Shown: positions 1-61,998 of the stretch, piece by piece
How positions within the stretch are numbered: the first letter of the stretch is position 1
How the letters are laid out: each line of letters starts with the position of its first letter
NCBI GenBank assembly: GCA_015296085.1
Contig: DVDT01000071.1
Coordinates: 1 to 61,998 of the forward strand
DNA: 61,998 bases
Direction of reading: 5' to 3'
Source: Trichormus sp. M33_DOE_039
Lineage (GTDB): Bacteria > Cyanobacteriota > Cyanobacteriia > Cyanobacteriales > Nostocaceae
Notes under the pieces: model-generated
The model's database searches: none
What the model was told of the DNA's origin: nothing
Seen by the model: only the letters and a program-made list of their open reading frames with translations
Translations under genes and position numbers: made by a program

Positions 1-230
1 CATGTTGTTGAGATTAATCTCATTTGTGAAACTTAGTGACAAAATGATTCCACTTTAATCGCTTCTTTTATCACTTAGATTTTTGCTCAATCCTTACAGA
101 ATAAGCTTTTGAGCTTCTGGCTTAACCCGAACTCAGGTTAAGTTAGATATTGGTTACTGGGGATGGGGTTTTTAGTCCCCAGTCCCCAGTCTCTAAGCTC
201 TACCTTTTAATAGAACGCCAAAAGCAAGTT
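1..230. other. non-coding left edge, downstream of nifK
   Basis: This stretch follows the nifK stop codon in the direction of transcription. It is AT-rich and holds a short run of CCCCAGT-type heptads near 175-193, as seen elsewhere in the window. I see no gene or clear terminator. In related cyanobacteria nifE follows nifK, but it is not visible here because the window ends. Confidence 0.6.
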
Positions 231-1769
231 CTAGCGAATCAAGTCGAAGGAGATATCGGTCTTACCAGTGATATTGGTGTTGCGATCCATTTCATCCAGA
301 AGGGTGTTAACAACCCAGTTGAGGATATTTAGACCGCCTTGGTAGCCGAGGGTAGCATAGCGGTGTAAGTGGTGGCGATCGAACAGAGGATAACCAATCC
401 GAACCATTGGGATCTTAGTATCGCGCCACAGGTACTTACCGTAAGAGTTACCGATGAAGAAGTCTACAGGCTCGGTGAACAACAAGGAACGGAAGTGCCA
501 CAAGTCTTTTTGAATCCAAACTTTAGCTTCTTTACCGAAGGGGCTAGCGGCGAGGATAGCTTCCATTTCTTTCTTGAAGGTATCATCACCGTTGTTGCAG
601 AGGATGTGTACTGGTTCAGCACCCATCTCTAACAAGAAGCTGGTAATGGAGATAATCAAATCGGGGTCGCCGTAGATAGCGAACTTCTTACCATGAATCC
701 AAGCGTAGGAGTCAGTGATAGCATCAACTAAACGACCGCGTTCAATTTCCAATTCTTCAGGAATAGCTTTACCGGTCAATTCAGAAACAGCAGTCAAGAA
801 CTCGTCAGTACCTTTAACACCGAAGGGGCGCAGAACTTTTGTTTCTTGCTTCCATTGGGTGGAGATATACTCACGGGTCTTAGGTGTGGTATAAGCTTGG
901 AGAGCAACTGTAGCTTTAGCATTGATAGAATCAGCCGCATCTTCCAATTTTGTACCACCTGGGTACATTTCGTACTCACCAGTGTTGGGTGAATCAAAGT
1001 AATCGCTGCTATCAGACAGGATGGTGTAGTCAACACCCATTACACCCATCATCCGCTTCAATTCACGGTTGTTACCAACATAGGTATCAAAACCAGGAAT
1101 GAAGTTGATTTTGCCGTTGCTGGTAGCTTTTTTCTTACCTTCTGTCAGGTTAGACAGAATACCCTTCATCATGTTGTCGTAGCCAGTGGTGTGAGAACCA
1201 ACGAAGCTAGGTGTGTGAGCGAAGGGAACAGGGAAGTCTTGAGGAATAGAACCAGCGTTCTTAGAGTTGGTGATGAACGCACCTAAGTCGTCACCAATTA
1301 CCTCAGCCATACAGGTGGTGCAAACAGCAATCATCTTAGGCTTGTAAAGTTGGTAAGCAACTTGCATACCTTCAATCATGTTGTTCAAGCCACCGAATAC
1401 TGCTGCGTCTTCTGTCATAGAAGAAGAAACTGCGGAACAAGGCTCTTTGTAGTGACGGCTGAGGTGTGTACGGAAGTAAGCAACGCAACCTTGAGAACCT
1501 TGAACGAAAGGTAGAGTACCTTCAAAACCCAAAGCAGCGAACATCGCGCCTACGGGTTGACAACCTTTAGCGGGGTTAACGGTTAAAGCTTCACGAGCGA
1601 AGTTCTTTTCCCGGTAGTCCCAAGATTTTGTCCATTCAGAAACTCTTTCAACTTCTTCAGGAGAGTGTGCGCCTTCAAAGTTCTTTCTCTTGTTTTCAAA
1701 CAGTTCGGTGTATTCTGGCTGTTTGAATAGATCAACGTGGTCTACAATTCTGTCTGGATTCTGTGGCAT
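231..1769 (-). CDS. nifK: nitrogenase molybdenum-iron protein beta chain
   Basis: The 512-residue product is the beta subunit of the MoFe protein, which with NifD forms the alpha2beta2 component that reduces N2. The P-cluster ligands fall where the family has them: Cys70 (KGCQPVGA), Cys95 (GSQGCVAYF), Cys153 (TTCMAEVIGDD) and Ser188 (TPSFVGS). Length is typical of cyanobacterial NifK. The start is an ATG. It is last of the nif genes visible on this strand, 199 bp after nifD, and is presumably cotranscribed with nifHD. The long gap to nifD contains strong hairpins. Confidence 0.98.
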   Translation of the reverse strand: MPQNPDRIVDHVDLFKQPEYTELFENKRKNFEGAHSPEEVERVSEWTKSWDYREKNFAREALTVNPAKGCQPVGAMFAALGFEGTLPFVQGSQGCVAYFRTHLSRHYKEPCSAVSSSMTEDAAVFGGLNNMIEGMQVAYQLYKPKMIAVCTTCMAEVIGDDLGAFITNSKNAGSIPQDFPVPFAHTPSFVGSHTTGYDNMMKGILSNLTEGKKKATSNGKINFIPGFDTYVGNNRELKRMMGVMGVDYTILSDSSDYFDSPNTGEYEMYPGGTKLEDAADSINAKATVALQAYTTPKTREYISTQWKQETKVLRPFGVKGTDEFLTAVSELTGKAIPEELEIERGRLVDAITDSYAWIHGKKFAIYGDPDLIISITSFLLEMGAEPVHILCNNGDDTFKKEMEAILAASPFGKEAKVWIQKDLWHFRSLLFTEPVDFFIGNSYGKYLWRDTKIPMVRIGYPLFDRHHLHRYATLGYQGGLNILNWVVNTLLDEMDRNTNITGKTDISFDLIR

Positions 1770-1819
1770 TTCTGTATCTCTCTACGCTTGCTGGTTGGTT
1801 TAGTAAGTGATGTGTGGCA

Positions 1820-1950
1820 ATAGCCTGGGGGAATCACTCCCCTGAAGGGAGTAGCGAGTGATGAATCATGAATAATGAATGACACTTCATCCAGCATTCA
1901 GCATTCACCATTCCTCCCTCGTTTCCTGGGGCGCAGACACCCCAGGCTAT
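1820..1950 (-). promoter_or_regulatory. structured nifD-nifK intergenic segment
   Basis: The 199-bp spacer between nifD and nifK contains a local hairpin (CCTGGGG at 1925-1931 with CCCCAGG at 1940-1946), a second hairpin (ACTCCC 1836-1841 with GGGAGT 1847-1852), and an 11-bp long-range complement (ATAGCCTGGGG 1820-1830 with CCCCAGGCTAT 1940-1950). The two pairings for the right arm are mutually exclusive. An mRNA stability, processing or partial-termination role is an inference. Confidence 0.5.
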
Positions 1951-1968
1951 CCGTCTATTCCCCTGGAA

Positions 1969-3462
1969 CTAGGCAGCAGCCTTAGCTTTTGTAGCGGTTT
2001 TCTTCCAAGGTGCGCCAATCAAGTCCCAAGTGGGGCTATTGAGGGCGAGATCCATATCACGAGCGAAGATAGCAAATCCGTCATAACCGTGATAAGGGCC
2101 GGAGTAATCCCAAGAGTGCATTTGACGGAAGGGAAGACCCATCTTTTGGAAGACGTACTTCTCTTTAATACCAGAAGCGATTAAATCAGGCTTCTTAGCT
2201 TTAACGAACTCTTCAAATTCGTATGCGGTAACGTCATCGTAAATGATGGTGGCGTTATCGATGTAGTGGGTGGTACGTTTGTAGTCGTCGTTGTGAGCGA
2301 ACTCGTAACCTGTACCAACAACTTTGATACCCAAGTCTTCAAACGCGGGAACAACGTGACGAGGACGTAGACCACCTACGTACAACATTACGGTGTTACC
2401 TTCGAGGCGAGGACGGTACTTCTCAACCACGGCGTTCATGATTGGAGTGTACTTAGCAATTACCTTCTCGGCGTTTTCTTGAATCTTGGAATCAAATTTA
2501 GCTGCGATTTCACGTAAAGAAGCAGCAATCTTGGTGGGGCCGAAGAAGTTGAACTCCATCCAAGGCATACCGTAAGCTTCTTCCAAACTACGGCAGATGT
2601 AGTTCATAGAACGGTAGCAGTGGATCAGAACTAACTTAGCAGCTGGCCCTTGGATCAACTCGTTGAGAGTACCATCACCAGACCACTGAGCTACTACACG
2701 TAAGCCCATTTCTTCCAACAGCATCCGGCTGGCCCAAGCATCACCACCGATGTTGTAGTCACCGATTAATGCTACGTCGTATGGGCTTGGCTCGAAGTCA
2801 ATTTTGTTTTCTTTCTTAGCTTTGTCGAATTGTGGGAAGATCCAGTCACGGATAGCATCGTTAGCGATGTGGTGGCCTAAAGATTGGGATACACCACGGA
2901 AACCTTCGCAACGTAAGGGTACAACTGGTTTACCAATTTGCTTAGAAGTTTTCTTAGCAACAGCTTCGATGTCATCCCCAATTAGACCGATGGGACATTC
3001 AGATTGAATGGAGACACCACGGTTGAGGGGGAATAGAACATCAAGTTCTTCAATGAGTTTAGTGAGTTTTTTGTCACCACCGAATACGATGTCGCGTTCT
3101 TGGAAGTCGGAGGTGAAGTGCATAGTACCAAAAGAGTTGATACCAGTTACACCAACGTAGTAGTTACGACGACCAGACCAAGACCAGTAACCGCAACCTA
3201 CAGGCCCGTGGCTGATGTGGATCATGTCCTTAATAGGCCCCCAAACCACACCCTTGGAACCTGCATAAGCACAACCACGAGCGGTCATGACACCAGGAAC
3301 GGATTTGATGTTAGACTTAACGCCGCAGTCAGATTTGTTTTCTTCGTGGACGTTGAGGTGTTTTTCGCGTTTTTTGCGAGATTTTTCGGGATAAGCTTTG
3401 AGAACTTCTTGAATAAGTTCCTTATTTTCTTCTACAAGATTCTTGTTTTCTGGAGGTGTCAT
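1969..3462 (-). CDS. nifD: nitrogenase molybdenum-iron protein alpha chain
   Basis: The 497-residue alpha subunit of the MoFe protein carries the FeMo-cofactor. Visible ligands are Cys64, Cys90 and Cys156 for the P-cluster, Cys282 (HCYRSMNYI) and His449 ([10 protein letters not shown]) for FeMo-co, and the conserved His199 near the cofactor (SLGHH). The frame is unbroken from ATG to stop, so no nifD excision element is present in this sequence. The gene lies 140 bp after nifH. That spacer is purine-rich on the plus strand with partly complementary arms (about 3505-3590), so the transcript may fold there. Confidence 0.98.
2100..2110 (-). other. nifD-element recombination core (empty attB-like site)
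   Basis: Reading on the nifD coding strand the sequence is GGATTACTCCG. This is the 11-bp direct repeat at which the XisA recombinase excises the 11-kb nifD element of Anabaena PCC 7120 (established knowledge, from memory). Here one copy sits in the intact reading frame near the 3' part of nifD. No xisA gene is in the window. Confidence 0.75.
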
Positions 3463-3602
3463 AGTCTGCCTCAGTGATTCTTACGAATGGGGAAATAGAA
3501 CGGATATGGAGAGAAGGGAGAGGGATAAGTGGGGAAGGGAGAGTGGGAAGGGGAATTACTTCCGCATCTTCCTTTCTCCGTGTCTCCTAATTACGGCATG
3601 AC

Positions 3603-4502
<900 letters not shown>

Positions 4503-4573
4503 CTAGTGGTTGGTTAGTTGGTGGTCTTTTTACGTTGGATCTCACGCCTGTTGAGCTATGGCTGTGAGGTTTG

Positions 4574-4607
4574 GTAGAACGTCGCCGAAGGGGGGCGATC
4601 GCTCTAC
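4574..4607 (-). promoter_or_regulatory. stem-loop in the nifU-nifH spacer
   Basis: GTAGAAC-GTCGCC at 4574-4586 pairs imperfectly with GGCGATCGCTCTAC at 4594-4607, giving a GC-rich hairpin about 85 bp before nifH. RNA processing with a stable stem-loop ahead of nifH is known for Anabaena nif transcripts. Assigning that role here is an inference from position and structure. Confidence 0.5.
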
Positions 4608-4677
4608 GGAAAACAAGCTAGAATTTGTACTCATGATCAGTTGGTTATGTAGTTGTGAAAGTTCTTTTGAGCGTTAG

Positions 4678-5580
4678 CTAGACAGCTTCTACTACTAAGC
4701 TGGGGTTGATGCGATCGCGTAATCTCGATTCAATCGCTATCTTTAAAGTGGCTGTAGAGCTTGAACAAGAGCCACACGCGCCTTGCAGCACTACTTTGAC
4801 AATATCGCCATCTACGTCGTAGAGTTCTACATCTCCACCGTCGGCTATCAAGACGGGTCTAACTTCTTCATCTAATACTTTTTGGATGAGGGCAATCTTT
4901 TGGACGTTGGTTAACGGACGTTTTTGCCCAGATAATGACATTTTTTCCGCAAGGTTTACGCCATTTGTGTTGAGATTCGTTACGGCGTTCTTTTCCTCTA
5001 CATCTTTAATGATATCATCAATCTTAGCTAAACAAGAACCGCATCCACCACCAGCTTTAATGTAATTTGTTACTTGTTCAGCACTGGTAAGGTTATTCTC
5101 TACAACCACGCGACGAACTTTGTTTTCGCTGATACCAAAGCAAGTGCAAACTAATGCCCCTTCATCATCGTCATCATGGGCAACACGAGGAATACCACGA
5201 TAGTTATAGATAGCAGCTTCCAGAGCTTCTTGTCCCATCACAGAGCAGTGCATTTTGGCTTCTGGCAAGCCACCGAGGTAATTAGCGATGTCTTTATTTG
5301 TTACTTTCAGAGCTTCATCTAAGGTCAGACCCTTAATCATTTCAGTCAACGCGCTAGAAGAAGCGATCGCACTCGTACAACCAAAAGTTTGGAAACGAGA
5401 ATCAACAATCTTATCAGATTCGACTTCAACCTTGATGTGCAATCTCAGCGCATCACCGCAAGCAATACTCCCTACTTCACCTGTGGCAACCTTCACGCCA
5501 GGTTCGCCGTTATCTTCGATGACTCCCTGATTCTTGGGATCATAAAACAGTTCTAATACTTTATCTGTGTAGTCCCACAT
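4678..5580 (-). CDS. nifU: Fe-S cluster scaffold protein NifU
   Basis: The 300-residue scaffold assembles Fe-S clusters for nitrogenase using sulfur from NifS. All three classical domains are visible: an IscU-like N-terminus with Cys41, Cys68 and Cys112; a central [2Fe-2S] domain with Cys145, Cys147, Cys180 and Cys183; and a C-terminal Nfu domain with Cys269 and Cys272 (GACGSC). It lies between nifS and nifH in the operon; the nifS gap is filled by a heptad repeat. Confidence 0.97.
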
Positions 5581-5660
5581 GGCTTATTTTGGATTTTGAA
5601 TTTTGGATTTTGGATAGGTGGGATTGGTGATTGGTAATTGGGTACTGGGAAACTCTTGCC

Positions 5661-5690
5661 TAGTCCCCAGTCCCTAGTCCCCAGTCCCTA
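5661..5690. repeat. short tandem heptad repeat (CCCCAGT/CCCTAGT)
   Basis: The nifS-nifU spacer holds consecutive TAGTCCC/CAGTCCC heptads. Such short tandemly repeated sequences are typical of Nostoc and Anabaena intergenic DNA. Similar tracts occur in this window near 180, 7264-7362, 10034-10073 and 56500. Confidence 0.8.
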
Positions 5691-5691
5691 A

Positions 5692-6894
5692 TTAACGATG
5701 AGCCAATGTTTGTTCTTGTGCTTGCAGCCAACCCGCTTCGTCATTTTTGAAGGGTGAGAGGGCGCGGAGGCGTTCGACAATTTCGGGCATGACTTCGATG
5801 ACGCGATCGATTTGTGCTTCCGTAGTGTAGCGGCAAAGACTGAAGCGAATCGAGCCGTGGAGGGTAGTGTATGGTAAACCCATTGCCCGGAGGACGTGGG
5901 ACGGTTCGAGTGACCCAGAGGTACAAGCCGAACCAGATGAGGCACAGATGCCATATTTATTGAGTAAGAGCAGGATTGCTTCACCTTCTATATATTTAAA
6001 ACCGATGTTACTGGTGTTAGGCAATCTCTGCGTAACATCACCATTAACTTCACAGTCAGGAATTTTAGCAAGTAATGTTTGTTCCAGGCGATCGCGCAGC
6101 CTCGTTTCTTTCTTAATCGCTGTTTCTATGTGCCGTAATTCCAATTCTGCGGCTTTCCCTAAGCCGACAATTCCCGGTACGTTCTCTGTACCTGCACGCC
6201 GACCCCGTTCTTGATGTCCACCAATTAACAAGGGACGGAATCTCACACCACGCCGCACATATAATGCACCAATTCCTTTGGGTGCGTGGATTTTGTGACC
6301 AGACATAGTTAACATATCTATGGTGCTGGTCTTCATATTCAGAGGTATCTTACCTACTGCTTGTACCGCATCTACATGGAAAATTGCACCCTTTTCCTTC
6401 ACCCGCATCCCAATCTGCTCAATCGGGAAAACAGTCCCGGTTTCGTTGTTGGCATACATAATCGTTACCAGGGCAGTGTTACCTGTCAACGAGGCTTCTA
6501 GTTCATCTAGATCCAATTGCCCCTGACGATTCACAGACAGATATGTAACACTGTAACCTTGAGTTTCTAATTGTTTGCAGACATTGAGAACTGCGGGGTG
6601 TTCAACTTGGGTAGTAATGATGTGGCGTTTTTCTGGTTGAGCTAACAAGGCGGCGCGAATGGCGGCGTTATCACCTTCAGTTCCACAACTGGTAAACACA
6701 ATTTCTGATTCATCAGCACCCAATAGGGTTGCAACTTGTTCTCTGGCTTGTCTCACTGCCTTCCCAAGTTGCCCGCCAAAGGTGTGCATACTAGAAGGAT
6801 TACCATAATATTCGGTCAGGTAGGGCATGATAGCCTCTACGACTTCTGGATCTACCTTAGTGGTAGCATTATTATCCAAATAAATAACACTCAT
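5692..6894 (-). CDS. nifS: cysteine desulfurase NifS
   Basis: This 400-residue PLP enzyme releases sulfur from cysteine for cluster assembly on NifU. The PLP lysine is Lys201 (SGHKIHAPKG) and the catalytic cysteine is Cys324 in SGSACTSG. The N-terminal MSVIYLDNNATT block is typical of the family. It begins two bases after fdxN ends, consistent with tight cotranscription. Confidence 0.97.
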   Translation of the reverse strand: MSVIYLDNNATTKVDPEVVEAIMPYLTEYYGNPSSMHTFGGQLGKAVRQAREQVATLLGADESEIVFTSCGTEGDNAAIRAALLAQPEKRHIITTQVEHPAVLNVCKQLETQGYSVTYLSVNRQGQLDLDELEASLTGNTALVTIMYANNETGTVFPIEQIGMRVKEKGAIFHVDAVQAVGKIPLNMKTSTIDMLTMSGHKIHAPKGIGALYVRRGVRFRPLLIGGHQERGRRAGTENVPGIVGLGKAAELELRHIETAIKKETRLRDRLEQTLLAKIPDCEVNGDVTQRLPNTSNIGFKYIEGEAILLLLNKYGICASSGSACTSGSLEPSHVLRAMGLPYTTLHGSIRFSLCRYTTEAQIDRVIEVMPEIVERLRALSPFKNDEAGWLQAQEQTLAHR

Positions 6895-6896
6895 CT

Positions 6897-7247
6897 TTAT
6901 ACCCCTAAGATTTCACCCTGATGCTTTTGTAATTGTTCGGAATATTTCTGTGAATAGCAATTAAACCAACGTTCCCAATAGTCTTGTTTTTTTGTCAATT
7001 TCGCTATAACTCGGTTATATTTAGCAAACCAACCTTCCCAATAATCGCTAGGTACTTTAACGCAACCATCGCAAGTGGGGCAACCAGCTTTACATTGTGG
7101 GACGGAGTGGATAGTACCAACGCAGTTTGTACATAATTCGGGGTCAATCCACCGCTTACCGTCTTCACCAACCTTGATTGCATTGGTAGGACATACAGAC
7201 AGACAAAGCTTGCAGGAAATACATTGGCCAGTAATTGTGTAAGCCAT
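6897..7247 (-). CDS. fdxN: nif-associated 2[4Fe-4S] ferredoxin FdxN
   Basis: The 116-residue bacterial-type ferredoxin has a canonical first cluster motif (Cys9, Cys12, Cys15, Cys19) and a cysteine-rich second region (Cys39, Cys42, Cys52, Cys56, with extra Cys59 and Cys62), as in other NifB-linked ferredoxins. It probably donates electrons for NifB or nitrogenase assembly. It sits between nifB and nifS. In Anabaena PCC 7120 this gene is split by a 55-kb element; here the frame is continuous. Confidence 0.93.
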   Translation of the reverse strand: MAYTITGQCISCKLCLSVCPTNAIKVGEDGKRWIDPELCTNCVGTIHSVPQCKAGCPTCDGCVKVPSDYWEGWFAKYNRVIAKLTKKQDYWERWFNCYSQKYSEQLQKHQGEILGV

Positions 7248-7263
7248 GACTATTCTCCTTTTT

Positions 7264-7362
7264 GGGGATTGGGGATTGGGTACTGGGGATTGGGTACTGG
7301 GGATTGGGTACTGGGAAAACTCTTACCCAGTCCCTAGTCCCTAGTCCCTAGTCTCTAGTCCC
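7264..7362. repeat. tandem heptad repeats between nifB and fdxN
   Basis: Two blocks: about three units of GGGGATTGGGTACT at 7264-7313 and CCCTAGT/CTCTAGT heptads at 7328-7362. The second block runs into the nifB reading frame: the stop codon and the last few codons of nifB are made of repeat units. Confidence 0.8.
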
Positions 7363-8793
7363 TTCCTTGACGTATTGTTCGTGAAACTCTAAAGCAACTT
7401 TCTCAATCACGTCGTAAGCTTCTACAGTCTGTATGCCAGCTTGGAGCAGTTTTTCTTTGGGGGATTCGCCAATTTTGGCAACTAAAACTGCTTTGCAATC
7501 TGCAATTGTTTTCACAATATTGTCAAATGTGGCTGCTTCGCCGTATCCGCCTTGACAATAATGGTCTACCTTACGGTGACTGATGAACCGAACTTCAGTG
7601 CCATCTACTTCGTAAACTTGGAATTCCTTCGCATGACCGAAGTGTTGGTTAACTAATCCGCCGCCTTTGGTGGCGACTGCAACTAGGATTTTAGGACTGT
7701 TGGCAGCTTGTTGTTTGCCAACTAATACCTTATCTTTGGCTGCTTTTAATTCTTCTCTAAATTTCTCAATACCTGCGTGAACTTCTTGGCGTTGCTGGAA
7801 GTCATATTCTGGAGACATTTCCAGGAATTTATCTTTGGTAAATTCTTGGCTGCGGTCTTCTCCTAATAAGCCTACAGCATCAGCGCGGCACTGGCGGCAA
7901 TGGCGCATCATTTTCATGTTGCCAGCACATTGGTCTTGAACTGACTTGAGTTCTTTTTGTGAGGGGCCACGTTGACCGGTTAAGCCGAAGTATGTACCGT
8001 GTTCTGGTGCAGAAATTAGAGGCATGATGTTGTGCAGAAATGCACCGTTTTCCCGAATGACTTTGTTGACTTCCACTAGGTGTTGGTCGTTAATGCCGGG
8101 AATCATTACCGAGTTGACTTTGCACAGAATGTCGGCTTCTTTGAGGGCTTGTAAACCTTCTAGTTGCTTTTCTAGGAGAATTTTCGCGCCTTCTACACCT
8201 CTGTAACGTTTCCGTTTGTAGTGAACCCACGAATAAATCTGCGCGCCGATTTCTGGGTCAATGGTGTTGAGAGTAATTGTAACGTGATCTATATTCAGTT
8301 GTTTAATGCGATCAATATATTCCGGTAACATCAAACCATTGGTTGAAAGACATAGCTTAATATCTGGAGCTTTGTCTGCAATCAACTCAAAGGTGCGGAA
8401 TGTCTTTTCTGGGTTCGCAAGAGGGTCGCCAGGGCCAGCAATTCCCAAAACGGTCATTTGGGGAATTTTGCCTGCAATGACTAAAGCTTTGTGAGCGGCT
8501 TCTTCTGGGGTGAGTAGTTCACTGACTACTCCGGGACGACTTTCGTTAGCGCAGTCATATTTACGATTACAGTAGTTGCACTGAATGTTACAGGCAGGAG
8601 CTACTGCAACGTGCATCCGGGCGTAATGATGATGAGCTTCTTCGCTATAGCAAGGATGTTTAGCAATGCGTTCTTTGAGCTTTTCATCCATTTCCACGGT
8701 GGCACTGCTGTTGCTGTTGCATCCGCAACCACCTGATTTTGCTTGGGTAGGGGTCGATTCAGTAACGGAAGAGCCTGTAACTGGTGGTGTCAT
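7348..8793 (-). CDS. nifB: nitrogenase cofactor biosynthesis radical SAM protein NifB
   Basis: NifB fuses two [4Fe-4S] clusters with insertion of carbide to make NifB-co, the FeMo-co precursor. The radical SAM motif is CNIQCNYC with Cys68, Cys72 and Cys75. A later HCRQCRAD segment fits the precursor-cluster sites, and the C-terminus (from about residue 360) is a NifX-like domain with [11 protein letters not shown] chose the ATG at 8793 (481 aa), four codons inside an upstream TTG. It is the first gene of the operon. The leader is long, with the putative activator element about 440-510 bp upstream. Confidence 0.96.
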
Positions 8794-9146
8794 TGAATTT
8801 CGCAAAGGTCGGTGGACTAGCTGCCACTGTGGGAGATGAAGAATGAAGTCGTGGCTGTCACACTGCCCGCAACAGTTTTAGCTGTAGCGATCGCTAATAC
8901 ACTTATTTAAGGTGTTTCGCTCAGTATGGCAGGCTATAAAGTCCTGGGGTTTCGGCTGGTGTGTGTCAACTTTGAGTGGTTGGTAGAATGTGTGTACAGC
9001 CAAGACTTCTATTCGTAAAGGCATAGTGCTATCTCATCCCTCCACTCACTTTTCGCTTTTGTTTTGTGTAGAAGCGTTAAGTGATTGGCGATATAAGATT
9101 TATAGCAGTCGTCTTTGACAGTCACGACGCAACACTCTGGAATAGA

Positions 9147-9174
9147 ATTTATTGGATTTATTAGGGTTATACTC
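9147..9174 (-). promoter_or_regulatory. second conserved block of the nifB upstream region
   Basis: On the nifB strand it reads GAGTATAACC, then CTAATAAATCCAATAAATT. The nifP upstream region has GAGTACAGGC then TTAATTAATCCAATAAATC at 18006-18034. Spacing from the larger block is similar: about 127 bp here and 116 bp there. I infer a core promoter or activator segment. Confidence 0.5.
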
Positions 9175-9228
9175 AAAATCTCAAACTATGATTTTGAGAG
9201 AGTTACAAGAATTTAAAAAAATATTTTT

Positions 9229-9301
9229 GGGTAGGGGTTCTAGTATTTTCTAATTGGGGTACGAGTATTTATGGAAAGGGGTTCAGGATTTAGTTGTACT
9301 C
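9229..9301 (-). promoter_or_regulatory. putative CnfR-responsive element of nifB
   Basis: On the nifB strand this 73-bp block contains GAGTACAA, CTGAACCC, ATAAATACT(C/A)GT, CCCC, ACTAG and CCTCTACCC/CCCCTACCC segments in the same order as a 73-bp block upstream of nifP (17890-17962). CnfR/PatB is known to activate nifB and nifP promoters in cyanobacteria through upstream elements. Linking this block to CnfR is an inference from conservation and location. Confidence 0.6.
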
Positions 9302-9430
9302 ATCTGTAACCCAATCCCAGCAAAGATTTGAATGCTGTTTGGGCTGATTTATGACTATACAATTTTGTACTCAAACCCTCCTGAATTCCTGCTGAAAGTC
9401 TTGATTTACAAGGGATTTAGGAGGGAAAAA

Positions 9431-9459
9431 CTGGAGTAGATTACGTTGTACTACTCCAG
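9431..9459. other. perfect 9-bp hairpin upstream of nifB
   Basis: CTGGAGTAG at 9431-9439 and CTACTCCAG at 9451-9459 form a perfect inverted repeat with an 11-base loop. There is no T tract, so it is not an obvious intrinsic terminator. It could be an operator or an RNA structure; the function is unknown. Confidence 0.45.
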
Positions 9460-9800
9460 ATACGTGCGAAATTCAATTCTGTATCCAACATATCATTTTT
9501 TTTTAGGGAAAAATGTAATTTATATTTTTTTAATGATTAATTAAAAATGATATTCAATAGTGTTTGGAAGGCTGATATTTCAAGCTTTATAGGCATTTAA
9601 AAGAGAGGGAGTTAATGCAGATTATTTTCAATTATTTTAACTTTTTTTCTGATTTTGTTTTAGGTTTAAATACTCTGATAATCACAGGAGTAAAGCAAAG
9701 AGACGCTTCGCTTTGGGAGGGTTTAGGGGTATAAGAGTTTTAAACATTTACTTACCCATAAAGTCTAGGTTTTTCATCAAAAAATTAAGTCATGGCTGTA

Positions 9801-10032
9801 AGAGGTTGTTTGAAAAATCTAATTTATTACTTGCCTTAGCGACTGGAAGTCGCGACTATACAGACCCAACCCACCTGCGTAGGTTCAAAAACCTTGATTT
9901 TTCATTAGTCCGCGCAGGCGGTGAGACCAGTCCTGTAGGCGGGTCTCCCGCCGTAGGGAACTGGCGAACCCGAAGGGACTTTGTTTGTGTAGTAGCGAAT
10001 TATATTCGCCCTATACTTTTAAAACATCCTCT
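9801..10032. mobile_element. MITE-like element, 232 bp
   Basis: Terminal inverted repeats AGAGGTTGTTTGAAAA at the left and its near-complement at the right (TTTTAAAACATCCTCT) are flanked by TA on both sides (9799-9800 and 10033-10034). The interior has no transposase and contains Nostoc-type palindromic repeats (for example GCGACTGGAAGTCGC at 9839-9853 and GGCGGGTCTCCCGCC near 9938). The short duplication makes the boundaries tentative. Confidence 0.6.
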
Positions 10033-10033
10033 T

Positions 10034-10073
10034 AGACCCTTACACCCCTACACCCTCATACCCCTACACCCTA
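10034..10073. repeat. CCCTACA-type heptad repeat
   Basis: Tandem CCCTTACACCCCTACACC-like units run directly from the right end of the preceding element. The downstream sequence (CACCCTAAAAC then GTCTTAT) resembles the interior of the 148-bp elements that flank lpdA. Confidence 0.6.
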
Positions 10074-10154
10074 AAACCAGAGTCTTATCAAATAATCGCT
10101 AAACTGGACTCATAAGGCACTGATTCATCAACACAGGGTAGCAGGAGGAATGCT

Positions 10155-11102
10155 ATGAAAGCAGTCGTTATCCGGCGGTATGGAGCTACTGATGTTTTAC
10201 AGTATGAAGAATTGGCGCAGCCATCCATCAAACCTGACCAATTATTGGTGAGGGTAAACGCTAGCAGTGTTAACCCCATTGACTGGAAAACCCGCAAAGG
10301 AATGCTGAGTTTTATGACTGGGAAAAATTTCCCGATGATTTTGGGGTTTGATGTTGCGGGTGAAGTAGTTGCAGTTGGTTCGCAAGTCACCCGGTTTCAA
10401 GTGGGAGATGCAATTTACGGTAGCACTAAGTTTCCGGGGGGAGCTTATGCAGAATTTGCGGCTATTCCCGAAAATTTAGCGGCACTAAAACCAACGAATT
10501 TAAGCTATGAAGAAGCGGCGACTGTACCCTTAGCCGCCATGACAGCATTGCAAGCTTTGCGGGATTTGGGTCATATTCTTCCTAGGCAGAAAGTTTTAAT
10601 TAATGGTGCTGCGGGTGGGGTAGGTATGTTTGCAGTGCAAATTGCTAAAGCTTTGGATGCTGAGGTGACTGGTGTTTGCAGTACCAGGAATTTAGAGTTT
10701 GTGAAATCTTTAGGCGCAGACCGCGTGATTGATTACACGCAACAAGATTTTACCGCCGAGAAGATACTGTATGACATTATCTTTGATGCAGTAGCCAAGC
10801 GATCGCTTACTAATTGTAAACAAGTTCTCAAACCCAACGGCGTGTATATTACCACCTTACCCACGCCGGAAGTAGTAATTCAGGGTGTTTTATCGACACT
10901 TCTTCCTGGTCAAAAAGCAAAGTTGATTATGGAGAAACCCAACGCCCAAGACCTAGTTGACTTGAAAGAGTTGATTGAGTCGGGGAAAGTGAGGACTGTG
11001 ATTGACCGCACCTATTTGTTACAGGAACTAGCGGCGGCTCATGCGTATAGTGAAAGTGAACGCGCTGTGGGAAAAATTGCGATTTCCTGCGCTGCGGTGT
11101 AG
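10155..11102 (+). CDS. zinc-independent NAD(P)H:quinone oxidoreductase/alcohol dehydrogenase family protein
   Basis: The 315-residue product belongs to the medium-chain dehydrogenase superfamily, quinone-reductase branch. A GroES-like N-terminus (residues 1-110, with VNPIDWKTRKG) precedes a Rossmann domain with GAAGGVGMFAVQIAK near residue 154. The cysteine/histidine ligands of zinc alcohol dehydrogenases are not apparent. An AGGAGG site sits 8 bases before the ATG. Substrate is unknown. It ends before a bidirectional hairpin. Confidence 0.85.
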   Translation: MKAVVIRRYGATDVLQYEELAQPSIKPDQLLVRVNASSVNPIDWKTRKGMLSFMTGKNFPMILGFDVAGEVVAVGSQVTRFQVGDAIYGSTKFPGGAYAEFAAIPENLAALKPTNLSYEEAATVPLAAMTALQALRDLGHILPRQKVLINGAAGGVGMFAVQIAKALDAEVTGVCSTRNLEFVKSLGADRVIDYTQQDFTAEKILYDIIFDAVAKRSLTNCKQVLKPNGVYITTLPTPEVVIQGVLSTLLPGQKAKLIMEKPNAQDLVDLKELIESGKVRTVIDRTYLLQELAAAHAYSESERAVGKIAISCAAV

Positions 11103-11114
11103 CTATAAACAACA

Positions 11115-11147
11115 AGAAACCCGACTGTTAACAAAAGTCGGGTTTCT
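11115..11147. terminator. bidirectional terminator hairpin
   Basis: AGAAACCCGACT (11115-11126) and AGTCGGGTTTCT (11136-11147) form a perfect 12-bp stem with a 9-base loop. It lies between two convergent genes. Confidence 0.75.
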
Positions 11148-11161
11148 GAGTGTTAATACAC

Positions 11162-11965
11162 CTATTCATTTGCAACTACTTGCTGAACTTGTGCAATATC
11201 TAAGTCTAAAGCCTGTGCGATTTGTTCTACAGTTAAACCCAGTGCTAGCAGCTTAGGTACAGCTTCTAATTTTGCTTCTAAACGTCCTTTTTGCTCACCT
11301 TCTTGTTCACCTTCTTCTCTAGCTTCTTGATAAACTCGCGTTTGCTTTAACTCACTTAGCCCAAACATCGCTTCTATCTCCTTGCGGCTCATTCGCGGAA
11401 ATTTATAAACCAAGATTGTCTCTATTAATTCTAGTAACTGTTTTTGTGGCAGTTGCAAATTTTGTGTTTGCTGGGTGCGGTTGATTAATTCCCTAGCGGT
11501 GGTAATGGCTGTGTCTTCATTTTCAATGACAAATTTGATCGTCGCAATACCTATGGGTAGTGATGCGGCTTCGCCTAGTTCATCTAAGTAGATTATACTG
11601 ATGCGATCGCTCTTAAAAAACTCATCACAATCCTGTCGTTCACCAGTATCTATACTCCGGCTGGGGTAGATGACTACGCTTCGCCAAGTATGTTTAGGTT
11701 TATTTTGGCGTAGATATAAAAATATTTCTGAAACTAGGCGCAAGTAAATATCTGAGTCTGGTTGAAATTGGACTTCGACAAAATAAATCGGGTTGGTTTC
11801 ATCTTGGGTGGGAAGAAATACACCGTCAATTCTGAAAGCTGTTTGTTTGATTTCAACGGAAGCAAATTGATAGATGCTGGCAGTTTCGGGAGGGTTGCCA
11901 ATTAGCTCAAAGAAGATGCTGGGGAATTCTTGGAATAGGCGATAAAATATGCTGTCGGTTTTCAC
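11162..11965 (-). CDS. Rpn family recombination-promoting nuclease/DUF2887 protein
   Basis: The 267-residue protein has a PD-(D/E)XK-like N-terminal core, with Asp47 (RIDGVF) and Glu64-x-Gln66 (FVEVQFQ), and a C-terminal region (residues 170-267) rich in charged repeats EEGEQEGEQKG ending in an IAQALDLD-type helix-turn segment. Such proteins are common in cyanobacteria; E. coli RpnA-like relatives are DNA endonucleases linked to recombination or phage restriction. The start appears to be GTG. It is transcribed away from the NACHT gene. Confidence 0.8.
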   Translation of the reverse strand: MKTDSIFYRLFQEFPSIFFELIGNPPETASIYQFASVEIKQTAFRIDGVFLPTQDETNPIYFVEVQFQPDSDIYLRLVSEIFLYLRQNKPKHTWRSVVIYPSRSIDTGERQDCDEFFKSDRISIIYLDELGEAASLPIGIATIKFVIENEDTAITTARELINRTQQTQNLQLPQKQLLELIETILVYKFPRMSRKEIEAMFGLSELKQTRVYQEAREEGEQEGEQKGRLEAKLEAVPKLLALGLTVEQIAQALDLDIAQVQQVVANE

Positions 11966-12098
11966 GCTGGATTTTATAGCGCAGTTGGGAACTCTAGCGA
12001 TTTTATCATTACAGCGATCGCCTAGTTTTGATAGTGTGGTTTTCTAGTGAGCGTGCATCTGGGAAAACTGCATCTGTAGCTGTGTCTAATGACTAATC

Positions 12099-12143
12099 TG
12101 TAGAAATATTGTGCTGCAATGTTTATTAGTTGATATTTCTACA
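12099..12143. promoter_or_regulatory. inverted repeat upstream of the NACHT gene
   Basis: TGTAGAAATAT (12099-12109) and ATATTTCTACA (12133-12143) are perfect 11-bp arms with a 23-base spacer in the 254-bp divergent region. It could be an operator; an ATTTTTC follows, so a terminator-like role cannot be excluded. Confidence 0.4.
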
Positions 12144-12219
12144 ATTTTTCCATAATTCAGGCAAATTGATTAATTTAGTAGATATACTCGTAATCAAAAT
12201 ATAAACAGACATAAGTATT

Positions 12220-15200
12220 ATGCTGGACTGGTTAGCCTTTTGGGGAGCAACTCAGGCTGTCGGGTTGATTGTTAAGCCTATACTGGAAGACTTGGTGAAG
12301 GAAGCAGGTAAAGATTGGGCTAAAGACTTTTTAAAAGGCGTACCTAGTAAGATTTTAAATAAACTGAAGAAAGAAGATATCGAAATTGCTGCTGCTAAGG
12401 CTTTAAAGGAATTTCTGGAATTGATGCAGCAAGATTTAAAAGATAGTGGACTTACTGACGATGAAATCAAAAGCTACAAACAGCCAATCAAGCATTATCT
12501 GAAAAATCAAGAAGTTAAACAAATTTTGGGAAGTGCTTTTAAAGATGAGGCTCAGACTGTAGATATCAATAAATTAGCAGAATTATGGGATAAAGTTAAT
12601 CCTGACCATCCTTTACCAGATGATTTTAATTGGAAACGGCTTGGTAAGAAATATATACAAAAAGTTAAAGATATTATTCTGGAGTTTCCTGAACTGAGAG
12701 AAGTGATTGACTCTAAGAATATAGAGCAAATCAAGGAATATACAAAAGAAAGAGCCGGAATTATTCCTGAGTTTGATTTACAACGCTATCAAGAAGGAAT
12801 TCGGGAACGCTACGGTAACTTAAAATTAGAAAGCTTAGATACGAGTGGTTACGCCTATAACGAACTAAAGTTATGGCAGATGTTTATTGCTCAGAATGTG
12901 CGGGAAGTGCATCAAGTTTTACCACAAGTGCATGAACTGCCTAAAGAACATTTACGGAGATTGCGAGAAAGTGATCAATTAGAGGCAGAAATTCAAGCGG
13001 AAGAATTAGAACAGCACAAGCGAGTTTATCCAGAACAGTCGATACGTCTAGTATTAGATGTTGTTAATGACAGGCAGAATTATAAATATATTGTGATTTT
13101 GGGTAATCCTGGTTCGGGTAAGTCTACATTGTTGCAGTTCCTAGCTTTGAATTGGGCAACTTCACCACTAGATAATGCTATCACTCAACCGATACCTTTG
13201 CTGATTGAGCTAAGCATTTATATACGGCGGCGGTACAATAATGAGTGTAATAATTTTATTGAGTTTTTCCATAAATGTAGCGGTGTAATTACTCATTTAA
13301 ACCAACATCAATTGCATGAACAACTAAAAGCTGGTAACGCTGTTGTCATGTTTGATGGTTTAGATGAAATATTTGAACTTGGTCAGCAACATGACGTAAT
13401 TACTGATATTCATCGCTTTACTAATGATTATCCTGATGTGCGAGTGATTGTAACTTCTCGCGTGATTGGTTATAAACCACAACGATTGCGTGATGCAGAG
13501 TTTAGCCATTTCATGCTGCAAGATTTGGACTCAGAACAAATTCAAGATTTTATTCGCCGTTGGCATGAATTAACTTTTAAAGATGAAGCGGATAGAGTCA
13601 TCAAAAGAGAACGATTACAAAGAGCGATTGAGACATCAAAAGCTATTGCTGAGTTAGCTGGTAATCCTTTATTGCTGACGATGATGGCAATTCTGAATCG
13701 CAATCAGGAATTACCGAGAGATAGACCAGAACTTTATGATCAAGCTTCGCGGGTGCTTTTACATCGGTGGGATGTGGAACGCGCTTTAATAGAAGATCAG
13801 CGATTAGATCCTAAGACTATTGATTATAAAGATAAGCAAGCAATGCTGCGTCAGGTTGCCTATTTTATGCAAACCAGTGATAAAGGTTTGGTGGGTAATG
13901 TGATTAGTGCAGGTGATTTAAAAAAAATTGTGACGGACTATTTAAAAACTATAGAAGTAAGTCCAGCTAGGGAAGCAGCGCAGGTGATGATTAATCAACT
14001 GCGGACTCGCAATTTTATTTTATGTTCCTTGGGTGCGGATTACTATGCTTTTGTACATCGGACTTTTTTAGAATATTTCTGTGCTTGGGAGTTTGTTTGG
14101 CAATTTGAGAAGGAACGCGCTGTTACAATTGATGTTTTGAAAACAGAAGTCTTTGGTAAACACTGGCAAGATGAAACTTGGCATGAGGTTTTGCAGCTAA
14201 TTGCTGGGATGATTGAGCCTAAGTTTACAGGTGAAATTCTTGAATATCTTATAAAAATTGCTGATTTTATCATCAGTGAATTTGGCGATGAAAAGGAATA
14301 TATCAATATACTTTTTCTTGCTTCTGAGTGCCTTTCAAATGTAAGAAATCGATCTGTCATAGCATCAACTGATAATAAACTACATCAACATATAAAACGC
14401 TTAACTGAGTATGAAGCTCCATGTAACCCAGCGGATGTTGCTTATACATCTGAGGAATACTCTAACTCAATCTATGAAATCCGATCCAAGGCCTTTTTAC
14501 TCATTACAACTACATGGAGAAACCACATAGAAACATTACCTTGGATAAAAACTATAGCCAGGTCTGGTTTTCATGGAGATGATGGGTATATACAAGCTAA
14601 GGCGGTGCGAGAATTAGCAAGAGCTTGGAAAAAAGACCCAGAAACTTTGCCAATTATTAAATCTCTTACTCAAACGAATGCTAATATCAATAGTTCTGCT
14701 GTCTATTCAGCCATAGAAGAATTAGCTCAAGGATGGAAAGATGACCCAGCAACTTTGCCAATTATTAAATATTTTGCTCGGTCTAGTAATGATAGTTTTT
14801 TACAAGCTAAGGCGGTGCAACAATTGGCAAGAAATTGGAAATATGATCCTGAAACATTGTCAATACTCCAATCTCTTGTTCAATTTAGCAAAAATGGGAT
14901 GCTACTTAGTACAGTAGTGAAAGAACTAGCACAAGGATGGAAAAATGACCTGAATATATTATCTATTCTAAAACAATCTTTTCAGTTTGATAGTTTTGGT
15001 TATATCAGGCACGAAGTGATGGAGGAACTAATTCAGGGTTGGCAGTTGAGTCCTGAGATTTATGATTTTTTATATGAGTGTGCTACTGATGACACTTTTA
15101 ACCCTATATTTTTGGATTTCTCCAGTGGCAAAAACACTGATGTTAGTTATACGCCTTCCCGACAAATAGCACTTGAAGCAATTATCAAACAATTTGCCCA

Positions 15201-15303
15201 ACATCCCCAGACTTTACCACTGTTGCGTGACAGGGCAGAAAATGACCTAGATGAGAAAGTGCGGGAGTATGCTCAGAAACAGTTGAAGCGGTGGGAAGGG
15301 TGA
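12220..15303 (+). CDS. NACHT domain NTPase with helical N-terminus and HEAT-like repeats
   Basis: This 1027-residue protein has a helical N-terminal region (1-270), a NACHT NTPase with Walker A GNPGSGKST at 295-303 and Walker B FDGLDE at 378-383, a helical middle region, and a C-terminal array of about six degenerate HEAT-like repeats (roughly 755-1020) with the recurring ELAQGWKDDPxTLPI pattern. Bacterial NACHT proteins of this layout include antiphage NLR-like systems, in which the C-terminus senses and the N-terminus acts. The function of this protein is not known; no extra catalytic effector domain is obvious. It lies just upstream of hicAB. Confidence 0.88.
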   Translation: MLDWLAFWGATQAVGLIVKPILEDLVKEAGKDWAKDFLKGVPSKILNKLKKEDIEIAAAKALKEFLELMQQDLKDSGLTDDEIKSYKQPIKHYLKNQEVKQILGSAFKDEAQTVDINKLAELWDKVNPDHPLPDDFNWKRLGKKYIQKVKDIILEFPELREVIDSKNIEQIKEYTKERAGIIPEFDLQRYQEGIRERYGNLKLESLDTSGYAYNELKLWQMFIAQNVREVHQVLPQVHELPKEHLRRLRESDQLEAEIQAEELEQHKRVYPEQSIRLVLDVVNDRQNYKYIVILGNPGSGKSTLLQFLALNWATSPLDNAITQPIPLLIELSIYIRRRYNNECNNFIEFFHKCSGVITHLNQHQLHEQLKAGNAVVMFDGLDEIFELGQQHDVITDIHRFTNDYPDVRVIVTSRVIGYKPQRLRDAEFSHFMLQDLDSEQIQDFIRRWHELTFKDEADRVIKRERLQRAIETSKAIAELAGNPLLLTMMAILNRNQELPRDRPELYDQASRVLLHRWDVERALIEDQRLDPKTIDYKDKQAMLRQVAYFMQTSDKGLVGNVISAGDLKKIVTDYLKTIEVSPAREAAQVMINQLRTRNFILCSLGADYYAFVHRTFLEYFCAWEFVWQFEKERAVTIDVLKTEVFGKHWQDETWHEVLQLIAGMIEPKFTGEILEYLIKIADFIISEFGDEKEYINILFLASECLSNVRNRSVIASTDNKLHQHIKRLTEYEAPCNPADVAYTSEEYSNSIYEIRSKAFLLITTTWRNHIETLPWIKTIARSGFHGDDGYIQAKAVRELARAWKKDPETLPIIKSLTQTNANINSSAVYSAIEELAQGWKDDPATLPIIKYFARSSNDSFLQAKAVQQLARNWKYDPETLSILQSLVQFSKNGMLLSTVVKELAQGWKNDLNILSILKQSFQFDSFGYIRHEVMEELIQGWQLSPEIYDFLYECATDDTFNPIFLDFSSGKNTDVSYTPSRQIALEAIIKQFAQHPQTLPLLRDRAENDLDEKVREYAQKQLKRWEG

Positions 15304-15543
15304 ATGTAAGCTGAGGTTATACCTAAGCAAATTAGAGAATTAAAAAGCTTATTGTTGCAAGCGGGGTTTAGTTATAAACCTGCAAAGGGTAGTCATAGTA
15401 AATGGATACATCCGTTATTGCCTCAGGCTATTATCATCGCTGGTAAAGATGGTAGCGATGCTAAACCTTATTTAGAAAAGCAAGTTAATGAAGCATTGGC
15501 AGAATTAAAGCAACTAGAAGCAGGGGAGGAGACAGAGGAATGA
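15304..15543 (+). pseudogene. hicA: HicA-family toxin with a stop at codon 2
   Basis: The frame reads ATG (15304) TAA (15307) and then stays open: AEVIPKQIRELKSLLLQAGF, followed by KGSHSKWIHP with the catalytic-type histidine and a conserved DAKPYLEKQVNEAL tail. HicA proteins are small double-stranded-RNA-binding mRNA interferases. Without a change of the TAA the only starts are non-canonical or internal TTG codons at 15352 or 15355, which would remove the first helix. It overlaps hicB by ATGA. I call it probably inactive; reinitiation or recoding is an alternative. Confidence 0.65.
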
Positions 15544-15764
15544 AATACACAATTATTATTCAGTGGTCAGAGGAAGACCAATGTTATGTGGTTTTATTAC
15601 CTGAGTTTACTAATGTCATGCAGCCTTGCACGCATGGTGATAGTTATGAAGAAGCTTTGCAAAATGCTCAGGAAGTTTTAAAAATGTTGATTGAAACAGC
15701 TTTAGAAAATGGTGAATCTTTGCCTGAGCCGAGAACATTGGGAAATTCATTTCAAGTGGCGTGA
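15540..15764 (+). CDS. hicB: HicB-family antitoxin
   Basis: The 74-residue protein has the partial RNase-H-like fold signature of HicB: an N-terminal beta hairpin with WSEEDQCYVVLLPEF, then THGDSYEEALQNAQEVL. It lacks the long DNA-binding C-terminus of some HicBs. The start overlaps the hicA stop by four bases. It is intact while its toxin partner carries a nonsense codon. Confidence 0.85.
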   Translation: MKYTIIIQWSEEDQCYVVLLPEFTNVMQPCTHGDSYEEALQNAQEVLKMLIETALENGESLPEPRTLGNSFQVA

Positions 15765-16205
15765 ATGTAATGTTTTTTATTTAGAGGTTGTTTTTAAATT
15801 ATTTGACTGTGACTTTAGGTACTTATTGATCTGATTTTTCACGTTATGTGGAAAGGTTAACGCAAAACCTAACCCCCTAACCCCCTTCCCTACTAGGGAA
15901 GGGGGAAAAGTTAAAGCCTCTCTCCTTGTAGGCTACGGTGTACACACATCTTTGTTGCTCAGTGCAAAATGTGGTTTGATCCCCCTAAATCCCCCTTAAA
16001 AAGGGGGACTTTGATTCTTGTTCCCCCTTTTTTAAGGGGGGTTAGGGGGGATCAAAACGTTGTCGGGCTAGGTTATGAGACTTTTGTGTACACCGTAGCC
16101 TTGTAGGGGAGAGGTTTGGGGAGAGGTTTGGAGAGGGGTTTTCCAGATACTATGAAAATTCAGCACAAGAGATAGGAGTAAGATTAAATAAAATGAGGTG
16201 GGTTT
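15765..16205. repeat. repeat-filled intergenic region with nested elements
   Basis: The gap between hicB and the next gene is made of repeats: CCCTAACCCCCTTCCC and GGGAAGGGGG arms around 15874-15906, a 170-bp palindromic element at 15931-16100, and GGAGAGGTTTGGGGAGAGG repeats to about 16142. I see no gene. Confidence 0.7.
15931..16100. mobile_element. palindromic MITE-like element, 170 bp
   Basis: Terminal repeats GGCTACGGTGTACACA (left) and the reverse complement (right) are flanked by TTGTA at 15926-15930 and 16101-16105. The interior is itself a long inverted repeat: GATCCCCCTAAATCCCCC at the left and its complement at the right. Removing the element restores a continuous CTCTCCTTGTAGGGGAGAGG palindrome, so it appears inserted in another repeat. 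Confidence 0.7.
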
Positions 16206-16460
16206 ATGACTACATCTGTTAATACCAGCAAGGTTTACGATGAAATTATCGATTTCATTGCTGCGGGAACTACTCCCGAAAGTGTTGTGAAGTTTCAGCT
16301 TTCAGATACAGCAAAGGAGCGTTTAGAATATCTGGTTTATCAACACAAAATGGGCGAACTGACACCAGAGGAAAAAAAGGAATTAGATCATTTCCTCACC
16401 TTAGAACATATTATGATACTGGCAAAAGCAAAAGCTCATCAATACCTCAAAGCGGAGTAA
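16206..16460 (+). CDS. small helical protein paired with an HNH nuclease
   Basis: The 84-residue protein is predicted mostly helical and has no known name. It ends nine bases before an HNH nuclease frame. Its C-terminal half resembles the protein at 52266-52625: LS-x6-LE-x-LV, then GELTPEEKKELDHFL, then an AKAKAHQYL-type segment. The resemblance suggests a two-gene module, and an antitoxin or partner role is an inference. Confidence 0.6.
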   Translation: MTTSVNTSKVYDEIIDFIAAGTTPESVVKFQLSDTAKERLEYLVYQHKMGELTPEEKKELDHFLTLEHIMILAKAKAHQYLKAE

Positions 16461-16469
16461 GTTTTTCTA

Positions 16470-16910
16470 GTGTCTAGTCCTTATGTTAGTGTCGAATTAC
16501 GGCGTTTAGTTGCTCTTCGTGCTGATTATCTGTGCGAGTATTGCTTGATTCCTGAAGCGGATGTCTTAAGGAATCAAGTTGACCATATTATCAGCGTTAA
16601 ACATGGTGGTGCAACGACAGCAGATAATCTCTGTTATGCCTGTATTTTCTGTAACCTACAATAAGGAACGGATTTAGGTTCAATTAATTGGCGGACTGGT
16701 GAACTGGTGCGATTTTTTAACCCTCGGCGAGATTTTTGGGGGGAACATTTTCGATTAGATGAGGCTGTGATTCAGCCAGTTACAGATATTGGCGAAGTTA
16801 CCGCACGTATTTTAGATTTTAATGTTGATGAACGGGTGATTGAACGGCAAGCTTTGATGATATCTGGTCAATATCCATCGCTATCAGCACTCAAGCGGAT
16901 AAATAAGTAG
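16470..16910 (+). pseudogene. HNH endonuclease with an in-frame TAA
   Basis: The first segment (GTG at 16470 to TAA at 16662) contains the HNH core: CEYC near residue 23, VDHIISVKHGG and CYACIFCNLQ. After the TAA the same frame continues as GTDLGSINWRTGELVRFFNP and runs to 16910, which is the usual C-terminal part (compare the intact gene at 51844-52269: LFHPQQQLWTEHF). A single base change of a lysine, glutamine or glutamate codon would produce the stop. The HNH residues themselves remain before the stop. Confidence 0.8.
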
Positions 16911-17000
16911 GGTGAATGTGTGAATTCACTCTCATCAATGGGCATTCTATACTTAGCAGATATGCTACTTAAACCATAGAATCACACTGGTAATTGTACG

Positions 17001-17477
17001 ATGCCCTATCAAAATATTACAGCCTCCTTGTCGCCGGCAGATATTCAAGAAATTAAAGCAGCACTACAGACAATTCAGCGCAAGTTACCGTTTTTGATTA
17101 CTCTCAGTCCTGAAGAACGGCGTAAGTTGGTAAAAATGGGTGATAAAAGTCTGGCTTTTGTAAATAATAGTGTTTCTGCTGCTAAGTCTAACCCGGAAAT
17201 TTTACCAGCGAGTTTTGATGTTGATGAACTGGTGCGAGATTATCAATTAGCTACTACACTCACTGAGGTTTTAACCTCTATGCACCAACTGACTGAACAG
17301 GTGGACGATACGTTAATGGCTGTTAGTAGTGACGCGATGACTAGCAGTTTGACTGTTTATGATTATGTGAAGACGGCGGCGAAAAAGACTCCGGGTTTAA
17401 AAACTGTCGCTGAACAATTAGGGGAGCGTTTTAAGGCTATTAGAAGTAAATCTACTAAAGTTACGTCAGCTTCTTGA
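17001..17477 (+). CDS. conserved hypothetical protein
   Basis: I do not recognise the 158-residue product. It appears helical, lacks membrane segments, and contains a SPEERRKLVKMGDKS segment around residues 39-52 and a positively charged C-terminus. It lies just before the tandem repeats upstream of nifP and is not part of the nif unit by spacing. Confidence 0.6.
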   Translation: MPYQNITASLSPADIQEIKAALQTIQRKLPFLITLSPEERRKLVKMGDKSLAFVNNSVSAAKSNPEILPASFDVDELVRDYQLATTLTEVLTSMHQLTEQVDDTLMAVSSDAMTSSLTVYDYVKTAAKKTPGLKTVAEQLGERFKAIRSKSTKVTSAS

Positions 17478-17487
17478 TAAATTAATT

Positions 17488-17600
17488 CTCATCGACGAGT
17501 ATTTTTGCTCCGTTCATCTATCTCAGATACTCGTTGACGAGTATTTTTGCTCCGTTTATCTATCCCAGATACTCATCGACGAGTATTTTTACTCCGTTCA
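17488..17600. repeat. 42-bp tandem repeat, 2.7 copies
   Basis: Copies start at 17488, 17530 and 17572, exactly 42 bp apart. Each begins CTC(A/G)T(C/T)GACGAGTATTTTT and continues with CTCCGTT. CTCATCGACGAG is almost a palindrome. A GCGCAGAGGCGCAAAGACGC-type Nostoc repeat follows at about 17619. Confidence 0.8.
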
Positions 17601-17889
17601 GGATTTATTTTTGGTTCGCGCAGAGGCGCAAAGACGCAGAGAGGAATTAGAAGTTATGCTCGATAGGATACAGATATTTTCTGGTCTGTTCTGAAAAAGC
17701 TAAAACAAGCTGAAGGTTTTGGTTTTGGATGTACTAAAACTATAAAATGAAGATAGTAACTGGGAATACAGAAATTTGGCTTGTAGTCCTGTCTACTTGA
17801 TATTCCAGGGGATTTGAGTACAGCTTAATATATCTCAAAATATCTGGCTGAAATCGTATCAAAGTCTTACATATTAAGTTTTTTGTAGC
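17601..17889. other. non-coding stretch before the nifP control region
   Basis: Apart from the GCGCAGAGGCGCAAAGACG repeat I see no gene or clear motif here. Confidence 0.5.
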
Positions 17890-17962
17890 GAGTACAAAAA
17901 TTCTGAACCCTAGGGCGATAAATACTAGTCCCCTATACCTAAAACACTAGTCCCTCTACCCC
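17890..17962 (+). promoter_or_regulatory. putative CnfR-responsive element of nifP
   Basis: This 73-bp block shares GAGTACAA, CTGAACCC, ATAAATACT, GT-CCCC, ACTAG and CTACCC in order with the nifB block at 9229-9301. It lies 160-232 bp before the nifP start codon. CnfR control is inferred. Confidence 0.6.
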
Positions 17963-18005
17963 AAGAGAAATTTTTTGTTTCTGTCTGTGGCGAGTTGGGG
18001 GAGTT

Positions 18006-18034
18006 GAGTACAGGCTTAATTAATCCAATAAATC
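18006..18034 (+). promoter_or_regulatory. second conserved block upstream of nifP
   Basis: GAGTACAGGC followed by TTAATTAATCCAATAAATC matches the block at 9147-9174 of the nifB region in order and spacing. It lies about 90 bp before the start codon, near where a promoter would be expected. Confidence 0.5.
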
Positions 18035-18121
18035 CAATCAAGATGGGGTGTACTGTCCTGTTGGGGGTCGCCTGATATAAGCATAAAAATAGCACACGGC
18101 TCTTTTACCCACGCAGTACCG

Positions 18122-18874
18122 ATGCAACAGTCTTTCGACGGTATCGAGAATCCCCCTGATTCAACCAAGGTTTCCTGGCTCAAAAGTCTGCTTTCTGGCG
18201 GTTTGTTTGAGTCGTTATTAAGTGATTTTCACATAATTTTTGAACGCGACCCGGCCGCACGCAATTGGCTGGAGGTGGTGTTTTGTTATCCTGGTTTGCA
18301 CGCTATCTGTTTACATCGTCTGGCTCACTGGTTACACCGTCGCGGTGTGGTGTTCTTCCCCCGCTTAATTTCTCATCTGGCTCGGTTTCTGACGGGAATC
18401 GAAATTCATCCAGGTGCAAGGATTGGAAAAGGTGTGTTTATCGACCACGGGATGGGGGTTGTGATTGGTGAAACGGCGATTGTGGGGGACTACACCCTAA
18501 TTTATCAAGGGGTGACTCTAGGCGGGACTGGGAAGGAAAGCGGTAAACGCCATCCGACTGTGGGGAATCATGTTGTGGTGGGGACTGGTGCAAAGGTTTT
18601 AGGTAATATTCAAATTGGCGATCGCGTCAGAATTGGCGCAGGTTCGGTTGTTTTGCGCGATGTTCCCCAAGATTGTACGGTGGTGGGAATTCCCGGACGC
18701 ATTATTTCCCGTCAGGAAAAAAATAACCTATGCCCTTTGGATCACGCCAAGTTACCTGATGTGGAAGGAAATGTGATTCGCTCATTGCTGGCGCGGATTG
18801 AGCAGTTAGAACAAAAACTGCAAACGCTGACCAGCCAATCCCCAGAACCAGAATTGTTAACCAAGGATAAATAA
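18122..18874 (+). CDS. nifP: nif-associated serine O-acetyltransferase
   Basis: The 250-residue enzyme makes O-acetylserine for cysteine, supplying sulfur for nitrogenase clusters. It has the CysE helical N-terminus and a left-handed beta-helix from about residue 95 with [16 protein letters not shown] and [18 protein letters not shown], including the catalytic-type histidines. It is shorter than typical enteric CysE. The nif promoter-like blocks upstream and the downstream nif genes identify it as NifP, though a housekeeping cysE paralogue may exist elsewhere. Confidence 0.92.
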
Positions 18875-18876
18875 TC

Positions 18877-19128
18877 ATGTTGCGTTCTGATATGTTAGGT
18901 GATTACATATTGCAGATACCATTTTGCGATCGCTGGCAGATTTATCATCGGTTGCAAGAGTTGATGATTCCCTGTTCCTGTCTCCCTGATGGCTCGTTGC
19001 GGGTGCAAGTTAATAGCTGCTTGACAGCAGTTCTAGTTCGCAGTACAGTTATGCAATTTCTAGCTCCTCGTCCAGAGTTGCTGGAGTGGCTAGAGCGTTG
19101 TTGGGATTGCAACTATGAAGAGTGCTAA
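18877..19128 (+). CDS. Asr1405/Asl0597-like small protein of the nif unit
   Basis: The 83-residue protein starts two bases after nifP, with AAGGAT as ribosome site. It contains six cysteines (IPFCDRW, IPCSCL, NSCLT, ERCWDC region, EEC) and no membrane segment. A small gene of this kind sits after cysE/nifP in Anabaena PCC 7120 (asr1405). Its function is unknown. Constant nif linkage suggests a role in nitrogen fixation. Confidence 0.75.
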   Translation: MLRSDMLGDYILQIPFCDRWQIYHRLQELMIPCSCLPDGSLRVQVNSCLTAVLVRSTVMQFLAPRPELLEWLERCWDCNYEEC

Positions 19129-19231
19129 GTTTTGGGTTCTTAGTTCTGGGTTGCACTACAGGGGCAGTATGACGAAAAGCTGACAAAATAAGCATTCTTC
19201 CCTGTGATTTTTAACTTTCGACTGCTGAAAA

Positions 19232-19432
19232 ATGATGACTACTCATAACAAAGATATAGAATTGCTAGATTTTTTACATAATGAACTTGCACTTTCCCAT
19301 AAAGATATTGCTATAGCTCTCAAACACCGTGAGTTTGATCCTGCACCTTTACCGATGTTACTTTGGCAATATGGGTTAGTAAATTTAGAAGAATTGGAAA
19401 AAATTTTAGATTGGTTACATAACAATATCTGA
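19232..19432 (+). CDS. DUF2949-family small protein
   Basis: The 66-residue helical protein has the DUF2949 pattern (LLDFLHNEL, ALKHRE, LPMLLWQYGLVNLEEL). It corresponds in position to asr1406 of PCC 7120, between the Asr1405-like gene and nifV. Function is unknown. The ribosome site is weak. Confidence 0.75.
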   Translation: MMTTHNKDIELLDFLHNELALSHKDIAIALKHREFDPAPLPMLLWQYGLVNLEELEKILDWLHNNI

Positions 19433-19912
19433 GCAATTTTTATCCTAATCTCATGAAAAGTGGATATTTTTGAAAATCATTGTGGACAAATCATTGATAT
19501 TAGAGCTAATAAATAATCTATTTGTTGATTTGTATAATTATATTTAAATTTATTTGAAAACATCGATAAAATTAATGGATATGTATGGTAATTATCCTGT
19601 TTTTTCTAGCTTTCAAGGATAATTGCTAATATTTACATATGCCAACAATTTGGTTAAAGAATGTGTATTTTTTGCAAAGATTTTCTTAAATGATACATGG
19701 TTTTTGTCTACTGTCATACAGATATATTGTTATTGTTTAGGTAATATTTAGAAATGATGAAGATGAATTATTAAAAGTAATCAGCTCACAGCATTTACCT
19801 GTTCATTCTTCGCCAGATATTTCTAGCATTTACCAATACCATTAATTGTATAAAAGTGAGCTTCTCAATCTTGAAAGTATATTAAGAAAAATTGCTAAGA
19901 GGGATGTTTGAG
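19433..19912. other. AT-rich leader upstream of nifV
   Basis: About 480 bp with no gene. It is very AT-rich and lacks the GAGTACAA-type block seen at nifB and nifP, so nifV may have a different promoter or be read from nifP. An AAGAGG ribosome site precedes nifV. Confidence 0.5.
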
Positions 19913-21046
19913 ATGACTAAAATTATCATTAATGACACTACATTACGTGATGGCGAACAGGCCGCAGGTGTTGCTTTTACCTTAGAAGAAAAAGTGGCGA
20001 TCGCTAAATTTCTCGATAGCATTGGTGTTCCCGAATTAGAAGTGGGGATACCTGCGATGGGTGAGGAAGAAATGCGGGCGATTTCCGCCATTTCTAACTT
20101 AGGTTTACGCGCTGACTTGCTAGCATGGAATCGCGCCGTCATCTCTGATATTAAAGCTTCTATTGCCTGTGGAATGAAGCGTGTACATATCGCTATTCCG
20201 GTTTCCGGTATTCAAATCGCCGCGAAATTCCACGGTCAATGGCGGGTAAGTCTGCAAAGACTCAAAGACTGTATCAGCTTTGCAGTTGATCAAGGTCTTT
20301 GGGTTGCAGTTGGGGGAGAAGATTCTTCCAGAGCTGATGAAAACTTCCTTTTGGATGTCGCATTATCAGCGGAAGAATGGGGTGCATCCCGGTTTCGCTT
20401 CTGCGATACCGTAGGAGTTCTTGATCCTTTCAGCACCTATGGGGAAGTGAAGCAGCTAGTCTCTGCTTTATCCATTCCCGTAGAAATTCATACCCACAAT
20501 GATTTCGGTATGGCTACAGCCAACGCTTTAGCTGGAATTAAAGCTGGAGCTGCATCTGTCAACACTACAGTTATTGGTATGGGTGAGCGAGCTGGTAACG
20601 CAGCTTTAGAAGAAGTAGTCATGGCCATTAAACGCATCTATGGCGTAGACATGGGAATTGACACACCCCGGTTGTTGGAATTGTCACAACTGGTAGCGAC
20701 TGCTTCTGGTGCTAGCGTACCACCTTGGAAAGCGATCGTTGGTGAAAATACCTTTGCTCACGAGTCAGGAATTCATGCTCATGGTGTCATGCAAAACCCT
20801 GACACCTACGAACCTTTTGCGCCGGAAGAAGTCGGTTGGGAACGCCGCTTAGTCGTAGGTAAACATTCTGGACGACACTTGGTATCTAGTTTACTGGAGC
20901 AGCATGGAATTGTTCTCAATGCAGAAGAAACCCAATCTGTTTTAGATGCAGTCCGCCAACAGTCAGTCAAGAAAAAACGCAGTTTAACTACAGAAGAACT
21001 GCTGAACTTGGTAAAAGAACAGAGGTATTCTCATGCAGCGCGATGA
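19913..21046 (+). CDS. nifV: homocitrate synthase NifV
   Basis: NifV condenses acetyl-CoA and 2-oxoglutarate to homocitrate, the organic ligand of FeMo-co. The 377-residue protein shows NDTTLRDGEQ at residues 7-16, metal ligands HTHND, and a GERAGNAALEE loop typical of the homocitrate/isopropylmalate synthase family. I chose the ATG at 19913, well spaced from AAGAGG, rather than the TTG at 19892 or the ATG at 19904. It overlaps nifZ by 14 bp. Confidence 0.95.
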   Translation: MTKIIINDTTLRDGEQAAGVAFTLEEKVAIAKFLDSIGVPELEVGIPAMGEEEMRAISAISNLGLRADLLAWNRAVISDIKASIACGMKRVHIAIPVSGIQIAAKFHGQWRVSLQRLKDCISFAVDQGLWVAVGGEDSSRADENFLLDVALSAEEWGASRFRFCDTVGVLDPFSTYGEVKQLVSALSIPVEIHTHNDFGMATANALAGIKAGAASVNTTVIGMGERAGNAALEEVVMAIKRIYGVDMGIDTPRLLELSQLVATASGASVPPWKAIVGENTFAHESGIHAHGVMQNPDTYEPFAPEEVGWERRLVVGKHSGRHLVSSLLEQHGIVLNAEETQSVLDAVRQQSVKKKRSLTTEELLNLVKEQRYSHAAR

Positions 21047-21320
21047 ATACGAGTTGGATTTAGAACCCGCTTTTGAACTTGGAGAAAAAGTCAGACTTCG
21101 CAAACAAATTAAGAATGATGGCACATTTCCAGGGCGAGAAATCGGGGAAATACTCGCAAAAAAAGGAGAAATTGGCTATGTATCGAGTATAGGAACTTTT
21201 CTACAACGTTCCTATATCTATGCCATACATTTCTTAGACAAAGGAATCATTGTTGGCTGTCGGGAAAAAGAACTAGAATCTGCTGAGGAAAACCATGAAA
21301 GTGATGTTACGGATGAATGA
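21033..21320 (+). CDS. nifZ: nitrogen fixation protein NifZ
   Basis: The 95-residue protein matches the NifZ pattern: PAFELGEKVRLRKQIKNDGT, then GEIGYVSSIGTFLQ and YAIHFLDKG. NifZ helps mature the P-cluster of NifDK. It overlaps nifV by 14 bp and nifT by 26 bp, which implies translational coupling. Confidence 0.92.
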   Translation: MQRDEYELDLEPAFELGEKVRLRKQIKNDGTFPGREIGEILAKKGEIGYVSSIGTFLQRSYIYAIHFLDKGIIVGCREKELESAEENHESDVTDE

Positions 21321-21498
21321 TGCTGGCAACTTAACAGTCTACGTTGCTAAAAAAGACCTAGAAGAAGTGGTAGTTAAACAAACTGATGGTGCGGAAGGGA
21401 AAGTTCTGACTCTAGCTAACGGTTGGGAATTAGAATTTCGGGAAATCCCGGATGCTAGTAATTTACCTAAAACCGTTGAAGCTAAAAGACTAGCCTAA
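21295..21498 (+). CDS. nifT: NifT/FixU family protein
   Basis: The 67-residue protein has the typical NifT sequence, with MKVMLRMNDAGNLTVYVAKK at the N-terminus and ANGWELEFRE in the middle. Its function is poorly defined. It ends this nif unit. Confidence 0.93.
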   Translation: MKVMLRMNDAGNLTVYVAKKDLEEVVVKQTDGAEGKVLTLANGWELEFREIPDASNLPKTVEAKRLA

Positions 21499-21594
21499 TA
21501 TCAATTCAAAATTCAAAATTCAAAATTAAGTAATAAATCTAGACTATATAGGTTTTTCTGAATTTGAATTACAGAATTTTGAGAAATTGATATG
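21499..21594. repeat. inverted-repeat element after nifT
   Basis: ATATCAATTCAAAATTC at the left and GAATTTTGAGAAATTGATAT at the right are imperfect inverted ends around a 95-bp segment with three CAAAATT units. It could act as a 3' end structure for the nifPVZT transcript. Confidence 0.5.
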
Positions 21595-21732
21595 AAATCA
21601 TCAATTAAAGTTAGAAAGAGAAAGTAAAAGGTAAAAAAAATTACTTCTTTCTTTCTCCTGCAAATAAGCAAGGACACCCCAAATACTTGGGGTTAATTAT
21701 TTTTTGGTTAAACTTTTTAGTTACACAAGAAC

Positions 21733-22287
21733 ATGGGTGACAACTTTTTGACGTTATCAGAGTTTAATCTTGAGGGTGATTTCTTGGGTTTCATTGGCAA
21801 TAAAACCAAGAAAATTAAATACTTAAGTTTGGCAATTCCCTCTGGAGATGTGTTAATTAAACTACCAAAAAAATTACGCTCTGCTTTGAGTTCATCTTTA
21901 GCAATAGGTGAACGAATTAATATTTATGGTGTAGGGAAATTGAACCGATATAAAGGTACAATTAAACTCAAAGCTTATGAAGTGACAACGATTAGTCATC
22001 CCCACCATCCCCACGCAGATTTACCACCACAACCACCAGCCAAAATCATGGTATGTCAAAAAGCTGGTTGCATTAAAAGAGGTGGTCAAGGGTTACTGTC
22101 AGAATTAGAACAAACTTTGTGCGATCGCGGTTTACTCGACAAAGTCACTATAGAACACACCAACTGTCAAAAACGCTGTAGCAGCGCGCCCAACTGTATT
22201 TTGATGTTAGGTAAAAAGAAATATAAGAAGAATTGTCCGCAAGCGATCGCCTCACTCTTAGAAAGCTACTTCACTCCCAGAGAATAA
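21733..22287 (+). CDS. (2Fe-2S) ferredoxin domain-containing protein
   Basis: The 184-residue product has an N-terminal domain of unknown type (residues 1-90) with a basic IKLPKKLR segment and a C-terminal thioredoxin-fold ferredoxin domain (about 105-175) with four cysteines of the CQKAGC and NCQKRCSSAPNC segments. Related domains bind [2Fe-2S] clusters in hydrogenase and NADH dehydrogenase subunits. Its partner is unknown. Confidence 0.8.
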   Translation: MGDNFLTLSEFNLEGDFLGFIGNKTKKIKYLSLAIPSGDVLIKLPKKLRSALSSSLAIGERINIYGVGKLNRYKGTIKLKAYEVTTISHPHHPHADLPPQPPAKIMVCQKAGCIKRGGQGLLSELEQTLCDRGLLDKVTIEHTNCQKRCSSAPNCILMLGKKKYKKNCPQAIASLLESYFTPRE

Positions 22288-22330
22288 AAGGGCAAAAGGT
22301 ACAATAAGCTCCTTTTGACCTTTGATTTAT

Positions 22331-22585
22331 TCAACAGAAACTACTTCTGTGCAAGATAATTTCGCCATAATTGGGTATCCAGGCGATCCAAGTATCAGGA
22401 GATTCCTGACATAGCAACTTAGCTTCATCACAACTATATTCACTGGGACTCTGAAGCAACTTAACCCAGGTGTCGCCATTATCAGTGATATCGCCAACAG
22501 GAATCCAGGTTGTTGAGATGAAATTTTGGAGACACTCCAATTCTGGCAGGAGTGAATATATAGAATCAGTAGCTGGAAGTGGCAT
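22331..22585 (-). CDS. small conserved hypothetical protein
   Basis: The 84-residue product starts MPLPATDSIYSLLPELE and has several tryptophans (STTWIPVGD, TWVKLLQ, TWIAWIPNYG). GAGG is positioned nine bases before this ATG, so I prefer it to one six codons upstream. Another open frame on the same strand overlaps it but looks less protein-like. Function unknown. Confidence 0.55.
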   Translation of the reverse strand: MPLPATDSIYSLLPELECLQNFISTTWIPVGDITDNGDTWVKLLQSPSEYSCDEAKLLCQESPDTWIAWIPNYGEIILHRSSFC

Positions 22586-22746
22586 CGTTTCTCTGCCTCG
22601 CACAAACGTAAATTGTAGTTAAAGTTATTGACTCCACCGAGCAGAACACAGGGTATAAAGCAAATTACTTCTGTATCTAGTTTTACAGAATTGGTGAATC
22701 ACTAGCTAATTTTTGCCAATAAATTTACAAACCCTGACAAATATAG

Positions 22747-22779
22747 AGAACCCCGGCTTTGTGAAAAAGTCGGGGTTCT
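22747..22779. terminator. terminator-like hairpin
   Basis: AGAACCCCG at 22747 and CGGGGTTCT ending at 22779 form a strong stem extended by GCT/AGT pairing, followed by TGTTTTCC. It lies 190 bp before ndhD and after the ferredoxin-domain gene region. Confidence 0.65.
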
Positions 22780-22971
22780 TGTTTTCCTAAATATTTGCCC
22801 AAATTATCGCAATCTAGAAACCTAGCATAGCAACTTCTCTACTGTAGCCATAAATGCACGGTTATTGAATAGATTTCATCTATACTCAGGTACGGTAAAG
22901 ATTTATTTGGAGAAGTTTACAAAGTTTAATACAATAGGATTATTCACACATAAGTATTTTTGCTCACTGCC

Positions 22972-24657
22972 ATGATAGCTGATGGATTTCCTTGGCTAAC
23001 CGCGATTATTCTACTGCCACTCGTTGCTTCCTTTGCCATTCCCGTGCTACCTGATAAAGACGGTAAGCTGGTGCGATGGTATGCCCTGGGTGTAGGGATC
23101 GCGGACTTTGTTTTGATGTGCTACACCTTCTGGACGCATTACGATGCTAGCAGTGCAACCTTTCAACTCGTGGAAAAATATGCCTGGATACCTCAGTTGG
23201 GCTTTAGCTGGGCTGTTTCAGTCGATGGTATTTCCATGCCGCTTGTACTGCTGGCTGGATTTGTGACAACGTTGTCAATGTTGGCGGCTTGGCAGGTTAA
23301 CCTCAAACCGCGCCTGTTCTATTTCTTGATGTTGGTGTTGTATTCAGCGCAAATTGGTGTGTTTGTCGCCCAAGATGTGCTGCTATTCTTCATCATGTGG
23401 GAATTGGAACTAGTTCCCGTATATCTTTTAGTATCAATTTGGGGCGGTCAAAAACGCCGCTATGCTGCCACAAAGTTCTTACTTTACACTGCCGCCGCTT
23501 CGATTTTTATCTTGGTAGCTGGGCTAGCGATGGCTCTCTATGGCGATAATACTACCTTTGATATGGTTGAACTCGGTGCGAAGAATTACCCCCTAGTTTT
23601 AGAATTACTACTCTACGCTGGATTGTTGATTGCTTTCGGTGTCAAGCTGGCGATTTTCCCCTTGCACACTTGGTTGCCTGATGCCCACGGTGAAGCTTCT
23701 GCACCTGTATCGATGATTTTGGCTGGTGTACTGCTAAAAATGGGTGGCTATGGACTGATTCGCTTTAATTTAGAAATATTTTCTGATGCGCATATTTATT
23801 TTGCTCCTGTCTTAGCAACTCTCGGTGTTATCAATATTATTTACGGTGCGTTAAACTCCTTCGCCCAAACCCACATGAAACGCCGCCTTGCATATTCCTC
23901 TGTATCTCACATGGGATTTGTGCTGTTGGGTATTGCTTCCTTTACCGATGTGGGCGTGAGTGGTGCAATGTTGCAAATGCTATCTCACGGTTTAATTGCG
24001 GCGGTGCTGTTCTTCTTAGCTGGTGTCACTTATGACCGCACCCACACAATGGCAATGGACAGCTTGGGTGGTATTGGTCAAATCATGCCCAAGGTGTTTG
24101 CTTTATTTACCGCTGGTGCGATGGCTTCCTTAGCACTCCCTGGTATGAGTGGCTTTGTCAGCGAACTTCAGGTATTTGTCGGTGTTACCACCAGTGACAT
24201 TTACAGTTCTACTTTCTGTACTGTGATGGTCTTCCTCGCCGCCGTGGGTGTTATCCTGACACCGATTTATCTGCTATCAATGTTGAGACAGGTATTTTAC
24301 GGTACTGGTTCAGAATTATCCTGCAACATTAATAATGCGGCTTACGAAAATCAGGAAGACGAAGGTACAGTTTGTTTTGGGACAGACTGTCTACTACCTA
24401 GCCAAGCAATATATAGAGACGCTAGCACTAGGGAAGTATTTATTGCTGCTTGCTTCTTGGTATTGATTATTGGGATTGGCGTTTATCCTAAGTTAGCTAC
24501 CAATATATACGATGTGAAGACGGTAGCTGTGAATACTCAGGTACGGCAATCTTACACTCAAATAGCCCAAAGCAATCCCCGGATATATGCCAAAGATTTC
24601 TTATCCCCTCAAATCAGCGAACCTGAAATTATGGCAGTTTCGGGAATTGTTAAGTAA
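22972..24657 (+). CDS. ndhD: NAD(P)H-quinone oxidoreductase subunit 4 (NdhD)
   Basis: This 561-residue proton-pumping subunit of the NDH-1 complex resides in the thylakoid membrane. It is multi-spanning with the antiporter-like core [26 protein letters not shown] and [12 protein letters not shown] chose the ATG at 22972, four codons after a TTG. The sequence is most like the NdhD1-type used in respiration and cyclic electron flow. It stands alone, with a hairpin on each side. Confidence 0.95.
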
Positions 24658-24677
24658 ATTATCCTCTGGATAATACT

Positions 24678-24710
24678 AAGCGATCGCTTTATAGTGGAGC
24701 GATCGCTTTT
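24678..24710 (+). terminator. terminator of ndhD
   Basis: Two AGCGATCGCT motifs form a stem with an 8- to 9-base loop, followed by a TTTTTC tract, 20 bp after the ndhD stop codon. Both arms are HIP1 sequences. Confidence 0.7.
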
Positions 24711-24872
24711 TCTTTGCTTTTGTCACCAAAAAACACTAAGACTTGGCTCAAAGACTAGACAGCAAATTAAAACAAATGTACTATTAAGCTATTGCCTAAT
24801 ATACTAGCAAAAGTTAGCATATTCACATAGATTTATGGTGAAACTTATTACCTATACAGAGGTAAAAGCATC

Positions 24873-25859
24873 ATGGCAGACAATCAATGGCAGTTTCAAG
24901 AACGGTTGCAGAAATATCAAGGATACAGAGGTGAACACGCCACTATCTTTGCAAATCGGCAAGTTGTAGATTTTGCTCCAGAAGTAGGAATTAGTGAGCC
25001 TGTAGGTACAGCTTATGCTATTAGATGCGAATATGATGAAGCAGAAAACGCCATAGATAAATTAGCAAAACTGCTCCAAGATGACCAAGCATGTAATCTG
25101 CAAGCTTTGGTTTTTGGTGCTTGGGATGGAGAGATGCCAAGTGGTAGTTCCCAGACTCTAATTGAGGCTTTAGTATCTGCTAAAGATCAGCTGACCAGTT
25201 TGCAAGCATTGTTTATTGGTGATATCCACTACGAAGAAAACGAAATTTCGTGGATTGTTCAGAGTGATATTAGTCCCATTTTAGAGGCTTATCCTAACTT
25301 AGAAGTATTGCAAGTCCGGGGCGGTGATCGTTTAGCATTTAGTCCCTTTGTTGGACATGATCATTTAAAAGCACTGATTATCGAAACTGGTGGTTTAAGT
25401 AGTGCAACAATTAACCAGATTTGCGCTTTGAACTTGCCAAACTTACAGCATTTGGAATTATGGCTAGGTTCAGATAACTATGGTGGTGATTCTGAAATTG
25501 CAGATTTAAATCCTATATTAGTTGCACAGAAATTTCCGAATTTAGTTTATTTAGGGTTGCGGAATAGTGAATATTCTGATGATATTGCAGAAGGTATAGT
25601 GCGATCGCCCTTACTCAACACCATCAGAATTCTCGACTTATCAATGGGAACTCTCAGCGATGCGGGTGCAGAATTGCTGCTGAAAAATCCTGTTGTACAG
25701 CAATTAGATATTCTCAATTTATCTGAAAATTACCTTTCAGAAGAAATTATTACTTTTGTGGAAGAACAAAAGGCAAATTTTCCTGTTCAAGTGATCATGA
25801 ATGGGCAAAGAAAGGATGAATACGACGAGGAATCTCGGTATTGCGCTGTTGCAGAATAA
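24873..25859 (+). CDS. STM4015 family leucine-rich repeat protein
   Basis: The 328-residue protein has an N-terminal region (1-70) and several degenerate leucine-rich repeats (about 130-310; LPNLQHLELWL, FPNLVYLGLRN, LNTIRILDLSMG, QQLDILNLSEN). The acidic tail ends ESRYCAVAE. The name comes from the family of Salmonella STM4015. Role unknown. It is the first gene of the STM4015-STM4011 cluster, 87 bp before the ATP-grasp gene, and could be a scaffold or a modified substrate. Confidence 0.85.
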   Translation: MADNQWQFQERLQKYQGYRGEHATIFANRQVVDFAPEVGISEPVGTAYAIRCEYDEAENAIDKLAKLLQDDQACNLQALVFGAWDGEMPSGSSQTLIEALVSAKDQLTSLQALFIGDIHYEENEISWIVQSDISPILEAYPNLEVLQVRGGDRLAFSPFVGHDHLKALIIETGGLSSATINQICALNLPNLQHLELWLGSDNYGGDSEIADLNPILVAQKFPNLVYLGLRNSEYSDDIAEGIVRSPLLNTIRILDLSMGTLSDAGAELLLKNPVVQQLDILNLSENYLSEEIITFVEEQKANFPVQVIMNGQRKDEYDEESRYCAVAE

Positions 25860-25946
25860 GTTTGGGGACTGGGGATTGGGTAAGTCAACCAGAATTATTC
25901 CTCATCTCCCTTGTCTTCTTAACCAATATTGACACCACATGAGTGA

Positions 25947-27101
25947 ATGGTTAACTTTGTGATCATCGCCAACTCCGAAAATCGTCGGGTTGGCTTTATG
26001 CAACAAGCACTCTTCAATTGCGATTTACCACTTGCAACCGTTGTCTCCTATGCAGATTTGATTGCGGGTAAAGAAACGTTGGAACAATTCCAAGCACCTC
26101 ATACTATGATTCGGTTTGAGTCCCCAGAGAAAAATTTCGAGGTGGAGAAAGCCATAATTGCGGCTGGTGCGGAAGTTCCAGATGCAGGGAATCAACAATG
26201 TATTAGTGCTGAAGCTGCGGCTAATTTAGTATTTGATCAAGGGCGGATTCTTTATCCGCGACAGTGGTATTTAGGTTGGCGATATTTACTTAATAAATGG
26301 GAAAAGCAACTGTTATCACCAGTGATGAACCATCCCCATGATATTAGTGTGATGTTTGATAAGCCATTGTGTAGCGATCGCTTTGCTCGTCACCATATCC
26401 CAATTCCGCGTTCTTTGGGGATAATTCACAATTATGAGCATTTACGAGAACAGATGCAAATTCAGGAGTGCGATCGCGTATTTATTAAATTATCTCACGG
26501 TTCTGCTGCCTCTGGAGTGATTGCATACCGGACTAATTTTCATAGAGAATCAGCCATCACCACCGTCGAACGAGTTCACCACAATGGACAAACTCTACTT
26601 TATAACTCTCGTAAAATTCGTCACTATACCAACCACCAAGAAATAGCCGACATCATTAATATATTGACTGCTGAAGGTGTGCAAGTAGAAGCATGGCTTC
26701 CCAAAGCCCAAATTCAAGGACATCCCTTCGATGTGCGTGTAGTCGTCATTAATGGAGAAGCACAGCATATAGTAGTCAGATTAGGCAAAAGTCCCATGAC
26801 TAATCTACACCTAGGTAACGAACGGGGAGATACAGCAGAATTTTTAGCCAAAATCGGAGATGAGAATTGGGAGAAGATGAAACGAACCTGTGAAGCCGTA
26901 GCAGCTTTATTTCCCAATAGCTTGTATTGCGGAATTGACTTATTAATTTTCCCCGACTTTCGTCGTCACGCCATTTTAGAAATCAACGCCTTTGGTGATT
27001 TAATACCTGGGATTTTTTGGCAAGGTTTAGATACTTATACAAGTGAAGTAAAAGCAATATTGAACAGACAAGGGGGACAAGAGGGAAATTTTTCACTATG
27101 A
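25947..27101 (+). CDS. STM4014 family ATP-grasp protein
   Basis: The 384-residue protein shows ATP-grasp motifs: MFDKPLCSDRFARHHIPIPR near residue 132, VFIKLSHGSAASG near 183, FDVRVVVING near 262 and LEINAFGDLIPG near the C-terminus. Such enzymes ligate carboxylates to amines or other nucleophiles through acyl phosphates. Substrate unknown. Its stop overlaps the next start by ATGA. Confidence 0.85.
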   Translation: MVNFVIIANSENRRVGFMQQALFNCDLPLATVVSYADLIAGKETLEQFQAPHTMIRFESPEKNFEVEKAIIAAGAEVPDAGNQQCISAEAAANLVFDQGRILYPRQWYLGWRYLLNKWEKQLLSPVMNHPHDISVMFDKPLCSDRFARHHIPIPRSLGIIHNYEHLREQMQIQECDRVFIKLSHGSAASGVIAYRTNFHRESAITTVERVHHNGQTLLYNSRKIRHYTNHQEIADIINILTAEGVQVEAWLPKAQIQGHPFDVRVVVINGEAQHIVVRLGKSPMTNLHLGNERGDTAEFLAKIGDENWEKMKRTCEAVAALFPNSLYCGIDLLIFPDFRRHAILEINAFGDLIPGIFWQGLDTYTSEVKAILNRQGGQEGNFSL

Positions 27102-27895
27102 ATATGAATCAAATCGTTGGGACACACGACATAGTATTTATAACCTTCGATACTCTCCGTTATGATGTTGCAATCGACTTGTTAGCACAAGGACGCACCC
27201 CCAACTTAGCCGCAGTCTTACCGAAAACTGGCTGGGAAGAACGCCATTCCCCAGGAAATTTTACTTATGCTGCACACCATGCTTTTTTCGCAGGCTTTTT
27301 ACCCACACCAGTTAAACCTGGAACACACTCCAGATTATTTGCTTTGGGGTTTGAAGGTAGCACAACCACAACTGAAGCCACTTGTGTCTTAGAAGGTTCT
27401 AATATTGTGAGTGGATTAGCCGCCAAGGGCTACCATACAGTTTGTATTGGTGGTGTCGGCTTTTTCAACAAACTCAACCCCTTGGGAAACGTCTTACCTT
27501 CCTTATTTGCTGAAAGCTACTGGAGTAGAGAATTAGGTGTTACCAATCCCAACTCCACAGAAAATCAGGTGACATTAGCGGCCAAAATTATTACGGAAAC
27601 AGCTAAAAATCAACGCCTATTTTTATTCATCAATATTTCCGCACTGCATCAACCAAACTACTTTTATCTCCCCGACGCGATAACAGACACCATTGCTTCC
27701 CACGCTGCGGCCTTGGAATATGTAGATAAACACCTAAGCAGACTCTGGAAAGCACTCCAACAACGCGCCTCCATCTTTTGCATTCTTTGTTCAGATCATG
27801 GTACAACCTATGGCGAAGATGGCTACACAGGCCATCGCCTCAGCCACCCCATAGTATGGACAGTTCCCTACGCACAATTCATCCTACCCAAATAA
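27098..27895 (+). CDS. STM4013 family hydrolase (alkaline phosphatase/sulfatase fold)
   Basis: The 265-residue protein has the metal-dependent hydrolase fold: Asp18 (TFDTLRYD), a nucleophile-region SPGNFTYAAHHAFF at 51-64, and SDHG at 232-235 followed by His246 and His250 (GHRLSHP). Family members may hydrolyse phosphate or sulfate esters. It overlaps the ATP-grasp gene by four bases and lies within the STM40xx cluster. Confidence 0.82.
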   Translation: MNMNQIVGTHDIVFITFDTLRYDVAIDLLAQGRTPNLAAVLPKTGWEERHSPGNFTYAAHHAFFAGFLPTPVKPGTHSRLFALGFEGSTTTTEATCVLEGSNIVSGLAAKGYHTVCIGGVGFFNKLNPLGNVLPSLFAESYWSRELGVTNPNSTENQVTLAAKIITETAKNQRLFLFINISALHQPNYFYLPDAITDTIASHAAALEYVDKHLSRLWKALQQRASIFCILCSDHGTTYGEDGYTGHRLSHPIVWTVPYAQFILPK

Positions 27896-27966
27896 CACCC
27901 TATTTATACATATCTGCGCGTGGAAAATTCTCACAATCTAACTCCACAAAACCAACCATCTCAAAT

Positions 27967-29316
27967 ATGCTCACCACCAAACCTCTAAAACAATTCTTAA
28001 AACAATCTCCCTATCAAGCCTACGTCTACTCTTACCCCCATAAAACAGCCTATCGACCCCTCAATCCACCCATCAACCTTACCGAACTTTGGACACAACA
28101 AGATAAACAAGCACTATTTCTCTACATCCACATTCCGTTTTGTGAAATGCGTTGTGGATTTTGTAATTTATTCACTACCGTCACCCATAACGAAGACTTT
28201 GTTACACAATACATCCGCACCATGCAACGACAAGCACAAAGAGTTAAAACTGCATTAGGAGAAGCATCCTTCGCCAGATTTGCGTTAGGTGGTGGAACAC
28301 CAACCCAGTTACCCGTACACCACCTAGAAACAATACTCAATATAGCTGAGGAAACGATGGGTGCTAATTTGCAGCAAATTCCTGTGTCCGTCGAAATGTC
28401 TCCAGAGACAGCCCATAAAGATAAATTACAACTATTGCGCGATCGCGGTGTAGATCGAGCTAGTATTGGCGTACAAAGTTTCATCGCATCAGAAGTTTTA
28501 GCCACCCAACGCCGCCAAACTACCCCCCAAGTAGAAGCCGCACTGACAAGAATGCGTGCAGCTGGGTTTCCCACAATTAACATTGACCTTATTTACGGAC
28601 TACCCAGTCAAACCGTAGAGACATGGTTAAAATCAATACTTGCTGCATTAAAATTTCAGCCAGAGGAAATTTATCTATATCCCTTATACGTGCGACCCCT
28701 CACAGGTTTAGGATGCTCAGATAAAGAATGGGATGATAACCGTATATCATGTTACCGCGAAGGGCGATCGCTCCTCCTCTCCGAAGGCTACACCCAAGTA
28801 TCCATGCGAATGTTCCGACGTAGAGAAATTAAACAAGAAATAAATTCTCTCGTGTCTCCCTCATCTCCCATCTACTGCTGTCAGTCCGACGGTATGCTGG
28901 GGTTAGGTTGTGGCGCACGTTCTTACACAGAAACTCTACATTATTCCAATGAATATGCTGTGGGTTCTCAAGAAATCCGCGACATTTTGCAGGCATATAT
29001 GCAAACACCCGATGAAACTTTCGACTACGCCACCTATGGTTTTCAATTAAATATCGAAGAACAACGTTGTCGCTACATTTTATTGTCTCTTTTGTCTGAT
29101 GAAGGCATAAATTTCATCGCTTACCAACAAAGATTTCAAAGCGATATCTATTATGATTTCCCCGAACTAATACAACTCATAGATTTGGAATTAGCAACGC
29201 CAGCAGAACAGAAATTAACTTTAACTGCCAAAGGAATGGAACTTTCTGACAGCATTGGTGCTTGGTTGTTCTCAGAACAAGTTAATCAACTAATACAAAC
29301 CTACAATCTCAAATAA
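27967..29316 (+). CDS. STM4012 family radical SAM protein (HemN-like)
   Basis: The 449-residue protein resembles oxygen-independent coproporphyrinogen oxidase-type radical SAM enzymes. The cluster motif is CEMRCGFC with Cys59, Cys63 and Cys66, preceded by FLYIHIPF; the GGGTPT motif follows near residue 106. I start at the ATG at 27967. A longer frame from 27778 would overlap the upstream gene by 118 bp and adds low-complexity sequence. Confidence 0.85.
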   Translation: MLTTKPLKQFLKQSPYQAYVYSYPHKTAYRPLNPPINLTELWTQQDKQALFLYIHIPFCEMRCGFCNLFTTVTHNEDFVTQYIRTMQRQAQRVKTALGEASFARFALGGGTPTQLPVHHLETILNIAEETMGANLQQIPVSVEMSPETAHKDKLQLLRDRGVDRASIGVQSFIASEVLATQRRQTTPQVEAALTRMRAAGFPTINIDLIYGLPSQTVETWLKSILAALKFQPEEIYLYPLYVRPLTGLGCSDKEWDDNRISCYREGRSLLLSEGYTQVSMRMFRRREIKQEINSLVSPSSPIYCCQSDGMLGLGCGARSYTETLHYSNEYAVGSQEIRDILQAYMQTPDETFDYATYGFQLNIEEQRCRYILLSLLSDEGINFIAYQQRFQSDIYYDFPELIQLIDLELATPAEQKLTLTAKGMELSDSIGAWLFSEQVNQLIQTYNLK

Positions 29317-29371
29317 ACTCTTGCTTCTGCGCTGCTGCATAAACTTTCTTCAGCAACACCTAAATTGAACT

Positions 29372-30232
29372 ATGCACATTACAATTCTCTATCGCGGTTC
29401 TTTAATCAGTTGCAACTATGGTTGTGAATATTGCCCTTTCGCTAAAAAACAACAGTCAGCCGCAGAATTAGCAATTGATAGACAAGAAGTAGAAAAATTT
29501 GTTGATTGGATTGCTGAAAATTCACAGCATGAATTTTCAGTTTTATTTACACCTTGGGGAGAAGCATTAATTCATAAATGGTATCAACAGGCATTAATTA
29601 GATTAACTCAAATGCCTCATGTGAGTAAAGCCGCTATCCAAACTAATCTTTCCTGTAAATTAGATTGGCTCAAAAAATGCAACCAAGAGAAATTATCATT
29701 ATGGGCAACGTTTCATCCAGAGTGGGTGAATTGTCATAGCTTCCTATCGCAATGCTTAGAATTAAATCATCTTGGCGTTAGTTTTAGTGTGGGAGTTGTA
29801 GGTTTTCCCCAATTCAAAGCACAGATTAATTATCTCCGCCAGCAGTTACCAAATAATATTTACTTATGGATTAATGCAGTGAAAAAAGAACTGCCAAATT
29901 TATCGGATGAAGATAGAGCCTTTTTTCAAGATATCGACCCATTCTATGAATTAAATACCCAACATTATCCCAGTCTAGGTAAAACTTGTCGCGCTGGTAA
30001 ATCATTAATTTCTGTTGACGGTGAAGGGACGATGAAACGCTGCCACTTTATCAAAGCACCGATTGGCAATATTTATGCACATGATTGGGAAACAGCACTA
30101 TTTGAAAGACTGTGTATTAATGAAACCTGCCACTGTCATATAGGTTATGTACACCTTGATTATTTGGAATTAGAGCAGGTATTTGGTGACGGCATTTTAG
30201 AGCGTATTCCTCATAATTGGCATTATAATTGA
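29372..30232 (+). CDS. STM4011 family radical SAM protein
   Basis: The 286-residue protein has a CNYGCEYC radical SAM motif (Cys14, Cys18, Cys21) and extra cysteines near the end (Cys206, Cys224, Cys248, Cys253, Cys255), consistent with an auxiliary Fe-S cluster site as in SPASM-type enzymes. A FTPWGEAL segment replaces the usual GGEP. It is the last gene of the cluster, 55 bp after the HemN-like gene. Confidence 0.82.
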   Translation: MHITILYRGSLISCNYGCEYCPFAKKQQSAAELAIDRQEVEKFVDWIAENSQHEFSVLFTPWGEALIHKWYQQALIRLTQMPHVSKAAIQTNLSCKLDWLKKCNQEKLSLWATFHPEWVNCHSFLSQCLELNHLGVSFSVGVVGFPQFKAQINYLRQQLPNNIYLWINAVKKELPNLSDEDRAFFQDIDPFYELNTQHYPSLGKTCRAGKSLISVDGEGTMKRCHFIKAPIGNIYAHDWETALFERLCINETCHCHIGYVHLDYLELEQVFGDGILERIPHNWHYN

Positions 30233-30422
30233 GCCAAAATTTCAACAAGTAAGCCTAAACCCAAGATTGAAAGAACTAAAATCCAAGACATTGCATAAAT
30301 ACGGGGTGATTTTAGCAGTTTTGTGGGATGCGACGTACAGCCCGTTCCCTATCTTTGGAGGCTGGCTGTTTGTTCCACCCTATAAGAATCATCTCTTCAT
30401 TCAGCAATACCTAAACTTAGTA

Positions 30423-32300
30423 TTAATTTGGCTGTTGATCATGTTGACTTCCTAACTTTTGCCTGAGTAGCGATCGCTCTAAGCGATTCAATACACGAGA
30501 GATTAATTCTGGTTCTACAATTGGTTTATTGATGTAATCATCACCACCCACTGCATAAACTTTATACAGTATTTCTCTATCTGCATAAGCAGAGAGAAAC
30601 AGCACAGGTAAGGGACTCCAAAGATGGTCATTTCTCACTGCTTGGCAGATTTCCATCCCATTAAAATATGGCATTTCAATATCTAAAATCAACAAGTCAG
30701 GTTTAGTAGACTCTAATACCTCCCAGAAGATTTGCGGTTTCAATAATGTTGTTACTTGTATTCCCCAGGGTGATAAAACCCTACTAACCTGATTTAGTAT
30801 TGATGGATCATCATCTACGATCAGAATCTTAGTATTAGTAGTAACACTATTTTGATTAAGTGCTGTATTGGCTGCACTCAGCACTTCCGCCGCAGACATG
30901 GTTTTGTGTAAAAAGCTACGCGCTCCTAAACGCGCAGCTTGTATACGGTTAGATAATTGATTGTTGCTAGTAAAAACTAAAATAGGAATTTTAGGGTAAT
31001 TTCTATTCATTTCTCCTAGGAGTGCCAAACCGCTTTCATTATCATCAGCAAAGGATAAATCTAACAAAACAACATCAGGGGTATTCGAGACTAGTAAAGT
31101 TTTGCCTATTGTGGGATTTGCTGCTACCTCTACTTGAAAACCCCAAATGACAGCTTCTAGCCGCAATCGTTCAGTCAGCACCATGTCATCGTCAATAATG
31201 AGCAATTTAGCTGATGTCACGGTAGAGGATAGAGTTTTGACAGATGAAAATGGCTGTTGCTGCAATGTTTGTTGGAGTGACTTGACTAACTCTGCCAACT
31301 GCACAGATTTATTCTGGAGTGATGGAGTAGATTCTTCTAATAAATTCTCAATCTTCCGTGCGATTTTCGTGCCTTCGGGGTAGCCGTAACTTCCTAAAGA
31401 ACCAGCTAGACGGTGTGCTTCTACCTTGGCTTGTTTAATAATCTGGGTTTCTGGGGTAAAAGTAGCTAATTGAACAATTGCCTGTTCTAATAAATCAAAT
31501 CTTTCGCGCAAGCTCTCCTGTAATTCGCCCTGCATCTCTGCTACTATATCCATGAGTTTGGCTTCAGCTTGCTGCTTTTGTACTGAATCAGAACTGAAAA
31601 TTTTTTGGTTGTTGAACGTGGATTTTTCTTCTTGCTTGAGCCGATAACCTAAACCGTAAACTGTTTCAATTAAATCTGCGTTCATACCTACTGCTTTGAG
31701 TTTCTGACGCAAACCCTTAATTTGGGTGGTCACAGCTTCTTCTCCTGGAAATTCCCCTGATGACCAAATTCTGTCTAGTAAAACACTTCTACTAAATATT
31801 CTGTGGGGATTTTGCAGAAAAATCTCCAGCAAACCATACTCTTTAGGTGTGAGATGAAGACGCTTCCCCCCATAAGTAACTTCTTTAGTGTTGGTATCTA
31901 GTTGTAAATTTTCCCAGGTCAGTACTGTGGTTAATACAGCTCTGCTACGCCGGATTAATGCCCGAATGCGTGCAATTAGTTCTGAGGCATCAAAAGGTTT
32001 AACAATATAGTCATCTGCTCCAGCTTCTAAACTGGTGACACGCAAACTGATATCTTCTTTAGCAGTCAGCATGAGGATGGGATTTTGATATCTGTCTTGC
32101 CGTAGTTGGCGACAAACGCAAATGCCATCCAATTTGGGCAGCATCACATCTAAAATCAGCAGGTCGTAACTAAATGCTTTTGCTAACTCCAACCCAGTTT
32201 CACCATCTTTAGCGATTTCAATTTGGTAATGAAAGGTTGAAAGTGTTTCTATAAGTAACGAAATTGTATTTTCGTCATCTTCTATTAAGAGAATTTTCAC
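30423..32300 (-). CDS. multi-domain response regulator (REC-wHTH-HPt-REC-REC)
   Basis: The 625-residue protein begins with an OmpR-type receiver (Asp51) and winged-helix DNA-binding domain (about 127-222), then an HPt domain with His296 (EAHRLAGSLGSYG) and two further receivers with Asp414 and Asp540. Such tandem architectures are common in cyanobacterial phosphorelays and allow one protein to receive, store and output phosphoryl signals. The neighbouring LOV/PAS-GGDEF-EAL gene is upstream on the same strand, 211 bp away, so they may act together. Confidence 0.9.
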   Translation of the reverse strand: MKILLIEDDENTISLLIETLSTFHYQIEIAKDGETGLELAKAFSYDLLILDVMLPKLDGICVCRQLRQDRYQNPILMLTAKEDISLRVTSLEAGADDYIVKPFDASELIARIRALIRRSRAVLTTVLTWENLQLDTNTKEVTYGGKRLHLTPKEYGLLEIFLQNPHRIFSRSVLLDRIWSSGEFPGEEAVTTQIKGLRQKLKAVGMNADLIETVYGLGYRLKQEEKSTFNNQKIFSSDSVQKQQAEAKLMDIVAEMQGELQESLRERFDLLEQAIVQLATFTPETQIIKQAKVEAHRLAGSLGSYGYPEGTKIARKIENLLEESTPSLQNKSVQLAELVKSLQQTLQQQPFSSVKTLSSTVTSAKLLIIDDDMVLTERLRLEAVIWGFQVEVAANPTIGKTLLVSNTPDVVLLDLSFADDNESGLALLGEMNRNYPKIPILVFTSNNQLSNRIQAARLGARSFLHKTMSAAEVLSAANTALNQNSVTTNTKILIVDDDPSILNQVSRVLSPWGIQVTTLLKPQIFWEVLESTKPDLLILDIEMPYFNGMEICQAVRNDHLWSPLPVLFLSAYADREILYKVYAVGGDDYINKPIVEPELISRVLNRLERSLLRQKLGSQHDQQPN

Positions 32301-32511
32301 TTTGATATGCCTTTAAGTATAAAATAAACCTTTAATTTATTCAGCAAAATTAATTAATTAAATTTAGCACAACTTAAATACTGAGATAAACGGGACTGAC
32401 GTAGCAGACTTAATTTGTAGGAAGTCGCCATAGAAGAATTACTAATTTTCTACAACCAATACCTAGCATCGAATGATCAATTCAAGAAATTTAGGACGGT
32501 GTTCAGGTGAA

Positions 32512-35500
32512 TTAAAACCACTGCTTTGCAGCCAAAAAACAACTAATTTTTGCGCTATCTAAAGGTTTAGAAAACAAATAACCCTGTGCTTGGTCACACT
32601 GTAATAATCTCAACTGAACTAACTGGCTCATTGTTTCCACCCCTTCAGCGACTACACTCATTCCCAAATTAGATGCTAAAGTGGCGATCGCTCTGACAAT
32701 AGCTAATTGCTCACCATCGCGATCAATGCGGTTGATAAAAGAACGGTCAATCTTTAAAACATCAATGGGAAAATTATGCAAGTAAGCTAAAGATGAGTAA
32801 CCAGTACCAAAATCATCAATGCACAACTTGATGCCTAAAGTTTTGAACTGCTGAAGGATAGTAGCCACTTTTTCAGGGCTAGACATGATGGCACTTTCAG
32901 TAATTTCCAGTTTTAAGCTGCTAGGGTCAAGGTCAACTGCTTGTAAAATTTGCTGAACTTGCTCAACTAAATATGGTTGAGAAAACTGTTTGCCGGAAAG
33001 GTTGACATTCATAGTCAAAGGTGGAACGTCGGGAAATTGTCGTTGCCACTGTCGTAGTTGTTGGCAAGAATCACGCAGCACAAATTGACCGATGGGAATA
33101 ATCAATCCAGTTTCCTCAGCTACAGAAATAAACTCAGTCGGTGGAATTAAACCTCGTTCTGGATGTTGCCAACGCACTAGAGCTTCAAAGCCAGCAATTC
33201 TACCTGTGTCAACTGAAACGATGGGTTGGTAGACAACTTGCAATTCCTGACGCTCAATTGCCCAACGCAAATCAGTTTCTAATTGCAAAAGTGCAACAGC
33301 TTGGTCGTACATAGTAGTGTCAAAAACCATGTGCCAAGCTTTCTCTTGTTCTTTAGCACAGTAAAGAGCTGTGTCAGCATCTCGCAGCAAATCTGCGGCT
33401 TGAGTATAACTGGTTTTACTTAAAACAATACCAATGCTAGTAGTTGTAAATACCTCATATCCATTTAAGTTGAATGGTGATTTGAGTGCTTGATGAATAC
33501 TTTCGGCGATGCGGGTAGCATCATCAATGGAGTTAATAGGAGATAGCAAGATACTAAATTCATCTCCACCTAGGCGAGCAATGGTATCTTCAGGGCGGAT
33601 GCAGTTTTGCAAGCGTTGGGCAAAACTGACTAATAGTTGATCGCCCACCCCATGACCTAAGCTATCATTAACGACTTTAAAGCGATCAAGGTCTAACAAG
33701 AGAACCGCAAATAATTGCTGCGGGTTTTGTTGGTTTTGGGTGATTGCTTGCTCTACCCTATCCATAAATAAAACACGGTTGGGCAAACCAGTCAGATGAT
33801 CATAAAAGGCATGGCGCACTAACTTTTCTTCCATGTGTTTGCGTTCGCTAATATCAGTAGCGATGCCTTCCATGCGAATTGGTTTCCCACTAGGGTCGTA
33901 GATAACATGGCTGCGGTTACGCAACCAGCGGATCTGTCCATCAGGCCTGATAATTCGGTATTCTATGTCTTGGCTACCAGTTAACATTAATGGTTGGATG
34001 GCTTGACGAACTCGTGCTTGGTCTTCTGGGTGAATGACCTCAAACCAGAGATTAGAATTTTCCGAAAATTCTGAGATAGCACGGCCATAGACCTGCACAA
34101 CCGCAGGATTAAGATAAAGAGTGGCAAAAGTGTCGGCAGAAATTGACCAGACTACATCTTCTAAAGAGTTTAAAATCCCATCCAGACGTTGTTGACTTTC
34201 TCTGACTGCGGCTTCTGCTTGCTTGCGATCGCTGATGTTTGTCACCATTCCTAAAGCACCGCTATAATTGCCTTGGTCATCAAACATCGGCGCACAGGAA
34301 ATAATCACCCACAAATCTGAGCCATCTTGGCGACAAAATTTAAAATCATGTTGCTCATGAACACCCTGTTGACGGCGTTCTAATTGTCTCTGGGCAATTT
34401 CTCTACCTTCTGCATCCATAAAGTCGAACAGCGTTTTACCTAGCATCTCGTCTACGGTGTAACCCAACATAGCTGCCATTTGTTGGTTAACGAAGGTAGT
34501 TAGGTGATTGTGATTGAGTAGCCAGATACCTTCGGTGGCTGTTTCTACAATGCGGCGATATTGTTCTTCTCGCTCCCGTAAAGCCTCTAAAGCCTGTAAG
34601 TGTTGAGTAATATCGTTCTGCACGCCAATAAAGTGAGTCAAATACCCAAAATCATCAAAGACAGGGGCAATATAGAGTTCATTCCAAAATGTTTTCCCAT
34701 CTTTACGATAATTTCTGAGGATGACGTGACATTCTCTCTGCTGTTTTAAAGCACTACGCAATTCGTGGACTCCTGGCTGATCGTGATCATTTCCTTGTAA
34801 AAAACGGCAGTTACGACCAATAACTTCATCCGCAGTGTAGCCAGTCATAGCTTCAAAGGCAGGATTAACGTAGACTATCGGAGTGTCCGGTTGAGTAGCA
34901 TCTGCTAGCACTATGCCATTACTGGTAGCAGCTAATGCCCGTTCCATCAGGCGTATACGTGCTTGTGATTCTTGATCATTGATTAGCTCACAGACACAAG
35001 AGTCATGTTCTAATTTAGCGATCGCCTCCGGTTGGGCGGAGCATCGTGCATCCTCATCACCCTGTTGCGTTTGCAGATGCTCATCTATATCTGTAAATAT
35101 AAATATTGCTGCCCTTTTTCCCTGATGATCAACTGGTTTAGCGGAAATTTTAGCAGCAAAACTCTTGCCATTGATTTTTCTTAGTTTGACTGCAAAATCG
35201 CTAATGGATTTACCTCGTTTTAATCTGTGATTTAACCAATTAAATAAAGCATGATTTTCATAATATCTTGAGTTAAGTTTGCCAAATTCTTGATATGATT
35301 CAATCCCAAATAAAAATCCTAATGGTTGGTTTTTAAATAAAATTTCATGACTATCCAAGCATATAATCGCTACAGCAATATTGCTCGATTCAGAAATTAA
35401 GTCAATAATTGCCTGCAAGTTAAATGTCAATTCTTGGTAAAAGCGTAATTGCTGAACTAATTCTCGATTATCAAGAAAAACAGCAGATTTATTTTTCAAG

Positions 35501-35541
35501 TTGTATTGATTTTTATACACTTTTTCACGAGTAAAAAGCAT
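32512..35541 (-). CDS. LOV/PAS sensor diguanylate cyclase/phosphodiesterase
   Basis: The 1009-residue protein has an N-terminal PAS-like region (1-155), a PAS domain at about 200-312 with the LOV signature GRNCRFLQG (Cys245), the NYRKDGKTFWNEL motif and Gln308, two more PAS domains (about 325-440 and 449-565), then GGDEF (LGGDEF intact) and EAL (GFEALVRW and DDFGTGYSSL intact). It probably makes and/or degrades c-di-GMP in response to blue light. No membrane segment is seen. Both catalytic motifs look complete; which one dominates is unknown. Confidence 0.92.
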   Translation of the reverse strand: MLFTREKVYKNQYNLKNKSAVFLDNRELVQQLRFYQELTFNLQAIIDLISESSNIAVAIICLDSHEILFKNQPLGFLFGIESYQEFGKLNSRYYENHALFNWLNHRLKRGKSISDFAVKLRKINGKSFAAKISAKPVDHQGKRAAIFIFTDIDEHLQTQQGDEDARCSAQPEAIAKLEHDSCVCELINDQESQARIRLMERALAATSNGIVLADATQPDTPIVYVNPAFEAMTGYTADEVIGRNCRFLQGNDHDQPGVHELRSALKQQRECHVILRNYRKDGKTFWNELYIAPVFDDFGYLTHFIGVQNDITQHLQALEALREREEQYRRIVETATEGIWLLNHNHLTTFVNQQMAAMLGYTVDEMLGKTLFDFMDAEGREIAQRQLERRQQGVHEQHDFKFCRQDGSDLWVIISCAPMFDDQGNYSGALGMVTNISDRKQAEAAVRESQQRLDGILNSLEDVVWSISADTFATLYLNPAVVQVYGRAISEFSENSNLWFEVIHPEDQARVRQAIQPLMLTGSQDIEYRIIRPDGQIRWLRNRSHVIYDPSGKPIRMEGIATDISERKHMEEKLVRHAFYDHLTGLPNRVLFMDRVEQAITQNQQNPQQLFAVLLLDLDRFKVVNDSLGHGVGDQLLVSFAQRLQNCIRPEDTIARLGGDEFSILLSPINSIDDATRIAESIHQALKSPFNLNGYEVFTTTSIGIVLSKTSYTQAADLLRDADTALYCAKEQEKAWHMVFDTTMYDQAVALLQLETDLRWAIERQELQVVYQPIVSVDTGRIAGFEALVRWQHPERGLIPPTEFISVAEETGLIIPIGQFVLRDSCQQLRQWQRQFPDVPPLTMNVNLSGKQFSQPYLVEQVQQILQAVDLDPSSLKLEITESAIMSSPEKVATILQQFKTLGIKLCIDDFGTGYSSLAYLHNFPIDVLKIDRSFINRIDRDGEQLAIVRAIATLASNLGMSVVAEGVETMSQLVQLRLLQCDQAQGYLFSKPLDSAKISCFLAAKQWF

Positions 35542-36249
35542 TTTCAGACTTGTGTAAATTACTAAAAAAGTTGGCTAGAAATTAAACTTTTTTCAGAAGC
35601 CCTGACACGTTAGCTGATCGTGCTTGTAAACCCGTAGAGTAGAATAATAATACTACTCTATTTTCTGTAAAAATTATTTCATGCTCATCAACAAAGATCA
35701 GTTATTTTACTATTGTCAAAAATATGAGCATTGATTTGATATTTAATTACACAGGGATTATTCAGCACCAAATGTTAATTGTCAAAGCGAGTTATTAAAC
35801 TACTCTTAACTCTACAACTTTAGATAGATGAAGTTACATTTTTTACTGAAAATTTACATAATATTGTAATCTTTATTAAGATATGTAATAATTGTCGCTC
35901 AAACGTTTTGAGCATTTCTGTTGAATTGCTGAGACGCTAAACCGACTCTAAAAGTTTTTCTGCGGAGTACTCGCAGAATAGGGAGAAAAATTGTAACACC
36001 ATTGGTAGGTTACATAGAAGAAATTGGTACCTTCTCTAAATCTCTGCTGAAAGCTTTGATAAATGTAGCTATTGATATATATCCGACAGATTTCTGAAAT
36101 GGCTGGTGTAGGCAACTCTTAATAGGGAATAGGAAATAGGGAACGGGTGCTGATAGAGATAATTCGACAAAATTCGGAAGCGATCACTAATAATCTTGGT
36201 TATGCTCTTCCACACATGAGATGAATTAGAAAGAAGAATGAAAAAAATA
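35542..36249. other. non-coding upstream region of the LOV gene
   Basis: About 700 bp, AT-rich, with no gene that I trust. It presumably holds the promoter of the LOV gene at its left end. Confidence 0.5.
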
Positions 36250-36293
36250 AATGATTTTTAGGGGTGTAATACTTTGCAGCCCTAAAAATCATT
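36250..36293. other. perfect 14-bp hairpin in a large intergenic region
   Basis: AATGATTTTTAGGG (36250-36263) and CCCTAAAAATCATT (36280-36293) form a perfect stem with a 16-base loop. No gene ends nearby (the next gene starts at 36557), so a free RNA, operator or mobile-element remnant is possible. Confidence 0.5.
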
Positions 36294-36556
36294 GATATAT
36301 TGTGAAGATTTTGACAAGTGATATCAGAGACTTGCAAATCAAACCTTATCTCAAATTGACTGAGAGAAGTCTTATTCTGTAGCTTATGGCTAAAACAAAT
36401 CATAGGTTGTAGGGTCAACCAAGTTGATCCCGTAGCCAAATTGAGCAGGAAATTTTACTTATTTTTAACCTTGTGTTAAATTGGCAGTAATCTTTACTAA
36501 ATCTACGGATTTACCGTAGTTAAGCTTGTCTTCAAAAAGGAATAAGGAATTTGGCA

Positions 36557-37087
36557 ATGGGAGAGATGCTGATTACCCCTAACGATTGGCCACACATAGC
36601 ATTTAGACTAGCTCTAGCTTTGGTAGTTGGTTGCATGATTGGATTAAACCGTCAACAAGGAGGTAGGCCAGCAGGAATGAGAACCTTCATGTTGGTAAGT
36701 ATGGGTGCATCACTATTCGTGATGATTCCTTTACAGGCTGAGGGTGATAGTCCCTATGCGGCCACCAACGCCTTAAGCCGAACAATTCAGGGTGTAGCCA
36801 CTGGTGTAGGATTTCTCGGAGCGGGATTGATTTTACAGGAATCTCCCAGAAAGTCTGACATGCCAAAAGTCCGGGGGTTAACAACAGCCGCCTGCGTATG
36901 GACTGCTGCAGGTTTAGGAGCAGCAATTGGCTGTGGTTTATGGCAAATGGGATTAATAGGAGGCGTGCTAACCCTGATTACCTTAAGTGGTGTCAAACGG
37001 CTGAACCGTTCATTGGGAACTTTAAAAAATCAAGATCAAGAAGCGAATACTGAGGATGTCAGCATTAATGGTGATGATGATGATTGA
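36557..37087 (+). CDS. MgtC/SapB family membrane protein
   Basis: The 176-residue protein has four to five hydrophobic segments with the MgtC signature: GCMIGLNRQ near residue 28, GMRTFMLVSMGASLF and GVATGVGFLGAGLI. The tail is acidic and hydrophilic. MgtC proteins are linked to magnesium limitation and ATP synthase control in pathogens; the cyanobacterial role is unknown. I chose the ATG at 36557, two codons after a TTG. Confidence 0.88.
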   Translation: MGEMLITPNDWPHIAFRLALALVVGCMIGLNRQQGGRPAGMRTFMLVSMGASLFVMIPLQAEGDSPYAATNALSRTIQGVATGVGFLGAGLILQESPRKSDMPKVRGLTTAACVWTAAGLGAAIGCGLWQMGLIGGVLTLITLSGVKRLNRSLGTLKNQDQEANTEDVSINGDDDD

Positions 37088-37399
37088 AATTCCATCCTCT
37101 AGGAGTGATCACCATTTCTGTTCGGAGAGCAAAAGTCATAGATGCGGCGTGAAGTGATAGATTAGTTCACCCTCTTAATTGCAAAGAAGGTCAAGGAAAT
37201 CCAGAAAAACTATATTATTTAATGCCAATCTTCAAAAATTTACCCGAAAATTTTACTACATTACTAGTTTAGAAATTTCTAGCAAGGTTGTTGTATAAAC
37301 ATGTATTAATGAATGTAATTCTTTTTAAAAGCATTTAAGCGATATAAAAATAACTGGATTCGGTCAAAAACCACCAACATCACATAGAGTTACTCTCAA
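37088..37399. other. non-coding stretch
   Basis: About 310 bp of AT-rich sequence between the MgtC gene and a convergent small gene. I see no gene, hairpin or motif of note. Confidence 0.5.
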
Positions 37400-37600
37400 C
37401 TAGTGGCCGATGACTTGAAAATCTTGAGGAGTGAGTGATACCACAATATTCTCAACTTCTGCTTGGATGAGCCAACGGTTGTTTGATTGACCATCTGCCA
37501 GTGATTCCCGTCCGCAAATCACGCCAAACTTTCCGGCTACGTATGCTGGACGTAGAATCAAAACTTTGTCTCCGATTTGAATAGTTTTGGGAATGTGCAA
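37400..37600 (-). CDS. small conserved hypothetical protein
   Basis: The 66-residue protein (MHIPKTIQIGDKVLILRP, ending LTPQDFQVIGH) looks like a small SH3-like beta-barrel, with a K-V-x-V-ILRPAYVAGKFGVI segment. It is preceded by a plausible ATG and a GAG-rich region on its strand. No function known. Confidence 0.6.
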   Translation of the reverse strand: MHIPKTIQIGDKVLILRPAYVAGKFGVICGRESLADGQSNNRWLIQAEVENIVVSLTPQDFQVIGH

Positions 37601-37819
37601 CAGTTCTCCTATGAATTTTGATTTTGAAGAAACTTGGTGTATCTTCTCATTTTATTTTAATTAAAAGTGATATTTTTAATAATCTTCTCTTAACCTAAAT
37701 GTATATAGATTCCTTGACTTTCTCCGTCTCGTATATTTTCTATGCTCCAGACTAATCCGAGCCTGAAATAAGCAGTCTTAGCGTATAGTTAAGGGCAAAG
37801 TTGTGAACTTAGGGTGACA

Positions 37820-38476
37820 ATGCTGAAGTTTTACTACAATCCTATTTCCGTGAATGCTCGTCGTGTATGGGTAGCATTATTGGAAAAGCAAATCCCCTTT
37901 GAACCATGTTTGTTAAATCTAGATGGGGATCAATTTCAAGATAGTTTCACTGCAGTTAATCCTTTACAGCGTGTACCTGTAATCGTGGATGAGGGATGGC
38001 GTGTAGTGGAATCTCTAGCGATTTTAGATTATTTAGAAGCGAAGTATCCCAGCCCATCCTTAATGCCTAGTGAAGCCCAAGCGATCGCTACAGTACGGAT
38101 GGTAGAAATGATTACACTCAATGAGCTACAACCAGCTACCATGCTACTCACAAGGCAATTGGTAGAGTTAGACACCAATACCCAAAAGCTAGACTCTGCT
38201 CAAGAAAGAGTGGGGACTGTTTTACAGTTTTACGAACAACTTTTAGGCGATAAAACTTACTTTGCTGGAGAAGATTTGACACTAGCTGAAGTGGTTGCTG
38301 GTACACTAATTCCTTCTCTCCCGATGTTTGGTGTTGCTTTCGATCCTTACCCTCGCTTATTAGCATGGGCAGAACGACTAGAAGCACGGGATAGCTGGCA
38401 AAAAACTACTCCCAGTATGGAAACTGTCTTAGCTGCTATCCCCAATATCAAGGCAATCATAGAACGCCGGACTTGA
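37820..38476 (+). CDS. glutathione S-transferase family protein
   Basis: The 218-residue protein has the thioredoxin-like N-terminal domain (LKFYYNPISVNARRVWVAL, RVPVIVDEGWRVVESLAI) and an all-helical C-terminal domain of the GST fold. I chose the ATG at 37820 over the GTG at 37814. Substrate unknown. Confidence 0.88.
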   Translation: MLKFYYNPISVNARRVWVALLEKQIPFEPCLLNLDGDQFQDSFTAVNPLQRVPVIVDEGWRVVESLAILDYLEAKYPSPSLMPSEAQAIATVRMVEMITLNELQPATMLLTRQLVELDTNTQKLDSAQERVGTVLQFYEQLLGDKTYFAGEDLTLAEVVAGTLIPSLPMFGVAFDPYPRLLAWAERLEARDSWQKTTPSMETVLAAIPNIKAIIERRT

Positions 38477-38481
38477 AAGGC

Positions 38482-38534
38482 AAAAGGTAAAAGGTAAAAA
38501 TTCTTTTCTTTTTATTTTTTACTTTTACCTTTTT
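38482..38534. terminator. A/T-rich inverted repeat between convergent genes
   Basis: AAAAGGTAAAAGGTAAAAA at 38482-38500 pairs with TTTTTTACTTTTACCTTTTT at 38515-38534. It lies between the GST gene and the convergent PIN-domain gene and could terminate both. Confidence 0.55.
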
Positions 38535-38562
38535 ACTTCCTGATCCCCCATTCCTTAAGTCT

Positions 38563-38988
38563 CTAAGGTAGACCTTCTCGCAACAGGGCGCGGAAGCCTA
38601 ACTGTTGAAAATGCTCATTAGCAGTTAAAGCTTCAGTAATGCCACAGAATTGCATTACAATAAAAGATACACAATCAACAAATCCCCATTCTTTTTCAGA
38701 GCTTTCGCAGTATAAGTGGAAAGCTCTTTCGTATAGCTCCTGAGATAAAGGGACAATTTCTACTTTCGGGTCAGATGCTAGAGAATTCAACAGCACGATC
38801 GCTTCATGACGATAAGGCTGTTGACATAAAATATTGCCAATTTCTAGCATGACTGTTTGTGTTGTAATTAGACGTGTACCTGCTTCTTCTAGCAACTTAG
38901 CTAAATGTACAGCTCGCTGATGTAAATCATCTTGAGGTGCTGCTAAAGCAATTGCAAATGATGTATCAAGAAATACTTCAGTTTTCAT
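38563..38988 (-). CDS. PIN domain ribonuclease toxin (VapC-like)
   Basis: The 141-residue protein has the PIN fold acidic residues: FLDTSFAIALA with Asp near residue 7, Glu in TVMLEIGN, and Asp in WGFVDCVSFIVM. VapC toxins cleave RNA. I chose the ATG at 38988, 11 codons inside a longer frame, because it gives the usual VapC start and an 11-bp overlap with the antitoxin gene. Confidence 0.82.
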   Translation of the reverse strand: MKTEVFLDTSFAIALAAPQDDLHQRAVHLAKLLEEAGTRLITTQTVMLEIGNILCQQPYRHEAIVLLNSLASDPKVEIVPLSQELYERAFHLYCESSEKEWGFVDCVSFIVMQFCGITEALTANEHFQQLGFRALLREGLP

Positions 38989-39214
38989 GCAGAAGTTCCT
39001 GACCGTATAAATACTTGTCAATGTTAGCAGACAAATCTGGCGGACTATGCAGTTGTAGCGATCGCGCCGTAGCTAAAAAAGATACGGTTTCTTGAGCGTT
39101 GGCTGGTAATATCTCTATCCTTAACCGTACACGGGTATTCACTGGCAAGGCGATCGCCTCTTGGGGATAAAATCCTTGACCATCAAACACCGCTGCAATA
39201 AATTTTTCTCCCAT
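38978..39214 (-). CDS. AF2212/DUF104-like antitoxin
   Basis: The 78-residue protein (from the ATG at 39214) has the beta-barrel pattern AAVFDGQGFYPQEAIALP and VRLRIEI of AF2212-like antitoxins. It overlaps the PIN gene by 11 bp and lies upstream of it, in the usual antitoxin-first order. A longer frame starts at 39247. Confidence 0.75.
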   Translation of the reverse strand: MGEKFIAAVFDGQGFYPQEAIALPVNTRVRLRIEILPANAQETVSFLATARSLQLHSPPDLSANIDKYLYGQELLHEN

Positions 39215-39629
39215 ATGCTGGCATATTCTGGAAATAGCTTGTGACATCTATCCTATGCGCTGATGTCGGCAAATGGGGTAAAGTTGCTGAAGCTAAACTC
39301 TGATAGGCTACACTTCAGGATAAGCGATCACTTCCCATAGGCTGGGACATTGACGGTGTAAATTGCCTATTTCTGTAAACATAAAGATAAGCTTAAGTAT
39401 TTTGACTCTTGTATCTTAGGGACTTCCAGAAAATAAATTATTCAATGGGTCAGAGCAAAGATGATCATTGTATTCTTCCTCCCCTGCTTCCCCTGCTCCC
39501 CCTGCCTCCCCTGCTTACCAAAGCCGATTGTATATTTTTTTAGTTGGAAGTCCCTTAGGGGAGAACTTGCAATTAGAACTAGGGTATTAAAATACCTGCA
39601 TCTCTGCATCCCAATTTATTGCCTAAATT
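39215..39629. other. non-coding region with a MITE-like element
   Basis: About 400 bp between the antitoxin gene and the histidine kinase gene. It holds the 136-bp element at 39419-39554 and otherwise no gene that I can support. Confidence 0.5.
39419..39554. mobile_element. MITE-like element, 136 bp
   Basis: GGGACTTCCA at the left and TGGAAGTCCC at the right are perfect terminal repeats, extended by an A/T-rich tract, flanked by TTA at 39416-39418 and 39555-39557. The interior has a polypyrimidine tract CCCCTGCTTCCCCTGCTCCC near 39482. The GGGACTTCCAACTAAAAAAA terminus is a familiar type in Nostoc genomes. Confidence 0.65.
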
Positions 39630-40748
39630 TTAAGATGTTGGTCTTGGCAAACGAAACCAAAACCTAGAACCCCCCTCTGGACGAGGTGAATAGCCAATAT
39701 TACCTCCCCAACGCTCAATAGTGATGCGACAAAAATAAAGCCCTATACCAGCTCTACCAGAGCTGTTTTGACCTTGAGAAAACTTTTGAAATAATTTTCC
39801 TACCATCATAGGTGGGATACCAATACCTTCATCATCTACAGTTAACAAGATACTATCTTCTTCTGCTTCTAAGCCAATAGTTACAGTAGAATCTGGTGGG
39901 CTGTGGCGATAGGCATTTTCCACAAAATTCGTAATTATTCTATCTAAGCGGGATTGTTCACCAACAACTTGCCAGTCCGCTGTCATTTCAATGTTATCAG
40001 CCAATTTTAAATGCTTATTATTCAGTGCAAAAGTAGAATTAAAAAGTTCTATTGTGTCCTGTACAGATAACAATATGCTAGGTGCTGTCTCTAGATCGTT
40101 AATTGTAAAAGTTTCTAGCGACTGAATATCAGCAGAGAAGGCATCTAAGATATCTCTGATTAACATTTCTTGTTTGATAGATTGCTTGCTTGCAATCTCT
40201 AAATATTCTCTGCCTTTAGTTGTTAAATTTTCTAATTCTAGCAATGCTAAACAACAATTAATAGCATTTAATTGCCCTGCTATATCATGAATAATACAAT
40301 GCACTAATACTTCTTTCTTTTGATTTTCTTTGATGAGATGCTGATAACTTAACTGGTTTTCTCTAGCTGTTTGCAGAAAATAATGTTGATCTTTAAACTT
40401 GTCTTTAGCTAATTCAACTAACAAAACTTTTTGGTTATTCATACAAATTGTATAAGCTTCCAATTGTTCTTCACGACCTATGAGATTTCTCTGAGTCCAT
40501 AATCCAGAAGATAATTTTCCATCGCTATGATTTTGCCAAAATTCTTCTGCGTCTATCAGAAAATTTTCTAAAAAAGAAAATACTTCCTGCGCGATTGAAA
40601 TATTCATTCCATAAGTATAATTTTTATCGCAGAATCTTCTAAACCAATTAGGTACACTGCTAATAATTCTAAACAAACCAATATCAATTCTTTCTAAAAC
40701 TAAAATATCCAAAGCTGCGAACAAGTCAGCTAATATCAAGCTATTCAT
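39630..40748 (-). CDS. sensor histidine kinase
   Basis: The 372-residue cytoplasmic-looking protein has an N-terminal region of unknown type (1-140), a HisKA segment with HDIAGQLNAI (His154), an N box, DDEGIGIPP and GIGLYFC. It is the last gene of a five-gene operon with a Ras-like GTPase and an OmpA-like protein. No receiver is adjacent. Confidence 0.9.
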   Translation of the reverse strand: MNSLILADLFAALDILVLERIDIGLFRIISSVPNWFRRFCDKNYTYGMNISIAQEVFSFLENFLIDAEEFWQNHSDGKLSSGLWTQRNLIGREEQLEAYTICMNNQKVLLVELAKDKFKDQHYFLQTARENQLSYQHLIKENQKKEVLVHCIIHDIAGQLNAINCCLALLELENLTTKGREYLEIASKQSIKQEMLIRDILDAFSADIQSLETFTINDLETAPSILLSVQDTIELFNSTFALNNKHLKLADNIEMTADWQVVGEQSRLDRIITNFVENAYRHSPPDSTVTIGLEAEEDSILLTVDDEGIGIPPMMVGKLFQKFSQGQNSSGRAGIGLYFCRITIERWGGNIGYSPRPEGGSRFWFRLPRPTS

Positions 40749-40792
40749 AAATTACAGTCAGCCAAATCTACTTAATTACAATATCTAATTTA

Positions 40793-41191
40793 CTAATGCT
40801 CTAGCCTAGATATTTTCTCTTGTAACAGACTATAACTGTTAGCCTCTTGTTGGATGAAAGAGAAATGTTTTTCATCTACAATACTATCCAATAATAGTAC
40901 CCAATCTCCTTCTGTGGAAGAAAAAATGTGAATATCTGCACAAATATCATTCTCGGTTTTAATAAACGGTAGAAACAGAGAAGAATCATCTAATGGTAGT
41001 AAACCTTCCAGAAAAAAGACTTGCTGACCTATTTGTTCCCCTTTACAAAGGTTAGTAATACCGTAGTCAGCCAACCTACCACCCCAAGCTAACAAACTGC
41101 CATCTTTTTCAACTAATAAATAAGCCAGAGAACGTTCTGTGATAATAAAATGCAAAATATATGTAATTACCGCATTAGGAATATCTAGCAT
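40793..41191 (-). CDS. hypothetical protein, possibly PAS-like
   Basis: The 132-residue product is not recognised. It contains LLVEKDGSLLAWGGRLADYG near residues 25-44, reminiscent of a PAS-type or roadblock-type sensor fold, and a coiled tail at the C-terminus. It overlaps the GTPase gene by 7 bp and precedes the histidine kinase by 44 bp. Confidence 0.65.
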   Translation of the reverse strand: MLDIPNAVITYILHFIITERSLAYLLVEKDGSLLAWGGRLADYGITNLCKGEQIGQQVFFLEGLLPLDDSSLFLPFIKTENDICADIHIFSSTEGDWVLLLDSIVDEKHFSFIQQEANSYSLLQEKISRLEH

Positions 41192-41688
41192 CTATCTATT
41201 AAAATTTTATTAGCAAGAGTTTGAAATATTTCTTCTACACCCTGTCCGCTTCTAGCACTAGTTTTAATTGCAGTCCAACCTTTTTGGGTGACTGCTTCTA
41301 TTTCAATATCTTCAATTTCCCATTCATCTGTCAAATCACATTTGTTAAGCACCAAAATGAAAGGAATTTTTCCCAGTGTTTCTTCTACTTTAGTTTGGAG
41401 GTAAAATGCTTTGTCAAGGGTGTTACGTCGAGTACCATCTACCACCAATATATAACCGGATGAACCTCTTAGATAAGACATCCTGACTTTTTGAAACTCG
41501 TCTTCACCGTAAAGATCCCAAAGAATTAAGTTTAATGTATTATCTTTGAGATGGATAGTTTTTTTGTCGATTTTTACACCAACAGTGGTGTGATACTTTT
41601 CTGAAAAAATACTATGGACAAATCGCGTTACTAAACTAGTTTTACCTGTAGCAAATGCACCTACAAGACAAATTTTTTTTTGAATCAT
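41185..41688 (-). CDS. Ras/Rab-like small GTPase
   Basis: The 167-residue protein has G1 GAFATGKTS (residues 10-18), G3 WDLYGEDEF with Asp58 and Glu62 where Ras has catalytic Gln, NKCD at 115-118 and TSARSG for G5. Bacterial Ras-like GTPases often act as switches in polarity or motility. No C-terminal lipid motif is seen. It lies 12 bp after the OmpA-like gene and overlaps the next by 7 bp. Confidence 0.88.
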   Translation of the reverse strand: MIQKKICLVGAFATGKTSLVTRFVHSIFSEKYHTTVGVKIDKKTIHLKDNTLNLILWDLYGEDEFQKVRMSYLRGSSGYILVVDGTRRNTLDKAFYLQTKVEETLGKIPFILVLNKCDLTDEWEIEDIEIEAVTQKGWTAIKTSARSGQGVEEIFQTLANKILIDRC

Positions 41689-41700
41689 AAACTAAAAAAG

Positions 41701-43512
41701 TTAATTTTTTGTATCTGCAATTAATACTTTAAAAGATACGCGACGGTTTAGTTTTCTTGCTTCTGGGTTCATTTCTGACTGGAAAGGAATACTCGCACCA
41801 ACGCCAACAATTTTCAATTTGTTAACGTTGATTTTTTGTGTACTCAAATAATCTAATATTTTTTGAGCGCGTGCTTGACTCAGTAAAATGTTATGTTGTT
41901 CTGTGCCGCTAGTATCAGTATGTCCTCTAATTTGAATTTGAAAATTTTTATTTAAATTCTGAGTCACCTTTAAAAGCTTGTGCAGAACTAAAACTAAATC
42001 AGTTAGTTTATCGGCTTCACCCGGAATCAGATCAGTTTTACCTTCAACAAATAAAAATGATATTTGTTCAATTTGTTTCTGGTATAAATCTATTTCTTGA
42101 AGCTCACTAGGTAAAAGATGTTGATCTTGAAATTGGGTGATTCCTGGTACGTAACGCCATGCTTTTTTGGTGGCGATAATCCATTGATGAGGTGCATCGC
42201 CACTGGCTTGAAGAATACCGTTACTATCAACTTGGAGTACGACAGTTTTGGGAGGTTGGAGAAATTTTTCTGCTCTTTTAGTTAATAATTGTGGTTCTAA
42301 AGATAAATAAGGTTGCCATTCAGTGATAACTGTTTGGGGGTTGAGATTTGTTTGTGGTATTAGTGTGTTGGGATCTATTGCCAAAGGGTCACGCATTCCA
42401 GAGATGAAATGCTTACCGTTGTGCTTTTTGGTATTAACGACTATGATCCCTGGTTGAGAACTGAGTTTTTGAATATAAGTTTGCCAACGAAGATGTTCTC
42501 TAATGGTAAAAAATCCCCATACACTACTAGCGATCGCAACTATACTCAAAAAAGTCCAGGCATACTTATAATTTGTTTGAGATGCAGATTTATACTGCAT
42601 GGTTAAACAGTTTTCTAAATAGGGTTGACTGGCTTGAAATGGTTCTGTTTCACCAGTAAACTCACGAATTTCTTGACCAAGTTTAAGATGAATTTTTTCT
42701 ATTGCTGCTTGAAAGACTAGCCTTAATTCCTGGGGAGGATTTCCGCGAATAATTCCGGCTAAGACTGCTTGTGTCCCTTCTTCTATCCAAATTGTCAGTT
42801 CTCCAAACTGCAAACTATGTAGTTTATCTTGCTGCTGTACACTAAAAGAATCTTGGATAAAATCTCGGATTGCGGTTAACATCCCCGCCACTAAATCCGG
42901 GTCTTGAGTTGGGACTTGCTTGTCTACTAAATGTTGCAGTAATAACCCAGTTTTTTTATGAATGAGAAATATTTGTTCGACTCGGTAAACTAGGGTACGT
43001 AACAGGACAATTTCTGCAAATGATTTCCCAGTGCGTTTTGCTTCTAGCCGCCATTTAAAACTCTCTAATGACAAGCTATGTTCTAAAGTTTGATTGAGTG
43101 ATTGCATCATTTGCTCAAGAAATGATGCAGCTGCTTTGCGAGTTGCTGGGCCAATTATCGGAAAAAATGCCTCGGAAAGCACATTTTCGTCTTGTTTAAT
43201 GGATGCTTGAATTGCTTCTTCAATGGTCTTCACCATTGCTTCTGCTAGCTGTTTATCCTGCTTTGAGCGCAAGATGATAGCTTCGGGAAGTAAACGACTG
43301 ATATCTTCAGGTTGAAGTTGCGGGTTTTCTAGTTGTTCGTAGAGGTTTTTGAGTTGATTCGGTTCAAAACCAAGCAGTAGACTGCGAAGAATACTCAATT
43401 CATCGCTCAATTTTTCATCTTGATGGAGCGAATATTTGCGAGAAAATTGGCGATCGCTATTGGTGGTTTCAGTTTTAGCTGTTTGTCTTGGTTGCGGGGA
43501 ATAGTCATTCAT
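41701..43512 (-). CDS. OmpA-family protein with one central membrane segment
   Basis: The 603-residue protein has a long helical cytoplasmic-like N-terminus (1-315), a membrane segment at about 317-336, a periplasmic region, and a C-terminal OmpA/MotB-like peptidoglycan-binding domain (about 485-600; IRGHTDTSG, LLSQARAQKIL). The layout could link envelope contact to the GTPase downstream. Confidence 0.85.
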   Translation of the reverse strand: MNDYSPQPRQTAKTETTNSDRQFSRKYSLHQDEKLSDELSILRSLLLGFEPNQLKNLYEQLENPQLQPEDISRLLPEAIILRSKQDKQLAEAMVKTIEEAIQASIKQDENVLSEAFFPIIGPATRKAAASFLEQMMQSLNQTLEHSLSLESFKWRLEAKRTGKSFAEIVLLRTLVYRVEQIFLIHKKTGLLLQHLVDKQVPTQDPDLVAGMLTAIRDFIQDSFSVQQQDKLHSLQFGELTIWIEEGTQAVLAGIIRGNPPQELRLVFQAAIEKIHLKLGQEIREFTGETEPFQASQPYLENCLTMQYKSASQTNYKYAWTFLSIVAIASSVWGFFTIREHLRWQTYIQKLSSQPGIIVVNTKKHNGKHFISGMRDPLAIDPNTLIPQTNLNPQTVITEWQPYLSLEPQLLTKRAEKFLQPPKTVVLQVDSNGILQASGDAPHQWIIATKKAWRYVPGITQFQDQHLLPSELQEIDLYQKQIEQISFLFVEGKTDLIPGEADKLTDLVLVLHKLLKVTQNLNKNFQIQIRGHTDTSGTEQHNILLSQARAQKILDYLSTQKINVNKLKIVGVGASIPFQSEMNPEARKLNRRVSFKVLIADTKN

Positions 43513-43590
43513 ACCCTCAATTTCCCCATTAGTGATTCCTATAAAGTTGCATTCTGTTGGATCAACTGATTCAGATAACTTTCTGGAAAC

Positions 43591-44211
43591 TCAAGATTTA
43601 TCTTCTACATTCAATCGCATTGCTAACTCTGTAAACAAAGCAGCCAGTTTAGAACGGTCTGTTTTATCTTTGTCTAGTTCCTGAGTTTCCCGTTTCAGTA
43701 AAGTCAACATTTCCTCATATTTTTGCTGGATGTCGTCTTGTAGACTTTTTGATTGGTTCAGAATTTGTTCGCGCAGATCCCGTTGACTATTATTAGTTTG
43801 TTCTTCAAATTGAGATAATTTTCTTTCTAGAGATTGGTTGATATTCTTTTGCTCTTCTGTGAGTGCTTGCAATACGCTCTCACGCTCTGTTTGCTCTTTT
43901 TTAACTCTTTCCGTTAAAGAATCTACTTCTTTTTTGATGTAAGTCTCTAAAGCATCTAAACGCTTTCTTGCTTCATCTCTAAAGTTAGCAATTTCCGTAA
44001 CTAAACGTTCTTCTAAACGTGTAAATCTTTTATCAACGTCTCGGATCTGACTACCAAACAGAATATCTCTTACCCTGTCTAGATTGTTACCTTCGGTAAG
44101 ACTGTGATTGCGTAGTTGTAACTTATTAATTTCTTGATTTAAACCCCCTTGCCCTGATTCTGCTGAATTATGATTAATATATTCTTCAGGCGGGTTCATA
44201 TTATTAATCAT
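43591..44211 (-). CDS. coiled-coil protein
   Basis: The 206-residue protein is almost entirely charged coiled coil (roughly 55-190) with no membrane segment or known domain. It is the first gene of the operon, 78 bp before the OmpA-like gene. It may organise a complex with the membrane protein or GTPase. Confidence 0.7.
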   Translation of the reverse strand: MINNMNPPEEYINHNSAESGQGGLNQEINKLQLRNHSLTEGNNLDRVRDILFGSQIRDVDKRFTRLEERLVTEIANFRDEARKRLDALETYIKKEVDSLTERVKKEQTERESVLQALTEEQKNINQSLERKLSQFEEQTNNSQRDLREQILNQSKSLQDDIQQKYEEMLTLLKRETQELDKDKTDRSKLAALFTELAMRLNVEDKS

Positions 44212-44901
44212 TGTTAAATGTGCGATTTTATATTATTTTGGAATTCTATATATTAGATCCCATTTAAGTATACGATAATACATTTTAAAAATCAATCACC
44301 CCAAAGAGGGAAAAATAAGCATATTTTTGTCCTTTGCTTTGGAAGAACGCAGTAACATAAAATACTATCTAAATCCAATGGTATTGAGACACATGATTAA
44401 AATAAATAGATTCACGCATATCAGACGCAGAAAGTAATTATCGCTTACAAATTTAGACTCCAAAATCCATGATGTTATCATCTCTTCAGGATTCCGAGTG
44501 TGAAAATCAGCAATGTGGTCGTTAATTCAGTTGATGTAGTTGCTGATAGTAGAAGAATTGGCAATTCTGATTTGATTGATTGCAAGTTTGAGCAAGTGAC
44601 CAATATTTAGACTGTTGATTGCTGATTGATGCTGATATTTAGAGTAAAATTGACCCTAAATCAGAATTAATAGCTGATTTATATTTATCTAACTATTAAT
44701 TTATTGCTAATTTTGATTAAACTAGGGCTAATTACGGTTAGCTTGTTTTATAATTGCTGATTAATCTTGGGTTACGAAATCAAAAAGAGCGATCGCTATT
44801 CAGTAGGTGAGAGATTGTTAATGGTGAAAAAATTATTGTTCACATTAACAATCATCTGTGAATCAATAGTTAGCAACTGCGATTAGCTAACTATGACAAA
44901 A
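44212..44901. other. non-coding region before the coiled-coil operon
   Basis: About 690 bp of AT-rich sequence holding the operon promoter, presumably, and a hairpin near its right end (44813-44853). I see no gene. Confidence 0.5.
44813..44853. terminator. hairpin downstream of the ferredoxin gene
   Basis: GATTGTTAAT plus GTGAA at 44813-44828 pairs with TTCACATTAACAATC at 44839-44853, with one bulged base. It lies about 50 bp beyond the ferredoxin stop codon on the minus strand, but lacks a clear T tract. Confidence 0.45.
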
Positions 44902-45126
44902 TTAAGGAGTTTTTTGTAAATCGGGTCTTTCTTCTGGAACGATCGCATCAGCTACAGGGCATACTTGGATACAGATGCCACAATCGATACAGGTAGAAAA
45001 ATCGATCCAGTACCAATCAGTTCCCTTGACATTTTTACCGGGCCCTTCATGAATACAAGCTACTGGACAAGCATCTACACAATCAGCGACACCTTCACAG
45101 ACATTAGTAACAATAGTGTGTGGCAT
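44902..45126 (-). CDS. 4Fe-4S ferredoxin
   Basis: The 74-residue protein has two cysteine clusters: CEGVADCVDACPVAC and CIDCGICIQVCPV, with the second canonical CxxCxxCxxxCP. The first has altered spacing. It is a small soluble electron carrier; partner unknown. Confidence 0.9.
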   Translation of the reverse strand: MPHTIVTNVCEGVADCVDACPVACIHEGPGKNVKGTDWYWIDFSTCIDCGICIQVCPVADAIVPEERPDLQKTP

Positions 45127-45274
45127 TTGATAGATTCCCTCTCTTTTAAATCAGCCTTTTCTAGCCTAGCAGGGCATTGATAAAGGCAAAAGGCAAAAGG
45201 TGAACCACGGCCTTGAGAGGTCAATGTCCGACTTGTAGCAAGTGGTATTAGCGCAGACTCTCGTAGAGAATGGC

Positions 45275-45306
45275 AAAAAGCAAAAGATGACTTGCTTTTG
45301 CTTTTT
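45275..45306. terminator. hairpin at the 3' side of hisZ
   Basis: AAAAAGCAAAAG (45275-45286) and CTTTTGCTTTTT (45295-45306) form an A/T-rich stem with an 8-base loop just beyond the hisZ stop codon. Confidence 0.55.
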
Positions 45307-45312
45307 TACTTT

Positions 45313-46527
45313 TTACTCCTTCACACTTTCGATTGTCGTTGTTCCATCAGCTTTGATCCAGGCGATTTGAGCTATACTGCGATCGCGTGCGTATTGTCTA
45401 ATTTCCGCCGCACCTTTGCCACCTAAATCCATTTCTACTCTCACTAAATATGTAGAATCGCGCAATTTCTGCGCGTAGCTAAAGGCCGCAGCATGAGCAA
45501 TTGGGTTTTCAGGAACTACTAACCAATGACTAGCGGGAGTTTCCTGCGGTAATTGTTGAGTAGACAATAATACTTGATACAAGTCTTCAATGTTGAGGAC
45601 AAAGCCAATACCAGGAACATCTTCACCTTGGGGATGATATAGTCCCAAAAGCTTGTCGTAACGACCACCCCGTCCTAACACCCGTGCTTGTGATTCGCTA
45701 CTGTTGACAATTTCAAAGACAATGCCAGTGTAGTAGTCTATCGTCTGAATCAAGCTGAGGTCAAGAATGATCGGAAAATTCCCTTTGGATTCTAATAATT
45801 CTACTAGGGATTTGAGATTATTAACTGCCTCTTGTTGGTCTGCATCTAAACCCAAGCTACTGACTTTTTGCAATACATCTGCACTATTTCCACGCAAATC
45901 TAGCATGATGCGGGCGCGATCGCGCAGTTCGTCAGTTAAGGGTAGATGATCTATAGTAATGCGGTCAAGATGAGCGATCGCACTCCGCACTTTTCCACGG
46001 ATATTTTCAGGAAAAGCATTTAATAGCGATCGTGTGATTCCTGCTTCCCCTAAAATTAAATGCCAGTCCTGCAAATCTAACGCCGTCAAACAATTGCTTA
46101 CCAACAACAACACCTCTGCATTGGCTAGCAAACCGCCGACACCCAACAATTCCACCCCGGCTTGATAAAATTCTTGCTGACGATTGTGTCTGTTTTCCCA
46201 GATGCGGCGGAAGACATTGGCATTATAGTAGAGTCGTTGTGGATCAGTAGTAACCGCCATCCGCGTCACCACAGCACGAGCAATCGAAGCTGTCAACTCT
46301 GGACGCAATCCTAACTCTTCATCATCAGCATTTTGCAGTTGAATCACCATCTGACGCTGAATTGCTTCCCCAGCCATCAGGGTGTCCATACGTTCCAACG
46401 TTGAGGTAATAATCCGGTGATATCCCCAACGGTGGAACACCTGCTGTAATCTATCTTCAATCCAGCGTTTTTGAGCCACATCTAGAGGTAATAAATCCCT
46501 CGCTCCTGCGGCTGGTTGATACACCAT
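45313..46527 (-). CDS. hisZ: ATP phosphoribosyltransferase regulatory subunit
   Basis: HisZ pairs with short-form HisG to catalyse the first step of histidine biosynthesis. The 404-residue protein is a HisRS-like fold with YQPAAGARDLLPLDVA at the start, RPELTASIARAV, YYNANVFRR and GGRYDKLLGLY, but lacks the HisRS C-terminal domain. It stands alone between a ferredoxin and the J-domain gene. Confidence 0.93.
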   Translation of the reverse strand: MVYQPAAGARDLLPLDVAQKRWIEDRLQQVFHRWGYHRIITSTLERMDTLMAGEAIQRQMVIQLQNADDEELGLRPELTASIARAVVTRMAVTTDPQRLYYNANVFRRIWENRHNRQQEFYQAGVELLGVGGLLANAEVLLLVSNCLTALDLQDWHLILGEAGITRSLLNAFPENIRGKVRSAIAHLDRITIDHLPLTDELRDRARIMLDLRGNSADVLQKVSSLGLDADQQEAVNNLKSLVELLESKGNFPIILDLSLIQTIDYYTGIVFEIVNSSESQARVLGRGGRYDKLLGLYHPQGEDVPGIGFVLNIEDLYQVLLSTQQLPQETPASHWLVVPENPIAHAAAFSYAQKLRDSTYLVRVEMDLGGKGAAEIRQYARDRSIAQIAWIKADGTTTIESVKE

Positions 46528-46649
46528 TAGTCCTCCGTTATATTAACCCCGTTTTTCTGCAAAAAGGCAGACTGCACATTGCATTTTCTGTTCCCGCCTA
46601 TGCAGCCAAGTATATGGGAAAAGGGTGTAAGGGGGGTATAGGGGTGTAG

Positions 46650-46807
46650 CCAATACGGTTCGGATAAGCTTCTTGAGGCAGGGGAAGCAGAGGAGGCAGG
46701 GGAGGAAAGAGGGTTATTTTCAGAATTCTTCTCTTAATCTGCTTCTCTTCTCCCCTTGCTTCCCCTACCTGCCTTAACCAAGAAATTCCTTAACCGAACG
46801 GTATTGG
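46650..46807. mobile_element. MITE-like element, 158 bp
   Basis: CCAATACGGTTCGGATAAG at the left matches the reverse complement of CTTAACCGAACGGTATTGG-type sequence at the right. It is flanked by GGGTGTAG at 46642-46649 and 46808-46815, an 8-bp direct repeat. Its interior has purine-rich and pyrimidine-rich arms that also pair. It sits in GGTGTAG heptads, so the 8-bp repeat could be coincidental. Confidence 0.65.
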
Positions 46808-46856
46808 GGGTGTAGGGATGTGAAAAACTGTTGACTGCTGACTAATGAATAACAAC

Positions 46857-46882
46857 AACCCCACGGATTCCTCCGTGGGGTT
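46857..46882. terminator. bidirectional terminator
   Basis: AACCCCACGGA (46857-46867) and TCCGTGGGGTT (46872-46882) form an 11-bp stem with a four-base loop, followed by CTTATTTTT. It lies 30 bp beyond the stop of the J-domain gene on the minus strand. Confidence 0.8.
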
Positions 46883-46912
46883 CTTATTTTTAAGTTGTTT
46901 GTAGGAGGTTGA

Positions 46913-47863
46913 TTATTTTTTCTTTCCACCAAACAAGCCACCAAATAAACCACCGCTCGATTTATCTGGTTGTTTTTGACCAGAATTAGCAGTTCCGTTA
47001 CTATGAGAACCACCAGATTGTTGTGCCAGGACTTTATCTATTTTCGGTTTCCATGCCAACGCGGTTTCATCATTGGGATCTAATTTTAAAGCATTATCTA
47101 GATGGATTTTCGCCATTTTGAGCTGATTTTGCTTCAAATATACAAATCCCAGCATACTGTGACAACGACTATTTTTTGGTGCGATCTTCAGTGCATCTTG
47201 TAACTCTACCTTCGCCGGGGCAAATTGGTTTTTATCAATCAAACTTTGAGCGCGACGAAGATATTGTTCAACTGTGGGATCTTCTTTGGGTGGTGCTGGT
47301 GGGGGTGGGGGTGCGTCTGCTGGATTGGGCTGCGGTTTAGTTGAGTTTATAGGTTGAGCAACTGGTGGTGGTGCGGACAAAGCTTTACCAGCACTCCGCA
47401 TTAAGTAAACTAAATTCAACTCGCTGATTTGGGCAATGATAGGGATTACCTGTTGCAAAGAATCATATTGAGTTTCACCAATTTTAGCGATCGCACTTTT
47501 ATAAAGATGATCAATGTTGGGAGATGCTGCTAACTGTTTAGCTAAATCACTATGTAGTTCCAGGGAAGCCGATTCTTGAACCAAACGCTTACCCATTTGG
47601 GAAAGCACTATGATGTATTCTGCACGAGTGCGTTCTACTGATAGTGTTTCATAGGCGGGGTTAACTAATTTAGATAATAATTCATTAGCGAGTTTCTTTT
47701 CTTTCTCTGTATGAATGACACCGCTATCAGGATGTAGGTGACGAGCAATTTTGAGATACCGCTTACGGATTTCTTTGACATCAGCGTCAACCGGAACACA
47801 CAAGATGGCGTGATTATCTATGAAATCATATTTAAATAATCCACGATCTATTCTTAAAGACAT
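46913..47863 (-). CDS. J-domain and TPR protein
   Basis: The 316-residue protein has an N-terminal J-like domain with HPD at 44-46 (RHLHPDSG), a helical middle, a proline-rich linker around 185-200 and C-terminal TPR motifs (about 205-290). It likely recruits Hsp70. The C-terminus SGGLFGGLFGGKKK is glycine-rich. Confidence 0.85.
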   Translation of the reverse strand: MSLRIDRGLFKYDFIDNHAILCVPVDADVKEIRKRYLKIARHLHPDSGVIHTEKEKKLANELLSKLVNPAYETLSVERTRAEYIIVLSQMGKRLVQESASLELHSDLAKQLAASPNIDHLYKSAIAKIGETQYDSLQQVIPIIAQISELNLVYLMRSAGKALSAPPPVAQPINSTKPQPNPADAPPPPPAPPKEDPTVEQYLRRAQSLIDKNQFAPAKVELQDALKIAPKNSRCHSMLGFVYLKQNQLKMAKIHLDNALKLDPNDETALAWKPKIDKVLAQQSGGSHSNGTANSGQKQPDKSSGGLFGGLFGGKKK

Positions 47864-47990
47864 ATAGCAGGTAGCACCAAAGGAGCAGTGATATAGTTTC
47901 TAGCTTACTTAGCTTACCCAGGTAAACGTCAGTAATCCATTGTGACTATTATTCCCTTTGGTGAATGATGATTTATCTGTTGGTCAATGT

Positions 47991-48803
47991 TTATTGCCAA
48001 GTTGACAGGGGTGGAACTTGCATCAATGTCCTGCTGAGGTTGTGATGAAGATAACCATTTGTTGCAAGAATTCTCCCAGATGCAATATTAAAGGGTGCGC
48101 CATCATAAGCAGTCACTTTACCCCCAGCTTCTTGTAACAAAATTATCCCAGCGACAACATCCCAAGGAGATATTCCTCGTTCCCAATAGCCATCAACACG
48201 GCCACAGGCAACAGCAGCTAAATCTAAAGCTGCTGAACCGCTACGCCGCACCCCTTGGGTAAGATGGGTAAGGTGACAAAATTCTGCATAGTTATTATCT
48301 GAGGTTTCGCGGCGGTCATAGGCAAATCCCGTCACCAACAAGCTTTTACTCAAGTCAGATGTGTCCGAGACACTGATTGGGCGGCGATTACGTGTTGCAC
48401 CCAAACCAGCAGCCGCACGAAAAAGCTCATTGTGAGATGGATCATAAATTACCCCTACCTGCGGCTCGCCATTGATTAACAGCCCAATGGAAACGCAAAA
48501 CGCCGGGTATTGGTGCGCGTAATTAGTCGTCCCATCTAGAGGATCTATTGCCCAAAGATACTGATTATCTTGATTACCAATTTTTCCCGATTCCTCAGCC
48601 AAAATAGAATGTTGGGGAAAATGGCGGCGCAAAATCTCTAAAATTACCGCTTCTGAAGCTTTATCGGCGGCAGTAACTAAATCTCCAGGACGACCTTTCT
48701 CGGTAATCGCATCTTCTAATTTACCTAAGTACCCTTGTAAAACCCCACCCGCAGCCAGAGCTGCTTCTGTGGCAATATCAAGAAAAATTTGGAGGTTAGT
48801 CAT
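47991..48803 (-). CDS. inositol monophosphatase family protein
   Basis: The 270-residue enzyme has the family metal sites: DLVTAADKASE, AEESG, AIDPLDGTTNYAH and GISPWDVVAG. In cyanobacteria members may act on inositol phosphate, histidinol phosphate or fructose bisphosphate; the exact substrate cannot be read here. Confidence 0.88.
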   Translation of the reverse strand: MTNLQIFLDIATEAALAAGGVLQGYLGKLEDAITEKGRPGDLVTAADKASEAVILEILRRHFPQHSILAEESGKIGNQDNQYLWAIDPLDGTTNYAHQYPAFCVSIGLLINGEPQVGVIYDPSHNELFRAAAGLGATRNRRPISVSDTSDLSKSLLVTGFAYDRRETSDNNYAEFCHLTHLTQGVRRSGSAALDLAAVACGRVDGYWERGISPWDVVAGIILLQEAGGKVTAYDGAPFNIASGRILATNGYLHHNLSRTLMQVPPLSTWQ

Positions 48804-48931
48804 TAGTCAATAGTCATTAGTCATTAGTTTTTACCCCTGCTTCTCCGCAATTGCTCCGCTTGGGCAATGACGGCAGTTGCTACAAGTCGGGCATTGCCCG
48901 CCCAACGCAGTGTCTCCCCAATGCCCAATTT

Positions 48932-49498
48932 CTAACGATTAAGACGACGAAACTCAGCCGGAGTCTGACGCATGGGTTTTTCTGGATTCCAGATACCTTT
49001 ACCCATAATTCTTGCCCACTGTTGAGCGCGGTCTAGGCGTTGGTTGTATTTGAGATTGGGCGATCGCTCTACAAACAAAGCATACCCTTGTTTGATCACT
49101 TGTTCGTTTAACAACTGGTTATCTTTCCAGACGTAAGCTAAATTTCGACCAATTTTGTCTTTGGCTTCGACATCAAACTCCAACAGCACAGGTTTTTCTA
49201 AATTACCAACTAACTTTTCTAATAATTCCTTAGAATCCTCTCCCCAAGGATACTGGCGCAAATCTGGCGCATCTACACCAATTAACCGCACCTGAGAAAT
49301 TAAAGTTGGTTGTTCAGCCATTCCCACTACTTCCAAAGTTTGACCAGTCACCACCCGCGCCACCCTGACTTGTGTCTGATTGCTCGCAGGCTGATTTTTA
49401 GCTTGACAACCGACTAAGAGTAATAAGCAAGCGAGAATGGCAATTTTCCACAACCAGTTTTTGAGGAATTGGGGATTGGGGAGTAGGGAATAAAGCAT
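48932..49498 (-). CDS. thermonuclease-family lipoprotein
   Basis: The 188-residue protein has a lipobox (LLLVGC near residue 31), then a staphylococcal-nuclease-like domain with RLIGVDAPD, the acidic and arginine residues near VEAKDKIGRNLAYVW, and RAQQWARIMGKGIW. It is likely an exported, membrane-anchored nuclease. The true start is uncertain; the region before the signal peptide is made of repeat-like GGATTGGGG sequence. Confidence 0.78.
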   Translation of the reverse strand: MLYSLLPNPQFLKNWLWKIAILACLLLLVGCQAKNQPASNQTQVRVARVVTGQTLEVVGMAEQPTLISQVRLIGVDAPDLRQYPWGEDSKELLEKLVGNLEKPVLLEFDVEAKDKIGRNLAYVWKDNQLLNEQVIKQGYALFVERSPNLKYNQRLDRAQQWARIMGKGIWNPEKPMRQTPAEFRRLNR

Positions 49499-49589
49499 TG
49501 TATTTGTTTCTCCCTGCACCCCGAAGTTCGCCCGGAGGGAAACCCTCCTTGCGACTTCTCTTCCTGCACCCCTTGTTTGCATATCGCTA

Positions 49590-49958
49590 TTAGTCTTCAT
49601 CTAACGGTAAACCAGCTTTAACTCTTCCTCTAGCGAAGTAGCGACCAAATTGGAGTTCATAGACCTCATCTTCGTCTTGGGTTTCTACTTCTAAGTCAGA
49701 ACGAGCATAACTCACGCACAACAAAGCATAACCTTGCCGACGCAATTCCAAGGATAATCCTACCGCCTCCGGTTGATAAATTTCCCCTGATACCACTCTG
49801 ACAGCGCAAGTGGTACAAGCTCCATTACGACAGGAAAATGGCAACTCTACCCCTTGGTGTTCGGCAGTGTGGAGGATGTAGCGGTCATCGGGGACTTGCA
49901 GGGTGTATTCTTCGCCAGTGGCGCGATCGCGTACTTTAATGGTGTATGTGTCGGACAT
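49590..49958 (-). CDS. plant-type [2Fe-2S] ferredoxin with C-terminal extension
   Basis: The 122-residue protein has the plant-type motif Cys43, Cys48, Cys51 (SCRNGACTTC) and Cys81, and a C-terminal extension of about 25 residues after the fold, as in FdC-type ferredoxins. The acidic surface is typical of electron donors to large enzymes. It ends before the nuclease lipoprotein gene with about 90 bp between. Confidence 0.92.
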   Translation of the reverse strand: MSDTYTIKVRDRATGEEYTLQVPDDRYILHTAEHQGVELPFSCRNGACTTCAVRVVSGEIYQPEAVGLSLELRRQGYALLCVSYARSDLEVETQDEDEVYELQFGRYFARGRVKAGLPLDED

Positions 49959-50062
49959 CTTAGATTTGGTTTTTAGGACGTTCAGAATCAGACTAAAAAA
50001 ATTTCTTTCTTTATCTTTGCATTTTCTGGGATTTCATATTACGATGGTAAATCGTGACACCT

Positions 50063-50149
50063 GGAGAGGTGGCCGAGTGGTTGAAGGCGCAGCACTGGAA
50101 ATGCTGTTTGGGGGCAACTTCAACGAGGGTTCGAATCCCTCCCTCTCCG
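50063..50149 (+). tRNA. tRNA-Ser (anticodon GGA)
   Basis: The acceptor stem GGAGAGG (50063-50069) pairs with CCTCTCC (50142-50148), the anticodon loop holds GGA (ACTGGAAAT), the T loop has GGTTCGAATCC, and the variable arm is long as for a class II tRNA. The CCA is not encoded. Confidence 0.95.
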
Positions 50150-50352
50150 TTACTCTTTGATCATATTAACCATCCTGGCTAGCTAGAAATAGTAGTTTGG
50201 ATGGTTTAATTTTTGGTTGAATAAATAAAACTTATTCAACCCGGCAGCGATCGCCCTAAAAATTTACAATGAAGATAAGACTCTGAACCAGCCTTCATAA
50301 ACTGCGTACATATAAACAAAGTTTTTCCCCTACTCCCCACTCCTTCACCCTT

Positions 50353-50505
50353 ATGGTTTTAGGTATTCGCCCGTTAGCGGTTCAAGACTATCACCGCATG
50401 GCGGAAGCGGGAATTTTTCACAATTACAGTGAAGGAAATGTTACGCCCTCAAAGTTAGGGAAGTTTTGGTGCGTAGGCTTTGCCCGTCGTAGACATCGCT
50501 CTTAA
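50353..50505 (+). pseudogene. N-terminal fragment of a Uma2-family endonuclease
   Basis: A 50-codon frame reads MVLGIRPLAVQDYHRMAEAG and then continues without the ERVELIEGKI core of Uma2 proteins. The frame runs into Nostoc repeat sequence (TGCGTAGGCTTTGCCCGTCG). It probably is a remnant of a Uma2 gene truncated by a repeat. Confidence 0.6.
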
Positions 50506-50668
50506 GTTTGGCAGTGATAAAATTAGGCGATCGTTTGATAAAGCCAATTTTAAAGCTTCAGATCATTCTCATGTTGGCTAATCTATTACCACAAGCTTCT
50601 CAAGGAAATTAAGTAAAAACAGTATAATTTATCCTATAGCCTAATTTATCCTAATCCTGAGCGCGAAA

Positions 50669-51757
50669 ATGGCAGAGGTATCTTTCAAGCTTTTCTTTTC
50701 TTACTCACACAAAGATGAACCTCTACGGGATGAATTAGCTAAACACCTGACTATCTTGGAGAGGCAGCGTGTAATATCAAGCTGGCATGACCGCAAAATA
50801 CTACCTGGTGAGGAGTGGGATCACCAGATTAACGAGAATTTAAACACATCTGACATCATTCTGTTACTCGTCAGTTCAGACTTTCTTTTTTCTAACTATT
50901 GCTGGGATGTGGAAGTTAAAAAAGCAATAGAACGCCACAATCAAGGTGAAGCCTGTGTAATTCCCGTGATTTTGCGGCCTGTTGATTGGACTGGCGCACC
51001 ATTTGCTAAACTGCAAGCTTTACCTAAGAATGCTGAACCTGTGGTGTCGAGAAATTGGCATACTCAAGATGAAGCGTTCGCGGATGTAGCTAGGGGTATT
51101 CGTGCTGCTGTGGAAAAACTCAAGCAGGAACGAGAAAAACGTCAACGCGAACTAGAAGAGGATAAGAGACGGCAACAGGAAACAGAAAAGGCTTTTACGA
51201 AAGCAGGAATTCGTACTTCTGTAGAAATACTCAAACAGAAACAAGAAGAACTTCAACCTCAACAAGAAACTGAGAAACTAGATCAAAATGAATTGGCCTC
51301 AGATAAAAGTGTAGACTATAGGCGTTTGCGCGATCTACTAGCCGCAAAAAAGTGGCAAGAGGCAGACTACGAAACCTATCTGGTAATGCTTCAGGTAGTA
51401 GGGCGTGAAAGAGGTGACTACATTAGGACAGAAGAACTATTGAACTTTCCTTGTACAGACCTTCGCACGGTTGACCGCTTGTGGGTAAAATATAGCAAGG
51501 GTCATTTTGGCTTCCGTGTTCAAAAAGAAATCTACTTGAGCGTCGGCGGGATGCCAGACGGTAATTATTACTCAGGAGCCTGGGAAAAATTTTGTGATCG
51601 CGTAGGATGGACAGTGAAGAGTCGTAGGATATCCTACGAGGACTTAACTTTTGATACATCCTCCCCTAAAGGACACTTACCTTGGACTTGGGGAAGTGTG
51701 CTACAAATATTGAATTTTCTCTTGGTTCTACCTCTTCTCTCGCATCGAGACTTATAA
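50669..51757 (+). CDS. TIR domain-GUN4 domain fusion protein
   Basis: The 362-residue protein has a TIR domain (about 5-150) with the putative NADase Glu82 in YCWDVEVKKA, a coiled linker (150-212) and a C-terminal GUN4 domain (about 216-340; LAAKKWQEADYETYLVML, LRTVDRLWVKYS, GHFGFRVQKEIY). GUN4 binds porphyrins, and TIR domains of bacterial defence systems cleave NAD+. The combination suggests NADase or scaffold activity gated by tetrapyrrole or by a signal. A hydrophobic end follows. Confidence 0.87.
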   Translation: MAEVSFKLFFSYSHKDEPLRDELAKHLTILERQRVISSWHDRKILPGEEWDHQINENLNTSDIILLLVSSDFLFSNYCWDVEVKKAIERHNQGEACVIPVILRPVDWTGAPFAKLQALPKNAEPVVSRNWHTQDEAFADVARGIRAAVEKLKQEREKRQRELEEDKRRQQETEKAFTKAGIRTSVEILKQKQEELQPQQETEKLDQNELASDKSVDYRRLRDLLAAKKWQEADYETYLVMLQVVGRERGDYIRTEELLNFPCTDLRTVDRLWVKYSKGHFGFRVQKEIYLSVGGMPDGNYYSGAWEKFCDRVGWTVKSRRISYEDLTFDTSSPKGHLPWTWGSVLQILNFLLVLPLLSHRDL

Positions 51758-51843
51758 AGTGTAACATTTAAGCTTTTTCGAGATTTCTAAAGATTTATTA
51801 CAAGCCTCTGAAGTACAGTAGAATCAACATTTCAAAGTCATAC

Positions 51844-52269
51844 TCAAATATTCGGTGGATGTTCATTCATCTTTATCCACATTTTACGGACACGAATTAG
51901 TTGTGAACGATTCATTTTCAAAGCTGAAATTGTTGCATTACCAATAGGCGTAAGTCCTATTATCTCTGTTGCATCTTCATTCCAAGCGAAATGTTCTGTC
52001 CACAATTGCTGTTGTGGATGAAATAATTTGATTTTCTGTTGTGTGTTTGGATCAAGTGCTGTTTGACGCGATGCTTTATACCGATTACAAGAAGGACAAG
52101 ACAAGCAGAGATTTTCAAATACGGTTTCTCCACCAGATGATCGTGGTGTGATATGCTCAAATTCAAAAGTAGTAACAGTCAAATACTCAGCAGTACGACA
52201 GTAAGCACAACAATTTGCAAACTTATTTCGTATCTGTCGCTGTAATTCCACAGAAATGTAAACACTCAC
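51844..52269 (-). CDS. HNH endonuclease
   Basis: The 141-residue protein has the HNH core with CAYC near residue 22, FEHITPRSSGG, LSCPSCNRYKASRQ and the later LFHPQQQLWTEHF segment. The gene is intact, in contrast to its counterpart at 16470-16910. It overlaps the upstream partner gene by 4 bp (GTG start). Confidence 0.88.
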   Translation of the reverse strand: MSVYISVELQRQIRNKFANCCAYCRTAEYLTVTTFEFEHITPRSSGGETVFENLCLSCPSCNRYKASRQTALDPNTQQKIKLFHPQQQLWTEHFAWNEDATEIIGLTPIGNATISALKMNRSQLIRVRKMWIKMNEHPPNI

Positions 52270-52625
52270 GCCACTTTCGTTTTACCTTTTAATCTATTTA
52301 ATGTATATCTAGCTCTAGTTTTAATAATGTTTAACTGATCAACTTGTGCTAGTAGACGATCTAAAATTATAGCTTCATCATCTGATAATTGATTTTCATC
52401 ACTCTTAGCTAATAACTCATCTAATTGAGCCTGAGTCTGAGGAGATAATGTACTTTCTGCTAAAGCTGTTAACTCTTCTAAACTTAAACCAGTTAATATT
52501 TCAGCATCGGCTAATGATTGATTTGTTAGCTGATTGTATGTTTCTAAATCTAACAAGACACCAACGCGATCGCCTTGTTGATTGGTAATGTATTGCACTG
52601 ATTCAGACATAGGTTTATTTGCCAA
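52266..52625 (-). CDS. partner protein of the HNH nuclease
   Basis: The 119-residue protein begins with a QYITNQQGDRVGVLLDLETY segment typical of Phd/YefM-like antitoxins, followed by a helical half with LSPQTQAQLDELL, LSDDEAIILDRLL and NIIKTRARYTL, which resembles the protein at 16206-16460. An ATG at 52610 is an alternative start. It overlaps the HNH gene by 4 bp. Confidence 0.75.
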   Translation of the reverse strand: MANKPMSESVQYITNQQGDRVGVLLDLETYNQLTNQSLADAEILTGLSLEELTALAESTLSPQTQAQLDELLAKSDENQLSDDEAIILDRLLAQVDQLNIIKTRARYTLNRLKGKTKVA

Positions 52626-52665
52626 TGTCGAGACATCTAATCATAGTCTATCAACCAATCAATTT

Positions 52666-54441
52666 TCATTGCATACTATGTTCTTTTAACATCCCCATCA
52701 ATTTACGTTTACGTCCGTGGATGTCCATTAACTGTTCACGATAACTTGCCCAATCTGCTTGTCTACCAGATGCTAAGTAAGCAGCGCGTGTTTGCTTTAA
52801 CCATGCGATCGCTTCACTGTAATATTCTGCTTTCCCTTCATCCATAATTCTTTCAGCACGGCGGCGGGAGTTGGCTATTACCCAGTCAGGATTGTGAGGA
52901 ATAGCAGCTTTCATAACGCGGTGAACTAAGGCTGCATGATAATGACTGATTTCGCTCACTGTCGTAATTGCATCATCAATTAACCCCTCATGTAAAAGTA
53001 TATCCACCTTGTCGGCTTGGATGGCCCAATTATCAGAGGCGCGGATAATTCTTAATAAGTCGGGTTTGATACTTTCCCAGTCTTCCCCAGCTAATTCTGC
53101 TATTTTTTGATAATCAACAAAGTGGGGCTTGACTTCAAAAGCCGCCTTGAGTGCTAATAAAGCCGCTTCATGATCGCTCAATTCCAAAGCCAAATCACTT
53201 GTCCAAACGCCTAATGCGTACTGACAATTACCCCATAACCTAAAACCAGCTTGGGCAATTTCCAAGGCTTGCGGTAATGAACCTTGTTCAGCCAGGGTTT
53301 TAGCTAAAGCAAAGGCTTCTTCCATTGAACTCATCTCAGTTTGGGCAGCTGTAACGGCTTCCTCTACTCTGCCTAAGCGTCCTAACATGGTGAGATAGGC
53401 TTGGGTTTGTCCTTCAGCTTGGGCTAAGTATAAGTATTCTTGGTAACGTTCTTGTCGTTCCAGAATTTTCAGCCGAATCATTGCCAAGTCATCAGCGTAA
53501 TAGGGAATTTCTTGCACCCAAATTCCTCTTGTACTGATATGTCCTTGGAGAACCTGTATCATTTGTGGGTCATCCCAGCCTTGGCGTAAAGCTTCTAAAG
53601 CCATACCAAAGTCGGTATTCCATTCGTCTTGCCAGACTTCTAAATTCACCTGAATATCAACTTCTTCTTCTGGGGTAAGTTCAGCAGAAAGAATCGCCTC
53701 ACACCAAGCAATATTCAATTCCCAGGCGATTTCATCATTATCAGCACCGTATTCTAAAACCTCGTCCCAATTTTCAGCGCAGGTAGAGGTAATGGCTTCG
53801 AGAGCAGCGATCGCATTATAACTTTCTCCACGTTCGCTCAACTCAAGAGCTGACTGCACTAAACTAAATAATTCTTCCGTCAGGGGATCTTCCTCATACC
53901 CCTGCTCAAAATAATTCACCGCATCCCGGAGAACCCGCTTAACTTGTCCCCGTAAAGCTGGCAAATTCACAGTAATTTGCCGTTCAGTATTGGCTGATAG
54001 TGGTTTTAGTACAGGATTAGTCATCCAACTGACATGCTGGTCGATGATATCAATCAGTTGAGGTTCTTCTGCAACTAATTCCTGGATCAGCCTTTGAGTC
54101 TGTACTTGATCTAAACGGTCGAGGAGTTTTTCTAGCGTAGGGCGTTGCTCAATAATATCTGGTTGACGAATTACTACAAGTGCCGTTGCCACTAGATGTT
54201 TACACCAACCATCAAAACTGTAAGCACAATTACAGTAAGCTGAGGTGACAGCTTTATCATCAAAGTTCAAGCAGACCCGATAAGGCTTGGCTTCATGACC
54301 TTCAACTTCAGCCTGGATCTGTTGACCACGTTGAGTAATTTTAGCTACAGCACCCGATTCAAAATAAGCCTCACCGCGTTGAAAGGACTTGGAATTAGCA
54401 TAGCGGCGGACTGTAAATTCACTAATATTCGGAAAAGACAT
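52666..54441 (-). CDS. SWIM zinc finger protein
   Basis: The 591-residue protein has a SWIM motif CNC...CKH with Cys70, Cys72, Cys80 and His82 and a long all-helical, TPR-like C-terminal half. SWIM proteins bind DNA or protein; bacterial roles are largely unknown. It is transcribed toward the HNH pair and away from lpdA. Confidence 0.85.
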   Translation of the reverse strand: MSFPNISEFTVRRYANSKSFQRGEAYFESGAVAKITQRGQQIQAEVEGHEAKPYRVCLNFDDKAVTSAYCNCAYSFDGWCKHLVATALVVIRQPDIIEQRPTLEKLLDRLDQVQTQRLIQELVAEEPQLIDIIDQHVSWMTNPVLKPLSANTERQITVNLPALRGQVKRVLRDAVNYFEQGYEEDPLTEELFSLVQSALELSERGESYNAIAALEAITSTCAENWDEVLEYGADNDEIAWELNIAWCEAILSAELTPEEEVDIQVNLEVWQDEWNTDFGMALEALRQGWDDPQMIQVLQGHISTRGIWVQEIPYYADDLAMIRLKILERQERYQEYLYLAQAEGQTQAYLTMLGRLGRVEEAVTAAQTEMSSMEEAFALAKTLAEQGSLPQALEIAQAGFRLWGNCQYALGVWTSDLALELSDHEAALLALKAAFEVKPHFVDYQKIAELAGEDWESIKPDLLRIIRASDNWAIQADKVDILLHEGLIDDAITTVSEISHYHAALVHRVMKAAIPHNPDWVIANSRRRAERIMDEGKAEYYSEAIAWLKQTRAAYLASGRQADWASYREQLMDIHGRKRKLMGMLKEHSMQ

Positions 54442-54824
54442 TAAGCGATCGCCTGGAAAAATCCTATAGGTGATTTTAAATCAAGATTACTGGTTCAGCT
54501 ATAAGGGTGCAAATACTTTAACGGTCATAAGGCGGCGGAGGGGCAGGGGGCTGACAGGTGTAGGTTGTTAATAGAGCAGTGAATGATGGCTATCAAACCA
54601 ACGACAGAATGATATTTTCATCCACCCCTATACCCCTATACCCCTATACCCTTACACCCTAAAACAGTGTCTTATAGGCAAAGTGTAAAAAACCTACACC
54701 TGTGAGGCGGTAGGAAGCAGAGGGAGATGAAAACAAAAGCAATCCCCAATTCCCCAAAAAGGGGGTTGCACTCATGGCAAGTGAAGTTGAGAATAGATAA
54801 TGCGAAGCACACGGGGAAACAAAC
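54442..54824. other. divergent non-coding region before lpdA
   Basis: Contains the first 148-bp MITE copy (54555-54702). The remaining part before lpdA probably holds its promoter. No gene. Confidence 0.5.
54555..54702. mobile_element. MITE copy 1 (148 bp), left of lpdA
   Basis: CAGGTGTAGGTT at the left and AACCTACACCTG at the right are perfect terminal repeats, flanked by TGA (54552-54554 and 54703-54705). The interior matches the copy at 56348-56495 almost throughout (TAATAGAGCAGTGA, CAAACCAACGACAGAATGAT, CACCCTAAAACAGTGTC), with heptads in the middle. Confidence 0.85.
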
Positions 54825-56252
54825 GTGAGTCATGACTTTGATTACGATTTAGTAATTATAGGAGCTGGTGTAGGGGGACATGGCGCAGCCCTACACGCCG
54901 TAAGTTGCGGCTTAAAAACAGCGATTATTGAGGCAGCTGATATGGGTGGCACTTGTGTCAACCGTGGCTGTATTCCATCTAAGGCGTTGTTAGCCGCATC
55001 TGGACGTGTGCGGGAATTGCGTGATGCCCATCACCTGAAGTCTTTGGGAATTCAAATTGGCGGTGTGGAATTTGATCGTCAAGCGATCGCTGATCACGCC
55101 AATAATCTGGTTTCTAAAATTCAAGGGGATTTAACCAACAGTCTCAAACGTCTGGGAGTCGATATCATCAGAGGTTGGGGTAAAATCGCCGGGACACAAA
55201 AAGTGACGGTGGTTGGCGATGGTGGGGAAAAAACCATCACGGCTAAAGATATTATTCTTTCTCCTGGTTCTGTACCTTTCGTCCCACCAGGAATTGAAAT
55301 AGACGGCAAAACTGTTTTCACTAGCGATCAAGCTGTGAAGCTAGAAACCCTGCCACAATGGATCGCCATTATTGGTAGTGGTTACATCGGTTTGGAATTT
55401 TCAGATATTTACTCAGCTTTGGGCAGTGAAATCACTTTGATTGAAGCCCTTGACCAACTCATGCCAGGGTTTGACCGCGATATTGCTAAACTCGCAGAAC
55501 GGGTACTCATTACACCCCGCGACATTGAAACCAAGGTGGGAATCTACGCTAAAAAGGTAATTCCCGGCTCGCCTGTAGTGATTGAATTGGCAGATTTCAA
55601 AACTAAGGAAGATGTCGATGTCATCGAAGTTGATGCTTGTTTAGTAGCTACAGGACGCATCCCAGCTACCAAAAATCTTGGTTTAGAATCTGTGGGTGTA
55701 GAACTTGATCGGCGTAATTTTATCCCCGTTGACGATCGCATGGCAGTGCTATCAGCCGGGGAAGTTGTACCGCATTTATGGGCAATCGGCGATGCTAACG
55801 GCAAGATGATGCTGGCACACGCAGCGTCAGCCCAAGGTATCGTTGCTGTCGAAAATATCGTCGGACGGGAGAGAAAAGCTGATTATCGTAGCATTCCCGC
55901 CGCTGCATTTACCCATCCTGAAGTTAGCTACGTCGGCTTAACAGAAACAGCCGCTAAGGAGTTAGGACAAGCCGAAGGTTTTGAAGTCGCTACCAGTAGA
56001 AGTTACTTCAAAGGTAATTCTAAAGCCTTGGCAGAAAACGAAGCCGACGGTATAGCCAAAGTCATCTACCGCAAAGACACCGGAGAAGTTTTAGGCGTAC
56101 ATATTTTTGGCTTACACGCCTCCGACTTAATCCACGAAGCATCCGCCGCAATGGCTAACCGCCAAACCGTCCAAAGTCTAGCCCATTTAGTCCACGCCCA
56201 CCCAACGCTGTCTGAAGTGTTGGATGAAGCTTACAAACGAGCGATCGTTTAG
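54825..56252 (+). CDS. lpdA: dihydrolipoyl dehydrogenase
   Basis: The 475-residue flavoprotein is the E3 component of 2-oxoacid dehydrogenase complexes or the glycine cleavage system. The redox disulfide is Cys44 and Cys49 ([13 protein letters not shown]), a GXGXXG FAD motif lies near residue 13 ([10 protein letters not shown]) and [14 protein letters not shown] carries the catalytic His/Glu. The start is GTG, followed directly by the conserved [14 protein letters not shown]. It precedes trpC, with a 148-bp MITE on each side. Confidence 0.93.
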
Positions 56253-56347
56253 ATAGGGGTATAGGGGTGTAAGGGTAGAAGGACATTATTCGTACTAAGT
56301 TCTTTCCCCCTGCCCTATGCCCTCTGTCCCCTGTCCCCTGTCCCTGA

Positions 56348-56495
56348 CAAGTGTAGGTTTCTAATAGAGCAGTGAGTGATGACTATCAAACCAACGACAG
56401 AATGATATTTTCATCCACCTCTACACCCCTACACCCTTATACCCTTACACCCTAAAACAGTGTCTTATAGGCAAAGCGTAAAAAACCTACACCTG
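56348..56495. mobile_element. MITE copy 2 (148 bp), right of lpdA
   Basis: Left end CAAGTGTAGGTT, right end AACCTACACCTG, same length as copy 1 and flanked by TGA at 56345-56347 and 56496-56498. One terminal base differs. It ends about 30 bp before the trpC start codon and may have moved trpC regulation. Confidence 0.85.
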
Positions 56496-56524
56496 TGAGA
56501 TACCCAGTCCCTAGCCCCCAAACT

Positions 56525-57406
56525 ATGCAAATCCGCCGCCGTCAACCAAATCCAGCTGTAAACGTTTCCTTCTTGCGTTATCAAGTTGCTGTGCCAGATG
56601 CACAACCGCAGCACATCCTAGAGGAAATTGTCTGGCATAAAGAAATAGAAGTTGAGCAAATGCGCGACAGAGTGCCTTTGAGAGAATTACAGAAGCAAGC
56701 TCTCACAGCACCTCCAACTCTTGATTTTGTCGCAGCTTTAAGACAAGGTAAAACTCAACCTGCGTTAATTGCGGAAGTCAAGAAAGCTTCTCCCAGTCAG
56801 GGAGTATTTCGGGAAGATTTCGACCCTGTAGCGATCGCCATCTCCTACCAACAAGGTGGCGCAAGTTGTCTTTCGGTTTTAACGGATAGTAAATTTTTTC
56901 AAGGTAGTTTTGATAACCTTTCTAAAGTCCGTGCTGCTGTGGATTTGCCACTACTGTGTAAGGATTTTGTGATTTACCCTTATCAAATCTATTTAGCTCG
57001 TCTGCGAGGTGCAGATGCAGTTTTATTGATTGCAGCCATCCTTAGTGATCAATACTTGAAATACTTCCTCAAAATTGCCAAATCCTTGAATATGGATGCA
57101 TTAATTGAAGTCCATAACCTAGAAGAACTTGACCGGGTATTGGCTTTAGATGGTGTCTCTTTAGTAGGAATTAATAACCGTAATTTAGAAGATTTTTCTG
57201 TAGACCTGCAAACAACTTGCCAAATTTTGGCTGCTAGGGGTAGCCAATTACAGTCAAAAAATATTCTCGTTGTCAGCGAGTCGGGATTACATACCCCAGC
57301 AGATTTAAGCTTAGTATCACAAGCTGGTGCGGCGGCGGTGTTGATTGGTGAGTCCTTAGTCAAACAGCCAGATCCAGAATTAGCGATCACGCGTCTATTT
57401 TCCTAG
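56525..57406 (+). CDS. trpC: indole-3-glycerol phosphate synthase
   Basis: The 293-residue enzyme closes the indole ring in tryptophan biosynthesis. It is a TIM barrel with the [12 protein letters not shown] motif and catalytic lysines, [25 protein letters not shown], and GINNRNL. I chose the ATG at 56525; the longer frame reaches into the MITE and is unlikely. It follows lpdA, as in other Nostoc-type genomes, but with the MITE between. Confidence 0.92.
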
Positions 57407-57630
57407 TCGTCTTTAACGTATGAGCTAGAGGTGTAGGGGTATAAGGATGTAGGGGTGCAAGGGATAAAACTCATAACTAACGACTAACGACTTTGAAATT
57501 CCACCTAGTGGTACTACGTGTTTGTTAGTTGACTATCTAAAATTTAGGTTAAATATTTAGTTATTGTGTCAAAATTGACTTGGCAGCAATTAGAAAGCCA
57601 GATTTCAAAAATTACCCAATTGATAACTAC

Positions 57631-57864
57631 ATGGAGCAAATTCCCCTACCTTCACCTATCCACTACGAACTTATACTGCAACTATTAGAGAGACAAACTA
57701 TGTCAGCAGTCAGTAGTAACCCTGAACTGCGACATCAGGTTAATCAACTAATTATTACTCTTCGTAAGGCAGTAGTCCAACAAAAGCAATTAGAAGAAGC
57801 TTGTCAGGGTTCTTCTGTACCCGTAGAACACCGTTGGTCAATTAATCATCAGAAGAATTCCTAA
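57631..57864 (+). CDS. DUF5340-like small protein
   Basis: The 77-residue protein starts MEQIPLPSPIHYELILQLLE and is helical, as DUF5340 cyanobacterial proteins. I use the ATG at 57631 because the upstream part of the frame (from a TTG at 57580) looks unlike coding sequence. Function unknown. Confidence 0.7.
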   Translation: MEQIPLPSPIHYELILQLLERQTMSAVSSNPELRHQVNQLIITLRKAVVQQKQLEEACQGSSVPVEHRWSINHQKNS

Positions 57865-58427
57865 TCAACTACGACTAGGTTTGTACCTAGGTAATGGGTT
57901 AATCCCACTACGCTACAGCAAATTTCAATACATCATAAAATCTATTGAAGGTATCTGAATGTTGTGACGAATCAAGTTAAATAGCTAAACAGAATTAATT
58001 ACACACATTGTTTCTCTCTTCCTTACACCCTATCCCTATTCGCTCTCTCCACTCATGAACTTAATTTGTGCGACTATTTAGGGGTAAGCTTCTGCAAAAT
58101 CACAAATTGGATGATGGATTTAGCCGTAACACACGCCACTGTCTTGATACAGCTAAATTGTTAGACTATAGCATTAGCGATTGATTCCTCACCCCACTTT
58201 GGAAACATCTTAGCAAGTCATAACTCAGTACAGGCCAAAGACCCCGCTCCCCATAATAGGGTTAATCAACGCTCTCAGTAGAAAAAAGCGATATTTTTAA
58301 GATTTTATGTGGCAACCTGATCTTTTTAACCATAAAATCGAAGACAAGGTAAAGTTCGCCAGAACAGAAGCCTTAAATTCAAAATACCGCTCAGAAATCA
58401 GGGTTAAAAGCTATCACTAAATCTCCA
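57865..58427. other. non-coding stretch
   Basis: About 560 bp with no gene, no convincing hairpin and no clear repeat beyond short HIP1-free sequence. It probably contains the promoter of the next gene. Confidence 0.5.
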
Positions 58428-59285
58428 ATGGTAGATCGGATAAATGATATCGCTTGGCAAGCTCATCAAGGTAGCGTTGCAGCGATTATTCAATTATTGA
58501 ACGACAAGCTCGCCACTTCTGGTGTGAGAATCCGGGCTGTTTTTGCCGATGGTGTCTTACAACTGTTGTGTGAAGCGGCTAAAGTTGAGTTACTAGAGCA
58601 ATCTAGCCTAGTAGAGCAAATCAAGCAAATCCTTGAATCCATTGCACCGCGGAATATTCGCCGCATCAAGATTAATAGTCGAATTGTGCGGGAACAGCAA
58701 TTATTGTGGTTGACAGAAATTGAGCGCGAAAATCAATTACTCTGGTCACAGGAAATTTCCCTGGCTCAACCAAATATTGTGCAGCAGCTAATTAAAGACA
58801 TTCAAGCCGCACAAACTGAACTCGGACAAAATAATTTACCTGAGTTCTCATCACTAACTAACAAAGATAAATTTAGGAAAACACCCAAAGTTAAATGGCA
58901 ATCAGCACTCGGTTTATGCTTGCTGCTGTCACTGGGTTGGATTGTGTATACCCAATTTGGCGAACAACTGAAAAACTTAGTCAAGCTAGAAAATAACGGT
59001 AATTTTGCCACAGCTAATAGTAACCAGACGCAATCAGCAGGTAATAAATCTGATGATTCATTCGCCGCAGCAGTAAGGATTGCGAATCAAGCTTCTGCGA
59101 CTGGTAAAACAGCAACAACCTCAACGCAATGGTTAGAACTAGCAGCTATGTGGCAAAGAGCTTCTGATTTAATGGCGGCCGTACCATCAGATCACAGTCG
59201 CTATCAAGAAGCAAAAATACGCACACAATTGTATAAAAAATATAGTGAGACAGCACAACAAGAAGCAGCCAAGAGTAAGCTGTAA
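58428..59285 (+). CDS. membrane-anchored hypothetical protein
   Basis: The 285-residue protein has a helical N-terminal domain (1-100) resembling cyanobacterial proteins of unknown function, a single membrane segment at about 160-178 (ALGLCLLLSLGWIVYTQF) and a periplasmic tail with a helical TPR-like end (LELAAMWQRASDLMAAV). The kinase gene follows 159 bp downstream on the same strand. Confidence 0.65.
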   Translation: MVDRINDIAWQAHQGSVAAIIQLLNDKLATSGVRIRAVFADGVLQLLCEAAKVELLEQSSLVEQIKQILESIAPRNIRRIKINSRIVREQQLLWLTEIERENQLLWSQEISLAQPNIVQQLIKDIQAAQTELGQNNLPEFSSLTNKDKFRKTPKVKWQSALGLCLLLSLGWIVYTQFGEQLKNLVKLENNGNFATANSNQTQSAGNKSDDSFAAAVRIANQASATGKTATTSTQWLELAAMWQRASDLMAAVPSDHSRYQEAKIRTQLYKKYSETAQQEAAKSKL

Positions 59286-59444
59286 GTGAGACATATTGCA
59301 ACACTTTACATTACCAATGTAAATAAAATTTACTTCAAATAACTTAAGTAACACACAATATTTTTGTGTGTAAAAAGCCTATATACTTAAGTACATCTGC
59401 TCTAGAAGCAGAAATATTTTAAGTATAAATATAAGATTTTATCT

Positions 59445-60887
59445 ATGAGTTATATTACTTGTAGTAAGGGGCATCAAAGTTCCTTCGGGTCTAACTTTTG
59501 TTCCACCTGTGGGGAATCATTACAAAATTCCCACCATAATTTAGATCCTACCTTGATTGGTATCCAACCGGGAACTAGATTACGCGATCGCTACATCGTC
59601 AGAGAAATGCTAGGTCAAGGTGGCTTTGGCAGAACTTACATCGCAGAAGATACAGGTCGTTTTAACGAAAAAGTTGCTCTGAAAGAGTTTATTCCTTCTT
59701 TGCAGGGAACTGGCGCATTGAATAAAGCCGTAGAGTTATTTCAACGAGAAGCCGTCACCCTCTATCAACTACAACATCCACAAATACCTAGATTTTGGGA
59801 AGCTTTTCAAGAAAATTCCCGATTATTTCTTGTGGAAGACTTTATCGAAGGTCGCACCTATGAATCATTATTGAATGAGCGTCTTAGACAAGGCGGACGC
59901 TTTAGTGAAGCTGAAATCATGAAATTGTTTCAGGACTTGCTTCCCGTCTTAAGCTACCTGCACCGTCAAGGCGTGATTCACCGTGATATCTCTCCCGATA
60001 ATATTATTCTCAGCAGCAAAACAGGACTTCCTGTCTTGATTGACATGGGTGCTGTCAAGCAAGTCACCTTTAATGTTGCCACTAATCTGCAAACAACACC
60101 AACCCCAGGAGGGACTAGTATTGGTAAGGTTGGTTATGCACCTGATGAGCAAATCAGATTAGGAATTGTTGCTCCCAATAGTGATTTATATGCTTTAGCT
60201 GTAACAGCTATTGTCTTGATGACTGGTAAACAACCGCAACAATTGTTAGATCAATACACATTAACTTGGAAATGGGATAAGGAAATTACCGTCAGTTCCC
60301 TCGTGAGTCAAGCTCTAAATCAGATGTTAGCATCAAGGGGTGATCATCGTTTTCAGTCTGCGGATGAAGTTCTATTATTCCTAGGTTTGACACAGACTAA
60401 TTCCGGGTACTCAACACCTAATTATTCCGAAAATCCTCCACCCAATTATCAAAATCAAGGCTATTCTGCACCAAATTCTTCTGGAAATCCTCCACCCAAT
60501 TATCAAAATCCAGATTATTCAACGCCTATCTATTCTGCTAACTCTACATCTGATCCAGCAAATAATTCAGGTTGTGGGCGTATTTTTGATGAATCTATTC
60601 CTGTTCCTCAAGAAATTAAAGGTTGGAGTTGGGGAGCGTTTTTGTTGGGAGTTTTTTGGAGTATTGGTAACAAAGTTTGGATTGGTCTTTTATGCTTTAT
60701 ACCCTACATAGGCTTTGTAATGTTAATTATCTTAGGCATTAAGGGTAATGAGTGGGCATGGAAAAGCAAAAGATGGGCTAGTGTTGAAGCTTTTAAAGCT
60801 AATCAAAGAACATGGGCAATTGTTGGTATTTGTTTAACCGTCTTCTTTGTGATTATCGGTTTTTTAGCTGGTTTAAGCGGTAGCTAG
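59445..60887 (+). CDS. serine/threonine protein kinase with N-terminal zinc ribbon
   Basis: The 480-residue protein has a zinc-ribbon-like start (Cys6, His10, Cys19, Cys22), a kinase domain (about 50-310; GQGGFGRTY, Lys80, HRDISPDN with Asp181, DMG at 200-202 in place of DFG), a repeated linker (PNYSENPPPNYQ and similar), and a C-terminal membrane region with about two segments. It is a Hanks-type kinase of the kind abundant in Nostoc; substrate unknown. Confidence 0.88.
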   Translation: MSYITCSKGHQSSFGSNFCSTCGESLQNSHHNLDPTLIGIQPGTRLRDRYIVREMLGQGGFGRTYIAEDTGRFNEKVALKEFIPSLQGTGALNKAVELFQREAVTLYQLQHPQIPRFWEAFQENSRLFLVEDFIEGRTYESLLNERLRQGGRFSEAEIMKLFQDLLPVLSYLHRQGVIHRDISPDNIILSSKTGLPVLIDMGAVKQVTFNVATNLQTTPTPGGTSIGKVGYAPDEQIRLGIVAPNSDLYALAVTAIVLMTGKQPQQLLDQYTLTWKWDKEITVSSLVSQALNQMLASRGDHRFQSADEVLLFLGLTQTNSGYSTPNYSENPPPNYQNQGYSAPNSSGNPPPNYQNPDYSTPIYSANSTSDPANNSGCGRIFDESIPVPQEIKGWSWGAFLLGVFWSIGNKVWIGLLCFIPYIGFVMLIILGIKGNEWAWKSKRWASVEAFKANQRTWAIVGICLTVFFVIIGFLAGLSGS

Positions 60888-60916
60888 GACAATCAAGTAA
60901 AAATAAAAAGCTGAAA

Positions 60917-61879
60917 TTATAGACTACATAGCCAACGAGAAATAGATGCAACTTGATTCTCCTCGTTCAAGTTAGCAGCATTACTAAGAGTTCCGTTCTC
61001 TAGTTGACTCCAGATTTCACGAGCCATCCTTTTTGCGATCGCCGATCCCACAAAGAAAGTAAAAGGTGAATGCCCAACTCTGGAAAATGCTTCACGTATG
61101 CGATTTAGTGCCGCCTGTGCCGTTTTCCAATGCTCATCTGCACCTGCGGGATCGATACCGCCTTTCAGCTCGCCTAGTGCGATAACAAACGGCGCAACTA
61201 CAGATGGGTGAATTGAGCTAGATTTATTCGCTAACAACTCCGTTGGAGCAAGATTAAATAAACATAAATCCACGTTACTTTTAACTAAAGGAACAGTTAG
61301 GTTGTAAATGAGTGTACGATTGCCAAGCTCGCTTTCCCAACTGATTCCACGTAAAGACAACTCAATGTCTATGTCATCATTTGTCATAGCTATCCATTTT
61401 TTCGTTTTTGAATGTTGCCAGTGATATTTTTTACCAGCAATTGTCAAAGTCGAAAGGATAGCACGAGTGAGTTTTCTTTGTGCCAAAGCTCCACCAACGT
61501 TACGCATTGAGCCACCCAGCGTATCACCACGAGTTAGCAAAAATCTAAAGACCAATTCTTCCACAAAGTTTGTACCTGCTGGCTCAAGAAAATTTCTGAT
61601 AAGACCATTGATTGCTTCAATTTTATCCTCTAGCATCAAATGAGCCAGAGATTTGTCAGACAGTCCCGCCGCAGTTAATAATCCCATCTCAATCCCCTGA
61701 ACGTTTAGCAAATCAACAGGGCTTTCAGCTTGACTAGCTGCCTCGTGAAGTATCCTGGCTTCTGCAACGTAAGGTGTAGCCCGTCGATTCTTTTCTAGGG
61801 CGAGTGCTACAAAACCTGCACGAGTGGCTGCATAAGTGGTTACAAGGTCATCACTAGATCTGAAGGGGTGACAAAGAGG
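60917..61879 (-). pseudogene. AvaI/BsoBI-type type II restriction endonuclease frame without a start codon
   Basis: The frame gives about 320 residues close in length to BsoBI (323, from memory) and matches its pattern: [61 protein letters not shown], and [19 protein letters not shown]. Glu, Lys and His in the last segment have the same spacing as BsoBI Glu240, Lys242 and His253. The only canonical start in the frame is a TTG at 61711, which drops the first 56 residues; the frame is closed upstream by a TAA at 61880-61882. I infer a damaged 5' end. Confidence 0.75.
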
Positions 61880-61996
61880 TTACAAAGCAGACTGTATAAA
61901 GTGCATAGCATGTAATCCTTTCTGGAAATAGAGTAGTTTACTGGGCTTTAAACGCATGAATTCATGAGCTAAATCAGCCCAAAACTCCATCGCACC
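61880..61996 (-). CDS. C-terminal end of an unidentified protein (partial)
   Basis: In the same frame as the restriction enzyme the sequence upstream of the TAA is open to the window edge and reads AMEFWADLAHEFMRLKPSKL, then LYFQKGLHAMHFIQSAL. It could be the C-terminus of a neighbouring gene or a displaced N-terminus. Without the sequence beyond the edge I cannot tell. Confidence 0.35.
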   Translation of the reverse strand, partial: GAMEFWADLAHEFMRLKPSKLLYFQKGLHAMHFIQSAL

Positions 61997-61998
61997 TA

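Follow-up and report, generated by a model that had tools for sequence, protein, structure and literature searches.

We found a five-gene set, STM4015 to STM4011, in a 61,998-nucleotide stretch of DNA (the window) from Trichormus sp. M33_DOE_039, and a conserved C-terminal tag, new here, that runs across the relatives of its leucine-rich-repeat (LRR) protein STM4015 and has Glu as its very last residue. The set pairs this protein with an enzyme of a kind known to attach molecules to such glutamates, so this tag is probably the attachment site of a chemical group. The best explanation, to which we give a probability of about 50%, is that STM4014 ligates an amine onto the Glu that ends STM4015 and that the other three enzymes make or alter the group so joined.

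All five ORFs scored above their curated NCBIfam cut-offs (Table 1), which bears out the first-pass annotation of five genes on one strand between positions 24873 and 30232. The ATGA that it reported as coupling the ATP-grasp and hydrolase genes is also present. The STM4012 ORF is open from a TTG at 27778, inside STM4013; we took the later ATG as its start, where the alignment of its relatives also begins. The NCBIfam names for these families consist of a locus tag and an enzyme class only.

Table 1. Features of the STM4015-STM4011 gene set in the window.
Feature	Position	Strand	Details
STM4015, leucine-rich-repeat protein	24873..25859	+	328 aa; NF038076, 307.9 bits (cut-off 275)
STM4015 C-terminal heptapeptide RYCAVAE	25836..25856	+	read from sequence; stop codon 25857-25859
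STM4014, predicted RimK-type ATP-grasp ligase	25947..27101	+	384 aa; NF038074, 418.7 bits (cut-off 175)
ATGA stop-start overlap, STM4014/STM4013	27098..27101	+	read from sequence
STM4013, alkaline-phosphatase-superfamily hydrolase, Thr at nucleophile position	27098..27895	+	265 aa; NF038075, 434.1 bits (cut-off 250)
STM4012, HemN-like radical SAM enzyme	27967..29316	+	NF006067, 610.3 bits (cut-off 380)
STM4011, radical SAM enzyme, SkfB-like C-terminal cysteine domain	29372..30232	+	286 aa; NF038073, 415.4 bits (cut-off 200)

We searched for each family separately in 99 genomes of one actinomycete order, counting matches over cut-off. All five families were present in 44 genomes and none in 52, and three genomes had a single family (G448 STM4015, G494 STM4012 and G534 STM4011). 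For pairs that include STM4015, hypergeometric P values ranged from 1.6e-27 to 7e-26, with kinship between the genomes ignored. The complete set was also found in 64 of 80 loci anchored on STM4011, and in 47 of the 53 with at least 20 kb of sequence. Each of the enzymes comes from a large superfamily, so they might be unrelated chance neighbours, each acting in a known pathway, but these counts make that reading extremely improbable. They support a single co-inherited pathway made up of the five families. The first-pass annotation had suggested a modification pathway whose families should occur together beyond chance; co-occurrence upheld the pathway, and modification of the tail is what we infer.

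Complete sets occurred in ten phyla (phyla taken from record titles, several being metagenome bins), and one scan confirmed at least 575 relatives of STM4011. The set is sporadic within the phylum of the window itself, where STM4015 was found in 4 of 291 genomes (E<=0.001), 3 of them over cut-off. STM4013 matched 16 plasmid records; of the nine examined, six had all five families, one (L023) was without STM4012, and two (L019 and L022) carried STM4013 alone within the available stretch. E. coli showed no blastn-level match to positions 27098-29316.

Alignment of the STM4015 C termini, a check that the first-pass annotation had proposed, gave a strongly positive result. Of the 127 distinct STM4015 ORFs that scored at least 120 and had a stop codon, 121 ended in Glu and 6 did not. 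The corresponding figures were 5 of 337 for the remaining four cluster families and 63 of 2263 for further ORFs of at least 250 aa. The tag has the consensus R-[YF]-x-[AS]-[VIL]-x-E and follows a variable acidic linker. The 121 Glu-ending tails carried 2.7-3.5 bits at each of positions -7, -6, -4 and -3 and less than 1.3 bits at positions -8 to -30. The STM4015 protein of the window itself ends in Glu, and the seven codons of its heptapeptide differ from those in genome G039 by synonymous changes only. In the AF2 model of this protein (mean pLDDT 88.6), the LRR body was mostly above 90 and the tail at 55-65. Its best PDB match was 2ra8 (33% identity; Foldseek 9.6e-21, phmmer 3e-45), a solved relative from Bacteroides fragilis (Q64V53) recorded as an "uncharacterized protein".

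As a DNA pattern, the tag matched 96 times in the 99 genomes, 76 times at STM4015 ends and 20 times elsewhere. A true stop followed in 11 of these 20, 7 in the 45 STM4015-positive genomes and 4 in the 54 negative ones. Among the 7, five close open frames no longer than 31 codons, and the remaining two close alike 120-codon frames; we took none of them for the gene of another tagged protein. The LRR protein had been annotated as a possible scaffold, sensor or modified substrate, and the conservation of its tail favours a role as substrate or carrier.

STM4014 is, on its sequence and structural model, a predicted RimK-type ATP-grasp ligase. RimK (5zct, 1.7e-4) was the sole ligase among three matches in a sequence search of the PDB. 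The STM4014 model (pLDDT 92.7) gave its best Foldseek match to ArgX with LysW and Glu (3vpb, 1.1e-12), with the graspetide ligase PsnB second, and RimK (4iwx) had the highest target TM, 0.75, among the best 50 fold matches listed. Ligases of free small molecules matched somewhat more weakly (D-Ala-D-Ala ligase 2.5e-10, DcsG 4.5e-10). Among aligned relatives (more than 85% profile cover and 200 bits, as for the other three enzymes), K139, K181, D331 and N347 were present in 72 of 72 rows and E345 in 71. The LysX motif GSWGR was in none of the 72 rows, and STM4014 scored below the RimK family cut-off (TIGR00768, 30.9 versus 143.4 bits).

We propose that STM4015 would be a folded LRR protein whose flexible acidic arm carries the Glu tag at its end. 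STM4014 would use ATP to activate a carboxylate of the last Glu and couple that Glu to an amine, supplied by an amino acid or another small molecule. STM4012, STM4011 and STM4013 would form or modify the attached group, either once it is on the protein or beforehand. The outcome would be a group bound to the protein or, as in the LysW/ArgW pathways, a small molecule assembled on a protein carrier. The gene set, the tag, the ligase fold, the conserved active sites and the way in which STM4014 and STM4015 pair and diverge together (below) were observed; that ligation takes place, what the other three enzymes do and in which order are what we infer.

In the LysW/ArgW pathways, according to passages of PMC10433800, LysX and ArgX link the amine of the substrate to the C-terminal Glu54 of an EDWGE tail, at its gamma-carboxyl. 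The likeness lies in a carrier ending exactly in Glu, in a RimK-fold ATP-grasp ligase encoded beside it, and in the match of STM4014 to LysW-bound ArgX. By contrast, the carrier here is a large LRR protein and not a small zinc-binding one, its tail is RYCAVAE, with no EDWGE among the tails listed, the ligase is without GSWGR, and the place of the Lys/Arg enzymes is taken by a phosphoesterase-like protein and a pair of radical SAM enzymes. RimK shares the ATP-grasp fold and acts on a C-terminal acceptor, ribosomal protein S6 (passages of PMC10092738). STM4014 differs in falling under that family's cut-off, in having an LRR protein as its proposed target and in being accompanied by three further enzymes.

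Graspetide ligases (PsnB, MdnC), which are also alike in fold, act on Glu carboxylates of a peptide, whose core has a conserved Ser, Thr or Lys acceptor with a Glu or Asp donor. PsnB's rank in the fold search and the presence of an aromatic residue and Glu in the tail would suit a graspetide- or PQQ-like crosslink within the tail, from Glu to Tyr or another side chain. We consider this very unlikely. The acceptor here would be a folded protein, and the seven-residue tag has no conserved Ser, Thr or Lys across the 121 tails, which speaks against a graspetide ring. In 20 of the 121 the aromatic position holds Phe, so the Tyr hydroxyl is not required, and we set aside a Glu-Tyr crosslink like that of PQQ. 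By the tests made, the STM4015-STM4011 system is outside the LysW, RimK and graspetide families.

Pearlin systems differ in having short peptides and a tRNA-dependent ligase. In passages of PMC9303977, their carrier peptides (TglA, TmoA) undergo chemistry on a group joined to the scaffold C terminus, as we propose for STM4015. In mycofactocin, a radical SAM gene accompanies a short peptide whose C-terminal motif is strongly conserved, whereas here the partner is a folded LRR protein; the main text of PMC3023750, which describes that system, does not mention "ATP-grasp".

The other three enzymes have conserved active sites. STM4013 had been annotated as having an alkaline-phosphatase/sulfatase fold, correctly, since its best Pfam match was Sulfatase (38.8 bits, cut-off 25), with Phosphodiest at 24.2 (cut-off 23). 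Its 27 PDB matches, among them 2gsn, began with two nucleotide pyrophosphatases, and most of the others were sulfatases. D18, T56, D233, H234 and H250 were present in 79 of 79 rows; we take the Asp and His residues to be the metal-binding set and T56 to occupy the nucleophile position, a combination that places STM4013 in the alkaline phosphatase superfamily. Sulfatases have Cys or Ser at that position, and the invariant Thr speaks for a phosphoesterase rather than a sulfatase.

The two radical SAM enzymes have unlike cysteine patterns, as first annotated and as the conserved-residue counts confirmed. STM4012 has CxxxCxxC (C59, C63 and C66 in 79 of 79 rows) and matched HemN (1olt, 8.6e-54) and NocN (1.6e-34). 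It scored below the hemN cut-off (144.5 versus 324.95 bits), and the fourth cysteine of the HemN motif, CxxxCxxCxC, is absent, its place at residue 68 being taken by Leu in all 79 rows. In addition to CxxxCxxC, STM4011 carries C206, C224, C248, C253 and C255 in 89 of 89 rows; it matched SkfB (6efn, 3.2e-4) chiefly in its C-terminal part. The first half of the motif of SPASM radical SAM enzymes, CX9-15GX4C, is found in STM4011 as C206-x12-G219-x4-C224 (G219 in 88 of 89 rows). The second half, CX2CX5CX3C in passages of PMC3023750, is not, and C248-x4-C253-x-C255 stands there instead.

Among the 71 loci in which STM4014 and STM4015 both exceeded 100 bits, the two genes adjoined on the same strand in 68 (exceptions L026, L029 and L073). 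They were kept together even apart from STM4013-STM4012-STM4011 (L039, L044, L056, L057 and L090). Three planctomycete loci, L038, L041 and L047, had divergent LRR ORFs altered in body as well as tail, 7 of 8 of which ended in Glu (GDYE, EME, ADIE, GAFE, GDYE, GDWE and GDIE). These loci also had the three lowest STM4014 scores of the 71, and their ligases grouped in one clade (100/100; branch 1.87). At L038 and L041, STM4011 ranked 66 and 68 of 88, STM4012 25 and 62 of 79, and STM4013 60 and 63 of 78; L047 ranked 27 for STM4012 and had no STM4013 match and no ranked STM4011. L039 shared 74-77%, 65-66% and 72-76% identity with L038 and L041 in STM4011, STM4012 and STM4013 and 34-36% in STM4014; with L050 (common tail) the values were 66%, 58%, 73% and 72%. 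Thus, LRR protein, tail and ligase diverge together at these three loci, while the other enzymes found there are ordinary. Rapid divergence is a general trait of STM4014: the common-tailed loci L044 and L043 shared 32% in STM4014 and 56%, 48% and 66% in STM4011, STM4012 and STM4013, so the planctomycete contrast describes one lineage and is no law.

The strongly changed tails of L038 and L041 beside ordinary partners would be unexpected if STM4011, STM4012 and STM4013 read tail residues, as they might if nothing were built or released and STM4015 were switched on or matured. We hold such maturation to be unlikely; in its favour are the two RimK results for STM4014, the resemblance of STM4011 to the peptide maturase SkfB, and a list of recurrent neighbours, contaminated by shadow ORFs, in which no release enzyme was recognised. 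Tentatively, and with less confidence than in the ligation, we suggest a widespread and hitherto undescribed platform of LRR proteins with changing N-terminal parts, whose terminal Glu would carry a small molecule made by STM4012, STM4011 and STM4013, be it a novel cofactor bound to the protein or a product built on the carrier. STM4015 and its ligase would then be swapped as a cassette, while the core of three enzymes stays constant.

Some findings on the tail count against ligation. Genome G448 has two STM4015 genes with intact tails and none of the four enzymes over cut-off, and tails are likewise intact in STM4015 paralogues at distant loci. In nine genomes, a second tagged STM4015 adjoins a weak ATP-grasp match; both conserved Lys were absent from all four of these proteins aligned, and the Asn from three. 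The tail at these second loci may therefore serve binding, beside proteins that look catalytically dead. More broadly, the tail could be an unmodified docking tag through which STM4015, as scaffold or sensor, contacts STM4014 or other partners, the substrate of the enzymes then being a free small molecule. We think this improbable, about as much so as maturation, because the strongest constraint falls on the exactly C-terminal Glu, the nearest solved relatives of the ligase fold act on Glu carboxylates, and the STM4014 active-site residues are invariant.

If Glu ligation is correct, large repeat proteins would join small zinc proteins and peptides as carriers in biosynthesis, and two radical SAM enzymes would gain a defined substrate. 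The conserved Glu narrows the question to which mass is added to which residue.

Open-access full texts, a source that leaves subscription journals mostly uncovered, yielded no functional study of these families. Term look-ups found neither STM40 nor LRR in PMC4431377, neither STM4 nor LRR in PMC8939145, and no STM4 in PMC9062424 or PMC3023750. Two Salmonella papers have STM4013.S or STM4015 in tables and PMC11964587 contains the word PRK08208. A role in anti-phage defence was set aside: PADLOC gave weak radical SAM matches only, in 2 of 7 proteins (PDC-M51A 1.1e-8; viperin 1.6e-5, 2.8e-4 and 0.007). We also set aside, as further substrates, the two recurrent neighbours that were followed up: the last two residues of DUF6745 were ET, QT or EA in all 37 cases, and its small partner ends in Asp in 37 of 38.

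The first-pass annotation had described STM4015, STM4014, STM4013, STM4012 and STM4011 as consecutive genes on one strand, with ATGA coupling between the ATP-grasp (STM4014) and hydrolase (STM4013) genes. Both points held: all five products exceeded the NCBIfam cut-offs, and STM4014 and STM4013 overlap in ATGA. The first open codon of the STM4012 frame is TTG 27778; we took the start as ATG 27967, where the alignment with relatives begins. An NAD(P)H-quinone-type NDH-1 subunit 4 gene lies upstream of the set and a response-regulator gene downstream, on the opposite strand. The host genome is 7.0 Mb and probably cyanobacterial, judging from this NDH-1 gene and from the window STM4014, which clusters with named cyanobacterial loci in the tree.

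The annotation had proposed looking for the five families together across genomes. We searched each family separately in 99 genomes from the order of Streptomyces anulatus, and 45 (STM4015), 44 (STM4014), 44 (STM4013), 45 (STM4012) and 45 (STM4011) genomes scored over cut-off. All five families occurred in the same 44 genomes, and one family alone in three (STM4015 in G448, STM4012 in G494 and STM4011 in G534). The set was rare across the phylum of S. anulatus (3 out of 149 genomes) and across the window's own phylum (3 out of 291 over cut-off). A scan of species genomes with the STM4011 alignment confirmed at least 575 relatives; among the best 80 loci, taken for counting, 64 contained all five families, as did 47 of the 53 with at least 20 kb of sequence. 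With plasmid loci added (9 of 16 matching records examined), complete sets were found in ten phyla by record titles: Cyanobacteriota, Actinomycetota, Planctomycetota, Acidobacteriota, Myxococcota, Chloroflexota, Deinococcota, Bacillota, Pseudomonadota and Verrucomicrobiota. The five-gene set is real. In a phage collection of 50,697 records, STM4011 had two matches at 34% identity, each from Salmonella; these are probably host DNA inside the records.

Comparison of STM4015 C-termini, likewise suggested at first pass, revealed a conserved tag. Relatives have a conserved LRR body and an acidic linker that varies in sequence and length, and end in R-[YF]-x-[AS]-[VIL]-x-E directly before the stop codon. 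We collected 127 distinct full ORFs that scored at least 120 and had a stop codon, drawn from 91 loci and a further 20, with the window protein excluded. Of these, 121 ended in Glu and 100 matched a strict motif. In the controls, terminal Glu occurred in 5 out of 337 ORFs from the four enzyme families and in 63 out of 2263 unrelated ORFs. Terminal Glu was missing from six STM4015 ORFs, five of them cyanobacterial (L012, L026, L027 and two in L036) and one from an actinomycete (L073). The L073 ORF and one of the L036 pair stop early within the profile. The seven tag codons of the window and its congener G039 show synonymous differences only, whereas the linker differs in residues. The tag is also kept in paralogues distant from the cluster, and the G123 cyanobacterial cluster (L012) has four STM4015 paralogues, three of them tagged and one not. 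As a DNA pattern in the 99 genomes, the tag gave 96 matches, 76 of which were STM4015 ends; elsewhere in STM4015-positive genomes we found seven other stop-ended sites, none judged a gene, two of them closing similar open frames of 120 codons. The tag is real. LRR proteins differ in their N-terminal parts: those of one planctomycete and one Bacteroides locus have a WGR domain, and a cyanobacterial one gives a HEAT match slightly below the Pfam cut-off. In G448, one of the orphan tagged STM4015 genes is followed downstream by a gene for a trypsin-like peptidase.

Against PDB sequences, the STM4014 profile gave three matches in all, including RimK (1.7e-4) and, third, an inositol-phosphate kinase. 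The best structural match of an AlphaFold2 model (24 rows, pLDDT 92.7) was ArgX with LysW and Glu (3vpb, 1.1e-12), followed by the graspetide ligase PsnB, RimK and LysX; slightly weaker matches were D-Ala-D-Ala ligases and DcsG, enzymes that ligate free small molecules. TM scores normalised by the model were ~0.5-0.6, so STM4014 shares a related fold with these ligases and is not a close relative. K139, K181, D331 and N347 were invariant in 72 out of 72 rows and E345 was present in 71; their roles are predicted from the fold.

Where both scored over 100 bits (71 loci), STM4014 and STM4015 were same-strand neighbours in 68, and they remained adjacent even where the other three genes lie elsewhere (L039, L044, L056, L057 and L090). 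The LRR ORFs of three planctomycete loci (L038, L041 and L047) are more divergent and have other tails, seven out of eight ending in Glu (GDYE twice, ADIE, GAFE, GDWE, GDIE and one EME). The STM4014 proteins of these three loci scored lowest of all 71 and fall into one long-branched 100/100 clade. STM4011, STM4012 and STM4013 are ordinary in L038 and L041, with 65-77% identity to those of L039, compared with only 34-36% for STM4014; L047 has an ordinary STM4012 and no STM4013 match. In this lineage, acceptor and ligase thus differ together as a single cassette, and the core enzymes have not changed along with the tail, which fits their seeing the joined group or making it before joining. The LRR body has also changed there, so tail and body effects are inseparable, and STM4014 evolves fast generally (32% identity between L044 and L043, which each have the common type of tail).

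According to PMC10433800, LysX and ArgX couple an amine to LysW through the gamma-carboxyl of its terminal Glu; RimK extends the C-terminus of S6 with Glu (PMC10092738). Ligation by STM4014 at the terminal Glu of STM4015 is likely, at a probability of roughly one half. Among known kinds, the mode of working would be most like LysW/LysX carrier systems; however, their defining EDWGE tail and GSWGR motif are missing in STM4015/STM4014, so we did not place the set among them. Nothing on the function of these families was found in the open-access literature searched.

Several observations count against ligation. G448 carries tagged STM4015 with none of the four enzymes over cut-off. In nine actinomycete genomes, a further tagged STM4015 adjoins a weak ATP-grasp match. 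Four of these ATP-grasp proteins were aligned: all lack both conserved Lys and three lack the Asn. They are perhaps tail-binding proteins. No release enzyme was recognised among the recurrent neighbours of the set, a list that contains shadow ORFs.

The different cysteine architectures claimed for the radical SAM pair were confirmed. STM4012 resembles HemN, but its CxxxCxxC motif lacks a fourth cysteine; it also matches the radical SAM methyltransferase NocN. In STM4011, three plus five cysteines are invariant in 89 out of 89 rows, and the C-terminal part matches SkfB. The best Pfam match of STM4013 was Sulfatase. Its 27 matches among PDB sequences began with two nucleotide pyrophosphatases, most others being sulfatases. 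Thr at the nucleophile position in 79 out of 79 tips STM4013 towards a phosphoesterase. Two Streptomyces paralogues in other clusters, one adjoining an annotated NUDIX gene (L019) and one with NUDIX, radical SAM and kinase proteins as neighbours by eye (L113), also point to phosphate chemistry. On a Bacteroides plasmid (L023), STM4011 has a C-terminal extension, HAD-like by eye; at this locus STM4013 is reduced to a remnant and there is no STM4012 match. On a Salmonella plasmid (L020), STM4011 is overlapped by the gene of a Cof-type HAD hydrolase. A DUF6745 protein and a ~100-aa protein, both with conserved C-termini, are paired near the cluster in 37 out of 91 loci from several phyla; a 38th locus has the ~100-aa protein without DUF6745.

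Coordinates of the five-gene set and of features in related loci (L) and genomes (G)
Feature	Location	Strand	Basis
STM4015-STM4014-STM4013-STM4012-STM4011	window 24873-30232	+	curated NCBIfam models, 5/5 above cut-off
Four STM4015 paralogues	L012 9618-18313
LRR protein, HEAT match	L012 9618-10871
LRR proteins, WGR domain	L041 14993-16426; L023 5879-6949
Peptidase gene by orphan STM4015	G448, L109 1891-2826
Second tagged STM4015 + weak ATP-grasp	L104-L108, L122, L123
STM4011 phage-collection matches	OR850900.1 2861-3688; AFYI01000005.1 19141-19968
STM4013 paralogues	L019 7998-9327; L113 447-3838
STM4011, extended	L023 8331-9896
Cof-type HAD gene	L020 10910-11644
DUF6745 pair, among others	L015 3168-4632; L016 4504-5829; L018 11009-12306; L021 11028-12349
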